A stretch of DNA of 64,000 bases, from assembly GCF_000425865.1 (NCBI RefSeq), contig NZ_AUEG01000010.1:1-64000 (forward strand), in the 5' to 3' direction. Positions 1-64,000 of this stretch are shown in pieces. Under the pieces are notes generated by a model. It had not been told where the DNA came from. It did no database searches and saw nothing but the letters and a program-made list of their open reading frames with translations. The stretch comes from Lacticigenium naphthae DSM 19658. Lineage in GTDB: Bacteria; Bacillota; Bacilli; Lactobacillales; Carnobacteriaceae_A. The position numbers were made by a program, and so were the translations under genes. Position 1 is the stretch's first letter, and each line of letters opens with the position of its first letter.

Positions 1-310
1 CTTCTCGCCATTCGTTGTTACTACTAAGCGCTGACGAGACCTCCCCGGGTAAGAACGACAACCTTCTGCTCATGTCACTGCTCCATTTACTGTACAGGAT
101 TCGGGCAGTATCGGACTTCGCTTTGTTTGGCAAGCTCATCCGTCCTGATTCAGCCTTTGTATGAAGTTTCTGTTCGTCAGTGCAAGCATTTGCGTCCGTC
201 TTCCTTCAGATTCCGCCTCACGGCGGACACCCTTGACTTTCGCTAACAGTTCCTACTGCCAAGTCTGTAGTGGACTTTCACCACCAAGTTGTCGCCCATG
301 CCGGGCGCAC
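1..310 (-). mobile_element. Group II intron, 5' ribozyme portion (continues past left edge)
   Basis: Read on the minus strand, the element begins at 310 with GTGCGCCCGGCATGGGCGAC, the typical GTGCG 5' end of bacterial group II introns. It continues through 'GGTGGTGAAAGTCC', 'AAGGGTGTCCG' and, near 36-53, 'CTTACCCGGGGAGGTCT', a block usually found shortly before the intron-encoded reverse transcriptase. No exon follows inside the window, so the reverse transcriptase and domains V/VI should lie beyond position 1. The insertion point is 6 nt past a terminator hairpin (317-346), which is the target preference of bacterial class C introns. The class is inferred from that site; the 5' end is seen directly. 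Short open frames inside it are not genes. Confidence 0.85.
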
Positions 311-346
311 CAAATAATGCCGACTTCTCTTTTTGAGAAATCGGCA
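311..346 (-). terminator. Intrinsic terminator used as intron target site
   Basis: Arms at 334-346 and 317-329 form a 13-bp stem with one G-U pair and an AAAAA loop. It lies 28 nt past the stop of the small Cys-rich gene. The normal U-run is replaced: only TATTTG separates the stem from the intron start at 310. Confidence 0.8.
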
Positions 347-374
347 TCTTCTTTATTCATTCTAAGCTATCAGC

Positions 375-584
375 TTAGCGTGATTCTTTTGGTGGTTGGC
401 ACACATCGCATTTGCGTTGGTTTTTATTTTTAAATTTTGTAAATGTTTTTTCGAACTTGTTTCCACAGGCACATTCAAATTCTAACTTTTGAGAAAAGCC
501 ATGATATTCAGTGGATAATAACTTACTGTCTGAATTTTTCTCTACAAAATCATTGATTTTTTCGATCGTCCAGCGTTTGTTCAT
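375..584 (-). CDS. Small Cys-rich (zinc-ribbon-like) protein, function unknown
   Basis: This is a 69-residue basic protein. Its core has two Cys pairs, CACGN (residues about 39-43) and CDVC (about 59-62), spaced like a treble-clef or zinc-ribbon knuckle. An 'F-C-CG..F' segment of this kind occurs in small zinc-binding domains next to phage and homing endonucleases, but no nuclease domain is present here. The ATG at 584 follows a strong GGAGGTG site 8 nt upstream. An extended -10 (TGCTATAAT, 669-677) lies upstream, and the terminator at 317-346 lies downstream, so it looks like a monocistronic gene. A DNA- or RNA-binding role is a guess. Confidence 0.7.
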   Translation of the reverse strand: MNKRWTIEKINDFVEKNSDSKLLSTEYHGFSQKLEFECACGNKFEKTFTKFKNKNQRKCDVCQPPKESR

Positions 585-668
585 TCTCTTACACCTCCAT
601 ATTTAGCAAAAAGCGGAGACTTGTTGGCATCCGTCCTTATTTCAAATCTCATTTCTCTTAAGTTCTTC

Positions 669-677
669 ATTATAGCA
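669..677 (-). promoter_or_regulatory. Extended -10 promoter element
   Basis: The minus strand reads TGCTATAAT, a consensus -10 with the TGn extension, about 85 nt upstream of the small Cys-rich gene. No good -35 is visible at 17 nt, which is acceptable for an extended -10. Confidence 0.5.
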
Positions 678-745
678 CGAGCTAGCATACAATTAAACAG
701 ATAGAATGTGTCAATTCGCACACTGCTCTATTTAAGAACAGTAGC

Positions 746-1264
746 TTAGTCTCTATATCTCAAGGCTAATCCTTTAAGGAAGTTCCGTGCATATCTGTCA
801 CCGCATTCTTGATAATTGCGGTGATTTTCTTTTCTCAGTACAGCACTTAACTCTCCTTTTGATAGATTTACGTCGACTTCATTCAGAATATCTAACACGT
901 CTTCATTTTTAAGAAGTAAGGCTATTTTAACTTTTTTCAGCAAAATGTTATTGACATCTTTATGGTTTTTCAGCGAAAAAGTCATTGGCATCGGTTCACC
1001 AGTTTTTGATTTTTGATGCCCTCTTTTATAGACAATCAATCCATTCAAAAAAGATTCCAGCATTTTATCTGTTAAATCCTTATTGTAAATATTTTCGGAG
1101 AATTCATCCTCTTCCTTCTCTTGCTTTTCCTGTTGTTTAGAAAAGAGCTGACGAACTTCATCTAGCGAAATATCCATTTCCCCTAATTTAAAAATATCTA
1201 CCACTTCTGAATCCTTTAAATCTAGCGCATAGCGCAGACGTAGCAATCGGTCATTATTATTCAT
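746..1264 (-). CDS. DUF1456 family protein (YehS-like)
   Basis: The protein has 172 residues and the two-repeat layout of DUF1456. Repeat 1 (residues about 1-45) contains LRYALDLKDSEVVDIF, and repeat 2 (about 98-145) contains VKIALLLKNEDVLDIL. A charged linker rich in E, K and Q separates them. The family is widespread and has no established biochemical role. An upstream GTG at 1276 is in frame, but the AGGAAGG site would overlap it. The ATG at 1264 sits about 11 nt from that site and matches the usual M-N-N-N-D-R family start, so I use it. No linked pathway genes give a functional clue. Confidence 0.9.
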   Translation of the reverse strand: MNNNDRLLRLRYALDLKDSEVVDIFKLGEMDISLDEVRQLFSKQQEKQEKEEDEFSENIYNKDLTDKMLESFLNGLIVYKRGHQKSKTGEPMPMTFSLKNHKDVNNILLKKVKIALLLKNEDVLDILNEVDVNLSKGELSAVLRKENHRNYQECGDRYARNFLKGLALRYRD

Positions 1265-1363
1265 TATGTTTAACACCTTCCTGACATACAGTTTATCAAT
1301 TGTATGATTTCTTTATACATTATACCGATAATATACTTCAATATAAAATGAATTCTGCATTGA

Positions 1364-1426
1364 TTAAATATTTACCCCTACTTTTTTCTTTTTAATTACC
1401 TCTAGCATTTTCTCATTTGTATTCAC
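1364..1426 (-). pseudogene. Truncated paralogue of the tiny ORF at 2983-3114
   Basis: This is a 20-codon frame from a GTG at 1426, preceded by GGTGGTGA. It encodes MNTNEKMLEVIKKKKVG and then stops after three more codons. The first 17 residues match the N-terminus of the 43-residue ORF at 2983-3114 almost residue for residue, and the DNA is nearly identical over about 45 nt (1378-1425 against 3068-3114). The conserved C-terminal half is missing, so I call it a remnant of a duplication. Confidence 0.55.
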
Positions 1427-1536
1427 TTTACTCACCACCATTATCATAAAAATTTCACTCTAAGTTAGTAAGGAGGTGCACTTGATCGCTCCATTTCAAT
1501 CCATTCAACTTGACAATATCAGCTTGAATCGATGAT

Positions 1537-1580
1537 AAAAAAAGAACCCTCTCTAAAATGTTTACTTTAGAGGGGATTCT
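1537..1580 (-). terminator. Intrinsic terminator of the SDR gene
   Basis: A long stem (arms about 1566-1580 and 1543-1557, AGAATCCCCTCTAAA-type) is followed by a run of seven U on the minus strand. It lies 15 nt past the SDR stop codon. Confidence 0.85.
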
Positions 1581-1594
1581 TTTATATGTGGATT

Positions 1595-2353
1595 TTAATG
1601 TGTCATGTATCCATTATCGATTACCAACTGTTCACCAGTAATCGTTCTTGCTTTATCACTGGCTAAGAAGACTACTCCATTTGCAATATCTTCTGCGTCA
1701 GAGATATGATTTGGTAAAGGCGAATTTTCTTTGTTTTTCTCCCAAAGTTCTGGATTAGCATCAAAAACTTCTTGAAGCATGTCAGTCTGGATGCCACCTG
1801 GGTGAACCGAATTCGCTCTAATATTATCTTTGGCAAAATAATGAGCAACATGTCGTGTTAACGCGGTTACACTTCCTTTAGAAGCACCATAAGCTGCGTC
1901 TCCCCCATCTGCTGCACCTGAAGCCAAAGCTCCAATTGAAGAAATGTTAACAATTGAACCTGAGCCATTTTCTTGCATCTTAGGAATTGCATATTTAATC
2001 CCTAAGAAAGTCCCAAGCGAATTTACAGAATGAACATTCATGTATTCTTCGCCACTCAATTCTAGAATACCTTTTCTTGACATGATTGAAGCATTATTGA
2101 CCAAGATATCTAATTTCCCGAATTCCTCTACTGTTTCGTTGATCAATTCTTGCCAGGCTCCATCATTAGAAATGTCTAATACCTTTCCTCTGGCATTGTC
2201 GCCAAATTGCTCCATTGCTTGCTTTATTTTATCTTCTTGAATGTCTATACCAACAACCGTAGCTCCTTCATTGATAAATAATTCGACGATTTTAGTGCCC
2301 AGACCTTGAGCAGCTCCTGTAACTATTGCTACTTTGTTTTGTAATGATCCCAT
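1595..2353 (-). CDS. SDR family NAD(P)-dependent oxidoreductase
   Basis: This 252-residue classical short-chain dehydrogenase has the full active-site set: the TGAAQGLG nucleotide motif (residues 12-19), NNAS (86-89), Ser138/139, and the catalytic pair Tyr155 and Lys159 in YGASK. The C-terminus holds the family's PGG-TDM segment and a 'GEQLVIDNGY' tail. Asp37 at the end of beta-2 (GIDI) suggests NAD(H) rather than NADP(H) preference. The substrate cannot be read from sequence; relatives include acetoin/diacetyl reductases and 3-oxoacyl-ACP reductase-like enzymes. The ATG at 2353 follows AAGGTGTGGAG. A TTGCTT/TTATCA promoter-like pair lies upstream. The gene is monocistronic, with its own terminator. 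Confidence 0.92.
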   Translation of the reverse strand: MGSLQNKVAIVTGAAQGLGTKIVELFINEGATVVGIDIQEDKIKQAMEQFGDNARGKVLDISNDGAWQELINETVEEFGKLDILVNNASIMSRKGILELSGEEYMNVHSVNSLGTFLGIKYAIPKMQENGSGSIVNISSIGALASGAADGGDAAYGASKGSVTALTRHVAHYFAKDNIRANSVHPGGIQTDMLQEVFDANPELWEKNKENSPLPNHISDAEDIANGVVFLASDKARTITGEQLVIDNGYMTH

Positions 2354-2786
2354 ATCTCCACACCTTTCGTATATGATAACTATAGCTTAGCATACAAAGC
2401 AAACATTTAAAATAAAACGTTTTCAATTAGAACGGATAATAATCTGGTCAGGTCTCGCTAGTTCTTCTCATTTATTTTTTACACCATCAATCATATCTTT
2501 TATTGGGAGGTTGACGAAAAGAAATATTCTTTTGTCTTTTCATTTAGTTAGGAGCGTATTTTACTTAAAGTAGAAAATAGCATTCTTCTTTAAGATTTTG
2601 CTGACAATTTTCACTATTAAGTTACCTTGTTCAAAAAAATGTGTGTATTCCATAGTCAATAAATTTACAGTGCTGATACTAAAAAAGAATCGAAGTAGTA
2701 ATATTATACTTATATTGCTTTTAAAAAAGGGTCCTTCAATTTACAAATTTTAACCCTAGGTGTTGATCTATAAAAAAGGGAGTAAA
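2354..2786. other. Intergenic region, no gene seen
   Basis: This AT-rich stretch lies between the SDR start and the terminator at 2787-2818. Neither strand has a frame with a ribosome binding site and recognisable protein. A TTGCTT-N17-TTATCA pair close to the SDR start is a plausible SDR promoter. Confidence 0.5.
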
Positions 2787-2818
2787 AAAAGAAAGTCAGT
2801 GAGAAAAACTCACTGACT
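2787..2818 (-). terminator. Intrinsic terminator behind the rpsI fragment
   Basis: A perfect 10-bp stem AGTCAGTGAG / CTCACTGACT (2794-2818) with an AAAAA loop is followed on the minus strand by TTTCTTTTTTT. It lies about 25 nt past the end of the degenerate rpsI copy. Confidence 0.8.
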
Positions 2819-2843
2819 CTCTTTTCATTATGGTTCATGCTGT

Positions 2844-2960
2844 TTTTAGATTCGTGGTGCTTTACGGGCTTTTTTTCAAACCTGGCTATTTACGTTCTCT
2901 CGTACGCGAGCCATGTGTTAAAAGAGCTCCTTCTTACAAAACTCTACGAAATTCTATTTA
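2844..2960 (-). pseudogene. Degenerate 3' fragment of rpsI (ribosomal protein S9)
   Basis: This segment aligns base for base with the end of the intact rpsI at about 7056-7172. The shared plus-strand blocks include 'gtggtgctttacg', 'cctgg', 'tttacgttct' and 'gtgttaa'. In the S9 frame it keeps A-R-K-A-P near the C-terminus, but it has an in-frame TAG at the position of the conserved Lys-Pro, a one-base insertion in the A-run and no 5' part. It cannot encode S9. The intact gene lies 4.1 kb away in the same orientation, so this is either an old local duplication or the leftover of an incoming copy. Confidence 0.8.
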
Positions 2961-2982
2961 TTGAGAATTTTTTCAAATCGGC

Positions 2983-3114
2983 TTACTTGATATAAATATG
3001 TGGACCTTTTCGCATGTTCTTGCGGTCATTTTTCGGCGTGTCGGTTTGTATAGATTTTCCGCCGCCAACTTTTTTCTTTTTAATTATCTCTAGCATTTTT
3101 TCTTTTGAATTCAT
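2983..3114 (-). CDS. 43-residue basic protein, function unknown
   Basis: The ATG at 3114 follows AAGGTGG with good spacing. The product has 43 residues and is Lys-rich (MLEIIKKKKVGGGKS near residues 7-21, then RKNMRKGPHIYIK at the end). There is no membrane segment or signal peptide, and I do not recognise a named family. Support for a real gene comes from the ribosome binding site and from a second, truncated copy at 1364-1426 that matches its first 17 codons. A tgg-extended -10 (TACACT) lies about 40 nt upstream. Downstream is the rpsI fragment and its terminator. Confidence 0.55.
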   Translation of the reverse strand: MNSKEKMLEIIKKKKVGGGKSIQTDTPKNDRKNMRKGPHIYIK

Positions 3115-3686
3115 TTCTCATTCCACCTTTACGAGCCACTTTCTTTGCATAGTGTACCATATGAAATTGTTTCTAGCTATTCTTTCAAAAAAGAAAATAT
3201 TTCTACTATATATTTTAAAATATATAGTGCAATCCAGTATATATTTTTTGCGTGTTGAAAGCTACTTTTTTAGATAACACTTTTAATACTATTGACACAT
3301 CTATGTACGACCACAGATATTGGACCTTTCTGGAAACAGTAAAATTACACTGCTATGACTCACTATTATTCAAAATTATAGTTCCTTCTTAATGAAAGAT
3401 TAGGCGCATAACCCTACTCGAATCCTTATCAGATCTTATTCCTGATTCTTTTCATTGATTTAGCTGAGGTTGGTCCTATTTAGCATCACTCATTATTATT
3501 TTCTCTTGAGCTAGCCAATCTTTGCTGCATTTATCACTACCCACTGATATATTTCATGAAAATGGATTAGCATCGTTAGATAAATATAACTAAAAAAAGA
3601 AATCCTTTATCCTATAACAGAACAAAAAATTGCGTGTTAAAATAGAATAGTAAAGTAAAGCAATTTAATGAAAGAAGGATGAATAC
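3115..3686. other. Intergenic region with a 24-bp AT palindrome
   Basis: No coding frame is supported. It contains a perfect 24-bp palindrome at 3205-3228 (ACTATATATTTT and its mirror) and a near repeat of its half at about 3236-3247. The right end should hold the selD promoter; TAAAAT and TAGTAAAG stretches near 3635-3660 are candidates, but no clear -35 can be assigned. Confidence 0.5.
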
Positions 3687-4727
3687 ATGAAGCAAGTTAA
3701 ACTAACTACTCTGACTACAAAAGGCGGCTGCGGTTGCAAGATCGGCCCGACGGAATTACATGAGGTCCTTCATGCTCTTCCAACACAGAAAAAAAACCCC
3801 AATTTGCTAGTCGGTTTAGATACCGGGGATGATGCAGGCGTCTATAAATTAACAAATGACCTTGCTATTGTTCAGACGCTCGATTTCTTCACTCCAATCG
3901 TTGATGATCCATATGATTTTGGTCAGATTGCAGCCGCGAATGCCCTAAGTGATGTATACGCAATGGGGGGCACACCGATCACAGCACTGAACATCGTTGC
4001 TTTTCCCATTTTCAACTTGGATAAAGCAATCTTGACAGAAATCTTACGCGGCGCTAGCGACAAAGTGCAGGAAGCAAACTGTAGCCTCGTCGGTGGTCAC
4101 TCAATCGATGACCAGGAACCTAAATTCGGTCTTTCCGTCACTGGAACGATTCATCCAGATCGTATCTTGACCAATGCCGGCGCAGAAAAAGGTGATAAAC
4201 TGATTCTCACAAAACCTATTGGTGTAGGGATTTCAACGACCGCAATCAAAAACGGTTTACTATCTGAAGAAGAAATAAACCGCGTCACAAAAGTCATGGC
4301 CTTCTTAAATAAAAAAGCGGCAGAAGTTATGAAAGACTTTGACGTGCATGCTTGTACAGATATTACCGGCTTTGGTCTTTTGGGTCACTTGACTGAAATG
4401 GCAACCGAAAGCCATCAAGCGATTACTATTAACATAGACGCTGTCCCCATCTTGCCGCGTGTCAGAGAATTGGCTGAGCAAGGCGTTATTCCCGGAGGTT
4501 CCAGAAACAATCTGAAACATGTGCAAGAATCTGTTCATTTTGATGAACACTTGGATGATATCTCCCGGATCATTCTAGCAGATGCTGTAACTTCCGGCGG
4601 TCTGCTACTGTCTATTGGAAAAAAGGATTCCTCAGCACTGCTCGAATCACTTAATGCTGAAGGCATCGATGCGAAAATGATCGGAGAAGTTACAGTCGGC
4701 GATACTGGTCACATATACGTTAAGTAA
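3687..4727 (+). CDS. selD: Selenide, water dikinase (selenophosphate synthase)
   Basis: SelD makes selenophosphate from selenide and ATP in the cytoplasm. The 346 residues carry the N-terminal catalytic loop GGCGCKIGP with Cys15 and Cys17 (a Cys-type enzyme, no selenocysteine), followed by the ATP/metal-binding GDDAGVY, the AMGGTP motif and GGHSIDDQEPK. The length is normal for the family. The ATG at 3687 follows GAAAGAAGGA. The mnmH gene starts 14 nt past the stop, so the two form an operon. That pairing says the selenophosphate feeds selenouridine formation in tRNA. No selA, selB or selenocysteine gene is in this window. Confidence 0.97.
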   Translation: MKQVKLTTLTTKGGCGCKIGPTELHEVLHALPTQKKNPNLLVGLDTGDDAGVYKLTNDLAIVQTLDFFTPIVDDPYDFGQIAAANALSDVYAMGGTPITALNIVAFPIFNLDKAILTEILRGASDKVQEANCSLVGGHSIDDQEPKFGLSVTGTIHPDRILTNAGAEKGDKLILTKPIGVGISTTAIKNGLLSEEEINRVTKVMAFLNKKAAEVMKDFDVHACTDITGFGLLGHLTEMATESHQAITINIDAVPILPRVRELAEQGVIPGGSRNNLKHVQESVHFDEHLDDISRIILADAVTSGGLLLSIGKKDSSALLESLNAEGIDAKMIGEVTVGDTGHIYVK

Positions 4728-4741
4728 GAAAGGACTCGATT

Positions 4742-5791
4742 ATGTTTACAGATGTCACACCAGCTACTCTCTTTCAACTGAAACAAAAGGGCCACACCAT
4801 TGTCGATGTGCGTTCACCAAAAGAATTTGAAGAAGCAACGATTCCCGGAGCAATCAACATTCCTCTTTTTTCAAATAACGAGCGGGCGACTGTCGGAACA
4901 GCCTATAAGCATGAAGGACAGGAAATGGCAAAGAATGTTGGGCTAGAAATTTTCTCCAAAAAGCTCCCTGCCTTCATCGAAGAATTTAGCCAATTAAAGA
5001 CTCCTATCACTGTGTTCTGCTGGCGTGGTGGTATGCGAAGTAAAACAGCGGCATCAGTTGTGGATTTAATGGATATTCCGATTAGCCGTTTAACTGGCGG
5101 CATCAAAGCTTATCATGAATGGAATATAGAACAGCTTAATACACTCTATTTGCCACCCCTGATTGTCTTAAACGGACATACAGGAAACGGGAAGACACAT
5201 ATTCTTCACCAGCTGAAGGAAGAAGGCTATCCTGTCATTGATTTGGAGGGCATGGCCAATCATCGCGGTTCGATTTTTGGTCATATTGGTCTCGAACCAA
5301 GCAATCAACGAACGTTCGATCTGCTGCTAGGTGAAGCTTTGATAAAATATAAAGATGAACCATTCATACTCCTTGAGGGAGAAAGCTCACGAATCGGCAA
5401 AGTCATCATTCCCGATCGCTTCTATCAACATAAAGAAACAAGTCCTCAGTTGTTTCTTAACCTTCCTATAGCTGAGAGGGTACGGAATATTTTAGTGGAT
5501 TATTCGCCTCAAGACTATCACAATCAGTTCGTTGAATCATTTAGATTGATCAAGCGTCGTATCCACACACCTGTGGCGCACGCGACGGAACAGGCACTTG
5601 TAAACAGAGATTATCCTGCCGTTGTCGAGAACCTGTTACTATATTATTATGATCCGCGGTACACTTATTCGACCACTTGTTCAGAAAACCTGATTACACC
5701 AATTGATGCACTCTCAGTAGAAGACGCGAAAGAAAAAGTAAAACAATTTCTTTCGTCTAAACATTCAATTCATAATAGGCTCCTTTATTAA
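4742..5791 (+). CDS. mnmH: tRNA 2-selenouridine synthase MnmH (SelU/YbbB)
   Basis: MnmH replaces sulfur by selenium at the wobble 2-thiouridine of Glu, Gln and Lys tRNAs, through a geranylated intermediate, using selenophosphate from SelD. The N-terminal rhodanese domain (about residues 1-130) has its active-site Cys93 in FCWRGGMRS. A P-loop domain follows with GHTGNGKT (about 144-151). At 349 residues it is full length. The ATG at 4742 follows AAAGGACTCGATT. It is the second gene of the selD operon and ends at the terminator at 5890-5926. Confidence 0.95.
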   Translation: MFTDVTPATLFQLKQKGHTIVDVRSPKEFEEATIPGAINIPLFSNNERATVGTAYKHEGQEMAKNVGLEIFSKKLPAFIEEFSQLKTPITVFCWRGGMRSKTAASVVDLMDIPISRLTGGIKAYHEWNIEQLNTLYLPPLIVLNGHTGNGKTHILHQLKEEGYPVIDLEGMANHRGSIFGHIGLEPSNQRTFDLLLGEALIKYKDEPFILLEGESSRIGKVIIPDRFYQHKETSPQLFLNLPIAERVRNILVDYSPQDYHNQFVESFRLIKRRIHTPVAHATEQALVNRDYPAVVENLLLYYYDPRYTYSTTCSENLITPIDALSVEDAKEKVKQFLSSKHSIHNRLLY

Positions 5792-5889
5792 GACCATCCC
5801 TAGTGTTTCTGTGCTTATATTTAATTGTCTCGGTTCGCAAAACAGCTCATTCCTCAATCATACTGGGAAACTAAAGGTTTTACAATTAG

Positions 5890-5926
5890 GGACGTTAGCG
5901 AGACAAAATCTCACTAACGTCCTTTT
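5890..5926 (+). terminator. Intrinsic terminator of selD-mnmH
   Basis: A 14-bp stem, GGACGTTAGCGAGA with CAAAA loop and TCTCACTAACGTCC, is followed by TTTTG. It is about 100 nt past the mnmH stop. The rest of 5792-6113 shows no gene. Confidence 0.85.
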
Positions 5927-6113
5927 GTTACTATTAGAAAACAAGTGAAGAACGACAGACCACTTTTACTGGCCTAATTGTAGTTGGCTTAGAAACAGGT
6001 ATAAAGAATTAGATAATTACAGTGTTAAAAATAAAACCCAGAGAGATTCGAATTCAAACCTCTAGTGATCGTAACCTCTTGATAGCCTTTTTTTCTGATG
6101 GATAACCAGGATG

Positions 6114-6743
6114 TTATTTAAAAGTGGTGAATCGTTCTGCATCTAGTCGCACGGTTTCTTCCACTGTTTCCGCTGCCTTACCAACGGATAGAATAAGGAC
6201 TGGCACATAGCGTTCTTTGTCTAAATCGAACGCCTCTGCTAACTGATCGTATTCAAATCCACCGATTGGATTTGTATCATAGCCGTGGCTTCGTGCAATT
6301 AACATGAACTGCATAGCGGCTAAATTAGAATCAAGTCTCACTGCCTTTTTCATCTTCTCTTTATTGAAACTTTTATATTGAGGGATGATTTCAGCCAGCT
6401 GCTCATCTCTCTCTTGTTTTGACATTTTTCCTTCTTCCACTGCTTTATCATAGATTTCTTCTCCGTATTCATAACACTGCAAATCCCCGAATATTAAAAT
6501 CATCGCTGATGACGTATCGTTTTGTCTCGTATTCCATCGAACCAAAGGCCGTAACTTTGCTTTCCCTTCCACACTGTCCACCACGACAAACCGCCAAGGC
6601 TGCAAATTCAATGATGACGGAGCTCTTGTTGCTTTTTGAATCATTTCAAGCATCTCTTCACGGGGGATTTTAACATCCTCATTGTACACTCGTATAGTTC
6701 TTCGCCCTAAAGTGACATCTGAAAAATCGTTATTTTTTAACAT
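6114..6743 (-). CDS. Nitroreductase family protein (FMN-dependent)
   Basis: This is a 209-residue flavin reductase of the nitroreductase fold. Visible family features are the FMN phosphate-binding start RRTIRVYN (about residues 14-21), the A-P-S-S-L-N-L-Q-P-W-R-F segment (about 41-52) and the late 'PVLILSVGKA' strand. Relatives are dimeric NAD(P)H oxidoreductases that reduce nitro compounds or quinones; the natural substrate cannot be read. The ATG at 6743 follows GAGGAGATATACT. It is a lone gene directly downstream, in the same direction, of the intron remnant behind rpsI. Confidence 0.9.
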   Translation of the reverse strand: MLKNNDFSDVTLGRRTIRVYNEDVKIPREEMLEMIQKATRAPSSLNLQPWRFVVVDSVEGKAKLRPLVRWNTRQNDTSSAMILIFGDLQCYEYGEEIYDKAVEEGKMSKQERDEQLAEIIPQYKSFNKEKMKKAVRLDSNLAAMQFMLIARSHGYDTNPIGGFEYDQLAEAFDLDKERYVPVLILSVGKAAETVEETVRLDAERFTTFK

Positions 6744-6835
6744 AGTATATCTCCTCGTTAAATAGACTTAGTCAATATTTTTATGTTGTCTTTTGAAGTT
6801 CATTCTATCATAAATAATAGTTTGTAACTCCTTAT

Positions 6836-6985
6836 GCAATCCATATCTTCTCAATCCGTGAGCTTTTGCATCAGAGATCCTTTAGATTCCTTCTCACAAC
6901 GGACACCCTTGTCATTCACTAACAGTCCCTATCGCCAAGACTGTAGTGGAGTTTCACTACCAAGTTATCACGATGTCGGATACAC
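6836..6985 (-). mobile_element. Decayed 5' remnant of a second group II intron
   Basis: On the minus strand it starts at 6985 with GTGTATCCGACATCGTGATA and runs through 'ACTTGGTAGTGAAACTCCACTACAG', 'GGGACTGTTAGTGAA' and 'CAAGGGTGTCCG', matching the intron at 200-310 at most positions. Similarity fades past about 6880 and no reverse transcriptase follows. It begins right behind the U-run of the rpsI terminator, the same insertion context as the first copy. Confidence 0.75.
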
Positions 6986-7020
6986 TAAAAAAAGACACCT
7001 TCCAAAAAGGAAAGTGTCTT
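6986..7020 (-). terminator. Intrinsic terminator of rplM-rpsI
   Basis: The stem AAGACACTTTCC / GGAAGGTGTCTT (6992-7020) with a 5-nt loop is followed by seven U. It lies 22 nt past the rpsI stop. The intron remnant abuts its U-run. Confidence 0.9.
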
Positions 7021-7042
7021 GAAATATTGATAGAATAACAAA

Positions 7043-7435
7043 TTAACGTTTTGAGAATTGTGGTGCTTTACGAGCTTTTTTAAGACCTGGTTTTTTACGT
7101 TCTTTCATACGTGGGTCACGTGTTAAGAGACCTGCTTCTTTCAAAGCGCCACGGAATTCTGGATCTACTTGTAATAAAGCACGAGCGATACCATGACGAG
7201 CTGCTCCAGCTTGTCCTGTAAATCCGCCACCTTGTACGTTTACGCGGATGTCGTAGCTTTCTAAAGTATCTGTAGCTGCTAAAGGTTGTTTAACCACTAC
7301 ATGTAAATAAGGGAATGGAATATATTCTGTGATATCTTTTCCATTCATAACGATTTTACCAGTTCCTGGTGTTAAGATTACGCGAGCTGATGAGTTTTTA
7401 CGACGGCCTGTGCCGAAATATTGTACTTTAGCCAA
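7043..7435 (-). CDS. rpsI: 30S ribosomal protein S9
   Basis: S9 is a late-assembling head protein of the small subunit whose C-terminal tail reaches the P-site tRNA. The 130 residues begin with the typical [14 protein letters not shown] and end in the tRNA-contacting Ser-Lys-Arg. The internal [19 protein letters not shown] block is intact. It follows rplM by 13 nt and shares its promoter and leader. A damaged copy of its 3' end lies at 2844-2960. Confidence 0.98.
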
Positions 7436-7448
7436 TGAATTTCCCTCC

Positions 7449-7892
7449 TTAAATCAAGTTTGTGATGTCTAAGACTTCTGGTTGCTGAGCTTGGTGATTG
7501 TGTTCAGGTCCAGCAAATACGTGTAATTTCATGCCTTGAGCACGACCTAAAGTGTTTTTAGGTAACATGCCTTTAGTAGACATTTCGATTAATCTCTCAG
7601 GTTTTTGAGCACGTAAAGTACCAGCTGATACTTGTTTCAAACCGCCTGGGAATCCAGTGTGATGAGAATAGATCTTATCACTAGCTTTTTTACCTGTTAA
7701 TTTGATTTTTTCAGCATTGATAACAATTACATTGTCACCAGTGTCAATATGTGGTGTGAACATTGGTTTATTTTTACCACGTAAGATAGATGCAACGACA
7801 GTTGATAAACGTCCCATTGGGATGTCAGTAGCGTCTACTACATACCATTTACGTTCGATTTCGCTAGGTTTAGCCATATAAGTTGTACGCAC
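7449..7892 (-). CDS. rplM: 50S ribosomal protein L13
   Basis: L13 is an early 23S-binding assembly protein. The 147 residues include the family blocks [21 protein letters not shown] and [21 protein letters not shown]. An in-frame ATG at 7907 exists, but GGAGGAAAACATC places the ribosome on the GTG at 7892, which also gives the usual M-R-T-T-Y-M-A-K N-terminus. It is the first gene of rplM-rpsI, and a structured leader precedes it. Confidence 0.97.
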
Positions 7893-7975
7893 GATGTTTT
7901 CCTCCATTACTTTTTATCTGTTTGTTTGTTACACAACAAGTTTCCGGGGCTTATCATGGTGGCAAACAATACCAT
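7893..7975 (-). ncRNA. Probable L13 leader (autoregulatory mRNA element)
   Basis: The 5' UTR of rplM folds on inspection into a stem closed by ATGGT/ACCAT (about 7942-7968) and a second hairpin TTGTT-GTGT-AACAA just upstream of the start. Position, size and the 'TTTGCC..CCGGAAAC' region resemble the Firmicutes L13 leader, by which L13 represses its own operon. The assignment is from memory of the family, not from a covariance search. Confidence 0.55.
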
Positions 7976-7980
7976 TTACC

Positions 7981-8009
7981 ATGTTACCTCGAATAGGTCA
8001 AAAAGTCAA
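7981..8009 (-). promoter_or_regulatory. Sigma-A promoter of rplM-rpsI
   Basis: TTGACT (8004-8009) and TAACAT (7981-7986) are separated by 17 nt on the minus strand and point into the L13 leader. Confidence 0.75.
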
Positions 8010-8086
8010 TAATTGATTTCTCTTTTTTTATAAAACACTGATTCTCCAAAAGTGCCCGCTTAAAGTGAGAGGATTAAATATTCTCT

Positions 8087-8911
8087 CTATCTTCCACTTA
8101 ATGGATTGCGCGATATTTTATTGAAATCTGCATGGACAAAGGAGTTCGTCGCCAAGGATAAAAACAAAGCGCCAAAAGCTGTCATGATGAGTCCACTCAT
8201 CCAAGGTGTTACTATGAAGCCATTGAAATCGAAAGCCAAGCCCAGTTCTATCCATTCAGTTTGACTCAATCCGCCCTTTTCCAGCATGATGGTTCTAAAA
8301 AAAGCAGTTGTATATGTCATGGGATTGAAGTACGCAACCATACGTAGAACTTCCGGCAAAAGAGCAAGCGGAATATACGCTCCGGATAAGAAAGTAAAAG
8401 GCAGCACGACAGCCTGTTGGACGACTTGAAATGTGGAAGAGCTTTTCACCATCGAAGCTAAGAATAATCCTAGCCCAGAAAAAACCAAGCCGACCAGCAT
8501 CAATGCCAGTAAGACATAAATAAGAGTATACCAATAGTCAAAGCTCAAGCCGGTGAAGAAACCGAGGATCAAAATCAAAATGCCTTGTGTGGTCGCTATT
8601 GTGGCAGCTGACAAAATTTGTCCTAGGGCCACTTGGAAACGGCTAGTCGGACTCACCAGGATCTCTTTCATATACCCTGAAACAGTATCATCGATCGTTG
8701 AGGTGGCAATATTCAAAGAGGTTTGGAACACCGTTGCTACAATGATTCCTGCAAGTAGAAAAGCGATGGGATCTTCTACTTGATCTGTTTTAAAAATGGA
8801 GTTGAAAACGTAAAGAAAGAAGAATGGAATGACCAAAGACGTGACGAGTTTCACCCGGTCACGAACGAATCCTCTGATATTTCTTAGCCATAGGGCAGTG
8901 ATCGTTCTCAT
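8087..8911 (-). CDS. ABC-2 type exporter permease (DrrB-like)
   Basis: The 274 residues contain about six hydrophobic segments in the ABC-2 permease pattern. The first is near residues 21-40; later ones carry FLLAGIIVATVFQTSL, GLGLFLASMVKSSSTFQ and the family's LPFTFLSGAYIPLALLPEVL. It should form the membrane channel for the ATPase encoded just upstream, with which it overlaps by 4 nt (ATGA). Relatives export antibiotics, lipids or polysaccharides. The substrate is unknown, and no biosynthetic genes are nearby to suggest one. Confidence 0.92.
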   Translation of the reverse strand: MRTITALWLRNIRGFVRDRVKLVTSLVIPFFFLYVFNSIFKTDQVEDPIAFLLAGIIVATVFQTSLNIATSTIDDTVSGYMKEILVSPTSRFQVALGQILSAATIATTQGILILILGFFTGLSFDYWYTLIYVLLALMLVGLVFSGLGLFLASMVKSSSTFQVVQQAVVLPFTFLSGAYIPLALLPEVLRMVAYFNPMTYTTAFFRTIMLEKGGLSQTEWIELGLAFDFNGFIVTPWMSGLIMTAFGALFLSLATNSFVHADFNKISRNPLSGR

Positions 8912-9840
8912 TCTGAGACCTCCTCTCTTATTTCTTTACCTGTGATTTCTAGGAAAACATCATTCAGTGTCCCTTTTTTGATCTCCAAATCGTTTATTTT
9001 ATTTTTGAATTGTTCAATAAACTTCAGAAACTCTTGAATAGCATCGCTAGCGATAGCGATATGAAAAGTCCCTTTTTCTTTTTTATATGAATAGTCTGCT
9101 CTTTTCAACGCTGCTTCAAAAGTATCCGGATTGCTTACTTTCACGATGGCTTTATCTTTTGTGTACCGCCGTTTCAAGTTCTCCGGTGTATCGTTTACCC
9201 TGATCTTCCCATTATCCATGATGGCCACGTGATCACAAATTTCTGCTTCATCCATATAATGTGTCGTCAAAAATATGGTGATGTTTTTTTCTTTTTGGAG
9301 TCTGGTAATGTATTCCCACATCCTATTTCGTGTTTGCGGATCTAAACCGCTCGTCGGTTCGTCTAAAAAGAGAACTTTTGGATAATGCAACAGCGCGCGA
9401 GCAATTTCAACGCGTCTCTTCATCCCACCTGACAGACTGGACACGCTTTTGTGTTGCCAATCAAGCAGATCGACAAGGGTCAATACAAAACTGATCCGCT
9501 CTTTGACCTCTTGTTTGGGGACGCTGTAGAACACACAATGCATCTTCAAGTTTTCATTCACCGTCATTTTTTCATCTAGTGTCTGTGACTGAAAAACTAC
9601 CCCGATGGCTTTGCGGACTTCATCTTTTTCTTTTGAAACATCTTTCCCATCGATCAACAAGGTGCCGGCTGTCTTCTCCATCATCGTGCACAATGTATTG
9701 ATCGTCGTGCTTTTGCCCGCTCCATTCGGTCCCAGAAAGGCAAAGATACTGCCTTCTGCAACTTCAAAAGAGATAGCATCTACTGCTGTAAACTCACCAT
9801 ATTTTTTAGTATAGTTCTTCACTTCAATAATCGGGTCCAT
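8908..9840 (-). CDS. ABC transporter ATP-binding protein (DrrA-like)
   Basis: The 310-residue ATPase has Walker A GPNGAGKST (residues 37-45), the Q-loop VVFQSQ, signature LSGGMKRR, Walker B VLFLDEPTSGLD and the switch His in LTTHYMDEAE. An extra C-terminal domain of about 85 residues, ending near an E-I-K-K-G-T-L-N-D-V-F segment, is typical of DrrA/NodI-type exporters. It drives the permease at 8087-8911. The ATG at 9840 follows AAGAGGAGAAGAGATC. Export of a lipophilic compound is the family expectation, not something seen here. Confidence 0.95.
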   Translation of the reverse strand: MDPIIEVKNYTKKYGEFTAVDAISFEVAEGSIFAFLGPNGAGKSTTINTLCTMMEKTAGTLLIDGKDVSKEKDEVRKAIGVVFQSQTLDEKMTVNENLKMHCVFYSVPKQEVKERISFVLTLVDLLDWQHKSVSSLSGGMKRRVEIARALLHYPKVLFLDEPTSGLDPQTRNRMWEYITRLQKEKNITIFLTTHYMDEAEICDHVAIMDNGKIRVNDTPENLKRRYTKDKAIVKVSNPDTFEAALKRADYSYKKEKGTFHIAIASDAIQEFLKFIEQFKNKINDLEIKKGTLNDVFLEITGKEIREEVSE

Positions 9841-10204
9841 GATCTCTTCTCCTCTTTGTTGTGCGCATCAACCTAGTCACTGTGATCCATCAGCTGCTCA
9901 TTCAAAAAAATCTATGCAATGTATCCTCTGAGTTTTTTGACAAGCGGATTCTCTTTGGGTTGTTTTAGAATAATATAAGTATAGCGAATCTTATTGTTTT
10001 TTGGAATTTCCCTGTTTGTTCCGTGTTGCGTGCTTCAAAAAATCGGGGGCTCGTTAAAAAACACGAACATTTAACAAAAAAATGGGTAAATCATCCTTAT
10101 TTATTTTACACGGTATCATCCTGTAGGTATACTAGATTAGTGGTTTTCATATATGTTAACCAAAAGAATGAGCGATAAAAATGATATATATAGGAGAGAT
10201 CAAT
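9841..10204. other. Divergent intergenic region between the ABC exporter and the CofE-like gene
   Basis: No gene is supported. It holds the clear plus-strand promoter at 10105-10133. No convincing minus-strand promoter could be picked for the ABC genes. Runs of A and T near 10035-10085 are the only other striking content. Confidence 0.5.
10105..10133 (+). promoter_or_regulatory. Sigma-A promoter of the CofE-like gene
   Basis: TTTACA (10105-10110) and TATACT (10128-10133) are spaced by 17 nt, about 70 nt upstream of the chosen start. Confidence 0.75.
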
Positions 10205-11395
10205 TTGGAAAGAGTAGTAGGAACAGTCACACGTGGATTACGTAGCCCGATAATCAATGAAGGGGATTCGATTGAAGAAATCGTAGTCGATACCGTCCTC
10301 CGTGCAGCAGAAGTCGATGGATTTTCCATTCAGGATCGGGATATTGTAACCATCACGGAATCTATTGTGGCACGCGCTCAAGGGAACTATGCTTCTCTAG
10401 ACGCCATCGCAAAAGATGTTCAGGCAAAATATCCAGACGGTACTGTTGGGGTCATTTTCCCCGTACTCAGTCGAAACCGTTTTTCAAATATTCTTAGCGG
10501 CATCGCACGTGGGGCTAAACATGTTGTCTTGATGTTGAGTTATCCGGCTGATGAAGTGGGCAATCAATTGGTCACTTTAGATGAATTGGATGAAAAAGGC
10601 ATCAATCCTTGGATAGATACCTTAACGGAAGCCGATTTCCGGAAGCATTTCGGTTATCAAAAACATACGTTCACGGGCGTGGATTACATTGAATTCTATA
10701 AAGAACTGATCGAGGGCGAAGGCGCTACTTGTGAAGTGATCTTTTCTAATCAAGCCACAACGATTTTAGACTATACTTCCCATGTCTTGACTTCTGATAT
10801 CCATTCACGGCATCGTACAAAACGAATCTTGAAAAAAGCAGGCGCAGAGACTGTTTATGGTTTAGATGACATCTTATCTGCATCTATAGACGGAAGCGGC
10901 CACAACAAAGATTTCGGCCTCTTGGGATCAAACAAGGCAACAGAAGAAACAATCAAACTCTTTCCGAATGAATGTCAGCCGATGGTGGATGCGATCCAAA
11001 AAACATTGTTTGAAAAAACAGGAAAAGTTGTGGATGTCATGGTCTATGGTGACGGTGCATTCAAAGATCCTGTCGGTCAGATTTGGGAGCTTGCTGATCC
11101 AGTTGTTTCTCCTGCCTATACTATTGGACTAGAAGGAACACCGAATGAAGTAAAACTGAAATATTTAGCCGATAATAATTTCGCTGCTTTACGTGGCGAA
11201 GAATTGAAACAAGCAATTTATTCTCATATTCAAAACAAGGATGCCGATTTAGTGGGCCATATGGAAGCGCAAGGAACTACACCGCGTAAATTGACTGACT
11301 TGATCGGTTCATTGTCCGATTTAACTTCTGGGAGTGGCGACAAAGGGACACCCATCATTTATATCCAAGGATACTTTGACAACTTCACCCATTAA
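10205..11395 (+). CDS. Coenzyme F420-0:L-glutamate ligase-like protein (CofE family)
   Basis: True CofE adds gamma-linked glutamate to F420-0 using GTP. The 396-residue protein has the CofE fold signatures: a start with TRGLRSPIINEGDSI, the VDTVLRAAEVDGFSIQDRDI segment and the 'ITESIVARAQGN' motif, which carries the metal-site Glu. A longer frame starts at an ATG at 10181, but the AGGAGAG site ends 7 nt before a TTG at 10205, giving the natural start M-E-R-V-V-G-T. It is monocistronic. No other F420 gene is present and Lactobacillales are not known to make F420, so the real substrate is probably different. Confidence 0.8.
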   Translation: MERVVGTVTRGLRSPIINEGDSIEEIVVDTVLRAAEVDGFSIQDRDIVTITESIVARAQGNYASLDAIAKDVQAKYPDGTVGVIFPVLSRNRFSNILSGIARGAKHVVLMLSYPADEVGNQLVTLDELDEKGINPWIDTLTEADFRKHFGYQKHTFTGVDYIEFYKELIEGEGATCEVIFSNQATTILDYTSHVLTSDIHSRHRTKRILKKAGAETVYGLDDILSASIDGSGHNKDFGLLGSNKATEETIKLFPNECQPMVDAIQKTLFEKTGKVVDVMVYGDGAFKDPVGQIWELADPVVSPAYTIGLEGTPNEVKLKYLADNNFAALRGEELKQAIYSHIQNKDADLVGHMEAQGTTPRKLTDLIGSLSDLTSGSGDKGTPIIYIQGYFDNFTH

Positions 11396-11439
11396 TGAAA
11401 AGAAAAGCAGGGTCAGACCGGTCTGATCTCTGTAGAAAC

Positions 11440-11481
11440 AAAGTACAGCCTACCCATTGCACAATGGGTAGGCTGTACTTT
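11440..11481 (+). terminator. Intrinsic terminator of the CofE-like gene
   Basis: A perfect inverted repeat AAAGTACAGCCTACCCATTG / CAATGGGTAGGCTGTACTTT (with 2 nt between) lies about 45 nt past the stop and is followed by TGTTCTG. Since it ends in A and T runs on both sides it could stop transcription from either strand. Confidence 0.75.
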
Positions 11482-11573
11482 GTTCTGCACTTAGGAACTC
11501 GGATTAGTACGTTCTATCGGATGCATCGATACGTTTTAGTCTAGAATCTTCAGGAGTTGAACAGGATTTAGAC

Positions 11574-11612
11574 AAAACTCCTTTAGATCAGCTATGAATC
11601 TAAAGGAGTTTT
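11574..11612. terminator. Free-standing terminator hairpin
   Basis: Arms 11574-11588 and 11598-11612 form a perfect 15-bp stem (AAAACTCCTTTAGAT) with a 9-nt loop, ending in a T-run on the plus strand and an A-run that serves the minus strand. No protein gene directly precedes it on either strand. Confidence 0.65.
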
Positions 11613-11647
11613 TCCAAAAACACTGGTTACTTCTGAAGTTACGTACG

Positions 11648-11694
11648 TTATCATCAGAAGGTTCCGGATATATTCACTAAACTTCTGATGATAA
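11648..11694. repeat. 13-bp perfect inverted repeat with 21-nt loop
   Basis: TTATCATCAGAAG (11648-11660) and CTTCTGATGATAA (11682-11694) are perfect mirror arms. There is no U-run, so this is not a standard terminator. It could be an RNA stem or a protein-binding dyad. Confidence 0.6.
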
Positions 11695-11723
11695 ATCGAG
11701 TCGATCTTTTGATCGATTAAAAA

Positions 11724-11759
11724 AGACAGCCCCAGCCAGAAAATGGGCTGGGGTTGTCT
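11724..11759 (-). terminator. Intrinsic terminator of the two-component operon
   Basis: The stem AGACAACCCCAGCC / GGCTGGGGCTGTCT has a short loop and is followed on the minus strand by TTTTTT. It lies just past the kinase stop and also has a T-run on the plus strand, so it can serve both convergent units. Confidence 0.85.
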
Positions 11760-11768
11760 TTTTTTCTT

Positions 11769-13148
11769 CTATTTTTTCGACAAAGTCACAGTGAAGGTGG
11801 CGCCTTTTCCTTCTTGGCTTTCTACTGTGATCCTACCACCATGTGCCAGCACAATGCTTTGGGCAACTGCGAGCCCGATGCCCTGTCCCTCTTGTGTGCT
11901 ATTACGCGAAGGATCGGATTGGTAGAAGCGTTCAAAAATCTTTTTCTGATCGCTCGGGTTGATGCCTACGCCCGTATCTGTTACCTGTACCTGCACTTCG
12001 GATGCTTTATCCACTACAGCCACTTGGATTTTCCCACCGCTGCCGGTAAACTTCAGGGCATTGTTCACGAGGTTGGTCAAGACTTGACTCAGTTTATCTG
12101 CATCACCAGGCACTGTGACCGGCGGACCCGTGGCCGTCAACTGGACACCTTTTTGCTCCGCTTGAATACTGAATAGTTCAACGGTTTTTTTCGCCAGTTC
12201 AAATAGATCGGTCGCTTCTAATTGTAACGCCTCGCGCTCCTGTTCCACATCATCCAGTTGATCAATGGTCTGGATCAGACGGGCAAGTCGCTGTACTTCC
12301 CGGTTCAGAATTGCTAACCGGTCCGGCGTCACTTCCCATACGCCATCTATCATCGCTTCGATAGTACCTTGCAGCGTGGTCAAGGGGGTACGCACCTCAT
12401 GAGCCAGATCCGAAGTCAATTGATTGCGGATCGCTTTTTGGAGTGCCAGTTGTTCTGCTAGTTGATTGACATTTTCTTTCAGCACCGCTAGTTCCCTGAT
12501 GGATTCATTTTCAGCTAACCGCTGCTCGTAGTGTCCATCAGCGATGGATTGCGTGATGCGGCTGGTCTCTATAAGCGGCTGACTGATGCGCTTAGACATT
12601 TGATAAGCTACGATGCCAGCAATCCCTAAAGCTACGACACTCATTCCCACAAGAATGAATAGTAAGTCGTCGAGAAACTGTTCTTCTTCTTGGCTATAAT
12701 TGATGACACCGGGGTAGCGAAGAGCTACAGTCCCGATCGTTTCACCGTCCACTGTCAGTGGGATCTCTTCTTCTAACCAGTCTTCACTTGTTGCGAGACG
12801 ATTGCTGCCTTGCATCATGCCCATTCCGCGTCCGTTCATCATACTTTCGGTCTGATCATAGATTTCTTCGCCTGCTGGGGAGTACAGGGTGAACAGCACT
12901 TGTGCTTGCATCCCGCCCCAATTCATCGCTTCGAGTGTGTCTTCGTTCCATTCATCATTTTCTAAGTAAGCTGCTTCCAGTTCTTGTATCAACGTATCCC
13001 GTTCGCTGGCCATCCGCTCGGTCAGATAGGTATCAAAGCGGTTTTCCGTTAAGGTCAACGTGACGAAGCTAAATAAAAAAAGGAGGAGAGCCACTCCTCC
13101 TAAGAAAAGAGTAAAAAGCGTTTGAAATAAAGTACGCTGCTTTTTCAT
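11769..13148 (-). CDS. Membrane sensor histidine kinase
   Basis: The 459-residue kinase has TM1 (about residues 11-32), an extracytoplasmic domain of about 130 residues, TM2 (about 162-183), a HAMP linker, the HisKA H-box with phosphorylated His250 in SDLAHEVRTPL, and a HATPase with the N-box (LVNNALKF), G1 (DTGVGI) and G2 (GQGIGLA). The sensor domain contains a Met/Gly-rich stretch, residues 103-114 (MMNGRGMGMMQG), resembling one in the secreted protein encoded at 13961-14494. It overlaps its response regulator by 4 nt. The signal is unknown; a metal or a surface signal is inference from the Met-rich loop. Confidence 0.94.
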   Translation of the reverse strand: MKKQRTLFQTLFTLFLGGVALLLFLFSFVTLTLTENRFDTYLTERMASERDTLIQELEAAYLENDEWNEDTLEAMNWGGMQAQVLFTLYSPAGEEIYDQTESMMNGRGMGMMQGSNRLATSEDWLEEEIPLTVDGETIGTVALRYPGVINYSQEEEQFLDDLLFILVGMSVVALGIAGIVAYQMSKRISQPLIETSRITQSIADGHYEQRLAENESIRELAVLKENVNQLAEQLALQKAIRNQLTSDLAHEVRTPLTTLQGTIEAMIDGVWEVTPDRLAILNREVQRLARLIQTIDQLDDVEQEREALQLEATDLFELAKKTVELFSIQAEQKGVQLTATGPPVTVPGDADKLSQVLTNLVNNALKFTGSGGKIQVAVVDKASEVQVQVTDTGVGINPSDQKKIFERFYQSDPSRNSTQEGQGIGLAVAQSIVLAHGGRITVESQEGKGATFTVTLSKK

Positions 13149-13828
13149 TGGTCTCCTCCAAATCGATAACCTGTTCCGTGAACGGTTAGTATATAGTGTG
13201 GCTTTTTCGGATTTTTTTCTAGTTTCGCCCGCATGTTTTTGATATGCGAATCGATCACACGGTCCAAGGCACTGGCTTCCAATCCTTTAATGGATTCCAG
13301 CAGTTGTTCGCGTGTGAATACTTGCTGAGGGTGAGAAGCCATCGTTTTGAGGAGGCGGAACTCTGTTGTGGTTAAGGAAACAGCGTCGCCCTCGACTTTC
13401 ACTTCCTGTGTCTTGGGAAAAATAATTAATTTATCATTGTGAAATGACCATTTTTCTACGCCATTTGCTGGATTAAATCGACGCGAAACGGTTTCGATCC
13501 GAGCCATTAATTCTTTGGGACTGAAGGGTTTGACGATATAATCATCGGCGCCCATTTTTAAGCCTTTGACAACATCTGCTTCTGTCGATTTTGCCGTCAA
13601 CAATATGATCGGTACAGTGGAGGACAGGCGGATTTTTTCGCAAATTTCCCAACCCGATAAATCTGGAAGCATGATGTCCAAGACAACAAAATCAATGTCT
13701 TGAAAATAAAACTGCTCCAGTGCTGCTTCTCCATTCTCTGCCCGTATGACTTCATGGCCACTTTTCTCCAGATAAGCAGCCACAATATCCAAAATCGATC
13801 GTTCATCGTCTACCGCCAAAACTTTCAT
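13145..13828 (-). CDS. OmpR/PhoB family response regulator
   Basis: The 227 residues comprise a receiver domain with acidic pocket Asp7/Asp8, phospho-acceptor Asp51 (VVLDIML) and the conserved Lys in the KPFSPKEL loop, followed by a C-terminal winged helix (TTEFRLLKTMASHPQQVFTR, ending HGTGYRFGG). An ATG at 13834 is in frame, but AGAAGGG directly abuts it; the ATG at 13828 has correct spacing and gives the usual MKVLAVDDE start. It is the partner of the downstream kinase. Targets are unknown; the secreted-protein gene just upstream is the obvious candidate. Confidence 0.95.
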   Translation of the reverse strand: MKVLAVDDERSILDIVAAYLEKSGHEVIRAENGEAALEQFYFQDIDFVVLDIMLPDLSGWEICEKIRLSSTVPIILLTAKSTEADVVKGLKMGADDYIVKPFSPKELMARIETVSRRFNPANGVEKWSFHNDKLIIFPKTQEVKVEGDAVSLTTTEFRLLKTMASHPQQVFTREQLLESIKGLEASALDRVIDSHIKNMRAKLEKNPKKPHYILTVHGTGYRFGGDQ

Positions 13829-13960
13829 GTGCATCCCTTCTGACTGACTAAAATTTCAGCTCACTTCCGCGCTGATCGATACTTTTAGTTTACTACACAT
13901 GCAACGAAAAATCTTCGCCGCGCTTTCTATTGCCCATATCCATTTCCTTTTGTGTTTCTC

Positions 13961-14494
13961 TTATTCGTTCGTATCTTCTTCTACCGCTTCTTCTTCAAGT
14001 GGATTCCAATCAGGGTGAACTTCCTGTATTCTTTCTTGTCTGAATGCATCTCTTTCTTCGATCCATTCTTCATAGTCTTCCTCGCTCATCTCAGGAGATT
14101 CACCATCAGCAAAACGACCACCCATCATTCCACCAAATTGACCATCTTCTCCAAAGCGCGGACCATTAGCAGAACCTTTTCCTTCTTCGCTTCCTCTAAA
14201 TCCACGACCGCCCTGCATCATGCCATTTCCTTGACGCGTAGTCATTCTTTCTTGCCATTCTTCTTCTGAAATATTATTTTCTTCCATCAATTGTTGACGT
14301 TCTTGATCTGTGATCTGTTGACCGCCTCTAGCAAATCCAGCTCCAAATTCTTGGATACAGTCCCCGGGGTTAAACCCTGTTGCATCTGCCTCATCAGCCA
14401 ATACAGAATCATCCATGCGCAATGCGAAAGCACCGACTGCAGTTAAACCGAGAATACTCAATACCGTTGCTTTTCTTTTATTATTGTTTTTCAT
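13961..14494 (-). CDS. Secreted or surface-associated acidic Gly/Met-rich protein, function unknown
   Basis: The 177 residues begin with a Sec-type signal: KNNNKRK, a hydrophobic core (about 10-25), then a likely cleavage near LADEADA (about 32-38). The mature part is strongly acidic, Gly-rich, and has repeated Met pairs (GMMQGGRG at 91-98, GGMMGGRF at 121-128) and a single Cys46. Two E-E-x-W segments (about 77-80 and 141-144) suggest two related helical units. It lacks an LPxTG or lipobox. The gene lies 132 nt upstream of the response regulator in the same direction. The Met clusters resemble those of metal-handling extracytoplasmic proteins, but the role is inferred only from composition. 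The ATG at 14494 follows GGAGGAGA. Confidence 0.75.
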   Translation of the reverse strand: MKNNNKRKATVLSILGLTAVGAFALRMDDSVLADEADATGFNPGDCIQEFGAGFARGGQQITDQERQQLMEENNISEEEWQERMTTRQGNGMMQGGRGFRGSEEGKGSANGPRFGEDGQFGGMMGGRFADGESPEMSEEDYEEWIEERDAFRQERIQEVHPDWNPLEEEAVEEDTNE

Positions 14495-14584
14495 TTAAAT
14501 CTCCTCCTTCTATCTTATCTACAGTATAGAAAACAAATATGGAGAAATAATGGATTTTAGAAAAAACTTCTACATAAAGTAAAA

Positions 14585-14614
14585 AGAGTAGAACTCATCG
14601 ATCGAGTCCCACTC
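14585..14614 (-). terminator. Intrinsic terminator of ecf-truA
   Basis: An imperfect long stem (GAGTGGGACTC...GAGTTCTACTC, 14586-14614) is followed on the minus strand by TTTTTACTTT, 6 nt past the truA stop. Confidence 0.7.
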
Positions 14615-14620
14615 CTTTTT

Positions 14621-15385
14621 TCACTTAGATTCAGTTGTGTAATAAACTTCTTCCATGCGCAAGCCTTTTGGCGATCCCGTAGGCCCGGCTAGATTCCGAT
14701 CTTTCGCTTCTAATATACGCGGGATATCTTCCAGCGGCCGTCTCCCATCGCTCACTTGCAAAACCGTTCCCATAATGATACGGATCATATTGTAGAGAAA
14801 GCCATTTCCTCTAAAAGTAAAGATCCATTCATTTGTGTCTTCATCGATCCGACACTTTGCTTCATAAATCGTTCGCACACGATTATCCGTTTCTGCCCGT
14901 GTAGAAGAGAACGTGGTGAAGTCATGTTCGCCCACAAAATAGCTCAACGCTTTATCCACTTGTTCTTTGTCCATCTGGTAAGGATGATGATGTGTATACC
15001 GCTGTGTGAATGGATTAGCTACAAGGGAGTTATCTACCCGGTAGACATATTGCTTTCCTTTCGCACAAAATCGAGCATGAAAAGAAGGATCCACTATTTC
15101 CCCCGCAAAAAAAGCCAACGCATCACTCGTTAACGTATTCAATGCCCGTTGCATCGCATCCACAGCTAAATATTGCGGATAATCAAAGTGGATCACCTGC
15201 GCTCTAGCGTGTACACCCGCATCTGTTCGTCCAGCTCCATGGATCCGCACAAAAATCCCTTTTGTCATTTTCATCAAGGCCGCTTCGATCTCACCTTGAA
15301 TCGTGTAGCGATCCGGCTGAAACTGGAAACCAGAAAATTCAGTGCCATCGTAACTCAGTAAAAATTTGTACCGTACAGTTTCCAT
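14621..15385 (-). CDS. truA: tRNA pseudouridine(38-40) synthase TruA
   Basis: TruA isomerises uridines 38-40 in the tRNA anticodon arm. The 254 residues hold the catalytic Asp55 in GAGRTDAGVHARAQ, the early SYDGTEFSGFQ motif and the late GNGFLYNMIRIIMGT block. The length is standard. It is the last gene of the ecfA1-ecfA2-ecfT-truA unit, 100 nt after ecfT, which is the usual Firmicutes order next to rplQ. The ATG at 15385 follows GGAAGGAGAAATAC. Confidence 0.97.
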   Translation of the reverse strand: METVRYKFLLSYDGTEFSGFQFQPDRYTIQGEIEAALMKMTKGIFVRIHGAGRTDAGVHARAQVIHFDYPQYLAVDAMQRALNTLTSDALAFFAGEIVDPSFHARFCAKGKQYVYRVDNSLVANPFTQRYTHHHPYQMDKEQVDKALSYFVGEHDFTTFSSTRAETDNRVRTIYEAKCRIDEDTNEWIFTFRGNGFLYNMIRIIMGTVLQVSDGRRPLEDIPRILEAKDRNLAGPTGSPKGLRMEEVYYTTESK

Positions 15386-15485
15386 GTATTTCTCCTTCCA
15401 AAATAAACCAGCGGGTCACGTTCGAACTGCTGAACACTCCCCTGAATTGAAAAAGGCAGCAGCAGAGTGGCTACAGCCTTTGTAT

Positions 15486-16283
15486 TTAAGCTTTTAAGAT
15501 ATAGAGCATTACAGCCAACAAACCAAACGAAACCATCACGAGCGTGTCTTTTTGGGTCCATAAGAGCTGACGATAGCGTGAACGTCCCTCGCCACCTTTA
15601 TAGCCTCTGGCTTCCATAGCCGTAGCTAGTTCTTCTGCTCGATTAAATGAACTGACGAACAATGGGATCAGCAGCGGAACAATGGACTTCATTTGTTCAA
15701 AAACATTTCCTTGACCAAAATCGATCCCGCGGGCGCGTTGGGCATTCATGATTTTTTCCGTTTCATCCATTAGCGTTGGGACAAAGCGTAACGCTATCGA
15801 CAACATCAACGCGATTTCATGTACCGGCATTTTCATGGCTGCAAATGGACGCAATAAAAATTCAATAGCATCCGTTAAAGACAACGGCATAGTTGTCAGT
15901 GTCAATAACGTAGACATAAAGATGATCAATATAAACCGGACAAAAATATAGACCCCATTGATCAATCCTTCTTTAGAAATCACTAACGGGCCCCAGTCCA
16001 CATAAACGGTCTCTCCTCCAGTAAAGAGCACTTGCAACACTACCGTAAATAAAATCAGCCAAATCAAAGGGCGAACTCCATTCACAAAAAAATTCCGGTC
16101 GATTCCAGATAAATAAATAGCCAGTAACGTAAATAAAGCTAAAACACCATACGTAAGCCAATTATTCGCGAGGAAAATAATCACAATAAAACTGATTGCC
16201 CCCAGAAGTTTTGTGCGTGGATCTAAGCGGTGAACAAAGGAATCCCCTGGGATATAGCGTCCAAAAATCAGCTTTTCCATCAT
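15486..16283 (-). CDS. ecfT: Energy-coupling factor transporter transmembrane protein EcfT
   Basis: EcfT is the shared membrane scaffold that couples ATP hydrolysis by EcfA1/A2 to exchangeable vitamin- or metal-binding S proteins. The 265 residues have four to five hydrophobic segments and the two Ala-Arg-Gly type coupling motifs (QRARGID near 175 and MEARGYKGG near 220). The first ATG at 16283 overlaps the ecfA2 stop by 4 nt and follows GGAAGGTGATTCCTT. No S component is encoded nearby, as expected for a group II ECF system. Confidence 0.96.
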   Translation of the reverse strand: MMEKLIFGRYIPGDSFVHRLDPRTKLLGAISFIVIIFLANNWLTYGVLALFTLLAIYLSGIDRNFFVNGVRPLIWLILFTVVLQVLFTGGETVYVDWGPLVISKEGLINGVYIFVRFILIIFMSTLLTLTTMPLSLTDAIEFLLRPFAAMKMPVHEIALMLSIALRFVPTLMDETEKIMNAQRARGIDFGQGNVFEQMKSIVPLLIPLFVSSFNRAEELATAMEARGYKGGEGRSRYRQLLWTQKDTLVMVSFGLLAVMLYILKA

Positions 16284-17182
16284 AAGGAATCACCTTCCGC
16301 TCTTCCCTTTGACCCTTTTTGCTTGTGGGTTTTCATAAATACGGCAATTTCTTTTGCCAATTCATCAGTTGTCAGGGGTAATTGCTTGAATTCCCACCCG
16401 AATTTTTTTTGAATCGTATTGGCAAATTTCACAGCAGCAGGTACTCCGAGTTGTTTCGATTCTAACCATTCGGCTTGTTGAAATATCTCTCTTGGGTGTC
16501 CTTCTTTTTTAACGGTCCCCGATTCCAAAACGATCATGTGATCAGCATAATCCGCTACGTCATCCATCTGATGTGTCACGAGGACGATCGTAAGCCCCTG
16601 GTCTTTGTGTAAGCGATAGAACACGTCCATGATATCTTTTCGTCCCTGGGGATCTAATCCTGCCGTTGGTTCATCTAAAACCAGGACCTCCGGCTCCAAT
16701 GCCAATACACCAGCAATAGCGACTCTTCGCATTTGTCCGCCTGATAAATCGAACGGCGAGCGGTCTAAAAACGTTTCGTCCAATCCGACTAGTGGCAGTA
16801 TCCGTTTGGTGATGGCTTCCGCTTCCGCTTCACCCACGCCAAAATTCTTCGGACCAAAAGCAATATCTTTTCCAACGGTTTCTTCAAACAACTGGGCTTC
16901 TGGGAACTGAAATACGATCCCGACCTTTTTCCTTAATCCTTTTAGATTCTTGTTGTCTGTTGTTGGCGTAATCGTACGATCCCCAATTTGAACGCTACCT
17001 TCTGTAGGTTTCCTCAGGGCATTGAGGTGTTGCAAGATAGTGGACTTTCCACTTCCCGTATGACCGACAATAGCAGTATAACTTCCGTCTTTGATAGACA
17101 ACTGAATATCGTATAGGGCTTTACTTTCAAAGGGAGTCCCTTTTTGGTACGTATAGCCTACATCTCGGAATGTAATGTCCAT
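16280..17182 (-). CDS. ecfA2: Energy-coupling factor ATPase EcfA2
   Basis: This is one of two ATPases of the ECF vitamin/metal uptake complex. The 300 residues have Walker A GHTGSGKST (40-48), Q-loop FQFPEAQLF, signature LSGGQMRR, Walker B VLVLDEPTAGLD and the switch His in VTHQMDD. The sequence between Q-loop and signature (AFGPKNFGV) is typical for the A2 subunit. It starts 25 nt inside the ecfA1 coding end, a tight translational coupling. Confidence 0.96.
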   Translation of the reverse strand: MDITFRDVGYTYQKGTPFESKALYDIQLSIKDGSYTAIVGHTGSGKSTILQHLNALRKPTEGSVQIGDRTITPTTDNKNLKGLRKKVGIVFQFPEAQLFEETVGKDIAFGPKNFGVGEAEAEAITKRILPLVGLDETFLDRSPFDLSGGQMRRVAIAGVLALEPEVLVLDEPTAGLDPQGRKDIMDVFYRLHKDQGLTIVLVTHQMDDVADYADHMIVLESGTVKKEGHPREIFQQAEWLESKQLGVPAAVKFANTIQKKFGWEFKQLPLTTDELAKEIAVFMKTHKQKGSKGRAEGDSL

Positions 17183-17997
17183 AAAAAGTCAACCATCCCT
17201 TCTTCAGTCAAATACTCGTTCGGGACATCTAAGCCCTCTTTTTTCAACGAAGCTTTTAGTCTCTCTGGGAAAGGTAAATCCAATCCCATTTCAATCAATT
17301 GTTCGCCATAAGAAAAAATTTCTTCAGGCGTTCCTTCACGGACTACTTTTCCTTCTTGTATCACTAAGACACGATTAGCCGCTGCGGCTTCATCTATATC
17401 ATGCGTGATAGACAAGACAGACAAATTTTCCCGTTTCTTGACGTCTTTGACTGTGCTTAATACTTCATTTCTTCCTTTGGGATCCAGCATACTCGTTGCT
17501 TCATCTAAAATAATGATTTCAGGTTGCAAAGCAACAATTCCAGCTATCGCGACGCGTTGCTTTTGGCCACCCGAAAGGCGAGCCGGTTCTCTATCTGCAA
17601 AATCGGTCATTTGGACTTTATCCAATGCATAACGAATTCGTCTTTGCATTTCTTCACGAGGAATTCCCTGATTCTCTAATCCGAATGCGACATCGTCTTC
17701 CACAGTGGAGCCTACAAACTGATTGTCAGGATTTTGAAAGACCATCCCTACTTTTGCCCGTATGTCCCATATATTTTCTTCATTCAAAAGCAAGCCACTC
17801 ACAGTGACTTCCCCAGTATCTGGTTCGATCAATCCATTGATTGTTTTCGCTAATGTAGATTTCCCGGAACCATTGGGACCAATGATGGCTACCCATTCTC
17901 CCCGTTCAATAGACAAAGAGATCCCGTTTAGAGCAGGACGCTCTTCTTCTTCCAAATAACGAAACATAATATTATTTAATGTAATTATATTATCCAT
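17158..17997 (-). CDS. ecfA1: Energy-coupling factor ATPase EcfA1
   Basis: EcfA1 pairs with EcfA2. The 279 residues have Walker A GPNGSGKST (40-48), Q-loop FQNPDNQFVG, which is the A1 hallmark, signature LSGGQKQR, Walker B IIILDEATSMLD and switch His in ITHDIDEA. The open frame extends to 18063, but the ATG at 17997 follows AGAGGAATGTCTA and matches the family N-terminus. It is the first gene of ecfA1-ecfA2-ecfT-truA. Confidence 0.95.
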   Translation of the reverse strand: MDNIITLNNIMFRYLEEEERPALNGISLSIERGEWVAIIGPNGSGKSTLAKTINGLIEPDTGEVTVSGLLLNEENIWDIRAKVGMVFQNPDNQFVGSTVEDDVAFGLENQGIPREEMQRRIRYALDKVQMTDFADREPARLSGGQKQRVAIAGIVALQPEIIILDEATSMLDPKGRNEVLSTVKDVKKRENLSVLSITHDIDEAAAANRVLVIQEGKVVREGTPEEIFSYGEQLIEMGLDLPFPERLKASLKKEGLDVPNEYLTEEGMVDFLWTLHSEM

Positions 17998-18146
17998 TAG
18001 ACATTCCTCTATTTTATAGTATTCAATCGTTACTAGACTACCAAAAAAACCGTGAAAGAACAATAGAAAGAGAATAGATTGCCCTTCCTATGTATTTGCT
18101 CTATTGACACATCTGTTGTTACTTAAGAAAATAGCATATGAATCTA

Positions 18147-18183
18147 TAAAAAAGCACCCCTATCACAATCGGATAAAGGTGCA
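18147..18183 (-). terminator. Intrinsic terminator behind rplQ
   Basis: An 11-bp G-U-rich stem (18154-18183, GCACC...GGTGC) is followed on the minus strand by TTTTTTATA. It is about 180 nt past rplQ and before ecfA1, so it closes the S10-spc-alpha transcription unit. Confidence 0.75.
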
Positions 18184-18230
18184 CGGAAACTGTGTATTCT
18201 TACGAATAAAAAAACACCTTGTAATGAATT

Positions 18231-18271
18231 AGCTCTCCCCAAAAAGCTTTGCTTTTAGGGAGAGTTAGAGC
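18231..18271 (-). repeat. Inverted repeat in the rplQ 3' region
   Basis: A nested stem, AGCTCT at the outside and CTCTCCC-type arms at 18233-18264, lies between rplQ and its terminator without a U-run. It could be a 3' processing or stability hairpin. Confidence 0.5.
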
Positions 18272-18360
18272 TAGACTCGGTCGTCAGACCAACATCATAA
18301 CACTCTTTCATTCAAAAAGTGATTCACATTGTTGCTATTTATATTATTTTTGCGAAGTTT

Positions 18361-18768
18361 TTACGCTTCAGTAGAAGCAAGTGGTCCATCAACAAACTCT
18401 AATACAGCCATTGGTGCGCCATCTCCACGACGAGGTCCAGTTTTCAACACGCGAGTGTATCCGCCTTTACGTTCGTTAAAACGTGGTCCTAAGTCATTGA
18501 ATAACTTTTGTAAAACAGTTTGTACGATGATTTCTTCATCATTTTCTTCAACAGTTGCTAATTCATTACGAACAAATTGTGCAGCTTGACGACGTGCATG
18601 TAAATCTCCACGTTTAGCAAGTGTGACCATTTTGTCAGCAAGTGAACTAACTTCTTTCGCACGTGTTACGGTCGTAATAATGCGTTCGTTGATGATCAAA
18701 TCAGAAGTTAAATCACGAAGCATCGCTTTACGTTGTGAGCTTGTGCGTCCTAATTTACGGTAACCCAT
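18361..18768 (-). CDS. rplQ: 50S ribosomal protein L17
   Basis: L17 sits at the tunnel exit side of the large subunit. The 135 residues start with [19 protein letters not shown] and contain the [11 protein letters not shown] segment typical of the family; the C-terminal half is slightly longer than in Bacillus. It is the last gene of the alpha operon, 27 nt after rpoA. Confidence 0.97.
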
Positions 18769-18795
18769 TGTACATATCCTCCCTTGTTCTCGAAA

Positions 18796-19740
18796 TTAGT
18801 CTTCTTGACTTAAACCTAAATCGAGTTCAGCCAACTTGAGTTTTACTTCTTCCAAAGACTTGCGTCCTAAATTACGAACTTTCATCATCTCTGGTTCTGT
18901 TTTATTTGTCAATTCTTGAACCGTATTAATTCCAGCACGCTTCAAGCAGTTGTATGAACGTACGGAAAGATCAAGTTCTTCGATTGTCATTTCAAGCATT
19001 TTTTCTTTTTGCGTTTCTTCTTTTTCAACCATGATTTCAGCATCTCGTGCTTGTTCGGTCAAATTAACGAAGATATTCAAATGTTCAGTCATGATTTTAG
19101 CAGCCAAGCTGACTCCTTCTTCAGGAGCGATAGAACCATCTGTCCATACATCTAATGTAAGTTTATCAAACTGTTGTTTTTCCCCTACAAGAGTGTTTTC
19201 TACTTGATAATTCACGCGACTAACTGGTGTATAGATAGAATCAATTGGTAGAACACCAATTGGCATATCATCATGTTTGTTGTGTTCAGCGCGTACATAT
19301 CCTCTGCCTTTTTTAGCAGTCATGCGGGCATGGAAATGTCCACCTTCGGAAACTGTACAGATATATAAATCAGGATTCATGATTTCTACATCACTATCGT
19401 AGATTATATCAGCCGCTGTAACTACAGCCGGACCTTCAATATCGATTTCAATAGTTTTTTCATCTTCTGAATACAATTTGAGTGCTAATTTTTTTAGATT
19501 TAGAATAATCGCAGTCACATCTTCAACTACTCCATCAATGGCAGTAAATTCATGCAATACACCATCGATTTGTAAAGTCGTGACAGCAGCACCCGGCAGG
19601 GATGATAGTAGAATACGACGAAGAGAATTCCCCAACGTAGTTCCATATCCGCGTTCAAGCGGTTCGACAACAAACTTGCCATATTTGGCATCTTTACTGA
19701 TCTCAACTGTATCTATATTTGGTTTTTCAATTTCGATCAT
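18796..19740 (-). CDS. rpoA: DNA-directed RNA polymerase subunit alpha
   Basis: Alpha nucleates polymerase assembly and contacts promoter UP elements. The 314 residues contain the N-terminal dimerisation domain ([20 protein letters not shown] near 27-46) and the C-terminal domain with the helix-hairpin-helix [19 protein letters not shown]. It lies between rpsK and rplQ as in most Firmicutes. Confidence 0.98.
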
Positions 19741-19823
19741 CCTGTCAATTTACCCCTTTCAAAAACGTGTACTCACGCGGTGGCATGCAAGCCTGCAACA
19801 ATATTAAAATGGTTCGTTCTCTT

Positions 19824-20213
19824 TTAAACGCGACGACGTTTAGGAGGACGGCAGCCATTATGCGGAACAGGAGTTACGTCACGAATAGCTGTAACTTCTA
19901 AACCAGTTGCTTGAAGTGAACGAATTGCAGCTTCACGTCCAGAACCTGGTCCTTTAACAGCAACTTCTACAGATTTCATGCCGTTTTCCATTCCGCCTTT
20001 AGCAGCAGCTTCAGCAGCCATCTGGGCAGCAAATGGAGTGGATTTTCTTGAACCTCTGAATCCTAATGATCCAGCTGAAGACCAAGAAATAGCGTTTCCG
20101 TGCACATCGGTAATCATAACGATTGTATTATTGAACGTTGAACGAATATGAGCAACACCGTGTTCAATATTCTTCTTTACTCGACGTTTACGAGTTTGAC
20201 CTTTTTTTACCAT
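19824..20213 (-). CDS. rpsK: 30S ribosomal protein S11
   Basis: S11 forms the platform contact near the E site. The 129 residues have the conserved [10 protein letters not shown]-type segment ([15 protein letters not shown]), [17 protein letters not shown] and the basic tail CRPPKRRRV. The Arg/Lys-rich N-terminus follows the Firmicutes pattern. Confidence 0.98.
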
Positions 20214-20245
20214 GAAGGTTTACCTCCCTACTTAATTAGTTTTAA

Positions 20246-20611
20246 TTATTTTTTCTTACCAGCGATTGCTGTTGGTCTACCTTTACGAGTACGCGCATTG
20301 TTCTTGGTATTTTGACCACGAACCGGTAATCCGCGACGGTGACGTAAACCTCTGTAAGATCCGATTTCGATTAAGCGTTTAACGTTTTGGTTCACTTCAC
20401 GACGAAGATCTCCTTCAACTTTTAGCTTATCTACTTCAGAACGAATAGCATCTAATTGATCGTTAGTTAATTCGCGAACACGCGTTTCTTCTTCAACTCC
20501 CGCTCTATTTAAAATTTCTTGAGCGCTTGTTTTACCGATACCATAGATGTAGGTTAATGAAATGACGATATGTTTGTCACGTGGAATATCCACACCTGCT
20601 ATACGAGCCAT
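20246..20611 (-). CDS. rpsM: 30S ribosomal protein S13
   Basis: S13 forms the small-subunit side of the B1 bridges and contacts P-site tRNA through its tail. The 121 residues have [15 protein letters not shown], the helix-hairpin-helix [14 protein letters not shown] and the basic end [14 protein letters not shown]. It precedes rpsK by 32 nt. Confidence 0.98.
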
Positions 20612-20645
20612 ATTTTTTGCACCTCCTGTTAATTAATTACTCAAG

Positions 20646-20759
20646 TTAACCTTGACGTTGTTTATGCTTGGGATTTTCGCAAATCACCATAACGCGGCCT
20701 TTACGGCGGATAACTTTACATTTGTCACACATTTTTTTAACTGATGGTCTTACTTTCAT
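20646..20759 (-). CDS. rpmJ: 50S ribosomal protein L36 (zinc-binding form)
   Basis: This 37-residue protein was read directly from the sequence: [20 protein letters not shown] at the start, then a Cys and a His near the end. Cys11, Cys14, Cys27 and His32 form the zinc knuckle of the canonical C+ form. It lies between infA and rpsM, its standard place. Confidence 0.97.
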
Positions 20760-20796
20760 GAAAATTCCCCTCCTCATTCATTAGCGGAGTCAAGTG

Positions 20797-21015
20797 TTAT
20801 TTGAAACGGTAAGTGATACGTCCGCGAGTTAAATCATAAGGTGATAACTCTACAGTCACTTTATCTCCAGGTAAAATACGTATATAGTTCATGCGAATCT
20901 TTCCGGAAACGTGTGCGAGGACTTCATGCCCGTTTTCAAGTTCAACTCGAAACATTGCATTTGGCAAAGTTTCCAAGACTTTTCCCTCAATCTCAATTAC
21001 ATCGTCTTTAGCCAC
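20797..21015 (-). CDS. infA: Translation initiation factor IF-1
   Basis: IF-1 binds the A site of the 30S subunit during initiation. The 72 residues are a single S1-like OB fold with the invariant [15 protein letters not shown] and [19 protein letters not shown] segments. It has its own promoter (21133-21161) and a 100-nt leader. Confidence 0.98.
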
Positions 21016-21060
21016 TCTTGGTCTCCTCCTTTTTCACTGCTTTTCTTTACGCAATAAATC

Positions 21061-21080
21061 GTGAGCGCTAGTGCCCTCAC
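21061..21080 (-). promoter_or_regulatory. Hairpin in the infA leader
   Basis: GTGAGGGCACTAGCGCTCAC can fold as a GTGAG(C)-closed stem in the infA 5' UTR. Ribosomal-protein-style leader control is possible but not shown by anything else here. Confidence 0.35.
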
Positions 21081-21132
21081 ATACTATTTTTTTTATTGTA
21101 CGTTCGGCGACCATAAAACTGGCGCTCGAAAA

Positions 21133-21161
21133 ATTGTACCACACACGTTTAAAAATAGCAA
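21133..21161 (-). promoter_or_regulatory. Sigma-A promoter of infA (internal alpha-operon promoter)
   Basis: TTGCTA (21156-21161) and TACAAT (21133-21138) are spaced by 17 nt in the 190-nt gap between adk and infA. Confidence 0.75.
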
Positions 21162-21205
21162 ATTTCGATTAAAACAGCCTATGGAAGTATAGATAAACCG
21201 AAGAA

Positions 21206-23212
<2,007 letters not shown>

Positions 23213-23213
<1 letters not shown>

Positions 23214-23653
23214 TAAATCACCTCGGTAGTTCCACCAGCAGCTTCAATTGCTTCTTTTGCTGCTTGAGAGAATTTATGAGCTTTAACCGTTAATTTACGA
23301 TCAACTTTTCCTCTTGCAAGGACTTTGATTCCAGATTTTTCGTTCTTAATGATTCCTTGTTCAACAAGTAAAGCAGGAGTCACTTCAGAACTTTCTTCAA
23401 AGCGATTCAATGTATCTAAATTAATGATCGAATATTCTTTGCGGTTAATGTTAGTAAACCCACGTTTAGGTAAAGTTTGGAACAATGGTGTTTGTCCACC
23501 TTCAAATCCTAAGCGTACGCCACCACCTGAACGGGCTTTTTGACCTTTTTGTCCACGTCCAGAAGTTTTTCCGTTACCAGAAGAAGTTCCGCGACCAACA
23601 CGGTTACGTTTTTTACGAGAACCTTCTGCAGGTTTTAATTCATGGAGTTTCAT
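23213..23653 (-). CDS. rplO: 50S ribosomal protein L15
   Basis: L15 is a late assembly protein of the large subunit. The 146 residues begin with [20 protein letters not shown] and contain the Gly-rich extended arm ([20 protein letters not shown]) typical of the family. It ends in the TAATG overlap with secY. Confidence 0.98.
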
Positions 23654-23688
23654 AAGCTTGGCACCTCCTTAAAATAATCTTAATACTA

Positions 23689-23868
23689 TTAAACTTCTTT
23701 TACGTTTACTAAATGTGAAACTTTGTTGATCATACCTCTCACTGCTTCGTTGTCTGGTTGTACAGCTTTAGAATTGATTTTTCTCAATCCTAAATTTGTA
23801 ACCACATCGCGTTGAGACTGAGTACGACCGATCAGACTACGTTTTAAAGTAATTTCTAAATTAGCCAT
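23689..23868 (-). CDS. rpmD: 50S ribosomal protein L30
   Basis: The 59-residue protein was read directly. It starts [15 protein letters not shown], includes [15 protein letters not shown] and ends [10 protein letters not shown], the standard bacterial L30 layout. It lies between rpsE and rplO in normal order; the next gene follows 35 nt downstream. Confidence 0.97.
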
Positions 23869-23882
23869 TTTTTTCGATCTCC

Positions 23883-24383
23883 TTATCCAAGTAATTCTTC
23901 AACAGTTTTCCCGCGAAGTTTTGCAATGTCTTCCGCACGTTTTAATTGGCTGATACCATTAAATGTTGCGCGGATCATGTTAATTGGAGAGCTAGAACCG
24001 ATAGATTTACTGGATATATCTTGAACACCAGCTAATTCTAGTACGGCACGAACTGGTCCACCAGCAGAAACTCCAGAACCGGCTACAGCAGGTTTCATGA
24101 TGATTCTTCCGCCACCATGACGTCCGATTGCTTCATGCGGAATAGATGTTCCGACCATAGGTACTTGAACAAGATTTTTCTTAGCTGCTTCGATAGCTTT
24201 ACGAATAGCTTCAGGAACTTCTTGGGCTTTACCTGTTCCAAATCCAACGTGTCCATTTTTGTCTCCAACCACAACTAGTGCTGCGAAACGTAGACGACGT
24301 CCACCTTTAACAACTTTAGTAACACGGTTGATAGTAACCACACGATCTTCTAAGTCAAGTCTTGATGGGTCAATATAAGTCAT
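23883..24383 (-). CDS. rpsE: 30S ribosomal protein S5
   Basis: S5 helps decoding accuracy and mRNA entry. The 166 residues contain the double-stranded-RNA-binding N-domain ([20 protein letters not shown], with the Lys/Gly loop linked to spectinomycin response) and the C-domain ([19 protein letters not shown]). Nothing in the loop suggests resistance. Confidence 0.98.
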
Positions 24384-24404
24384 GTAAAGATTCTCCTCCT
24401 TTTC

Positions 24405-24761
24405 TTAAAAGTCTAATCCATTTTCACGAGCAGCTTCAGCTAAAGCTTTCACTCTCCCGTGGTATTGATAGCCTCCACGATCGAAAACTACTTTAATGAT
24501 TTTGTTTCCTTTTGCACGTTCTGCAACTAAATTACCTACAGCACTTGCTTGGTCCACTTTAGACTCACCTGAAACTTCTTTATCTAATGTAGATGCACTT
24601 GCGAGCGTCACACCCGCTACGTCATCAATCAATTGAGCGTAGATATGTTTATTTGAACGAAATACATTCAAGCGTGGGCACTCAGCAGTACCAGAAAGAT
24701 TTTTACGTACACGACCATGTCTTTTTTGACGCAGTTTGTTTTTATCTGGTTTTGAAATCAC
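24405..24761 (-). CDS. rplR: 50S ribosomal protein L18
   Basis: L18 brings 5S rRNA into the large subunit. The 118 residues contain [20 protein letters not shown], an ecologically normal bacterial form, and end in the AARENGLDF tail. The open frame extends to 24794, but AGAGGTGACAATT precedes a GTG at 24761, which gives the usual V/M-I-S-K-P-D-K-N start. Confidence 0.96.
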
Positions 24762-24802
24762 AATTGTCACCTCTTTTATTTGATTGTTAGGCAACTAGGC
24801 GT

Positions 24803-25339
24803 TTATTTCCCAGTTTTACCTTCTTTACGACGTACATATTCACCTTCATAACGAATTCCTTTACCTTTATAAGGTTCAGGTGGACGAACAGCACGAATGT
24901 TAGCAGCTAATGCGCCAACGCTTTCTTTGTTTGCACCTTTAATAGTAATACGAGTATTAGAAGGTACTTCAACAGTTAATCCTTCTTCAGCTTCAAACTC
25001 AACTTGGTGAGAAAGACCTACGTTCAAGATTAATTTTTGACCTTGTAATTGGGCACGGTACCCAACCCCGTTTAACTCTAGTGCTTTGGTGAATCCAACA
25101 GTTACACCTTCGACCATATTGTTTACGACCGCACGAGTTGTTCCGTGGATAGTTTTAGCTTGTTTTGATTCATTTGGACGAGTGAATGCGAGCTCATTGT
25201 CTCCAACATTCATCGTGATTAATGGACTAATTGAACGAGATAATTCTCCATTAGGTCCTTTAACCGTTACGTTTTCGCCGTTTTGTGTAACAGTAACTCC
25301 TTCAGGAATTGTAATTACTTTATTTCCGATACGACTCAC
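24803..25339 (-). CDS. rplF: 50S ribosomal protein L6
   Basis: L6 lies near the factor-binding site. The 178 residues comprise two similar halves with [15 protein letters not shown] at the start and the ending [18 protein letters not shown] that contacts rRNA. It is encoded between rpsH and rplR. Confidence 0.98.
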
Positions 25340-25370
25340 AGTAAGGCACCTCCTTCATTTTGTTCTATTT

Positions 25371-25769
25371 TTACCAAACGTATGCGAGGATTTCTCCGCC
25401 GACATTTTTAGCTCTTGCTGTTTTATCTGTAACGACACCATTTGATGTTGAAACGATAGCAATACCTAAGCCATTTAATACTTTCGGTATTTCTTCTGCA
25501 TTCACGTATACACGCAAACCAGGTTTAGAAATACGTTTTAAGCCAGAAATAACACGTTCATTATTTTGACCATATTTTAAGAAAATACGGATAACACCTT
25601 GTTTATCATCTTCTAGGAATTCGACATCTTTGACGAATCCTTCGTTTTTCAAGATGTTGGCCATCTCTCTTTTCAATTTTGAAGCAGGTATTTCTACTGT
25701 CGTATGACGTGCTGAATTTGCATTACGTATACGAGTCAGGAAATCTGCAATAGGATCTGTCATGACCAT
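25371..25769 (-). CDS. rpsH: 30S ribosomal protein S8
   Basis: S8 is a primary 16S central-domain binder and, in many bacteria, the repressor of its own spc operon. The 132 residues have [15 protein letters not shown] and the end [20 protein letters not shown]. It is 37 nt after the S14 gene. Confidence 0.98.
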
Positions 25770-25805
25770 TCGTTATAAGCCTCCCTTGTACAAGTTTTCT
25801 TCTGT

Positions 25806-25991
25806 TTACCAGCTTGCTTTTTTCATTCCAGGAATTTGCCCTTTGTAAGCAAGTTCGCGTAAGCAAATGCGGCAAAGTTTAAATTTTTTATAGACTGAGT
25901 GTGGACGTCCGCAACGTTCACAGCGGGTATATTCCTGAGTTGAAAATTTGGCTGGTTTCTTGTTTTTTTCAATCATTGCTTTTTTAGCCAT
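25806..25991 (-). CDS. rpsZ: 30S ribosomal protein S14 type Z
   Basis: This 61-residue short S14 has four Cys (CERC and CRIC, about residues 24-43) that bind zinc, unlike the longer zinc-free paralogue made by some Firmicutes under zinc limitation. [10 protein letters not shown] and the end [11 protein letters not shown] are typical. It lies in the standard place between rplE and rpsH. Confidence 0.97.
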
Positions 25992-26012
25992 TTCTACAGT
26001 ACCCTCCTTGTT

Positions 26013-26552
26013 TTATTTTTGGAATGGCATTCCCATTTGACTGAGCATTTCACGTGCTTCTTCGTCAGTTTGTGCAGTTGTTACAATAACGATATCCATT
26101 CCGCGGACTTTGTCAACTGTGTCATAGTCAATTTCTGGGAAAATCAATTGTTCTTTTACTCCTAAAGTGTAGTTTCCACGTCCGTCAAAAGCATTTTTGC
26201 TAATACCACGGAAGTCACGCACACGAGGAAGAGATACATTAACTAATTTATCTAAGAAATCATACATGCGTTCTCCACGTAAAGTTACTTTAGTACCGAT
26301 CGGCATTCCTTCACGTAAACGGAAAGCAGCAATAGATTTTTTTGCTTTAGTTATGATAGGTTTTTGACCAGCAATCAATGTTAATTCGTCGACAGCCTTA
26401 TCAAGATTTTTAGCGTTTGATACTGCATCACCAACACCCATGTTTAAAACAATTTTATCAACTTTAGGTGCTTGCATGATAGATGAATATCCAAATTTTT
26501 CCACCATTGATGGACGTACTTCGTTCGTATATTTTTCTCTGAGGCGGTTCAT
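26013..26552 (-). CDS. rplE: 50S ribosomal protein L5
   Basis: L5 binds 5S rRNA and contacts P-site tRNA. The 179 residues carry [20 protein letters not shown], the [19 protein letters not shown] block and the [16 protein letters not shown] end. The start at 26552 follows GGAGGTAATTACC. Confidence 0.98.
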
Positions 26553-26583
26553 TCGGTAATTACCTCCTTCCTAATTTCATTAA

Positions 26584-26889
26584 TTATAAAGCTTCACCAG
26601 TTTTTTTGGCGTAGCGAACTTTCTTACCATCTTCAAATTTATAACCTACACGTGTAGCTTCATTATTTGATGGGTCAATAAGCATAACATTTGAAACATG
26701 AATAGGTGCTTCAGTTTCTAAAATGCCGCCTTGTGGGCTTGTATTGCTCGGTTTGTTATGTTTCTTCATGATGTTGAGACCTTCAACGATCACTTTATCT
26801 TTTTTAGGAAAAGTTTTAATTACTGTTCCTTCTTTGCCTTTATCTTTACCAGTTATAAGTTTTACTTTATCTCCTGTTTTAATGAACAT
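26584..26889 (-). CDS. rplX: 50S ribosomal protein L24
   Basis: L24 initiates large-subunit assembly. The 101 residues start with a KOW motif ([20 protein letters not shown]) and carry [14 protein letters not shown]. It lies between rplN and rplE. Confidence 0.98.
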
Positions 26890-26923
26890 GTTTACTCGTA
26901 CCTCCTTACGCCGGATGTTTTTA

Positions 26924-27292
26924 TTAAAGAACTTCTGGAGCTAATGAAACAATTCTCATGAAGTCATTGTCGCGCAATTCGCGGGCAACTGGTCCGAAGA
27001 TACGTGTACCACGTGGTGCTTTATCATCACGAATAATTACACAGGCATTTTCATCAAATTTGATGTAAGAACCGTCTGCACGGCGTTTTCCTGATTTTGT
27101 ACGAACAATAACTGCACGAACGACTTCACCTTTTTTGACAACGCCATTTGGTGTTGCATGTTTCACTGTTACGACGACCTGGTCGCCAATGTTTGCTGAT
27201 TTGCGGCCTGAACCACCCAATACTTTCACGACTAAGACTTCGCGTGCACCTGAGTTGTCAGCCACTTTCATACGACTTTCTGTTTGAATCAC
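26924..27292 (-). CDS. rplN: 50S ribosomal protein L14
   Basis: L14 forms intersubunit bridge B8. The 122 residues start [19 protein letters not shown] and contain [18 protein letters not shown] and the [20 protein letters not shown] end, standard for the family. Confidence 0.98.
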
Positions 27293-27344
27293 GTTGGGAT
27301 CCTCCTCTCGTACTCAAAAAATTATACTCTTTTTTTTTTGAAAA

Positions 27345-27611
27345 TCAAAGAACGATTGCTTCTTCTACAACTTCTAGTAGACGGAAACGTTTGTCTTTTG
27401 ACAATGGACGTGTTTCCATTATTTTGACGATGTCGCCTATTTTAGCGGTATTGTCTTCGTCATGTGCTTTAAATTTAGTTGAATATTTCATGCGTTTACC
27501 ATACATCTTGTGTTGTTTTTGAGTAGAAATTTCTACTACGATGGTTTTATCCATTTTGTCAGAAACAACGCGACCTTGATAAACTTTACGATTATTACGT
27601 TCTGCACTCAT
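27345..27611 (-). CDS. rpsQ: 30S ribosomal protein S17
   Basis: S17 is a primary 16S-binding OB-fold protein. The 88 residues include [19 protein letters not shown] and [19 protein letters not shown]. The open frame reaches 27638, but AGGAGGACAAAGCCC precedes the ATG at 27611, giving the normal M-S-A-E-R start. Confidence 0.97.
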
Positions 27612-27653
27612 TGGGCTTTGTCCTCCTTTTACATTCATTCAAAGTCATGCAAC

Positions 27654-27848
27654 TTATTTTTGCAATTCTGCTTGACGCAGTGCAGTTTTGATGCGTGCAA
27701 TCGATTTGCGGACTTCATTAATGCGTGCGGTGTTTTCTAATTGACCAGTTGCTAATTGAAAACGTAAGTTAAATAATTCTTCTTTGAATTCATTTTCTTT
27801 TTCAATCATTTCAGCAGTGGATAAATTTTGGATTTCTTTAGCCTTCAT
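27654..27848 (-). CDS. rpmC: 50S ribosomal protein L29
   Basis: L29 is a helical hairpin at the tunnel exit. The 64 residues start [14 protein letters not shown] and contain [19 protein letters not shown]. The ATG at 27848 lies inside the end of rplP (11-nt overlap) and follows GGTGAATCGA; the in-frame GTG at 27860 lacks correct spacing. Confidence 0.96.
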
Positions 27849-28269
27849 TCGATTCACCACTTTCTTCGCGTTTTACTACCTTAGTTTTCATAGGTAGTTT
27901 GTGTGAAGCCAAACGCAACGCTTCACGAGCTACTTCTTCAGATACGCCCGCAATTTCAAACATGATTTTACCACGTTTTACTGGTGCGACCCATCCATCA
28001 GGAGCTCCTTTACCAGAACCCATACGGACTCCGATTGCTTTGGCTGTCACTGGTTTATGAGGGAAAATTTTAATCCATACTTTCCCACCACGTTTCATGT
28101 AACGATTCATTGCAACACGAGCTGCTTCTATTTGACGATTGGTTACCCAATGCGATTCAATAGCTTGCAAGCCATATTGACCGTAAGCAATTTCTTTTCC
28201 GCCTTTAGCTTCGCCTTTCATGCGACCTCTAAATTCACGACGAAATTTTACACGTTTAGGTACTAACAT
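27838..28269 (-). CDS. rplP: 50S ribosomal protein L16
   Basis: L16 lines the A-site tRNA and antibiotic-binding region. The 143 residues contain [19 protein letters not shown], the Arg loop near [20 protein letters not shown] and the [19 protein letters not shown] segment. It overlaps rpmC. Confidence 0.98.
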
Positions 28270-28271
28270 GT

Positions 28272-28925
28272 TTATTTCCCTCCTTTCTTATCATACTTTT
28301 CTGGCAATACTTCGCCTTTATAGATCCATACTTTAACGCCGATTTTACCATAAGTAGTATCAGCTTCTTCGTTTGCGTAATCAATATCTGCACGAATTGT
28401 GTGTAGAGGTACTGAACCTTCAGCGAAACTCTCACTACGAGCGATATCTGCTCCATTCAAGCGGCCAGCAACCATTGTTCTAACACCTTTAGCTCCTGAA
28501 CGCATTGTGCGTTGCAGTACTTGTTTTTGAGCACGACGGAATGAGACGCGGTTTTCAAGTTGTTCAGCAATGCTTCGAGCTACTAAAGTAGCATCTAAGT
28601 CAGGGCGTTTAATTTCAATGATGTTCACATGAACACGTTTGCCTGTCATATCATTCAGTTTACGACGAAGTGTATCAACTTCTGATCCACCTTTACCGAT
28701 AACCATACCCGGCTTAGCTGTGTGAAGAGAAAGATTGATACGGTTTGCCGCACGTTCAATTTCTATTCTAGATACTGATGCATCACTCAAGTTCTTATCA
28801 ATATATTTGCGTATTGCTAAGTCTTCGTGTAAGTTGTCAGCAAAATCTTTTTCTGCGTACCATTTAGCGTCCCAGTCTTGAATGACGCCAACACGCATAC
28901 CATGAGGATTTATTTTTTGTCCCAC
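28272..28925 (-). CDS. rpsC: 30S ribosomal protein S3
   Basis: S3 lies at the mRNA entry site. The 217 residues have the N-domain ([19 protein letters not shown]), a KH domain with [14 protein letters not shown] and the C-domain block [19 protein letters not shown]. It is 4 nt after rplV and 2 nt before rplP. Confidence 0.98.
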
Positions 28926-28928
28926 AGA

Positions 28929-29285
28929 TTACCCCTCCTTCTTCTCTGTTACCACGATCGTAATGTGGCTTGTCCGTTTGTTAATGGGTGATGCTGAGCC
29001 TTTGGCACGAGGACGGAACCGTTTCAAGGTAGGTCCTTCATTGACATAAGCTTCGCTAACTACCAATTCTTCAATATCCATATCATAATTGTGTTCAGCA
29101 TTTGCAATTGCCGACATGAGAACTTTTTCTACTGCTTCAGTAGCGCCTCGTGTTGTAAAACGTAAAATGGAAATAGCTTCTCCAACTTTTTTTCCTCTAA
29201 TCAAATCAACGACCAGACGAGTTTTGCGTGGAGCAATACGAACCATTCTCGCAGTAGCAGTTGCTGCTGTATTTTGTTCTGCCAT
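28929..29285 (-). CDS. rplV: 50S ribosomal protein L22
   Basis: L22 reaches into the exit tunnel with its beta hairpin. The 118 residues include [20 protein letters not shown] and [20 protein letters not shown]. The hairpin tip (about residues 80-92) is intact, without the insertions or deletions seen in macrolide resistance. Confidence 0.98.
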
Positions 29286-29306
29286 GAATTAATCCTCCCC
29301 TCACTA

Positions 29307-29588
29307 TCAGCGTTTAGCTGTTTTTCTATCGTCTTTGGAATGGCCTCGGTACGTTCTTGTTGGTGAAAATTCACCTAATTTATGTCCAACCATGTCTTCT
29401 TGCACATATACAGGAACGTGTTTGCGTCCGTTATATACTGCAATAGTATGACCCACAAAATTTGGGAAAATGGTAGAACGGCGTGACCATGTTTTAATTA
29501 CAGTCTTTTTTTCGTTTGCTTCCATCGCTTCCACTTTTTTCATTAAGTGATCATCGACGAAAGGTCCTTTTTTTAAGCTGCGACTCAT
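29307..29588 (-). CDS. rpsS: 30S ribosomal protein S19
   Basis: S19 is a head protein near the A site. The 93 residues start [19 protein letters not shown] and contain [19 protein letters not shown] and the [11 protein letters not shown] end. GGAAGGAGGTTTATCC precedes the ATG. Confidence 0.98.
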
Positions 29589-29644
29589 GGATAAACCTCC
29601 TTCCAGGTTTTAAAGAGAATAGGTTGGCTTCCCAACCCTGTTAC

Positions 29645-30475
29645 TTATTTTTTACGACCGCGAACGATCATCTTGCTTGATTGTTTTTTAACATTACGAG
29701 TCTTATAACCAAGTGCAGGTTTACCCCAAGGAGTTAATGGTCCTGGGCGACCGATTGGTGCTTTACCTTCACCACCACCGTGTGGGTGATCGTTCGGGTT
29801 CATTACAGACCCACGTACAGTTGGTCTTTTACCTTTCCAACGGTTACGTCCTGCTTTACCAATATTGATTAATTCGTGTTGTTCATTACCAACAGAACCA
29901 ATAGTTGCTCGACAAGTTGCAAGGATCAAACGGCTCTCGCCTGAAGCTAAACGTACTAATACGTATTTTCCTTCTTTACCTTGAACTTGAGCGCTTGTTC
30001 CAGCTGAACGAACTAATTGTCCGCCTTTACCAGGTTTCATTTCAATATTATGAACAAATGAACCAACTGGGATATCTTTTAACTCCAAAGCATTACCTGA
30101 TTTGATATCAGCATCTGGGCCAGACATGACTTCTTGTCCAACTTCGATTCCTTTAGGTGCTAAAATATATGTTTTTACCCCATCTTCGTATTGCACTAAC
30201 GCAATGTTAGCTGAACGATTTGGATCATATTCAACTGTCTTAATAATACCTCTAATACCGTCTTTATTACGTTTAAAGTCAATTATACGGTATTGACGTT
30301 TGTGGCCTCCGCCTTGATGACGAACGGTGATTCTACCATTGTTATTACGGCCGGCACGTTTAGGGTTAGATTGCATCAAAGTTTTTTCTGGTGTTGTTGA
30401 AGTGATTTCAGCAAAATCAGAACCCGTCATGTTACGACGACCATTTGTGGTAGCTTTATACTTTTTAATCGCCAC
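29645..30475 (-). CDS. rplB: 50S ribosomal protein L2
   Basis: L2 supports the peptidyl transferase centre. The 276 residues contain [19 protein letters not shown], the [16 protein letters not shown] block and the [20 protein letters not shown] loop with the conserved His that sits near the catalytic site. Confidence 0.98.
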
Positions 30476-30521
30476 GTTAGTCCCTCCTTTTAATGTGTTT
30501 CAAGCTTAAATGCTTGAATGA

Positions 30522-30812
30522 TTATTCGCTTTTTTCGAACAATGTGATGTCATTAGATTCATCAGTTAAAGAAACAATTGCTTTCCGACGTTTTTTTGTA
30601 TAGCCAGAATATTTTCCCATACGTTTTAATTTACGAGGAGTGTTCACAATGTTTACTTTTTTTACTTTCACGCCGAATAATTTTTCGACGGCTTGTCTTA
30701 CTTCTGTTTTATTTGCGCGTAGATCCACCTCAAAGGTATATTTCTTATCTTCCATAGCAAACATGGAAGCCTCAGTGATGATTGGGCGCTTTACAACGTC
30801 GCGTGCATCCAT
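30522..30812 (-). CDS. rplW: 50S ribosomal protein L23
   Basis: L23 is the tunnel-exit docking site for trigger factor and SRP. The 96 residues contain [20 protein letters not shown] and the basic [18 protein letters not shown] segment. Its ATG overlaps the rplD stop by one base (TAATG). Confidence 0.98.
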
Positions 30813-31435
30813 TATTGAAGTGCCTCCTCTACCTTAGTCAGAGCAGTTTGCGTCAAAATCATTTTGTTAGCAGATATTACATCTAACACATTTACGTTAG
30901 ATGGGTTAATTACTTTAACTCCACCTAAGTTGCGTGCAGATAATGCTGCAAATTCATTACCGTCTTCAATGACGAATAACACTTTTTTGCCTGCTTCAAG
31001 ATTTATTAGCATCTCTCTAAACTCTTTAGTTTTTGGTTTATCAAAGTTCAATACATCGACTACAAATAAATCATCACTTGCCACTTTAGCGGAAAGGACA
31101 GATTTAATAGCTAGACGACGAACTTTCTTAGGTAATTTATAGCTATATGAACGAGGTGTCGGTCCGAAAACAACTCCGCCTCCACGCCATTGTGGTGAAC
31201 GGATCGAACCTTGACGTGCACGTCCAGTTCCTTTTTGTGCCCATGGTTTGCGTCCACCACCACGAACAGCGCTACGGTTTTTAACCGAATGTGTTCCTTG
31301 TCTCAAAGATGCGCGTTGCATAGTGACTGCATCAAAGATTACATTATTATTAGGTTCAATTCCGAAAATTGTATCATTTAAGGTAACTTCGCCTTTTTTA
31401 GTTCCATCTTGTTTAAATAAAGTTACGTTTGGCAT
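30812..31435 (-). CDS. rplD: 50S ribosomal protein L4
   Basis: L4 lines the exit tunnel; in some bacteria it represses the S10 operon. The 207 residues contain the tunnel loop region with [20 protein letters not shown] (about 63-82), which is intact, and the end [15 protein letters not shown]. Confidence 0.98.
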
Positions 31436-31459
31436 TCTATTGCTCCTCCTTCCCTATAC

Positions 31460-32092
31460 TTATTTAGCAGCCTTAGTAGCTGTTTTGATTTGTATCAAGG
31501 ATTTTTTAGCTCCAGGTACATTTCCTCTTACGAGGATTACATTGCGTTCAGTATCTACACGTACAATTTCTAAGTTTTGAATTGTTACGCGATCTCCGCC
31601 CATACGTCCAGGTAATAACTTGCGTTTGAATACGCGGTTTGGATCAACGGGACCCATTGAACCAGGACGACGATGGTAACGAGATCCGTGTGTCATTGGT
31701 CCGCGGCTTTGGCCGTGACGTTTAATAACACCTTGGAAACCTTTACCTTTTGAAGTCCCCGTTACGTCGACGATGTCTCCAGCTTCGAACGCATCTACTT
31801 TTATTTCTTGTCCTACTTTATAATCTCCTAGCTCAACATCGACGATTTCACGTATGAAGCGCTTAGGAGTTGTTCCTGCTTTTTTAACATGACCTTGTGC
31901 GGGCCGATTAGACAATACTTCACGTTTGTCCTGAAAACCAACTTGTATTGCTTCGTAGCCATCATTATCCATTGTCTTCAATTGAAGAACAACGTTTGGA
32001 GTAGCTTCGATCACAGTTACTGGTACAAATTCTCCACTTTCGTTGAAAATTTGAGTCATCCCCACTTTTTTTCCTAAGATTCCTTTGGTCAT
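31460..32092 (-). CDS. rplC: 50S ribosomal protein L3
   Basis: L3 starts large-subunit assembly and its loop approaches the peptidyl transferase centre. The 210 residues begin [18 protein letters not shown] and have [20 protein letters not shown] with the methylatable Gln region. It follows rpsJ by 46 nt. Confidence 0.98.
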
Positions 32093-32138
32093 GAGTACAC
32101 CTCCATTATTTTTATAGTTTAAATTTTATTCCAATAAA

Positions 32139-32447
32139 TTAAAGTTTGATTTGGATATCTACGCCACTTGGTAAATCAAGTTTCGTTAACGCATCAACAG
32201 TTTTTGGTGTTGGGTTAATGATATCAACTAAGCGTTTGTGCGTGCGAATTTCAAATTGCTCACGAGAATCTTTATATTTGTGCGGTGCACGAATAACTGT
32301 ATATAAAGATCTTTCAGTTGGCAATGGTATTGGTCCTGAAACTTCAGCACCAGTTCTCTTTGCTGTTTCAACAATTTTCTCTGCAGATTGATCAAGCAGA
32401 CGGTGTTCATATGCTTTCAAACGGATACGAATCTTTTGTTTTGCCAT
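32139..32447 (-). CDS. rpsJ: 30S ribosomal protein S10 (NusE)
   Basis: S10 serves in the 30S head and, as NusE, in antitermination and NusG coupling. The 102 residues contain [20 protein letters not shown] and the tip loop [20 protein letters not shown]. The open frame runs far upstream to 32648, but GAAGGAGGGAATAAA places the start at 32447. It opens the S10 operon. Confidence 0.98.
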
Positions 32448-32615
32448 TTTATTCCCTCCTTCGCCTATTTTAAAAATGAGACATTGCTCCACGAAAATTT
32501 CCAACACACTCTTCCGTGACAAAGCGGCCGGGTGTGTCGCAACCTCTCGCTTCTTAGCCTTGGGTCCTTTAAGGAGACCCTCCCTGTGCGTTTTATATTC
32601 ATAAACCGACACCTT
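32448..32615 (-). promoter_or_regulatory. Structured 5' leader of the S10 operon
   Basis: About 170 nt separate the promoter from rpsJ. The leader holds a clear hairpin GGGTCTCC-TTAA-AGGACCC (about 32565-32584) and GC-rich pairing partners further down (around 32500-32545). Such long structured leaders before rpsJ often mediate ribosomal-protein feedback; the ligand is not identifiable here. Confidence 0.55.
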
Positions 32616-32619
32616 TAAC

Positions 32620-32648
32620 AGTATACAAAAAACCAGAAGATAAAGCAA
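32620..32648 (-). promoter_or_regulatory. Sigma-A promoter of the S10 operon
   Basis: TTGCTT (32643-32648) and TATACT (32620-32625) are spaced by 17 nt on the minus strand. Confidence 0.75.
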
Positions 32649-32696
32649 GTTATTTTTGCTATGTTTTAATTTTTTTTATGTCGGCTACTGATATAC

Positions 32697-32724
32697 TTTT
32701 TCTACTATATATATAGTAGAAAAA
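32697..32724. repeat. Perfect 28-bp palindrome between tuf and the S10 promoter
   Basis: TTTTTCTACTATAT and its exact mirror meet at 32710/32711. It lies about 50 nt upstream of the S10 promoter -35 and about 70 nt past the tuf terminator, on an AT-rich background. Confidence 0.6.
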
Positions 32725-32778
32725 ATATGCAACTATTTTATTCTTAAAAGAGAATAAATCGATTCCTTGCTTTTAACG

Positions 32779-32812
32779 AAAAAAAGAAGACCGGACTATA
32801 GTCCGGTCTTCT
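32779..32812 (-). terminator. Intrinsic terminator of tuf
   Basis: The stem GAAGACCGGAC / GTCCGGTCTTC with a 4-nt loop (32786-32812) is followed by a U-run on the minus strand, 34 nt past the tuf stop. Confidence 0.9.
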
Positions 32813-32845
32813 TCTCGTTATTCATTCAATCATTTAAGAAATGAT

Positions 32846-34030
32846 TTATTTTACAACTTTAGATACAACACCAGCGCCGACAGTACGTCCGCCTTCACGA
32901 ACTGTGAATTTAGTACCTTCGTCGATAGCGATTGGAGCGATCAATGTAACTTTAATTGATACGTTATCTCCAGGCATAACCATTTCTGTACCTTCTGGCA
33001 ATTCAATTACTCCAGTAACGTCTGTTGTACGGAAGTAGAATTGTGGACGGTAGTTTGTGAAGAAAGGAGTATGACGTCCGCCTTCTTCTTTTGAAAGGAT
33101 ATAAACTTCTCCTTCAAATTCTGTATGCGGTGTAATTGAACCTGGTTTTGCTAAAACTTGTCCACGTTCAATATCTTCACGTGACATACCACGTAATAAA
33201 GCACCAATGTTATCTCCAGCTTCAGCATAGTCGAGTAATTTACGGAACATTTCGACACCAGTAACTGTTGTTTTCTTAGTATCGTGTATACCAACGATTT
33301 CAATTTCGTCACCAACGCGAACTTTTCCAGTTTCAACACGACCAGTAGCAACTGTTCCACGTCCAGTAATTGAGAATACATCCTCAACTGGCATCATGAA
33401 TGGTTTTTCTGTGTCACGTTCTGGTGTTGGGATATATTCGTCAACAGCATCCATTAATTCTTGGATTTTAGCTTCATAGCCAGCGTCGCCTTCAAGAGCT
33501 TTCAAAGCAGAACCAGCGATTACAGGAACATCGTCACCAGGATATTCGTATTCTGTTAATAAGTCACGAACTTCCATTTCAACTAATTCTAGTAATTCTT
33601 CGTCATCTACCATATCAACTTTGTTTAAGAATACAACGATACTTGGAACACCAACTTGACGTGAAAGTAAGATATGTTCACGTGTTTGTGGCATAGGACC
33701 ATCAGCAGCAGATACTACTAAGATAGCTCCATCCATTTGTGCAGCACCGGTGATCATGTTTTTAACATAGTCAGCATGTCCTGGGCAGTCTACGTGAGCA
33801 TAGTGACGTTGTTCAGTTTGGTATTCAACGTGAGAAGTTGAGATTGTGATACCACGTTCGCGCTCTTCTGGAGCACCATCGATTGAGTCGTATCCGCGAT
33901 TTTCAGCAAATCCCTTTTTAGATAATACGTAAGTGATTGCTGCTGTTAAAGTAGTTTTACCATGGTCAACGTGTCCAATAGTACCAACATTGACATGTGG
34001 TTTTGAACGGTCGAATTTTTCTTTTGCCAT
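32846..34030 (-). CDS. tuf: Translation elongation factor Tu
   Basis: EF-Tu delivers aminoacyl-tRNA to the ribosome as a GTP complex. The 394 residues have G1 GHVDHGKTT (19-27), switch I around [17 protein letters not shown] (G3) and [10 protein letters not shown] (G4), then the two beta-barrel domains. It closes the str cluster rpsL-rpsG-fusA-tuf, about 115 nt after fusA. Confidence 0.99.
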
Positions 34031-34146
34031 TTTATAATTTCCTCCTCTTAAGTGGGTGTTGATTTTTAATAGACATAAAGCATTCTATCTCTATTATTAT
34101 GATAAAAAGTATATCGATTTCCTTTTAGAAAATCAATTATTTCAAA

Positions 34147-36240
34147 TTATTCGGCAACTGTTCCGCCATTTTTTTTGATAATTTCTGCTGCAATACTTTT
34201 CGGTACTGCTTCGTAATGATCAAATGTCATAGTGAACGTTCCGCGTCCTTGAGTTGCTGAACGTAATGCAGTCGCATAGCCAAACATTTCAGATAAAGGA
34301 ATCGATCCTTTAACGATTGTTGTAGGTCCACGAACTTCACTGCCTTCAATGCTTCCGCGACGAGCAGATATATGTCCCATAATGTCTCCAAGATAATCTT
34401 CTGGAATAGTAACTTCCACAGCCATCATTGGTTCTAAGATTACAGCACCTGCTTTTTTCGCAGCATTTTTCAAAGCAAGAGAAGCAGCAACTTTAAATGC
34501 TGTTTCATTTGAGTCGACATCATGATATGAACCATCATAAAGTTTAGCTTTAATGTCAACTAATGGATAACCAGCTAACACACCATTTTGCAATGATGCT
34601 TCTAAACCAGATTTAACAGCTGGGATATATTCACGAGGAACTACACCACCAACGATTGCATCTTCAAATTCAAATCCTGCGCCTTCTTCGTTTGGTCCAA
34701 ATTCAACCCAAACGTGTCCATATTGTCCTTTACCACCGGACTGACGAACAAATTTACCTTCAGCTTGTACTTCTTTCGTGAATGTTTCACGGTAAGATAC
34801 TTGCGGAGCTCCAACAGAAGCATCAACTTTAAATTCACGTCTTAAACGGTCAACGATGATATCTAAGTGTAATTCACCCATACCAGCAATGATTGTTTCG
34901 CCTGTTTCAGGATCAGTTTCTGCACGGAAAGTTGGATCTTCTTCTGAAAGTTTTTGCAAAGCATTAGACATTTTGTCTTGGTCAGCTTTTGTTTTTGGTT
35001 CGATAGCAACTTGGATAACAGGTTCTGGGAATACCATTGATTCTAAGATAACAGGGTTATCTTGAGCACACAATGTGTCTCCTGTAGTTGTATCTTTCAA
35101 ACCAACTGCAGCTGCAATATCTCCAGAAAATACTTCAGGTATTTCTTGACGAGAGTTTGCGTGCATTTGTAAGATACGCCCTACACGTTCACGTTTATCT
35201 TTTGTTGCATTTAATACATAAGAACCAGCTTGTAATGTACCAGAGTACACACGGAAGAATGTTAAACGACCAACATAAGGGTCTGTTGCAACTTTAAATG
35301 CTAAAGCAGCGAACGGTTCATCATCTCCTGCATGACGTTCAACAACGGTTTCATCGTCGCCTTGTAAATGTCCTTTGATTGCAGGAACATCTAAAGGTGA
35401 TGGTAGGTAATCAACCACTGCATCAAGCAATAATTGAACACCTTTGTTTTTGAACGCTGATCCACATACTACGGGGAAGAATTCTACATCTAATGTAGCT
35501 TTACGAATACCTTTTTTTAGTTGTTCTTGAGAAATTTCTTCTCCTTCAAGATATTGCATCATTAATTCTTCATCTAATTCAGCAACAGCTTCAACTAATT
35601 TAGTATGCCATGTATTAGCTAACTCTCTGTATTCTTCAGGGATTTCTTCTTCATCAACACGTGTACCTAAATCATCTTCATAGAAGTATGCTTTCATCTT
35701 AACTAAGTCGATAATTCCTTCAAAATCATCCTCTGCACCGATCGCTAATTGGATTGGGTGAGCATTTGCATGAAGACGGTCGTGTAAAGTGTGATTTGCA
35801 TATAAGAAATCTGCACCAATTTTATCCATTTTATTTACAAATACGACACGTGGCACACCATAAGTTGTAGCTTGACGCCAAACAGTTTCTGTTTGAGGCT
35901 CTACTCCAGATTGTGCATCAAGGACTGCAACTGCACCATCTAATACACGCAATGAACGTTCAACTTCAACTGTGAAATCTACGTGTCCGGGTGTATCGAT
36001 AATGTTAACGCGGTGATCATTCCATTCAGCTGTTGTAGCAGCAGAAGTAATAGTGATTCCACGTTCTTGCTCTTGCTCCATCCAGTCCATTTGTGAAGCT
36101 CCTTCATGAGTTTCACCAATTTTATGAATACGGCCAGTGTAATAAAGGATACGCTCAGTTGTTGTGGTTTTACCCGCATCAATATGCGCCATGATTCCGA
36201 TATTACGTGTATCTTGTAACGGGAATTTTCTTTTGGCCAT
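34147..36240 (-). CDS. fusA: Translation elongation factor G
   Basis: EF-G drives translocation and, with RRF, ribosome recycling. The 697 residues have G1 [28 protein letters not shown] (G3), [10 protein letters not shown] (G4) and the C-terminal domains with [12 protein letters not shown]. It is a few residues longer than Bacillus EF-G, with no resistance-type change obvious. AGAGAGGTGTACAAACTAG precedes the ATG. Confidence 0.98.
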
Positions 36241-36314
36241 CTAGTTTGTACACCTCTCTTTTGTAGTTTAAACTGGGTAGATTAAGGTGTAATCTACCCG
36301 TTCGGAAAAATATT

Positions 36315-36785
36315 TTACCAACGGTAATGAGCGAAAGCTTTGTTAGCTTCTGCCATTCTATGTGTTTCTTCACGTTTTCTTACAGAAGCACCAGTGTTAT
36401 TTGCTGCATCCATAATTTCTTTTGCAAAACGTTGTTCCATAGTAGATTCTCCACGAAGACGTGAATAATTTATCAACCAACGCAATGCTAAAGCAGTACG
36501 GCGTTCTGGACGAACTTCTACAGGTACTTGATAGTTCGAACCTCCCACACGGCGAGCTTTAACTTCAAGAACTGGCATGATATTGTTTAACGCTTCTTCA
36601 AAAACTTCCATTGGATCATTTCCTGTTTCTTCTTTTACAGTTTCCAACGCATTATATAAGATTGTTGCAGCTTTACCACGTTTACCATCAACCATAAGGC
36701 GGTTGATCGTACGAGTAACCAATTTTGAATTATAAATTGGATCTGGCAACACGTCGCGCTTAACGACAGGACCTTTACGAGGCAT
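36315..36785 (-). CDS. rpsG: 30S ribosomal protein S7
   Basis: S7 nucleates the 30S head and contacts E-site tRNA. The 156 residues have [20 protein letters not shown] and the basic tail [17 protein letters not shown]. The open frame runs to 36803, but AAAGGGGGATCCCTA places the start at 36785. Confidence 0.98.
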
Positions 36786-36832
36786 TAGGGATCCCCCTTT
36801 CAATTATATTTAGATTCAATTTTAAAATGTAT

Positions 36833-37243
36833 TTATTTAGGTCTTTTAGTTCCGTATTTAGAACGACCTTGTCTACGGTCTGATACTCCAGCCGTATCTA
36901 AAGCACCACGAACGATATGGTAACGTACCCCTGGCAAGTCTTTAACACGTCCGCCACGAATAAGTACGACACTATGCTCTTGCAAGTTATGGCCTTCACC
37001 TGGAATATACGCAGTTACTTCAATTAAGTTAGATAAACGTACACGAGCGTACTTACGTAACGCTGAGTTAGGTTTTTTAGGAGTCATTGTTCCGACACGA
37101 GTACATACCCCACGTTTTTGTGGTGAAAATACTGTAGTTTGTTTTCTCTTTTTACTGTTATACCCTTTGTTCAAAGCTGGAGATTCAGATTTTTCTCCTT
37201 TTGATTTACGAGGTTTGCGCACCAATTGATTAATTGTAGGCAT
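36833..37243 (-). CDS. rpsL: 30S ribosomal protein S12
   Basis: S12 monitors decoding. The 136 residues contain [17 protein letters not shown] and [17 protein letters not shown]; the Lys residues whose change gives streptomycin resistance in other bacteria are present, so the sequence looks wild type. It opens the str operon. Confidence 0.98.
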
Positions 37244-37422
37244 GAATTGTTTCCTCCTCCCTTAAATTATTGAAACTAGGTCCACACATCCAGGCGGTTC
37301 TTTTTTTCGCAAAAAATTATTTGCTGCATTTGAACAGCTCATGAATCGTGTGATATCAGCCTTTGTGCCACAGTCAGCATGACTGCTTGTTACAGGTATC
37401 TGCACACAAAAGCACCTATGAA

Positions 37423-37451
37423 ATAATACCACGTATATTTTTCGATGTCAA
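37423..37451 (-). promoter_or_regulatory. Sigma-A promoter of the str operon (rpsL-rpsG-fusA-tuf)
   Basis: TTGACA (37446-37451) and TATTAT (37423-37428) are spaced by exactly 17 nt, near consensus. A leader of about 170 nt follows, with 'TTTTTTGCGAAAAAAA'-type A/T runs (around 37300-37320) that may form a hairpin. Confidence 0.85.
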
Positions 37452-37523
37452 CCACTCTTAAAAAATATTCCTTATTTCTTTGCGTATCTTATATTCATAA
37501 GAATATGGAAAGGAGCTTTTCAA

Positions 37524-38255
37524 ATGGCAAACCTCATTTATTTGCTCATAGGAAGTGTTTTTGGATCATTTTGTACAGTTGTAGGTTACCGTATTCCGTT
37601 GAAACAGTCAATAGCTTCTCCTCGGTCACATTGTTCCTCTTGTGGAAAAACTCTACAGGCAATGGATTTGATTCCTGTTTTTTCTTACCTGTTTCGTAGA
37701 GGGAAATGCCACTATTGTCACAGTCGGATCCAGCCAATTCACTTTTGGATCGAGCTTTTTGCAGCTTTTGCATTTTATTACTCTCTACAACAAGTATCTT
37801 TCCCTCCGCTGGTCCTTCTGGTTTTTTTCTTTTTTGCTTTTATTTTATCGGTTTCTGATTATTTATATTTCCTTTTGCCCAATCTGCTCTTATTCTTTTT
37901 TCTATTGAGTTTGACGATCCTTAAATTTTACTATTCACTTGGTGATCCCTTGATCGATTTGTTGAGTGCGAGCCTTCTCTTTTTATTTTGTTATCTTTTA
38001 TTCAAAATATTTCCCCATTCTTTTGGCGGTGGAGACATCAAACTACTCGTTTTACTCACTTGGATATTTGGCTTCTCGATTAGTCTAGTCAGTCTCTTCA
38101 TTGCCTCCGTTACTGCTTTGCTCTTCATCATGGGTATTTCCATAAAAAGAAATAAACTGTGGGCTGATCCTATCCCTTTTGCTCCTTTTATTTTTTTAGG
38201 CTACACTATTGGATTGTTGTTTCCTGATATCCAATCGCTTTACTTCTACTTTTAA
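37524..38255 (+). CDS. Prepilin peptidase (A24 family, ComC/PilD-like)
   Basis: This membrane aspartic protease cleaves and N-methylates type IV pilin-like precursors, in Gram-positives the competence pseudopilins. The 243 residues have the N-terminal motif GSVFGSFCTVVGYRIP, two CxxC pairs (CSSC and CHYC, about residues 33-61) forming the zinc-binding methylase part, and the catalytic FGGGDIKLL late in the chain, plus six or seven membrane segments. The ATG follows GGAAAGGAGCTTTTCAA. It is the only plus-strand gene in this stretch and converges on rpoC at a shared terminator. No com pilin operon is in the window. Confidence 0.9.
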   Translation: MANLIYLLIGSVFGSFCTVVGYRIPLKQSIASPRSHCSSCGKTLQAMDLIPVFSYLFRRGKCHYCHSRIQPIHFWIELFAAFAFYYSLQQVSFPPLVLLVFFFFAFILSVSDYLYFLLPNLLLFFFLLSLTILKFYYSLGDPLIDLLSASLLFLFCYLLFKIFPHSFGGGDIKLLVLLTWIFGFSISLVSLFIASVTALLFIMGISIKRNKLWADPIPFAPFIFLGYTIGLLFPDIQSLYFYF

Positions 38256-38302
38256 GCACAAAAAAAAGCTGAGAGGATTCCTCTCAGCTTTTTTTGTGCT
38301 TA
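38254..38302. terminator. Bidirectional terminator between prepilin peptidase and rpoC
   Basis: AAGCTGAGAGGA / TCCTCTCAGCTT is flanked by a long A-run on the left and T-run on the right, with extended outer pairing AAGCACAAAA / TTTTGTGCTT. It serves both convergent genes and overlaps the rpoC stop. Confidence 0.85.
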
Positions 38303-41300
38303 TTTCGGATCATTTGAAAGTGATTCATTAGATGAAGCTGACATTTCATCATTAATGCTATAGACGTTTTCGCTTACTACGCCCACACCTTTAGGTTTCA
38401 TTTTACGGTAACGCGGCATTCCGGTACCAGCTGGAATAGCCTTACCAATAATTACATTCTCTTTCAATCCAATTAATGGATCGTTTTTCCCTCTGATTGC
38501 AGCATCAGTCAAGACACGCGTGGTCTCTTGGAAGGATGCGGCAGACAAGAAGCTATTTGTTTCGAGAGATGCTTTTGTGATACCCAATAGAACTGGACGA
38601 GCAGTAGCAGGTAATCCGCCGGTTGACAATGATTTTTTATTTGATTCTGAAAAATCATCGATATCGAGCAATGCTCCTGGCAATACATCTGTGTCACCCG
38701 GATCCAACACCCTTACTTTTCGTAACATTTGTCGTGTCATAACTTCAATATGTTTATCCCCAATCTCTACTCCCTGACTGCGGTATGCATATTGAACTTC
38801 ACGTAATAAATAGTTTTCAACTGTAAGAACATCACTAACGCCAAGTAGCTGTTTCGGATCGATCGACCCTTCTGTCAAGGCTTCTCCACGTTTAATGAAG
38901 CTACCTTCTTTAACTTTCATCCGTGCATTTGCAGCAACAGAGTAGCTTCTCGTATCGGTAGCACCTTTTATCGTTATTTCTTTAGCGTATTCAGCAGGAT
39001 TTTCTTCGATAGAGATAACTTCACCAGTTACTTCTGTGATGACCGCCTGTCCTTTTGGATGACGAGCTTCAAATATTTCTTGAACACGAGGTAACCCTTG
39101 AGTAATATCATCTCCAGCAACCCCACCTGTATGGAATGTACGCATTGTTAACTGTGTTCCTGGTTCTCCGATTGATTGAGCAGCAATCGTTCCGACTGCT
39201 TCCCCAACTTCTACTTCACGACCAGTAGCTAAGTTACGTCCGTAACATTTCTTACATACACCATGACGAGTGTTACAGTTAAATACGGACCGGATCGTTA
39301 CTTCTTCGATACCGGCTTCAATGATTTCTTTTGTAATATCTTCGGTAATCAATTCATTTTCACGAACGAGTACTGCACCAGTTTCTGGATGAATAACAGT
39401 TTTACGTGTATACCGTCCAATAATACGGTCTTCGAGCGGTTCAATAATTTCTTTACCTTCTGTAATAGAACGAGCAGCAAGCCCACGTTTTGTTCCACAG
39501 TCATCTTCACGGATTATAACATCCTGTGCAACGTCTACTAAACGACGAGTCAAATAACCTGAATCGGCAGTTTTCAAGGCTGTATCAGTCATCCCTTTAC
39601 GAGCCCCATGGGTAGAAATAAACATTTCTAACACTGACAATCCTTCACGGAAGTTGGATGTGATAGGCAATTCCATGATTTGACCATTCGGAGCAGCCAT
39701 CAATCCACGCATACCAGCTAACTGAGTAAAGTTAGAGATATTCCCACGCGCACCAGAATCACTCATCATGAAGATATTGTTGTGATCATCTAAACTTTTC
39801 ATCAAGTGATTTTGGATGGTATCTTTGGTTTTATTCCAGATATCAATAACGTTTTCGTAACGCTCTTCATCTGTAATCAACCCACGACGGAATGTCTTAT
39901 TTACACTATCCACTTTTTCATGCGCTTCTTCAAGGATCTCATCTTTTTCTTCTAGTCGCGCGATATCCGCAATTCCTACTGTGATACCAGAGCGAGTAGA
40001 ATATTTATAGCCTAAGTTTTTCATTGCATCCAACATTTTTGAAGTTTCTGTAACTTTGAAACGTTTAAACACTTCTGCAATAATATTTCCTAAATCTTTT
40101 TTCTTAAATGGCTTGATAATATCTCGCTCTTTTATATAAGCAGGAATATCTGTACCGTAAGGAACGAAGTAATCATCTGGAGTTTGTTTCTCCAAATTGG
40201 TTTGAGTTGGTTCATTTAAATAGGGAAATTCATTCGGCATAATTTCATTGAAAATCATTTTCCCGACTGTAGTTATCAAATATTTATTTTCTTGTTCCGG
40301 TGTAAAATGTTTTCTTGGTAAATCGCTTGTACGGACCGCAACACGTGTATGCAAATGAACGTCACCATTTTGATAGGCTTGTTCAGCTTCATCTACACCT
40401 GTGAAGATCGCACCTTCACCAATTTTCCCAGCGACTTCCATCGTTAGATAATAGTTACCTAAAACCATATCTTGAGAGGGTGTAACTACTGGTTTACCAT
40501 CTTTCGGATTAAGAATATTTTGTGCACCGAGCATGAGGATCCTTGCTTCAGCTTGAGCTTCGTCGCTTAAAGGAACGTGGACAGCCATTTGGTCTCCATC
40601 GAAATCAGCGTTGTATGCTTCACATACCAATGGGTGCAATCGGATTGCTTTCCCATCTACTAAAATCGGCTCGAAAGCTTGGATACCCAAACGGTGTAAT
40701 GTCGGTGCCCGGTTAAGCATTACGGGGTGTTCACGAATGACTTCTTCTAAAACACTCCAAATTTCAACATCATGTGTTTCAATTTTACGTTTAGCTGCCT
40801 TGATATTATTGGCAATTCCTCGTTTAACTAATTCATGCATCACAAAAGGTTTGAATAATTCAATAGCCATTTCTTTAGGCAATCCACATTGATACATTTT
40901 CAATGTCGGACCAACCACGATAACAGAACGACCTGAATAATCCACACGTTTTCCTAATAAGTTTTGACGGAAACGACCTTGTTTCCCTTTCAACATATGA
41001 GAAAGAGATTTCAACGGACGATTTCCCGGTCCAGCAACTGGACGACCACGGCGACCATTGTCGATCAACGCATCTACAGCTTCTTGTAACATACGTTTTT
41101 CGTTTTGAACAATAATATTTGGTGCATGTAAATCTAATAATCGTTTCAAACGATTATTACGGTTGATTACACGACGGTACAAATCGTTTAAGTCACTCGT
41201 TGCAAAACGTCCACCTTCTAATTGAACCATAGGGCGCAACTCTGGCGGGATAACGGGTACAGCATCCATGACCATCCAAGCAGGATTATTGCCAGAATTT

Positions 41301-41950
41301 CGGAATGCTTCCAGGATGTCCAAGCGACGAATTGCACGTGTACGTTTTTGTCCTGTTGCTGATTGAAGAAGTTCTTTCAATTCAATAACTTCCTCACCCA
41401 TGTCAACATTTTCAAGCAATGATTTTATCGCATCTGCACCAATTTCAGCACGGAAATCCGTACCATATTGTGCACGTTTTTCACGGTATTCACGTTCAGT
41501 CATTAATTGTTTTTTCTCTAAAGAGGTACTACCTGGATCAATTACAACATAAGAAGCAAAATAAATGATTTCTTCCAATGCACGCGGACTCATATCTAAC
41601 ACAAGTCCCATACGACTAGGAATTCCTTTAAAGTACCAAATATGTGTTACGGGAGCTGCTAATTCAATGTGTCCCATACGTTCGCGACGTACTTTTGAAC
41701 GTGTTACTTCTACGCCACAACGGTCACACACAATTCCTTTGTAATGAATTCTTTTGTATTTACCGCAAGAACATTCCCAATCTTTCGTAGGTCCGAAAAT
41801 ACGTTCACAAAACAATCCATCTCTCTCTGGTTTCAACGTCCGGTAATTAATCGTTTCTGGTTTCTTAACTTCACCGTAAGACCAACTGCGCATCTTATCT
41901 GAAGAAGCTAAGCCTATTTGAATGCTTTCAAAATTATTAACATCTATCAA
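38300..41950 (-). CDS. rpoC: DNA-directed RNA polymerase subunit beta'
   Basis: Beta' carries the catalytic magnesium site [12 protein letters not shown], an N-terminal zinc ribbon (CSCGKYK..CDRCG) and a second Cys cluster near [13 protein letters not shown]. At 1216 residues it lacks large lineage-specific inserts and is the standard Firmicutes size. The frame runs to 41992, but AGGGAGGTCGGCCCC precedes a TTG at 41950 that yields the conserved M-I-D-V-N-N-F-E-S start. It follows rpoB by about 100 nt, containing a small GAAGGTTC hairpin (42012-42034). Confidence 0.97.
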
Positions 41951-42052
41951 GGGGCCGACCTCCCTTTTGATTGTTGAGCTGCCCATGCTCATAGAGTAAA
42001 CAGAGAAGGTTCCAAAAATGTTAGAACCTTCCTATTTCAATCTCTTTACTTG

Positions 42053-45661
<3,609 letters not shown>

Positions 45662-45900
45662 GCTTTTCACCCCTCAATTATTGTTAATGTATAAGCTGTC
45701 TAATCGGACCATTACAATCCTGTAACAATTATTAAGAAAATGTTACAATCAGCCGCTTTTTGCTGTTTTAGACCAAAAAAAATACAAAAGATCGTGAATT
45801 CATCTAGCATTTCATTCACAATTTCTTTTGTTTTCTTTAAAAAACCGCGCCCGGACAATATTTCGGACGAAATCTTCACTCATTACATTAATAGCGTTTA
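45662..45900 (-). promoter_or_regulatory. rpoB 5' leader (candidate Lacto-rpoB element)
   Basis: About 235 nt of leader separate the promoter from rpoB. It contains CGTCCGAAATATTGTCCGGGCG (start of transcript, can pair CGTCCG/CGGGCG), a dyad TTGTGAATGAAAT...ATGAATTCACGATC and a TGTAACA/TGTTACA pair near 45721-45746. A conserved RNA motif (Lacto-rpoB) is known upstream of rpoB in Lactobacillales; I infer the match from position and order only. Confidence 0.45.
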
Positions 45901-45903
45901 TTA

Positions 45904-45932
45904 AGTCTACACGAGATAACTATTTTTGTCAA
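45904..45932 (-). promoter_or_regulatory. Sigma-A promoter of rpoBC
   Basis: TTGACA (45927-45932) and TAGACT (45904-45909) are spaced by 17 nt on the minus strand. Confidence 0.85.
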
Positions 45933-45946
45933 TAATTTATATTGTT

Positions 45947-45981
45947 AAAAAGGCCTTTAGCGTAGAGACTCCTAAAGGCCT
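45947..45981 (-). terminator. Intrinsic terminator of the methyltransferase gene
   Basis: AGGCCTTTAGG / CCTAAAGGCCT (imperfect at the loop side, 45951-45981) is followed by TTTT on the minus strand, 15 nt upstream of the rpoB promoter -35. Confidence 0.75.
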
Positions 45982-46016
45982 AGACAGCACTGTTTTCAAC
46001 ACAGTGATCAACAATC

Positions 46017-46619
46017 TTATTTTGTGCTCTTTAAAATCCAATATCCAGCATCTAACGCGATCCGCTCTACATTCCCAAAGATCTCTGCCATTTTTTCCTG
46101 TGCGCTTGGTGCGCCTTGTTTTCTTTGGATAACAATATAAAGAGAACCTGTTCCTTTCAAATGCTCCTTTGCTTCCGTCAAAATCTGATGCACTACTTTT
46201 TTCCCTGCTCGAATAGGTGGATTTGAAATGACAGCAGCATAATCCGTTTTACTCACATTCTCATAAATATCGGATGAAAAAATCGAACAATTAGAAACAT
46301 TGTTCATCTGGGCATTTTCCTTGGCTAATTCTATAGCTCGATGATTTACGTCCACCATATCAATCATTTTTTCAGGAAAAGCCTTTGCTAAAGCTATGCC
46401 GATTGGACCGTAACCACAGCCCACATCCAGAAGATCACCTTCGGGCATGTTCTCGTTCACTACCGTTTCAATCAACAATTGTGAACCGAAATCAATTTTA
46501 TCTTTTGAAAAAACTCCTGAATCTGAGGTAAAACGAAAGGTTTGTCCAGTCAACTCATATTCCCATGTGTGCGGATTGCTTTTCGAATTGGGATCGTTTG
46601 TATAATAATGGTCGCTCAT
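46017..46619 (-). CDS. Class I SAM-dependent methyltransferase (RsmC-like, YbxB family)
   Basis: The 200 residues have the SAM-binding motif LDVGCGYGPIGIALA (about 62-76), an acidic strand end (MVDVNHRA) and the NPPIRAGK motif (about 132-139), the N-P-P-[YFI] signature of N-methyltransferases acting on rRNA bases. It is the single-domain form of the 16S G1207 methyltransferase family, commonly encoded just upstream of rpoB in Firmicutes, as here. The substrate is inferred. The ATG at 46619 follows AAAGGAGATAGCT. Confidence 0.9.
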   Translation of the reverse strand: MSDHYYTNDPNSKSNPHTWEYELTGQTFRFTSDSGVFSKDKIDFGSQLLIETVVNENMPEGDLLDVGCGYGPIGIALAKAFPEKMIDMVDVNHRAIELAKENAQMNNVSNCSIFSSDIYENVSKTDYAAVISNPPIRAGKKVVHQILTEAKEHLKGTGSLYIVIQRKQGAPSAQEKMAEIFGNVERIALDAGYWILKSTK

Positions 46620-47025
46620 AGCTATCTCCTTTATTCTTTCGATTACTTTTATATTAGCTTAGGAAAAGGTGAGACGCAACCTTTCTTTGATGTAAACAAC
46701 AGCACGCACCACACGTGATCATGTTAAAGTTGAACTGTTATAGATAGAAGAACGGATGATTATGGACGAGTTACTATTTTCCTCAGTATTGAACTTGTAG
46801 CGGGGATCAAGAATATATTTATTTGTTTTTACAATCGCACTATTACGAAAGTCGACACAGATAAGCGGACCCCATTCATTCTAAGAAAACCAAAAAGTCG
46901 TTCCGTCTGTTCCTTAACCGGAACGATCAGCATACTATCGTTTTTTCCATCCGATTCGGGACTTGATTTACTAATTATTCCCCGTAAAAAAACCTTGGTT
47001 TGATCTCTTTTGTAACATCAAAAAA
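46620..47025. other. Intergenic region, no gene seen
   Basis: About 400 nt of AT-rich sequence lie between the methyltransferase start and the 235-bp repeat element. No frame with a ribosome binding site or protein similarity was found on either strand. Confidence 0.5.
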
Positions 47026-47260
47026 AGTGAAGAGGCTGGGACAAAAGTCCCAGCCTCTAATCATTTTTCAAACATTACTTTCTAAAACGTGCTCCAAAAA
47101 ACAGACCCGACAGCCACTTCACGAACACTCTTCGATAGTCTGCGACTATCTTTCGAGTATCCGCTCCAGTTGCTGTATCTGTTGACACTTTAGTGGCTTA
47201 CGGATACAGTATGCGGAGCTCTATTCGGGTCTGAACGTTTTTTGTCCCACTCTCCTCACT
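47026..47260. repeat. 235-bp element with terminal and nested inverted repeats
   Basis: Imperfect 21-bp terminal inverted repeats (AGTGAAGAGGCTGGGACAAAA at 47026-47046 and its mirror at 47240-47260) enclose further mirrored pairs: CAGACCCG (47102-47109) with CGGGTCTG (47226-47233), GTATCCG (47157-47163) with CGGATAC (47201-47207), GCTCC with GGAGC, and a GATAGTC-tgc-GACTATC hairpin (47134-47150). The left end also contains the perfect hairpin AGAGGCTGGGAC / GTCCCAGCCTCT (47031-47058), followed by a minus-strand U-run, which can terminate the uracil permease transcript. A diverged copy is at 48806-49003. It fits a small non-autonomous repeat or a structured RNA. Confidence 0.65.
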
Positions 47261-47271
47261 TTTATCTAGTT

Positions 47272-48615
47272 TTAAGCTTGATTGTTTACTGAAGATTCAG
47301 CTATTTTTGCCTTTTTTTCTTTTGCGATCTCCTCTTGAAAAACTTCCTCTTCCGGAAGGAGCAAGTTTAATAGGATACCTGCTATGGCACTTAACGCTGT
47401 CCCTGATATAGAGACGATCGACCCTATATCTAGCATTGCACCACCAAGTCCAAGCACAAGCATACTACTTGCGATAACCAGATTTCGAGACTGATTGAAA
47501 TCAATTTGGGCGTCGATCAAGACTTTTAAACCGTTACTGGCAATCACACCATAAAGCAAGATCGCCATACCTCCGATTACTGCTGTCGGAATCGTCGAGA
47601 TGAGTGCAGTGAACTTTCCGAAGAAACTTAAACTGATAGCGATAAAAGCAGCGTTCCGTATTACAGAAACAGATGCGATTCGCGTCATCCCAATGACACC
47701 TGTATTTTCACCATACGTGGTATTGGCTGGTCCGCCGATCAACGCTGAGAAAGCAGTTGCTGCTCCATCTCCAATCAACGTTCTTGCTAGTCCTGGATCT
47801 TTTAAGAATTTTCGATTACACACTTTGCCTAACACGGTGTGATCTCCGATATGTTCAGAAATCGTAACTAAGGCTACAGGTAAAATAGCTAGAGCTTCCG
47901 GCCCAAAGTAAAGCGTGTACGAGTCAAATGTTGAAGTTTTAAATGGAAGATACAATTCTGGCAGCTGCAACCAGTTAGCTTGCAGCACCGGAGAGAAATC
48001 TACTAACCCTAAAACTAAGGCGAGTAAATAGCCTCCTATTATTCCAACAAGGAACGGAATGATTTTAAGAAAGCCAGTAGCTTTTGTGTTAACAAAAGCC
48101 GTTAACAAGAAAGTAAACAGTGCTACGAGAATGATCCTTCCGTCTCCACCCGATACTAGCCCTGCATTTTGTACTGCTGTACCAGCCAGACCTAACCCAA
48201 TGACCATGATCATTGGCCCTATGACAATAGGGGGTAACAATCTATCTATCCACTTTGTGCCAATTACACGTATGACACCCGATATAAGCAGATAAGTTAA
48301 CCCTACTAAAAGAATGCCCGTCTGAGCTGCTCCAATGCTTCCATCCATTTGTTCCATTGCCACCGACATTGCCGTAATATATGCAAAAGAAGACCCCAGA
48401 TAGACAGGAACCTTTGCTTTGGTTGCCAGTTGATAGATCAACGTTCCTACCCCACTCGCAAATAAAGCTACCGAAATGGGCATTCCTAACAAAATAGGCA
48501 CTAATATCGTCGCTCCAAACATGGCAAAAACATGCTGAAAACTCAGAAACAAGCCTTTCACCCGTGTCGGTTTATCCTCCACATCTAAAATAAGCGGTCT
48601 TTGATTAATCGCCAT
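47272..48615 (-). CDS. pyrP: Uracil permease (NCS2 family)
   Basis: This uracil:proton symporter of the inner membrane has 447 residues and about 14 hydrophobic segments, the NCS2 features FQHVFAMFGATILVPILLG near the N-terminus and, in TM10, the GGPANTTYGEN motif with the conserved Asn/Thr/Glu. The frame reaches 48687, but GAAAGGAAGATTGGT precedes the ATG at 48615. It sits behind a PyrR-type attenuator, which supports a pyrimidine substrate over xanthine or uric acid. It is monocistronic; the pyr biosynthesis genes are not here. Confidence 0.94.
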   Translation of the reverse strand: MAINQRPLILDVEDKPTRVKGLFLSFQHVFAMFGATILVPILLGMPISVALFASGVGTLIYQLATKAKVPVYLGSSFAYITAMSVAMEQMDGSIGAAQTGILLVGLTYLLISGVIRVIGTKWIDRLLPPIVIGPMIMVIGLGLAGTAVQNAGLVSGGDGRIILVALFTFLLTAFVNTKATGFLKIIPFLVGIIGGYLLALVLGLVDFSPVLQANWLQLPELYLPFKTSTFDSYTLYFGPEALAILPVALVTISEHIGDHTVLGKVCNRKFLKDPGLARTLIGDGAATAFSALIGGPANTTYGENTGVIGMTRIASVSVIRNAAFIAISLSFFGKFTALISTIPTAVIGGMAILLYGVIASNGLKVLIDAQIDFNQSRNLVIASSMLVLGLGGAMLDIGSIVSISGTALSAIAGILLNLLLPEEEVFQEEIAKEKKAKIAESSVNNQA

Positions 48616-48635
48616 ACCAATCTTCCTTTCTGGGC

Positions 48636-48735
48636 ACAAAAAAATGCCCCTTCGTTTTTTTGCAAAAGGACCTTCGGTAGGTATCATAATGTTCGATTCT
48701 ACCCTTCTTAACCTCTCAGGATTAAATTAAAGGAC
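48636..48735 (-). promoter_or_regulatory. PyrR-dependent attenuator of the uracil permease gene
   Basis: The minus-strand leader has the PyrR-binding loop AATCCTGAGAGGTTAAGAAGG (about 48704-48724), close to the known consensus around UCC-GAGAGG-U. It is followed by an alternative stem (TAGGTATC..., about 48670-48690) and a terminator with CCTT/AAGG pairing and a seven-U run (48636-48672). PyrR bound to UMP would favour the terminator and cut uracil uptake when pyrimidines are plentiful. Confidence 0.8.
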
Positions 48736-48747
48736 TTTGCTTTGGTC

Positions 48748-48776
48748 ATCATAGCAAGAATCGACAGAATATTCAA
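48748..48776 (-). promoter_or_regulatory. Sigma-A promoter of the uracil permease gene
   Basis: TTGAAT (48771-48776) and TATGAT (48748-48753) are spaced by 17 nt and start transcription just ahead of the PyrR site. Confidence 0.8.
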
Positions 48777-48802
48777 GTGAATTCTATCAATCAGTGCCCA
48801 AT

Positions 48803-48836
48803 ATAAAAAAAGAGCCGGGGACAATTCCCAGACTCT
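48803..48836 (-). terminator. Terminator of the Gfo/Idh/MocA gene, formed by the repeat's left end
   Basis: AGAGTCTGGGA...TCCCCGGCTCT folds with minor mismatches and is followed by TTTTTTTAT on the minus strand, about 175 nt past the oxidoreductase stop. Confidence 0.65.
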
Positions 48837-49003
48837 TCATTTTCCACAAATACCATTTCCTAAAAAAGTGTTCCAAAAGTCAGAAAAAGCATCCTCTTCA
48901 CGATGCTAACGTCGTTACTTTAGCAGTTTACAGCTACCATCCGACGAGGATCTGGCACCTTTCCGATAAAGTATACAGCCTTTTTGCCTGAGGGCTTGTT
49001 TTC
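48806..49003. repeat. Diverged copy of the 47026-47260 element
   Basis: Shared with the first copy are the leading hairpin (AGAGCCGGGGAC...TCCCAGACTCT against AGAGGCTGGGAC...), 'ATTTTCCACAAATACCATTTCC', 'AAGTGTTCCAAAAG' and the 'CTTCACGA' block, in the same order and at similar spacing. The right end has drifted or been lost. The leading hairpin (48812-48836) plus a minus-strand U-run (48803-48811) now acts as the terminator of the neighbouring oxidoreductase gene. Confidence 0.6.
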
Positions 49004-49010
49004 TTTGGTT

Positions 49011-50033
49011 TTACATAAAGTTGTTCATATTTTGGATAGCTTTTTCTAGAATTCCAATTTGTTCAATCGTTTCTTCGTCTTTCACTATTTTTTCTTTGCC
49101 TGATACAATCGAATCGTGTACGCCTTTATATATTCGCCCGTAACTCCCCACTTCAGAAATCACTTTTTCCTCATGGTATTTTCCTTCAGCATCTTTATAA
49201 TAGAGAGTGCCGTAATGTTCCGGTAAATCGATCCCAAAATCATCATTTTCAGGTGTATAGAATAATTTGAGGTGTTCTTCTTGACGGTCCTTCGTTTCTT
49301 TTATAAATGCTCCTTTTGTTCCATAAACGGTGAAACTTGGTCTTTCTTTCAAACGAAAGTAACTAGATTTAACAGAAACTTTCAGATTGTTCTTATAATT
49401 AAAATCTAAGTCGAAATAGTCGTTCATCCGATTCTCCCCTAATAACTGGCGGACGTCATAATGAATGGCTCGGGGACTTCCAAAGTAAGAGAGCACCTGA
49501 TCGATCGTGTGACAAGCATGCCCGTACACAAAGCTTTCCAAACGATGGAACTCTTGCACACCTTCAGGAACTTCTGGTCTGAAGTAATCGAAATGCATTT
49601 CCACCTCTTTGATTTCACCTAAAATGCCTGAATCGATTACTTTTTGGGCCGTTAAGAAATCAGAATCAAATCGCCTATTCTGATAAGCTTGAATAAACAA
49701 TCCTTTTTCTTTTGCCAACTGAAACAATTCTGTTGCCTGTTTTACCGTTTCGGTAAAGGGCTTCTCTACAAGAACATGTTTTCCGTTCACTAGCGCTTCT
49801 TTTGCAAGTGAGTAGTGCGCCTGAGGAGGCGTCGTGATGACAACTAAATCAACTTCATCATCTTGCCAAATCTTTTCAATCGTTTTGACGTAGTTGACTC
49901 CCGGTATTTCTTCCCATGCAGAGGGACGCCGTGATAAAATCGTTTTGATATGGATGAAATCCAGTTGACTGGAATAGGGGATATGATACCGATTAGTGCT
50001 CTTGCCATTACCGATATATGCAATTGTCAGCAT
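49011..50033 (-). CDS. Gfo/Idh/MocA family oxidoreductase
   Basis: The 340 residues have an N-terminal NAD(P)-binding fold starting YIGNGKSTNRYHIPY (a variant of the usual G-x-G-x-x-A), the strand VDLVVITTPPQAHY (about 66-79) and the family signature VEKPF with the catalytic Lys (about 101-105). The C-terminal dimerisation/substrate domain begins near residue 120. Relatives oxidise or reduce sugars and inositols; the substrate is unknown. The neighbouring divergent RpiR regulator, a sugar-phosphate sensor, fits carbohydrate use. The ATG at 50033 follows AAAGAGGCGAAAAGC. Confidence 0.92.
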   Translation of the reverse strand: MLTIAYIGNGKSTNRYHIPYSSQLDFIHIKTILSRRPSAWEEIPGVNYVKTIEKIWQDDEVDLVVITTPPQAHYSLAKEALVNGKHVLVEKPFTETVKQATELFQLAKEKGLFIQAYQNRRFDSDFLTAQKVIDSGILGEIKEVEMHFDYFRPEVPEGVQEFHRLESFVYGHACHTIDQVLSYFGSPRAIHYDVRQLLGENRMNDYFDLDFNYKNNLKVSVKSSYFRLKERPSFTVYGTKGAFIKETKDRQEEHLKLFYTPENDDFGIDLPEHYGTLYYKDAEGKYHEEKVISEVGSYGRIYKGVHDSIVSGKEKIVKDEETIEQIGILEKAIQNMNNFM

Positions 50034-50230
50034 GCTTTTCGCCTCTTTCTTGTTCTATTTTCTATTTTTTGTGCACTTTTTACGTGCGTTAACCTTATTT
50101 AATCACGTTAGCGTTTGTATGTAAATGAGTACGCCGAAAAGAGTAACAATGTTCCAAAAGAAAAATTAAAATCCTTCAGTATACGGAATAATTTATTAAT
50201 TATTCACATCGATTAAGAGGAGTAACTACT
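50034..50230. promoter_or_regulatory. Divergent control region between the oxidoreductase and rpiR-type genes
   Basis: These 197 nt carry the start regions of both divergent genes. 'CACGTTAGCGTTTGTATG' near 50104-50121 and 'GTGCGTTAACC' near 50080-50090 contain partial GTTA/TAAC mirror symmetry that could be an RpiR-type operator. No promoter boxes stand out. Confidence 0.35.
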
Positions 50231-51091
50231 ATGTCTATTTTAACCGACTTAAAAGAAAAAAAGCGGTTCAATGAATCAGAAAAACAACTTGCTGATTTTG
50301 TTATCCAGAACAAAAATGATATGATCTATTTTTCTATTCAAGAACTTGCTCAAAAAAACTATACTTCAACTTCCACTATTGTGCGATTGTGCAGAAAAAT
50401 CGGGTTAAAAGGATACAAAGATTTTAAGATCAAATTAGCTGTTGAACTTCAAAAAGAATACAACATCCCTGCCACAGTTGACCCTGATTTTCCTTTTAAC
50501 GAAGACCTTACTTATCAAGAAATACAAAAAATCATTTTAGATTTGACTACTCGTTCTTTGCATGAAACGTATGCAAGTCTATCTGCTGAATTAGTCGAAG
50601 AAGCTGTAAACATGATCAGCGGAGCGCATCAACTAGCCATCTTTGGTTATGGAGATGCCTTTTTACCCGCGCTAAATTTTCAAAATAAAATGATGAAGAT
50701 TGGCGAATACGTCCAGCACACTTTATTACCTGGTGAGAATAGACATCTAGCTAATAATTTAACTAAAGAAGATTGTGCCATTGTTCTATCTTATAGTGGC
50801 GAAAGTAAAGATACCTATTTTCTTACAAAGATTTTGCATCAACGAGGTGTGAAGATCATCGTTGTTTCCGCTCATCGCACTTCTCATATCGCCCAATTAA
50901 GTAGCCTGTTATTGCCCATTACCAAAAGCGAGAGTTCTTCTGTTAAATTAACGACTTTTTCTTCCCAGGCCGCTATTGATTATGTGTTGAATACAGTATA
51001 TGGTTGTATCTTTGTCTCAAATTATGATAAAAATCAGATGAAACGAATAGATGCTGAGAAGCTTTTACTTGATACTCGTTTTCAAAAATAA
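50231..51091 (+). CDS. MurR/RpiR family transcriptional regulator
   Basis: The 286 residues have an N-terminal RpiR helix-turn-helix with SIQELAQKNYTSTSTIVRLC (about 36-55) and a C-terminal SIS domain (about 110-270) with the phosphosugar-binding Ser/Thr loop SYSGESKDTYF. These regulators sense sugar phosphates and usually repress nearby catabolic genes. It is divergent from the Gfo/Idh/MocA gene, its likely target, and sits directly upstream of rpoN. The ATG follows AAGAGGAGTAACTACT. Confidence 0.92.
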   Translation: MSILTDLKEKKRFNESEKQLADFVIQNKNDMIYFSIQELAQKNYTSTSTIVRLCRKIGLKGYKDFKIKLAVELQKEYNIPATVDPDFPFNEDLTYQEIQKIILDLTTRSLHETYASLSAELVEEAVNMISGAHQLAIFGYGDAFLPALNFQNKMMKIGEYVQHTLLPGENRHLANNLTKEDCAIVLSYSGESKDTYFLTKILHQRGVKIIVVSAHRTSHIAQLSSLLLPITKSESSSVKLTTFSSQAAIDYVLNTVYGCIFVSNYDKNQMKRIDAEKLLLDTRFQK

Positions 51092-51187
51092 CAGAAGATT
51101 CCTTTCTAGCAATTCAAAGAATTCAGTAGATTTCTTATCTTCTAGTTCGATTTCAGTTATAGTATAGAAAGGGAAAGGAAGATTTAT

Positions 51188-52483
51188 ATGGAGTTTAACA
51201 ATCCGTTGCATTTCACACAAACTCAAACCCAAAAGCAATCCTATGTACCTAATTTAGTACAAGGAGTGCAGCTATTACAATTTAATAGATTGGAGTTATC
51301 ATCTTACTTAAATCAAACGATCCTAGATAACCCTTTCATAAAAATACCTGAAGAAGAAAACCAACTTATCAACAATTCACTCAGCGAAACGACTAACATC
51401 ATTGAACAAACTGCTTCGTACCAACAGTCGATTTATGATTTTTTAATGGAACAAGCTTTTTTATTTTATCGAAAAGGCGAATTACGTAATTTAGTTTTTT
51501 GGTGGATAAATAACTTGGATGATAAAGGCTTCGTGACCGCATCAATGGAAGAAGCTCAACAAATTACTCAAGCTTTACAGACTCAATTGTTGGATTCCCT
51601 AACGTTGCTTCACCAATTAGACCCACCTGGAATAGGCGCTCGAAACATTCAAGAATGTCTAATGTTACAGACTGAACGCCTTGAATTTTCACCGCCTATT
51701 GCCTATTTGATTTTGGAAGAACATTTTGATGATCTATTTCACAAACGGTGGAGTCTGATTGCAGAAGATTATCGCATCTCTTTAGAACAAGTAGAAGAAG
51801 TGTACCAGTTCGTTCAGCGCTTATCTCTTTCTCCGATTGAAATGTATAATGCCCGCTCTGAAACAGTTCCTTTCATCATTCCCGAATTAGTCGTCTCCTT
51901 ATCTGATGGCAATTTGACTATCGAAGAAACGCGTTACAAAACACCTTTATTATCCTTTGATCTGAACTACTTTAACGAGATGAAAACCATTGAAGACAGT
52001 GAAGTATCTAGCTTCTTAAAAGAAAAACGCCAAGAATTCGAGCAGTTACAAACCAGTCTTAAACGTCGGGGAGAAACGATTCTTCAAGTGGGAACAGCTA
52101 TCGTTCTGCATCAACAGAACTTCTTTTCCCAAAAAGAACGATCGCTCGTCCCATTACAATTAACTGATCTGGCTCAAATCTGTAAACTGGATGTTTCGAC
52201 GATCAGTCGGGCGGTTCGAGAAACTTATATCCAAACACCTCAAGGGGTGTTTGAGTTAAAATCATTTCTATCCCGAAGAACGCCAAATGGTGACCAATCC
52301 AAAGATACAATCACGCGACTGATTCAAGAGTGGATCCGCACTGAAGACAAACAACGTCCGCTTTCAGATCAAAAGTTGGTTGAGCTACTCAGCGAGAAGG
52401 AAATCAAACTTTCCAGACGGGCAATTACAAAATACCGTAAACAATTGAACATCGCTTCCTCTGTTAAAAGAAAAATCAAATAA
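51188..52483 (+). CDS. rpoN: RNA polymerase sigma-54 factor
   Basis: Sigma-54 directs polymerase to -24/-12 promoters and needs an AAA+ activator. The 431 residues comprise the Gln/Leu-rich region I (QSYVPNLVQGVQLLQFNRLE, about 18-37), core-binding region, the helix-turn-helix LDVSTISRAVRE (about 337-348) and the RpoN box variant SRRAITKYRKQL (about 411-422; canonical ARRTVAKYREML), which reads the -24 element. The only sigma-54 promoter found in the window drives the convergent PTS operon next door. The ATG follows GAAAGGAAGATTTAT. Confidence 0.96.
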   Translation: MEFNNPLHFTQTQTQKQSYVPNLVQGVQLLQFNRLELSSYLNQTILDNPFIKIPEEENQLINNSLSETTNIIEQTASYQQSIYDFLMEQAFLFYRKGELRNLVFWWINNLDDKGFVTASMEEAQQITQALQTQLLDSLTLLHQLDPPGIGARNIQECLMLQTERLEFSPPIAYLILEEHFDDLFHKRWSLIAEDYRISLEQVEEVYQFVQRLSLSPIEMYNARSETVPFIIPELVVSLSDGNLTIEETRYKTPLLSFDLNYFNEMKTIEDSEVSSFLKEKRQEFEQLQTSLKRRGETILQVGTAIVLHQQNFFSQKERSLVPLQLTDLAQICKLDVSTISRAVRETYIQTPQGVFELKSFLSRRTPNGDQSKDTITRLIQEWIRTEDKQRPLSDQKLVELLSEKEIKLSRRAITKYRKQLNIASSVKRKIK

Positions 52484-52520
52484 AAAAACTTCCTCTGCTC
52501 ATTTGCAAAGGAAGTTTTTT
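52482..52520. terminator. Bidirectional terminator between rpoN and the PTS operon
   Basis: AAAAAACTTCC / GGAAGTTTTTT arms close a loop of about 17 nt, with A-run and T-run on the two sides. It lies between the two convergent stop codons. Confidence 0.8.
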
Positions 52521-52529
52521 TAATAAATA

Positions 52530-53471
52530 TTATCCAAAGATACCTAAAACATAACCAAGAATACCGATAACAAATAATCCGAAGATAATTGTGATAGGGC
52601 TAACTTTTTTACGTAATAACCATACACAGCCTAATGTTAGGAGTAATGGAGCAAGACCAGGAAGTAATTGATCTAAAGTATTTTGTAGAGTTGTAACTTG
52701 TTCTGGTTCGATACTCATTCCAGATTGGATTTGAGCAACAACACCACGTAGCATGTCTCCTGAGATCACACCTTCGTTAGCTGCTTCAGCGATACCACTA
52801 AAGTCGACCATCTCTTCAGCCGGGACATCCATACGACTTAATACCATTGGGAAATGCATACTGGTCCATCTTGGAACAAGTACCCCCATGATAAACATAC
52901 CTAAAACAGATGCTCCTTGAGTCAATTTCTGCATCAACCCACCGGATAAGTTTTTAGTGATATTTCCTCCTTGAACATATCCAAGCTCTTGTGTATACCA
53001 TAAGAAAGCCATACGGATAATATTCCAAACGAAGAAGAAGATGATGGGGCCTAACCAGCTTTCACTCAAAGCGAGCGAAGCAGCAAAAGCACCCAATACT
53101 GGACGAAGCGTTCCCCAGAAAACGGGATCACCTACACCAGCCAAAGGTCCCATCATACCGATTTTTACTCCTTGAATTGCTGCGTCATCAATATCTTTTC
53201 CGGCAGCTCTCTCTTCTTCAAGTGTCAATGTCACCCCGAAAACAGGTGAGGCTAAATATGGATGAGTATTGAAGAATTCTAAATGTCTTTTCAATGCTGC
53301 GGCACGATCTTCTTCAGTTGTATATAATTTTTTCAAAGCTGGAATCATTGCATAAGCCCAACCTACATTTTGCATACGTTCAAAGTTCCATGATGCTTGG
53401 AGGAATTGACTTCTCCAAAAAACGTTAAAACGATCACGTTTAGTTAATTTATAATTATTATTTTCAGCCAT
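52530..53471 (-). CDS. PTS mannose-family transporter subunit IID
   Basis: IID is the second membrane component of the mannose-type PTS. The 313 residues start with a hydrophilic helix region (LTKRDRFNVFWRSQFLQASW and FERMQNVGWAYAMIPALKKL) followed by the conserved GPLAGVGDPVFWGTLRPVLG loop and several hydrophobic segments near the C-terminus. It pairs with IIC, encoded 20 nt upstream. Similarity to ManN/MptD types suggests glucose/mannose transport; this complex is also the receptor for class IIa bacteriocins in related species. Confidence 0.95.
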   Translation of the reverse strand: MAENNNYKLTKRDRFNVFWRSQFLQASWNFERMQNVGWAYAMIPALKKLYTTEEDRAAALKRHLEFFNTHPYLASPVFGVTLTLEEERAAGKDIDDAAIQGVKIGMMGPLAGVGDPVFWGTLRPVLGAFAASLALSESWLGPIIFFFVWNIIRMAFLWYTQELGYVQGGNITKNLSGGLMQKLTQGASVLGMFIMGVLVPRWTSMHFPMVLSRMDVPAEEMVDFSGIAEAANEGVISGDMLRGVVAQIQSGMSIEPEQVTTLQNTLDQLLPGLAPLLLTLGCVWLLRKKVSPITIIFGLFVIGILGYVLGIFG

Positions 53472-53491
53472 TATTCTTCATCGCTCCTTCA

Positions 53492-54289
53492 TTAATAGTC
53501 ATTTAAGATATCATTAAGTGGGTCTCCGCTGCCGGAGTTTCCGCCGCCACCGCCGCCTTGATTGAATTCAGGAGAAAATTGTAGGAAAAGTAATGCTAAT
53601 ACCACACCAATAATTCCCATTGCAATCAAGTTTAAATCTCCAACAGCTGATAAAGCGAAACCTAAAGCAAAGAATACCCATAATTTAGGAGTAGCCATCA
53701 TATTGATAACCATTGCATAACCAACAGCAACGATGAATCCACCAGCAACAGCTAAACCACCTGTTAACCATGCAGGAATCGAATTCAATGCATCTGTCAC
53801 AACGCCAGCTGGAACTGCTAAAATAATACCTGCGGGAATTGCAATACGCAATCCTTGTAACATCAAAGCACCGATATGGTACATTTCCACGCCTCTAAAT
53901 GAACCTTCTTTTGCTTTTCTGTCGGCACCGTGAGCGATCCCCACTGTAATTGTCCGTACAAACATAGTCAATACTTGTCCAGCAATTGCTAATGGAATAG
54001 CAAGTGCGATCCCTTCGGAAATGCTTGCGCCATTAATAGTAACTAAAATAGCTGATGCAATTGAAGCTAAAGCTGCATCGGGAGCAACTGCTGCTCCGAT
54101 ATTCATCCATCCTAGTGCGATCAATTGTAGTGTTCCGCCTAATAATAGCCCTTGCAAAGGATTTCCTGTTACGATCCCGATTAAAGAAGCGGCTATGATT
54201 GGTTGATGAAATTGAAATTCATCCAAGATTCCTTCCATACCTGCTAAGAAGGCTACTAGAAGAACTAAAATAACTGTAAAAATACTCAT
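53492..54289 (-). CDS. PTS mannose-family transporter subunit IIC
   Basis: IIC is the sugar-translocating membrane subunit. The 265 residues have about seven hydrophobic segments, the typical LLVAFLAGMEGILDEFQFHQ near the N-terminus and LLGGTLQLIALGWMNIGAAV. It ends in a Gly/Ser-rich tail (GGGGGGNSGSG), a feature of ManM-like IIC proteins. It lies between IIAB and IID, and all are in one operon. GAGGAGGGAATATAAATT precedes the ATG. Confidence 0.95.
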   Translation of the reverse strand: MSIFTVILVLLVAFLAGMEGILDEFQFHQPIIAASLIGIVTGNPLQGLLLGGTLQLIALGWMNIGAAVAPDAALASIASAILVTINGASISEGIALAIPLAIAGQVLTMFVRTITVGIAHGADRKAKEGSFRGVEMYHIGALMLQGLRIAIPAGIILAVPAGVVTDALNSIPAWLTGGLAVAGGFIVAVGYAMVINMMATPKLWVFFALGFALSAVGDLNLIAMGIIGVVLALLFLQFSPEFNQGGGGGGNSGSGDPLNDILNDY

Positions 54290-54319
54290 AATTTATATTC
54301 CCTCCTCAAAAAATTATAC

Positions 54320-55291
54320 TTAATTGACATACTCTGTTTTTTTCAATAAGTCCCACAAGTTTTTGCTTTGATCTGAAGGGACTTTACGAACGTCAAACTT
54401 CACACCCTGGTCTTTTAACTTTTTAAATGCGTCGACATCTGTTTTATTTACAGACAATACGTTATTGATCATCACTTTTCCTTCAGAGTGAGCCATTGAT
54501 CCGATGTTCACTTCTGGCAATTCAACTCCACCCTCAACAACACGTAAAACGTCTGTTGGATTTTCAAATAACAATAAAGCTTTTGTTTTTCCAAAACGCG
54601 GGTCACTCCATATTTCGATCATCTTGTCGATCGGAATAACATTTGCTTTAACTCCGGGAGGTGCTGCTTGTGTGATCAACGATTTGCGCAATTCATCTTT
54701 TGCCACATCGTCAGATACAACAATGATCCGTGTTGGATTTACATCTTTTGACCACGCTGTTGCTACTTGACCATGCAATAAACGAGAATCCACACGCGCT
54801 AAGCCGATATCGATTTTACCATCTCCTACCACTGTTCCTTTAGGAAGTGGTTGACTTGGCTCTGTTTTAGCAACGGCTTCAGCTTCGGCCGGTTGCAAGC
54901 TTTCTGGTCTAACTTTCACACTATCTTTTGCTACTTCAAGAATGGTCGAAGCAATTTCATGCGCATTTTCACTTGAAAAACGTGCTGTCAATGATTCGAT
55001 CAACATGGGTAAGCTTAGTCCTGCTACGATTGCCCATGTATCTTTGTGCTCTTCAAACAATGTATTTGCCTGATTAAAAGGAGTCCCACCCCATAAATCT
55101 ACTAAGATGAGTATTTCATCTGTATTGAAAGATGCAATAGCACTTTCCATCTTGTTGCGGATATCGTCTGGTCCTTCACTTGGTTTTAATGTTACAGCTT
55201 TAATATTTTCTTGTTCGCCCACAATCATTGTTGCTGATTGTAAGATCCCTTCAGCAAACTCACCATGGCTTGCTAAAATAATTCCTACCAT
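54320..55291 (-). CDS. PTS mannose-family transporter subunit IIAB
   Basis: The 323-residue fusion has IIA (about 1-130) with phospho-His9 in LASHGEFAEG, a Pro/Ala/Glu-rich linker (about 130-160), and IIB (about 160-323) with the phospho-His in RVDSRLLHGQVATAW. Phosphate passes from HPr to IIA, then IIB, then the sugar. It follows a free IIB gene by 42 nt. This layout matches ManL/MptA of Listeria and enterococci, whose IIB also phosphorylates the LevR-type activator. Confidence 0.96.
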   Translation of the reverse strand: MVGIILASHGEFAEGILQSATMIVGEQENIKAVTLKPSEGPDDIRNKMESAIASFNTDEILILVDLWGGTPFNQANTLFEEHKDTWAIVAGLSLPMLIESLTARFSSENAHEIASTILEVAKDSVKVRPESLQPAEAEAVAKTEPSQPLPKGTVVGDGKIDIGLARVDSRLLHGQVATAWSKDVNPTRIIVVSDDVAKDELRKSLITQAAPPGVKANVIPIDKMIEIWSDPRFGKTKALLLFENPTDVLRVVEGGVELPEVNIGSMAHSEGKVMINNVLSVNKTDVDAFKKLKDQGVKFDVRKVPSDQSKNLWDLLKKTEYVN

Positions 55292-55333
55292 TTATGTCCC
55301 TCCTGTTTCTGGCATCTTGCCATGTATTTTCCT

Positions 55334-55825
55334 TTAAAGAAAATTGCCTTTTTTTAGTACATCCATCAACGATTGTTTTCGATCACTCGGAACTTTCCTT
55401 ATTTCTAATTCAATTCCTTCAGAATCTAGATATTGAAAGGCATCTATATCCTCCTGATCAACAGACACAAAATGTGTGATCATTTTTTTTCCTTCAGTAA
55501 ATTTCATCCCACCAATATTGATTTGTTTAAAATAAATTCCACTTTTATAGATGTGTGCTACATCCATCGGATTTGTAAATAAGAGCAAAGCTTTCACATT
55601 TATTAGTTGGGGATGATCAATCACTTGGATCAATTTATTTATCGTCACAACATGTGCTTTTATTTCAGGTGGGGCTGCTTGTATCAATAATAATTTCTGA
55701 ATGGGGTTTTCTGCCACTTCATTACTTACGACAATGATCCGGTTTATTCCCAGTGTCTTTGCCCAAGTTGTAGCAACCTGCCCATGTATCAAACGATCGT
55801 CGATTCGTATTAAACGGATGTCCAT
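55334..55825 (-). CDS. Free-standing PTS mannose-family subunit IIB
   Basis: The 163 residues are a complete IIB domain with the phospho-His in RIDDRLIHGQVATTWAK (about residues 7-23) and the late LLLFTNPMDVAHIYKSGI segment. The frame reaches 55873, but AAGGAGGACTTTGGAT fits the ATG at 55825. It is about as different from the IIB half of the downstream IIAB as subfamilies are. It is the first gene after the sigma-54 promoter, so the operon makes two IIBs. A regulatory role in signalling to LevR is inference; simple redundancy is the alternative. Confidence 0.92.
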   Translation of the reverse strand: MDIRLIRIDDRLIHGQVATTWAKTLGINRIIVVSNEVAENPIQKLLLIQAAPPEIKAHVVTINKLIQVIDHPQLINVKALLLFTNPMDVAHIYKSGIYFKQINIGGMKFTEGKKMITHFVSVDQEDIDAFQYLDSEGIELEIRKVPSDRKQSLMDVLKKGNFL

Positions 55826-55912
55826 ATCCAAAGTCCTCCTTTTCTTCTGCACTCCCTTCTTCGTTTTTAGCAAAACAATACATTTCCTATTATTTTGCCT
55901 TCACTTATATAT

Positions 55913-55930
55913 AAGCAAGAAGTGTGCCAA
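55913..55930 (-). promoter_or_regulatory. Sigma-54 (-24/-12) promoter of the PTS operon
   Basis: The minus strand reads TTGGCACACTTCTTGCTT: GG at -24 and GC at -12 with perfect spacing, matching TTGGCACNNNNNTTGCT. It lies about 88 nt upstream of the free IIB start and is preceded by ACACACTA/TAGTGT dyads at 55971-56017. Confidence 0.92.
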
Positions 55931-55970
55931 CTTTTTCCGCGGGAAACCTTGCAAGAACACGTATCCTAGA

Positions 55971-56017
55971 CAACACACTAAAAAGATACACTAAAACACA
56001 GTGTCTTTAGTGTATCT
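55971..56017 (-). terminator. levR terminator overlapping candidate activator sites
   Basis: A perfect 12-bp stem AGATACACTAAA / TTTAGTGTATCT (55984-56017) with a U-run terminates levR 8 nt past its stop. Next to it, CAACACACTA (55971-55980) repeats the motif seen in the dyad upstream of levR. The distance of about 45-90 nt from the -24 element is suitable for enhancer sites of the LevR activator. Confidence 0.7.
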
Positions 56018-56024
56018 TTTTTGT

Positions 56025-58883
56025 TTATTCTTCTAACAGTGTATCGATATCTTCCACAGTTCCTTGTTTTTTCCGAATAAAATAATCAATATAACTGTAT
56101 TCTGCTGACGGGATGGTTATCGCTAAAGCCCGCTCAAATTTCTCGATGGCTTCTCTTACTTTCAGGGTCCAATCAGCTTCAGCCATTGATTCGCTTTGAG
56201 TTTCTTCAGACAAAGGATCGTGATGGACCAATCTTTCGATCACACCGGCCATATGGAGAGAAAGATTGATATGAAAAGCAAACCCCTTCTCAGGATGGGG
56301 TTGCAATGTGGCACACTCTTCAACAAATTCCCATAAAGGATTCAGTACTTTTTTTGGATTTAAAAATGTGTACTGTTTTTCTAAAAAGGAACGGACCAAT
56401 TCTTTCGCTTGCTGTCCATGAGTGATTCCCTCTTGCGGTGCAGGCATAGTCAATTGATTGATTTTATCCAATAAAATTTCTGCATCTTCTTCAATGAAAT
56501 TTTCTAAAGGGATAAATGGAGCAGTCAACTTAGGATTGATGACTCCAGTTGTCGCTACGATAGTGTACTTCCTTTGCCAGTTTTGAATATTTTCATTTAA
56601 ATCAGCTATCGAACTCGTTAACACTTTTAATGGATTGTTTTTCTGTTTTGCTAAAGGTTTTTCTATGATCTCCTTCAATTTTTGAGCCGTTCCTTCACCA
56701 CTGGCGCAAATCGCCACCATGATCGGTGTTTTATTCGTTTCTTCTGTAAGGAGTTCCCTTGGTTTTTTAACAACCGTGCTCCCATAGCCGTTGAACCGTG
56801 CCAAAGATTCATACAACATTTCTATATCTGCCTCCACCAAAGAAGCTTTTCGAGTGGCTTCCAATAACATAGCGGTAGAAACCATATCGATCGACCTCAC
56901 ATGAATTCCTGTTTCTTTGCGTAATTTCCCTTCAAAAGTAGCCAACGAACCCATGTCTACCAATAGGAAAACTCCACTTCCTTCATTGGCATCAATAACT
57001 GCTTGTTTCACACGATCATACACTACCGTTGGAGACATATCCAAGGGCATATCTACTGCTTTGATTCCAGAGGTGTCTAGTAATTCTTCTACCACTCGAG
57101 CCATACTACTCGCAGTCGAATTTCCGTGTGTAGCAATTACAACTCCGATCCTTCCCGTTATTTGTTCTACTTTTAATGAAACAAGAAGTACCGTTAAATA
57201 ATACACTTCACTTTGGGGCACAGCTACAGAAAACTCTTTGGAAATTTTTTCGGTCACAACCCTTGCGATCTCAAATTCCTTTGTATACGTAACGGCCATT
57301 TCTTTGATACGACTATTTAGTTGCCGAATTTCTCCTACGTGTATTTTGCTGAGCAGCGAACTAATGTGCAGACTGATTGCATAAATGAAATTGTGTTTAA
57401 ACAACGTTTCCAAAGCTGCTTCTATTTCCGGAGCTATTTCATGAACGAATTGGATGACTTCTTTCGAGACCACTTCACCTAATTTAGATTCTGTTTGTAA
57501 GGAGAATCCATGATTTCGATAAAACGATTTTAAGTGAACGTTAATGTCTGTTGAAATATATTGATTGATCGAATCGCGATCCAATCCCTCCGCTTCTAAT
57601 AAAGTTGCTTTATCCCCTATAATGTCATATAAATTGTATGGCAATTCGTACGCATCGATTTCCATACGATAAAAAGGTTCGTTGGGCTTAACCGTGATTT
57701 GTGCCTCCGCAACTTGCGATAAAGCTATACGATGACTGCCATTTGAGGAAAGTCCAACCAGATGCGTTTGGATAGTTTCCGGTAAGTCTCTTACAGTCAA
57801 ATAGATGCTTTCTTGATTAAGTTGGTTCATAAACCCTCTAGCACACACTAACTGTATACTTGATTTTAATTGTCCCACATTCCCATAGCCGACACTCGCA
57901 ATCAATGCCTTTATTACATCTTCGGAAAGTGTGATTTCCTTTTGTATTCTACTCGCTTCTAAACTTGTCAACAATTTAACTAAATCTAGTTGTTCATTCA
58001 CCGGACGTTCCTTAAAAGAAGGGAGCTGGATACTGATCGGGATCCTTCTCATAAAAGTATCAAGAAAAGTTGATTTGGGATCTTCTGTCGTTGCACAAAC
58101 GATGCGGACATTCGCTTCCCGGTTTTTACCAGTCTCCCCTAAACGACTATATAACCCTGAATCCATAAAATAAAATACCATTTCCTGTCCCTCAGGCGGC
58201 AACCGATGAATCTCATCGAGAAAGAGCATCCCATTATGTGCTCGTTGAATCAACCCTTCCTTAGAAGTCGTCGCTCCCGTAAAGGCCCCTTGCGAATACC
58301 CGAATAAATGGCTCATTAATAATTGTGGATTGTTCGCATAATCTGCACAGTTGAAAATAACGAGTTCCTTTTCATCTGCAATCAGCTGATTTGCTTGAGC
58401 AAAATGAAACATCGCGTGCGCAAAAAACGATTTCCCAGAACCTGTCGGCCCCGTGATCAACGTGTTCAACCCTTTAGGAGGATACAAAACTGCAGCCTTC
58501 GCTTGTTCAACAACATTGTGCATGCTCCCATTTGCACCGATCATCGAACGAAAAACATCTTTTTTGTCAGCGATAGAAAGGGATGCTGCGGCTATTTGAG
58601 AACTACTCGGTATCTTCTTCTCTTTATAACTAGGTACATATTTAGTTAAGGGCGCATGCGGTTTTGAAACGGATGCAAAATAACGCACAGGCCTCCCAAT
58701 CGTTTTATGTAGCAAGCCCTCTCTAACTAGCGAATTTAAATCTTTAGAAACATTGCTCCTTTGGATATCCAATGATTCTGATATTATTTTCGTGGTCAGA
58801 CCTTTTCCTAACTCAACATCTTCTTCTGAATATGCTTGTGTTTCCTTTAATACGTAGTGATAGATACTTTTCTTTCGATTCAC
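56025..58883 (-). CDS. levR: LevR/ManR-type sigma-54-dependent PTS-controlled activator
   Basis: The 952 residues comprise an N-terminal winged helix (about 1-75), an AAA+ domain with Walker A GPTGSGKS (about 144-151), the sigma-54-contacting GAFTGA loop (GYSQGAFTGAT, about 193-203) and Walker B LFLDEIHRLP, a first PRD, an EIIA-Man-like domain (GVVIATHGNSTAS, about 585), an EIIB-Gat-like domain (VAICASGEGTAQKL, about 733) and a second PRD. PTS phosphorylation at His residues tunes its activity. It starts with GTG at 58883 after GAAGGGGGAATGAAAA. It is followed by the PTS operon it should activate. Confidence 0.95.
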   Translation of the reverse strand: MNRKKSIYHYVLKETQAYSEEDVELGKGLTTKIISESLDIQRSNVSKDLNSLVREGLLHKTIGRPVRYFASVSKPHAPLTKYVPSYKEKKIPSSSQIAAASLSIADKKDVFRSMIGANGSMHNVVEQAKAAVLYPPKGLNTLITGPTGSGKSFFAHAMFHFAQANQLIADEKELVIFNCADYANNPQLLMSHLFGYSQGAFTGATTSKEGLIQRAHNGMLFLDEIHRLPPEGQEMVFYFMDSGLYSRLGETGKNREANVRIVCATTEDPKSTFLDTFMRRIPISIQLPSFKERPVNEQLDLVKLLTSLEASRIQKEITLSEDVIKALIASVGYGNVGQLKSSIQLVCARGFMNQLNQESIYLTVRDLPETIQTHLVGLSSNGSHRIALSQVAEAQITVKPNEPFYRMEIDAYELPYNLYDIIGDKATLLEAEGLDRDSINQYISTDINVHLKSFYRNHGFSLQTESKLGEVVSKEVIQFVHEIAPEIEAALETLFKHNFIYAISLHISSLLSKIHVGEIRQLNSRIKEMAVTYTKEFEIARVVTEKISKEFSVAVPQSEVYYLTVLLVSLKVEQITGRIGVVIATHGNSTASSMARVVEELLDTSGIKAVDMPLDMSPTVVYDRVKQAVIDANEGSGVFLLVDMGSLATFEGKLRKETGIHVRSIDMVSTAMLLEATRKASLVEADIEMLYESLARFNGYGSTVVKKPRELLTEETNKTPIMVAICASGEGTAQKLKEIIEKPLAKQKNNPLKVLTSSIADLNENIQNWQRKYTIVATTGVINPKLTAPFIPLENFIEEDAEILLDKINQLTMPAPQEGITHGQQAKELVRSFLEKQYTFLNPKKVLNPLWEFVEECATLQPHPEKGFAFHINLSLHMAGVIERLVHHDPLSEETQSESMAEADWTLKVREAIEKFERALAITIPSAEYSYIDYFIRKKQGTVEDIDTLLEE

Positions 58884-58935
58884 TTTTCATTCCCCCTTCT
58901 ATCACTGTTCACGTTTCTCTGTTTGCATACACTAT

Positions 58936-58964
58936 ATTATTATAAAAGACACACTAATACAACA
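58936..58964 (-). promoter_or_regulatory. Probable sigma-A promoter of levR
   Basis: TTGTAT (about 58987-58992 or 58956-58962 in the repeated motif) with TAATAT (58936-58941) at 17 nt from the inner copy gives a usable promoter. Its -35 lies inside the ACACACTA dyad, so a protein bound there would affect levR. Confidence 0.4.
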
Positions 58965-58993
58965 CACTAGAGAAAATTACTAGTGTGTTGTAT
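58949..58993. promoter_or_regulatory. 14-bp perfect dyad upstream of levR (candidate operator)
   Basis: ATACAACACACTAG (58957-58970) and CTAGTGTGTTGTAT (58980-58993) are perfect mirror arms with a 9-nt centre. Another ACACACTA lies directly beside them (58949-58956). The same octamer occurs at 55973-55980 before the sigma-54 promoter. It also lies 5 nt past the LURP-one stop but has no U-run on the minus strand. Confidence 0.6.
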
Positions 58994-58998
58994 CGTTT

Positions 58999-59493
58999 TT
59001 AATTGCCACTACTTGCTGCGGCACTTTCAGAAGCCATCACACAGTCAATTATTATCATGATTGCTAATGCGGGCAACTCATTTTTTTCATCCATGACCGC
59101 CAATTCATAATAGTCACTAAAAGAAAACCATTCTTTTCGGATGGTAGCGACCGCCTGCGAACCAGAGACGATTTCATAATCATGTGCTGTAAAGCTTCCT
59201 TCCACATACCAATCCAATTGTTCGATCCGATACTTCGGTTTAATAAAAGACAGTTCTTTCCTTACAGTTGCGATTTCTTTTCCCTCTTGATAAACATTGT
59301 ACGTAGGTAGCCAATTCATAAGTTTCTGCTCAATATAAATGAGTTCTTTTCCATTCATATCACAAAGCGACAATTTCTTGGCCCAAGAAAACAGTTTTCC
59401 TTCTACCTTATAAATATCCCTTTCTTGTTCATCTTTCACTCTAAATTCATCTTTCCAAGAAAAGACTTTTTGTTTGATATATAATTTTTTCAT
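58999..59493 (-). CDS. LURP-one-related family protein (YxjI-like)
   Basis: The 164 residues match the Tubby-like LURP-one fold: start MKKLYIKQKVFSWKDEFRVK, then repeated strand pairs such as YKVEGKLFSWAKKLSLCDMNG and ATVRKELSFIKPKYRI, and WYVEGSFTAHDYEI. The family is thought to bind membrane lipids or to be a scaffold; bacterial members have no fixed role. It ends in an Ala/Ser tail. It is a lone gene behind the rplL terminator, upstream of levR in the same direction. Confidence 0.9.
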   Translation of the reverse strand: MKKLYIKQKVFSWKDEFRVKDEQERDIYKVEGKLFSWAKKLSLCDMNGKELIYIEQKLMNWLPTYNVYQEGKEIATVRKELSFIKPKYRIEQLDWYVEGSFTAHDYEIVSGSQAVATIRKEWFSFSDYYELAVMDEKNELPALAIMIIIDCVMASESAAASSGN

Positions 59494-59540
59494 ACCGCCA
59501 CATCCCTCTACTATTCACTCGAGCATCTATTTTTCATCAA

Positions 59541-59584
59541 AAAGAAAAACCTTCACGCAGAGTAGAACTCTGCGTGAAGGTTTT
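59541..59584 (-). terminator. Intrinsic terminator of rplJ-rplL
   Basis: A perfect 16-bp stem AAACCTTCACGCAGAG / CTCTGCGTGAAGGTTT with a 5-nt loop is followed by TTTTTCTTTTT on the minus strand, 20 nt past rplL. Confidence 0.92.
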
Positions 59585-59603
59585 AGCAAACGGAAAGAAG
59601 TTA

Positions 59604-59969
59604 TTATTTAACTTCTACAGTTCCGCCAACTTCTTCAATTTTAGCTTTTAATTCTTCTGCTTCTTCTTTAGTAATGTTTTCTTTGATTGCTGCAGGAGCG
59701 CCATCAACTAAAGCTTTAGCTTCTTTCAAGCCTAAACCAGTAGCTTCACGAACTGCTTTGATAACTTTGATTTTAGCTGAACCAACACTTGTTAATTCAA
59801 CAGTAAATTCTGTTTGTTCTTCTTCAGCAGCTGCGCCTGCACCTGCTGCTGCAACTGGAGCTGCAGCTGTTACGCCAAATTCTTCTTCGATTGCTGATAC
59901 TAAATCGTTTAATTCCATGATTGTTGACTCTTTTAAGTCGGCAACAATTTTTTCAATGTCTAATGCCAT
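59604..59969 (-). CDS. rplL: 50S ribosomal protein L7/L12
   Basis: L7/L12 forms the flexible stalk that recruits elongation-factor GTPases. The 121 residues have the N-terminal dimer helix ([20 protein letters not shown]), an Ala/Gly hinge (about 36-52) and the factor-binding C-domain with [20 protein letters not shown]. It follows rplJ by 87 nt. Confidence 0.98.
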
Positions 59970-60056
59970 TTTTGGTTTCCTCCAATATAATTTTTAGTTA
60001 ACTTGCTATTTTTTTATTAACCGGCAAGTTTTTGCGGTTGATTAAATAAATTGACC

Positions 60057-60560
60057 TTAAGCTGCTTCTTCTTCTTTTTTCTCTGCAACTGCTTTGATTG
60101 CCAAAGCCGTGTTGCGTACAGGTGCTTGGAGTACAGATAAAAGCATAGATAGCAATCCTTCGCGATTCGGAAGTTTTGCAAGTGCATTGATTTTTTCAAC
60201 GCTAGCTACTGTTCCTTCAATTACGCCACCTTTGATTTCTAAAGCTTCTGCATCTTTAGCAAATTCAGCGATGATCTTAGCTGGAGCAACAACATCTTCG
60301 TTACTAAATGCAACTGCAGTAGGTCCTTTAAAGACATCTTCCATAGTACCTAAACCTGCTGCTTCTGCAGCACGTCTTAACATAGTGTTTTTTAATACAC
60401 GTATTTCAACACCGTTATCACGCAATTGTTTACGCAATTCTGTAACTTGTTCAACTGTTAAACCACGATAGTCGACTACCACTACAGATACTGCATCTTG
60501 AATTTTTTTCGTAATGTCATCTACGATGACTTGTTTCTTTTCTTTTGCTGCTTGACTCAT
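60057..60560 (-). CDS. rplJ: 50S ribosomal protein L10
   Basis: L10 anchors L7/L12 dimers and represses its own operon by binding the leader. The 167 residues contain [20 protein letters not shown] and [13 protein letters not shown]; the C-terminal helix that binds L7/L12 ends in a KKEEEAA tail. The ATG at 60560 follows CAGGAGGTGAAACGTC. Confidence 0.98.
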
Positions 60561-60589
60561 TGACGTTTCACCTCCTGATCGATTGAATG

Positions 60590-60735
60590 AAACTTTTTAT
60601 TCATTACAAATAAAAAACTCCATGCCACTGTAGACATAGAGGGATTAAGAGTGTATACACACAATATATCCTCGGTAGGAAATTTAAGGCTACGCCTCCT
60701 ACTGTCTTCGGCATCAATGTAATAATATTCTTGAC
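60590..60735 (-). ncRNA. L10 leader (autoregulatory element of rplJL)
   Basis: On the minus strand, TGCCGAAGACAGTAGGAGGC begins a structure with GGAAATTTAAGGC-type pairing (TAGGAGGCGTAGCCTTAAA), continues 'CCTACCGAGGATA' and ends with the terminator-like stem 'CTATGTCTACAGTGGCATGG' followed by AGTTTTTTATTT (near 60605-60640). This matches the known L10 leader in order and position. L10(L12)4 binding should promote early stop. Confidence 0.85.
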
Positions 60736-60771
60736 CTGAGGATTATAACAAAATAACGCTCTCAGGTCAAG
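60730..60771 (-). promoter_or_regulatory. Sigma-A promoter of rplJL inside an 11-bp inverted repeat
   Basis: TTGACC (60765-60770) and TATAAT (60742-60747) are spaced by 17 nt. CTTGACCTGAG (60730-60740) and CTCAGGTCAAG (60761-60771) are perfect mirrors that flank the -10. Confidence 0.85.
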
Positions 60772-60784
60772 ACATTTTCAACAA

Positions 60785-61486
60785 TTATTTTTTGCGAATA
60801 ACTGTACTTGGGTCAACTTTAACTCCAGGTCCGAATGTACTTGAAATAGCTACATTTTTAATGTAAACACCTTTTGCACTCGCTGGTTTAGCTTTCACGA
60901 TCACGTCATGAATAGCTGCCAAGTTTTCTTGTAATTTTTCAGCACTGAAGGATACTTTACCGATCGGAACATGAACGTTCCCTGCTTTTTCAACACGGTA
61001 AGTAACTTGTCCAGCTTTAATATCGTTGATTGCTTTAGTAACATCCATAGTAACAGTACCTGTTTTAGGGTTCGGCATAAGACCTTTAGGTCCTAATACG
61101 CGTCCTAAACGTCCAACTTCAGCCATCATGTCTGGAGTCGCAACAACAACATCAAAATCTAACCAACCATCTTGAACACGTTGAACCAAGTCGGAATCTC
61201 CAACAACGTCAGCGCCTGCTGCTTCAGCTTCACGTGCTTTATCACCACGAGCGAAAACGATAACGGTTTGAGTTTTACCTGTTCCGTTTGGCAATACCAT
61301 TGCCCCACGAATTTGTTGGTCTGCTTTTTTAGGATCGACACCTAAACGGTAAGCTACTTCAATTGTTGCATCAAAATTTGCGAAATCCATTTCCTTAACT
61401 AGCGCGATTGCTTCGTCAGCAGGATAATTTTTTGTTCTATCTACTTGTTCAAGTGCTGCTAGATATTTTTTGCTTTTTTTTGCCAT
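60785..61486 (-). CDS. rplA: 50S ribosomal protein L1
   Basis: L1 forms the mobile stalk at the E site and can repress its own operon. The 233 residues contain [20 protein letters not shown], the hinge region and [18 protein letters not shown]. The open frame reaches 61549, but AAGGAGGAAAAGAAAC places the ATG at 61486. Confidence 0.98.
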
Positions 61487-61578
61487 GTTTCTTTTCCTCC
61501 TTATTGTGGTTATAACGGATTTTCCTCCCACGTAATCCTCGTGCGGCAAAACGCGAGGATTAGCAGAAGCACGAAAGC

Positions 61579-62004
61579 TTAACCTTCGACGTTGAAGCCC
61601 ATGCTTCTTGCTGTTCCTTCGACCATACGCATAGCAGCTTCTACATCTGCAGCGTTAAGATCTTCCATTTTTGTTTCTGCAATTTCTCTTACTTGGTCGC
61701 GTGTAACAGTTGCAACCTTTTTCGTGTTTGGTTCGCCAGAACCAGCTTCCACGCCAGCAGCTTTTTTCAATAATACTGCAGCTGGTGGTGTTTTTGTAAC
61801 AAAAGTAAATGAACGATCTTCATAAACTGAAATAACTACCGGAATGATCATTCCTGCTTGATCAGCTGTGCGTGCATTGAATTCTTTACAGAATCCCATG
61901 ATATTCACTTGTGCTTGACCTAATGCAGGACCAACCGGTGGAGCAGGACTTGCTTTCCCTGCAGCGATTTGCAGTTTCACGATTTTAGCGACTTTTTTTG
62001 CCAC
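61579..62004 (-). CDS. rplK: 50S ribosomal protein L11
   Basis: L11 forms the thiostrepton-binding GTPase-associated region with 23S rRNA. The 141 residues contain [20 protein letters not shown] with the Pro-rich N-domain and the C-domain [20 protein letters not shown]. The frame extends to 62124, but AAGGAGGAATGTCAC precedes a GTG at 62004. Confidence 0.97.
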
Positions 62005-62095
62005 GTGACATTCCTCCTTGATGAGTCCGTGAGTGGTTGAATGGGGATAGTATTTCCCCTCCCACTTTTGTTCATACGCGTAAGCGTACTTATTT

Positions 62096-62124
62096 ATACT
62101 AGCATCTCTGCCTTTATTTTGCAA
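62096..62124 (-). promoter_or_regulatory. Sigma-A promoter of rplKA
   Basis: TTGCAA (62119-62124) and TAGTAT (62096-62101) are spaced by 17 nt on the minus strand, giving a leader of about 85 nt. Confidence 0.75.
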
Positions 62125-62130
62125 GCTTTT

Positions 62131-62562
62131 TTAATTTTCTACCCTTTCATCTCCTGAAAGCTTGTGCCGTTCTTTGTAACGGCTGATTCCTTGAAAAGCC
62201 AAATAGAACAAAAAGAATAAACCACTGACAAGACCAGCAAGCAACAAAAATCCGATGAAACCAAATCCTAATACTGTCAGCCTGTTCTCCAACACTGAAA
62301 ACTGGATTTCTTGAAAAGTTAAAGACAAGATAATGGAGAGGGTAAAAGAAATTGCCATAATGAAAGCTAGCAGATAATCTCCAAAAATAAGCTTTCTAGA
62401 AATTTTCACTAGGAGATAACTCCCTAAAAGAAAGAATACTCCCAACATTCCTATACTCCAAAAATAGGCTTCTTTTAAAGGCAGTATTTCAGTTCCGCTG
62501 GTAATTACCCATAAAACCAATTTGTTTACGATTGAAATCACTCTCCAAAACAGTTGTTCCAT
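62131..62562 (-). CDS. Small integral membrane protein, function unknown
   Basis: The 143 residues contain four hydrophobic segments: about 10-22, 32-52, 62-85 and 95-122, the last with FGFIGFLLLAGLVSGLFFLF. The C-terminus is charged (RYKERHKLSGDERVEN) and probably cytoplasmic. No motif identifies a family. GGGGAAAGAAAA precedes the ATG. It lies between nusG and rplK, normally adjacent in Firmicutes, and is separated from nusG by a terminator and from rplK by the rplK promoter, so it is an inserted, independent unit. Confidence 0.7.
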   Translation of the reverse strand: MEQLFWRVISIVNKLVLWVITSGTEILPLKEAYFWSIGMLGVFFLLGSYLLVKISRKLIFGDYLLAFIMAISFTLSIILSLTFQEIQFSVLENRLTVLGFGFIGFLLLAGLVSGLFFLFYLAFQGISRYKERHKLSGDERVEN

Positions 62563-62654
62563 TTTTCTTTCCCCACTTTCCTCATTTAGTACTTAGTATA
62601 CTGTATCGTATGTATGTTTTCTCTCTTATGAAGTATTTTCAACAGAAAGAAAAC

Positions 62655-62688
62655 AAAAAAGCATCCCGGGATGTAAATAATTCCCGGA
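62655..62688 (-). terminator. Intrinsic terminator of nusG
   Basis: TTCCGGGAA and TCCCGGGA arms (62664-62688) form a GC-rich stem followed by TTTTTTGTTTT on the minus strand, 15 nt past the nusG stop. Confidence 0.85.
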
Positions 62689-62701
62689 ACACTCCTTACT
62701 T

Positions 62702-63256
62702 TTATAATTCGTATTTTTTTACTTGATCGTAGTCCAATTCTGCCGTTGTTTCCCGACCAAACATTTCAACTACTGCTTTTACTTTTCCTTTTTCAGGTTC
62801 AACTTCAGTAACTGTACCTTCCATACCACTAAAGGCACCTTCCACGATCGTCACAACTTCACCGATTTCTAAATCGATTTCTCGACGACGTGTATTGACT
62901 CCCAACATTTTCATTATATTGTCTACCTCTTCGGGTAAAAGCGGTGCAGGCTTACTTCCTGCTCCATGCGAGCCGACAAACCCGACTACTCCAGGTGTAT
63001 TTCTTACAATATACCAAGCATCATCGGACATGATCATTTGCACTAAGACATAACCCGGAAAAGTCTTCGTCATTTTTATTTTTTCTTTTCCGTTTTTCAC
63101 TTCTTTTTCTTCTTCTTCAGGAACGATGACCTCGAAAATATTGTGTTCCATCCCCATACTTCTTGCGCGTGATTCAATGTTTTGTTTTACCTTATTTTCA
63201 TATCCAGAATAACTATGCAGAACATACCACTGTTTTTGGGTTTCTAATTCTTCCAT
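62702..63256 (-). CDS. nusG: Transcription termination/antitermination factor NusG
   Basis: NusG binds RNA polymerase, modulates pausing and couples to ribosomes through S10. The 184 residues have the NGN domain (WYVLHSYSGYENKVKQNIE near the N-terminus) and a C-terminal KOW domain (GEVVTIVEGAFSGMEGTVTE). It has its own promoter (63377-63406) and is not cotranscribed with secE in an obvious way. AAGGAGAGAAAAAA precedes the ATG. Confidence 0.98.
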   Translation of the reverse strand: MEELETQKQWYVLHSYSGYENKVKQNIESRARSMGMEHNIFEVIVPEEEEKEVKNGKEKIKMTKTFPGYVLVQMIMSDDAWYIVRNTPGVVGFVGSHGAGSKPAPLLPEEVDNIMKMLGVNTRRREIDLEIGEVVTIVEGAFSGMEGTVTEVEPEKGKVKAVVEMFGRETTAELDYDQVKKYEL

Positions 63257-63326
63257 TTTTTTCTCTCCTTAGTTCAATCTCTTTTTTAACATACACGATT
63301 TGTTTACACTCGTTTATTTTTTCCAT

Positions 63327-63356
63327 ATAAAAAAACCCTCTTCTATTGAAGGGTTT
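63327..63356 (-). terminator. Terminator between the nusG promoter and nusG
   Basis: AAACCCTTC / GAAGAGGGTTT arms (63333-63356) with a short loop are followed by TTTTTTTA on the minus strand. It starts about 15-20 nt past the predicted transcription start and about 75 nt ahead of nusG. Confidence 0.75.
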
Positions 63357-63376
63357 CTCTGCATCTCATTCCAAAA

Positions 63377-63406
63377 AGTATACCATAATTCCAATTAATT
63401 GTCCAA
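63377..63406 (-). promoter_or_regulatory. Sigma-A promoter of nusG
   Basis: TTGGAC (63401-63406), or TGGACA one base on, and TATACT (63377-63382) are spaced by 17-18 nt, with TGG before the -10. Confidence 0.75.
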
Positions 63407-63578
63407 CTCGATTTTCATCTTCCTTGCAACTCTTCCATGATTTCTCGCAACACATTTTGACTGCTCAACAAAGTAGATTGCTTACTCAACGAATGGTACT
63501 CTAAAAACGACAGCCTGTCTATACGAGCGGTGTTCCAACGTTTCTACAATCGGACGCCACTTTGTCGTTCCTCTCTTC
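63407..63578. other. Non-coding stretch between secE terminator and nusG promoter
   Basis: No intact gene. In one minus-strand frame a run without stops (about 63425-63520) ends in ...REIMEELQGR, and in another frame a short run carries KWRPIVETLEHRSYR; neither has a start and they are out of frame with each other. It may be a decayed gene or a diverged intergenic repeat. Confidence 0.35.
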
Positions 63579-63612
63579 AAAAAAAAGAGCTGAGACAGTT
63601 GTCTCAGCTCTT
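63579..63612 (-). terminator. Intrinsic terminator of rpmG-secE
   Basis: A perfect 12-bp stem AAGAGCTGAGAC / GTCTCAGCTCTT with a 4-nt loop (63585-63612) is followed by TTTTTT on the minus strand, 9 nt past the secE stop. Confidence 0.92.
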
Positions 63613-63620
63613 TTCCTCGG

Positions 63621-63797
63621 TTATAGTAAACCTAACAAAGCAGAAATCGCTGAGTCGACACCCAAGAAAAAGACTGCAAAAAGTGCGACTACAGTGAAGA
63701 CAGTAAGTGAATTTTTACGTAACTCTTTACCTTTTGGCCACTCGACTGCTAGCATTTCATCTTTTACTTCGCTTAAAAAGTTTTTGATTTTGCTCAT
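63621..63797 (-). CDS. secE: Preprotein translocase subunit SecE
   Basis: SecE clamps SecY in the translocon. The 58 residues, read directly, have the amphipathic helix FLSEVKDEMLAVEWPKGKEL with the conserved W-P, followed by one membrane segment (about 32-50). It is the short single-span Gram-positive form. It follows rpmG by about 25 nt. Confidence 0.96.
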   Translation of the reverse strand: MSKIKNFLSEVKDEMLAVEWPKGKELRKNSLTVFTVVALFAVFFLGVDSAISALLGLL

Positions 63798-63822
63798 ATT
63801 TCTACCTCCTCGAAGCTTTCGC

Positions 63823-63981
63823 TTACTTCGTTTCTCTATGCAATGTGTGTTTTTTACAATATTTACAATATTTTTTAAGTTCTAAGCGCTCTGTACGTGT
63901 ACTAGCTCCTATTCCCGCATCTTTTGAATAGTTTCGTGATCCACATACGATGCAAGCTAATGCAACTCTTTTATTCGACAT
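63823..63981 (-). CDS. rpmG: 50S ribosomal protein L33 (zinc-binding form)
   Basis: The 52 residues, read directly, have two Cys pairs, CIVC (10-13) and CKYC (39-42), that bind zinc, and end [10 protein letters not shown]. This is the form encoded with secE and nusG in Firmicutes. AGAAAAGAGGAAAAATA precedes the ATG at 63981. Confidence 0.95.
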
Positions 63982-64000
63982 TATTTTTCCTCTTTTCTTT

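Follow-up and report, generated by a model that had tools for sequence, protein, structure and literature searches.

Organization of the levR and mannose PTS locus

The window, defined here as the entire 64,000-nucleotide stretch of DNA analysed, carries on its minus strand, in this order, ribosomal protein genes (rplK, rplA, rplJ and rplL, identified from translation), a LURP-one-related (LOR) gene, levR, a sigma-54 promoter and the genes for PTS components EIIB, EIIAB, EIIC and EIID. The LOR gene (58999-59493) lies between rplL and levR. The levR/mptR gene (56025..58883, minus strand, GTG start) was assigned by Pfam and translation, and its product has the domain order N-terminal winged helix, AAA+, PRD, EIIA-man and a second PRD-like C-terminus. 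Pfam matches were obtained to Sigma54_activat (PF00158; 5.3e-41), PRD (3.6e-18) and EIIA-man (5e-12), and both a Walker A motif and GAFTGA (as GYSQGAFTGA) are present in the translation. The N-terminal HTH, whose recognition helix is RSNVSKDL, matched a TrmB-type winged helix only below the Pfam cut-off. With a GAFTGA-containing AAA+ domain, an N-terminal HTH and PRD/EIIA-man domains, the protein is a LevR-type sigma-54 enhancer-binding protein; it is an MptR/ManR orthologue, and its closest named relatives are from Alkalibacterium (64-65% identity; placed by NCBI in Carnobacteriaceae, Lactobacillales).

The -24/-12 promoter of the mannose-family PTS operon, TGGCACACTTCTTGC (55929-55915, minus strand), is the sole exact sigma-54 promoter match within the window and is conserved in family loci. 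The first operon gene encodes a stand-alone EIIB of the mannose/sorbose family (55334..55825, minus strand; PTSIIB_sorb 1.8e-51 and translation), for which the likely start is the ATG at 55825, the ORF list having TTG 55873 instead. The remaining genes (52530..55291, minus strand) encode EIIAB (54320-55291, by Pfam), EIIC (53492-54289) and EIID (52530-53471), the last two by gene order and translation. A convergent plus-strand gene adjoining the operon is rpoN, with a match to the sigma-54 DNA-binding domain at 52010-52474; sigma factor, activator and target operon are all clustered in the window. The order activator, stand-alone EIIB, other EII genes resembles that of mptR-mpt (mptR, mptBACD) of E. 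faecalis as given in the available text of PMC2941500, and the window operon and E. faecalis mpt have the -24/-12 promoter in common; mannose use in E. faecalis requires MptR and RpoN (available text of PMC8262876 and PMC2941500).

Octamers upstream of levR and of the sigma-54 promoter

A perfect 14-nt inverted repeat, ATACAACACACTAG/CTAGTGTGTTGTAT, is present before levR at 58957-58970 and 58980-58993, where the initial annotation had placed a 14-bp dyad over the levR promoter region. This side holds more than the dyad, namely four octamers that are candidate LevR half-sites on the minus strand: an inverted ACACACTA in the upstream arm (58981..58988), TAGTGTGT in the downstream arm at the putative levR -35 position (58962..58969), a second TAGTGTGT 13 bp after it (58949..58956), and TAGTGTAT in the putative -10/start region (58927..58934). 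On the sigma-54 side, also on the minus strand, candidate half-sites were located at 56008..56015 (inverted, ATACACTA), 55986..55993 (TAGTGTAT) and 55973..55980 (TAGTGTGT, the downstream member of a direct pair), respectively 86, 64 and 51 bp before the -24 TGG. These distances of 51-86 bp agree with the earlier placement of an octamer and a TACACTAAA/TTTAGTGTA dyad 45-90 nt before the sigma-54 promoter. The accompanying claim that these elements lie within the levR terminator held for the TACACTA dyad, which is in the stem, but not for the exact ACACACTA, which lies just beyond the stem and its T-run.

A direct pair with 13-bp spacing is common to both regions (TAGTGTATCTTTTTAGTGTGT and TAGTGTGTTGTATTAGTGTGT), and of the three direct pairs of the form TAGTGTN4-9TAGTGT in the genome, two are these, both with that spacing. 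Five copies of ACACACTA occur in the window against 1.38 expected, a number reached in 0 of 100 shuffles; four are in the two intergenic regions and the fifth lies within levR at 57843. The eleven-base word ACAACACACTA has three copies in the 2.13-Mb genome, all in these two regions. Genome-wide searches returned two places outside this locus for the inverted pair and one for the direct pair, and nearby octamers were absent at the other sigma-54 consensus matches of the genome (L075-L077 and L079). Chance occurrence of the octamers was ruled out by the shuffle counts, the genome-wide counts and conservation in relatives.

Conservation, geometry and the LevR recognition helix

The initial annotation had proposed looking for the same words next to levR homologues, and TAGTGTRT precedes the sigma-54 promoter in 15/15 of the family loci where that promoter can be recognised (41 sites against a shuffle mean of 0.47) and precedes levR in 17/18 family loci (34 sites against 0.75); under one family locus with a half-site is expected on either side. 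Among 23 loci of other Lactobacillales, half-sites lie before the sigma-54 promoter in 20 and before levR in 17. An unbiased octamer count gave ACACACTA as the commonest octamer of the sigma-54 regions (15/15) and joint first at levR (14/18). A search of 396 Lactobacillales genomes with the promoter pattern TTGGCAY...TGC gave TAGTGTRT 40-70 bp before the sigma-54 promoter in 128, the reversed control pattern giving two matches in total; the strict direct-pair pattern overlooks relatives with other spacings. Although the relatives are not independent, shared ancestry alone is insufficient for this contrast because the surrounding intergenic sequence has diverged. Conservation across Lactobacillales thus supports the sites upstream of the PTS-operon promoter as a predicted LevR/MptR upstream activating sequence (UAS).

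A forward half-site lies at -62 to -65 from the -24 TGG in all 15 family loci, a second follows 12-14 bp further on (mostly at -50 to -52) in most, and an inverted partner lies approximately 11 or 22-23 bp upstream, that is, one or two helical turns. Half-sites keep their place to within 1-2 bp and a phase of about one or two turns, as expected when an oligomeric activator occupies phased sites. Many enterococcal loci have a symmetric array with 13-11-13 spacing, shifted upstream by approximately 8 bp relative to the family of the window.

For comparison of word and recognition helix, the set was enlarged by 60 regions that surround LevR-type activators of Lactobacillales, and the helix and sigma-54 promoter of each parsable system were compared together with the earlier loci; approximately twenty paralogue loci in which the search pattern gave no activator ORF were omitted from the association test. 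TAGTGTRT was present in 15/15 systems with an R.N.SKDL-type (MptR-type) helix, in 11/20 with an R.N.SRYL-type helix, mostly as TAGTGTGT (the exact word being absent in the other 9), and in 0/11 with other helices or an RpoN-like DNA-binding domain. Pooling the first two classes against the rest gave a Fisher p=1.3e-5, which is indicative only, as the classes were defined after inspection, the sequences are related and the 15 include the motif-defining loci. The SRYL-type activators tested are 31-33% identical to the window LevR overall, and their N-terminal winged helices align well with its own. TAGTGTRT thus tracks the LevR DNA-binding helix.

A word shared by two promoters alone would suit any regulator, and a protein other than LevR could be the one that binds the octamers at both. 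We regard this as quite unlikely, since the site positions fit an enhancer, a sigma-54 promoter needs an enhancer-binding protein, and the word recurs before sigma-54 promoters beside a number of different LevR-type genes whose products have the winged helix in common, but not beside LevR-type genes with another DNA-binding domain. From the computed presence, conservation, geometry and helix association we infer that the conserved octamer very probably marks predicted LevR binding, both at levR's own promoter and at the transporter promoter; the half-sites stand at fixed distances before sigma-54 promoters, in keeping with the LevR enhancer role first suggested for them.

The same genome holds a second LevR-type system, in which the DNA-binding domain is of another kind and TAGTGTRT is absent upstream of the sigma-54 promoter. 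The N-terminus of this activator (G000:C2:85.3-88.2 kb; L024:1045-3927, minus strand) is a Pfam Sigma54_DBD match (32.5 bits, above cut-off) and not a winged helix, and from this domain it may read DNA like RpoN. A sigma-54 promoter lies 11 bp past its ORF, and likewise in L023, L172 and L173. The LevR-type activator of L029 has the variant helix KRNTVS, and two TAGTGTCA words precede its promoter, which suggests covariation of helix and word.

Predicted terminator overlap, proposed autoregulation and known systems

A stem-loop and T-run just past the levR stop codon make up a predicted intrinsic terminator of levR (55980..56021, minus strand; 17-bp stem and T5), which overlaps the enhancer dyad. 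The stem (56021-55980) starts approximately 3 nt past the stop codon, its 5' and 3' arms contain ATACACTA (56008-56015) and TAGTGTAT (55986-55993), respectively, and it was the lone minus-strand terminator candidate in the scan; the same hairpin can be folded on the plus strand, where T6 follows. RNA folding of both dyads was better than that of every shuffle (0/200 as good for the terminator). Across Lactobacillales, the half-site dyad lies inside a terminator-like stem (at least 12 perfect pairs and a T tail of at least 5 T in 8) in 24/38 loci. Among the 19 dyads spaced by 11 bp, bases in the centre of the octamer are near-invariant and flanking positions vary in pairs, flank position 9 being paired in 18/19 (A-T 11, C-G 6) against 10.4 expected if independent. 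Constraint on sequence in the octamer and on pairing in the flanks is as expected of a combined operator and RNA hairpin, and fits the earlier suggestion of terminator and enhancer in one, with termination itself predicted from stem and tail. Relatives L010 and L012 keep the dyad with a weak T-run; the terminator role would thus not be universal and could be lost with the operator kept.

The good terminator on the sigma-54 side, and the fact that the levR-side dyad folds well and sits past the end of the upstream gene, would also suit dyads that are terminators or hairpins only, their shared word having no protein-binding role. A stem, however, requires pairing and not a fixed word, whereas here the octamers are near-invariant and the flanks change by paired substitutions; moreover, conservation at fixed positions extends to single octamers that lie in no stem, and, reading along the direction of transcription, no T-run follows the levR-side dyad. 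We consider a purely terminator role very improbable, and it is largely refuted by the conservation of the unpaired octamers.

No promoter for levR emerged from a strict sigma-70 scan; sequence inspection gave a putative -10 hexamer TATAAT (58939..58944, minus strand) with no recognisable -35. The four octamers span 58988 to 58927, over this hexamer (58944-58939); in relatives, half-sites recur around a TATACT hexamer, at positions -27 to -30 and -5 from it, and the one matching 58927..58934 shares bases with that -10. Occupancy of half-sites tiling the levR core promoter should exclude polymerase, and from this we infer the sign of control, leaning towards repression by LevR of its own synthesis. 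The autoregulation first proposed for levR is upheld to the extent that levR carries the operator word of its target, over its putative core promoter, in 17/18 family loci and 17/23 of the other Lactobacillales, as would an autoregulated activator gene. LevR could instead bind both regions and activate its own promoter, which would suit a perfect TATAAT lacking a -35, with a half-site in the -35 place; against this, half-sites tile from the -35 region to past the -10 and should block polymerase, and the scan of the window found no -24/-12 element before levR. Self-activation is accordingly the less favoured sign and, in our estimate, unlikely.

In the proposed mechanism, TAGTGTRT octamers would be half-sites for the LevR winged-helix domain, and the inverted pair and direct pair that lie 51-86 bp upstream of the -24 element would form the enhancer of the mannose-PTS operon, on which LevR would oligomerise and activate sigma-54 polymerase. 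The inverted pair would double as the stem of levR's intrinsic terminator, and the half-sites upstream of levR, with the same 13-bp direct spacing, would cover the putative core promoter and repress levR. Taken whole, with half-sites, enhancer, terminator overlap and autorepression together, we judge this reading likely. A further step, in which the terminator-enhancer is a real coupling device, such that dyad-bound LevR affects levR transcription or polymerase passing through levR displaces LevR from the PTS enhancer, appears doubtful; if true, it would tie activator supply to enhancer occupancy within a single 40-bp element whose conservation extends across Lactobacillales.

Many lactic acid bacteria, enterococci among them, use the mannose PTS as a main route of glucose entry, and in them it is also the receptor for class IIa bacteriocins. 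No binding word for its activator was found in the open literature searched, and the present analysis gives a candidate operator, TAGTGTRT with fixed geometry, tied to the recognition helix. It also suggests that one element can serve as the terminator of the activator gene and the enhancer of its target across much of Lactobacillales. The open literature (key subscription papers and RegPrecise lay outside the search) yielded no description of the word, of its geometry or of the overlap with the terminator, a text search for octamer words gave no relevant paper among the matches listed, and sigma-54 goes unmentioned in the available part of a published regulon reconstruction for Lactobacillales. 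SoxR of Bacillus thuringiensis is not known to be a PRD/PTS regulator. It is a sigma-54 enhancer-binding protein treated in a paper that takes up autoregulation (PMC4941409).

LevR-type activators, with their UAS and PTS control, are already known (PMC10864463, PMC6615313 and PMC8262876, available passages); within the known LevR/MptR/ManR and sigma-54 system the motif appears new, as judged from the open literature searched, and the arrangement unusual. The available E. faecalis accounts (PMC8262876, PMC2941500) give no MptR binding site, and the first terms the UAS of the sister system LpoR as yet unidentified; the Enterococcus loci examined here have GATACACT/AGTGTATC dyads before the promoter. 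Bacillus subtilis LevR, like the window LevR a LevR-type protein with PRD and EIIA-like domains, binds a UAS of the lev operon at -125 (cited in the available text of PMC10864463); this distance differs from that in the window, the two being compared by distance, and the passages on lev describe no overlap of the UAS with the activator's terminator. Bacillus thuringiensis CelR, likewise a LevR-type activator with several UAS copies, uses UAS1-3 before a sigma-54 promoter, as shown by mutation; it is likened to the window LevR by layout, and the available text of PMC10864463 describes neither terminator overlap nor autoregulation for it. Inverted copies of a sequence-specific word also form a terminator stem in paired DNA-uptake words (PMC1852404, available text); that word serves DNA uptake, whereas the word in the window would serve enhancer binding.

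Several Enterococcus-type loci lack a half-site before levR. Many of the Enterococcus loci (L034-L066) and Clostridium loci (L058-L062) have an extra half-site 11-20 bp upstream of the -24 element and nearly abutting the sigma-54 promoter; it is possibly a second, inhibitory LevR site. In relative L016, a long hairpin with a T-rich stretch after it has the half-sites upstream of levR at its base, and the operator there seems to be built into the terminator of the upstream gene.
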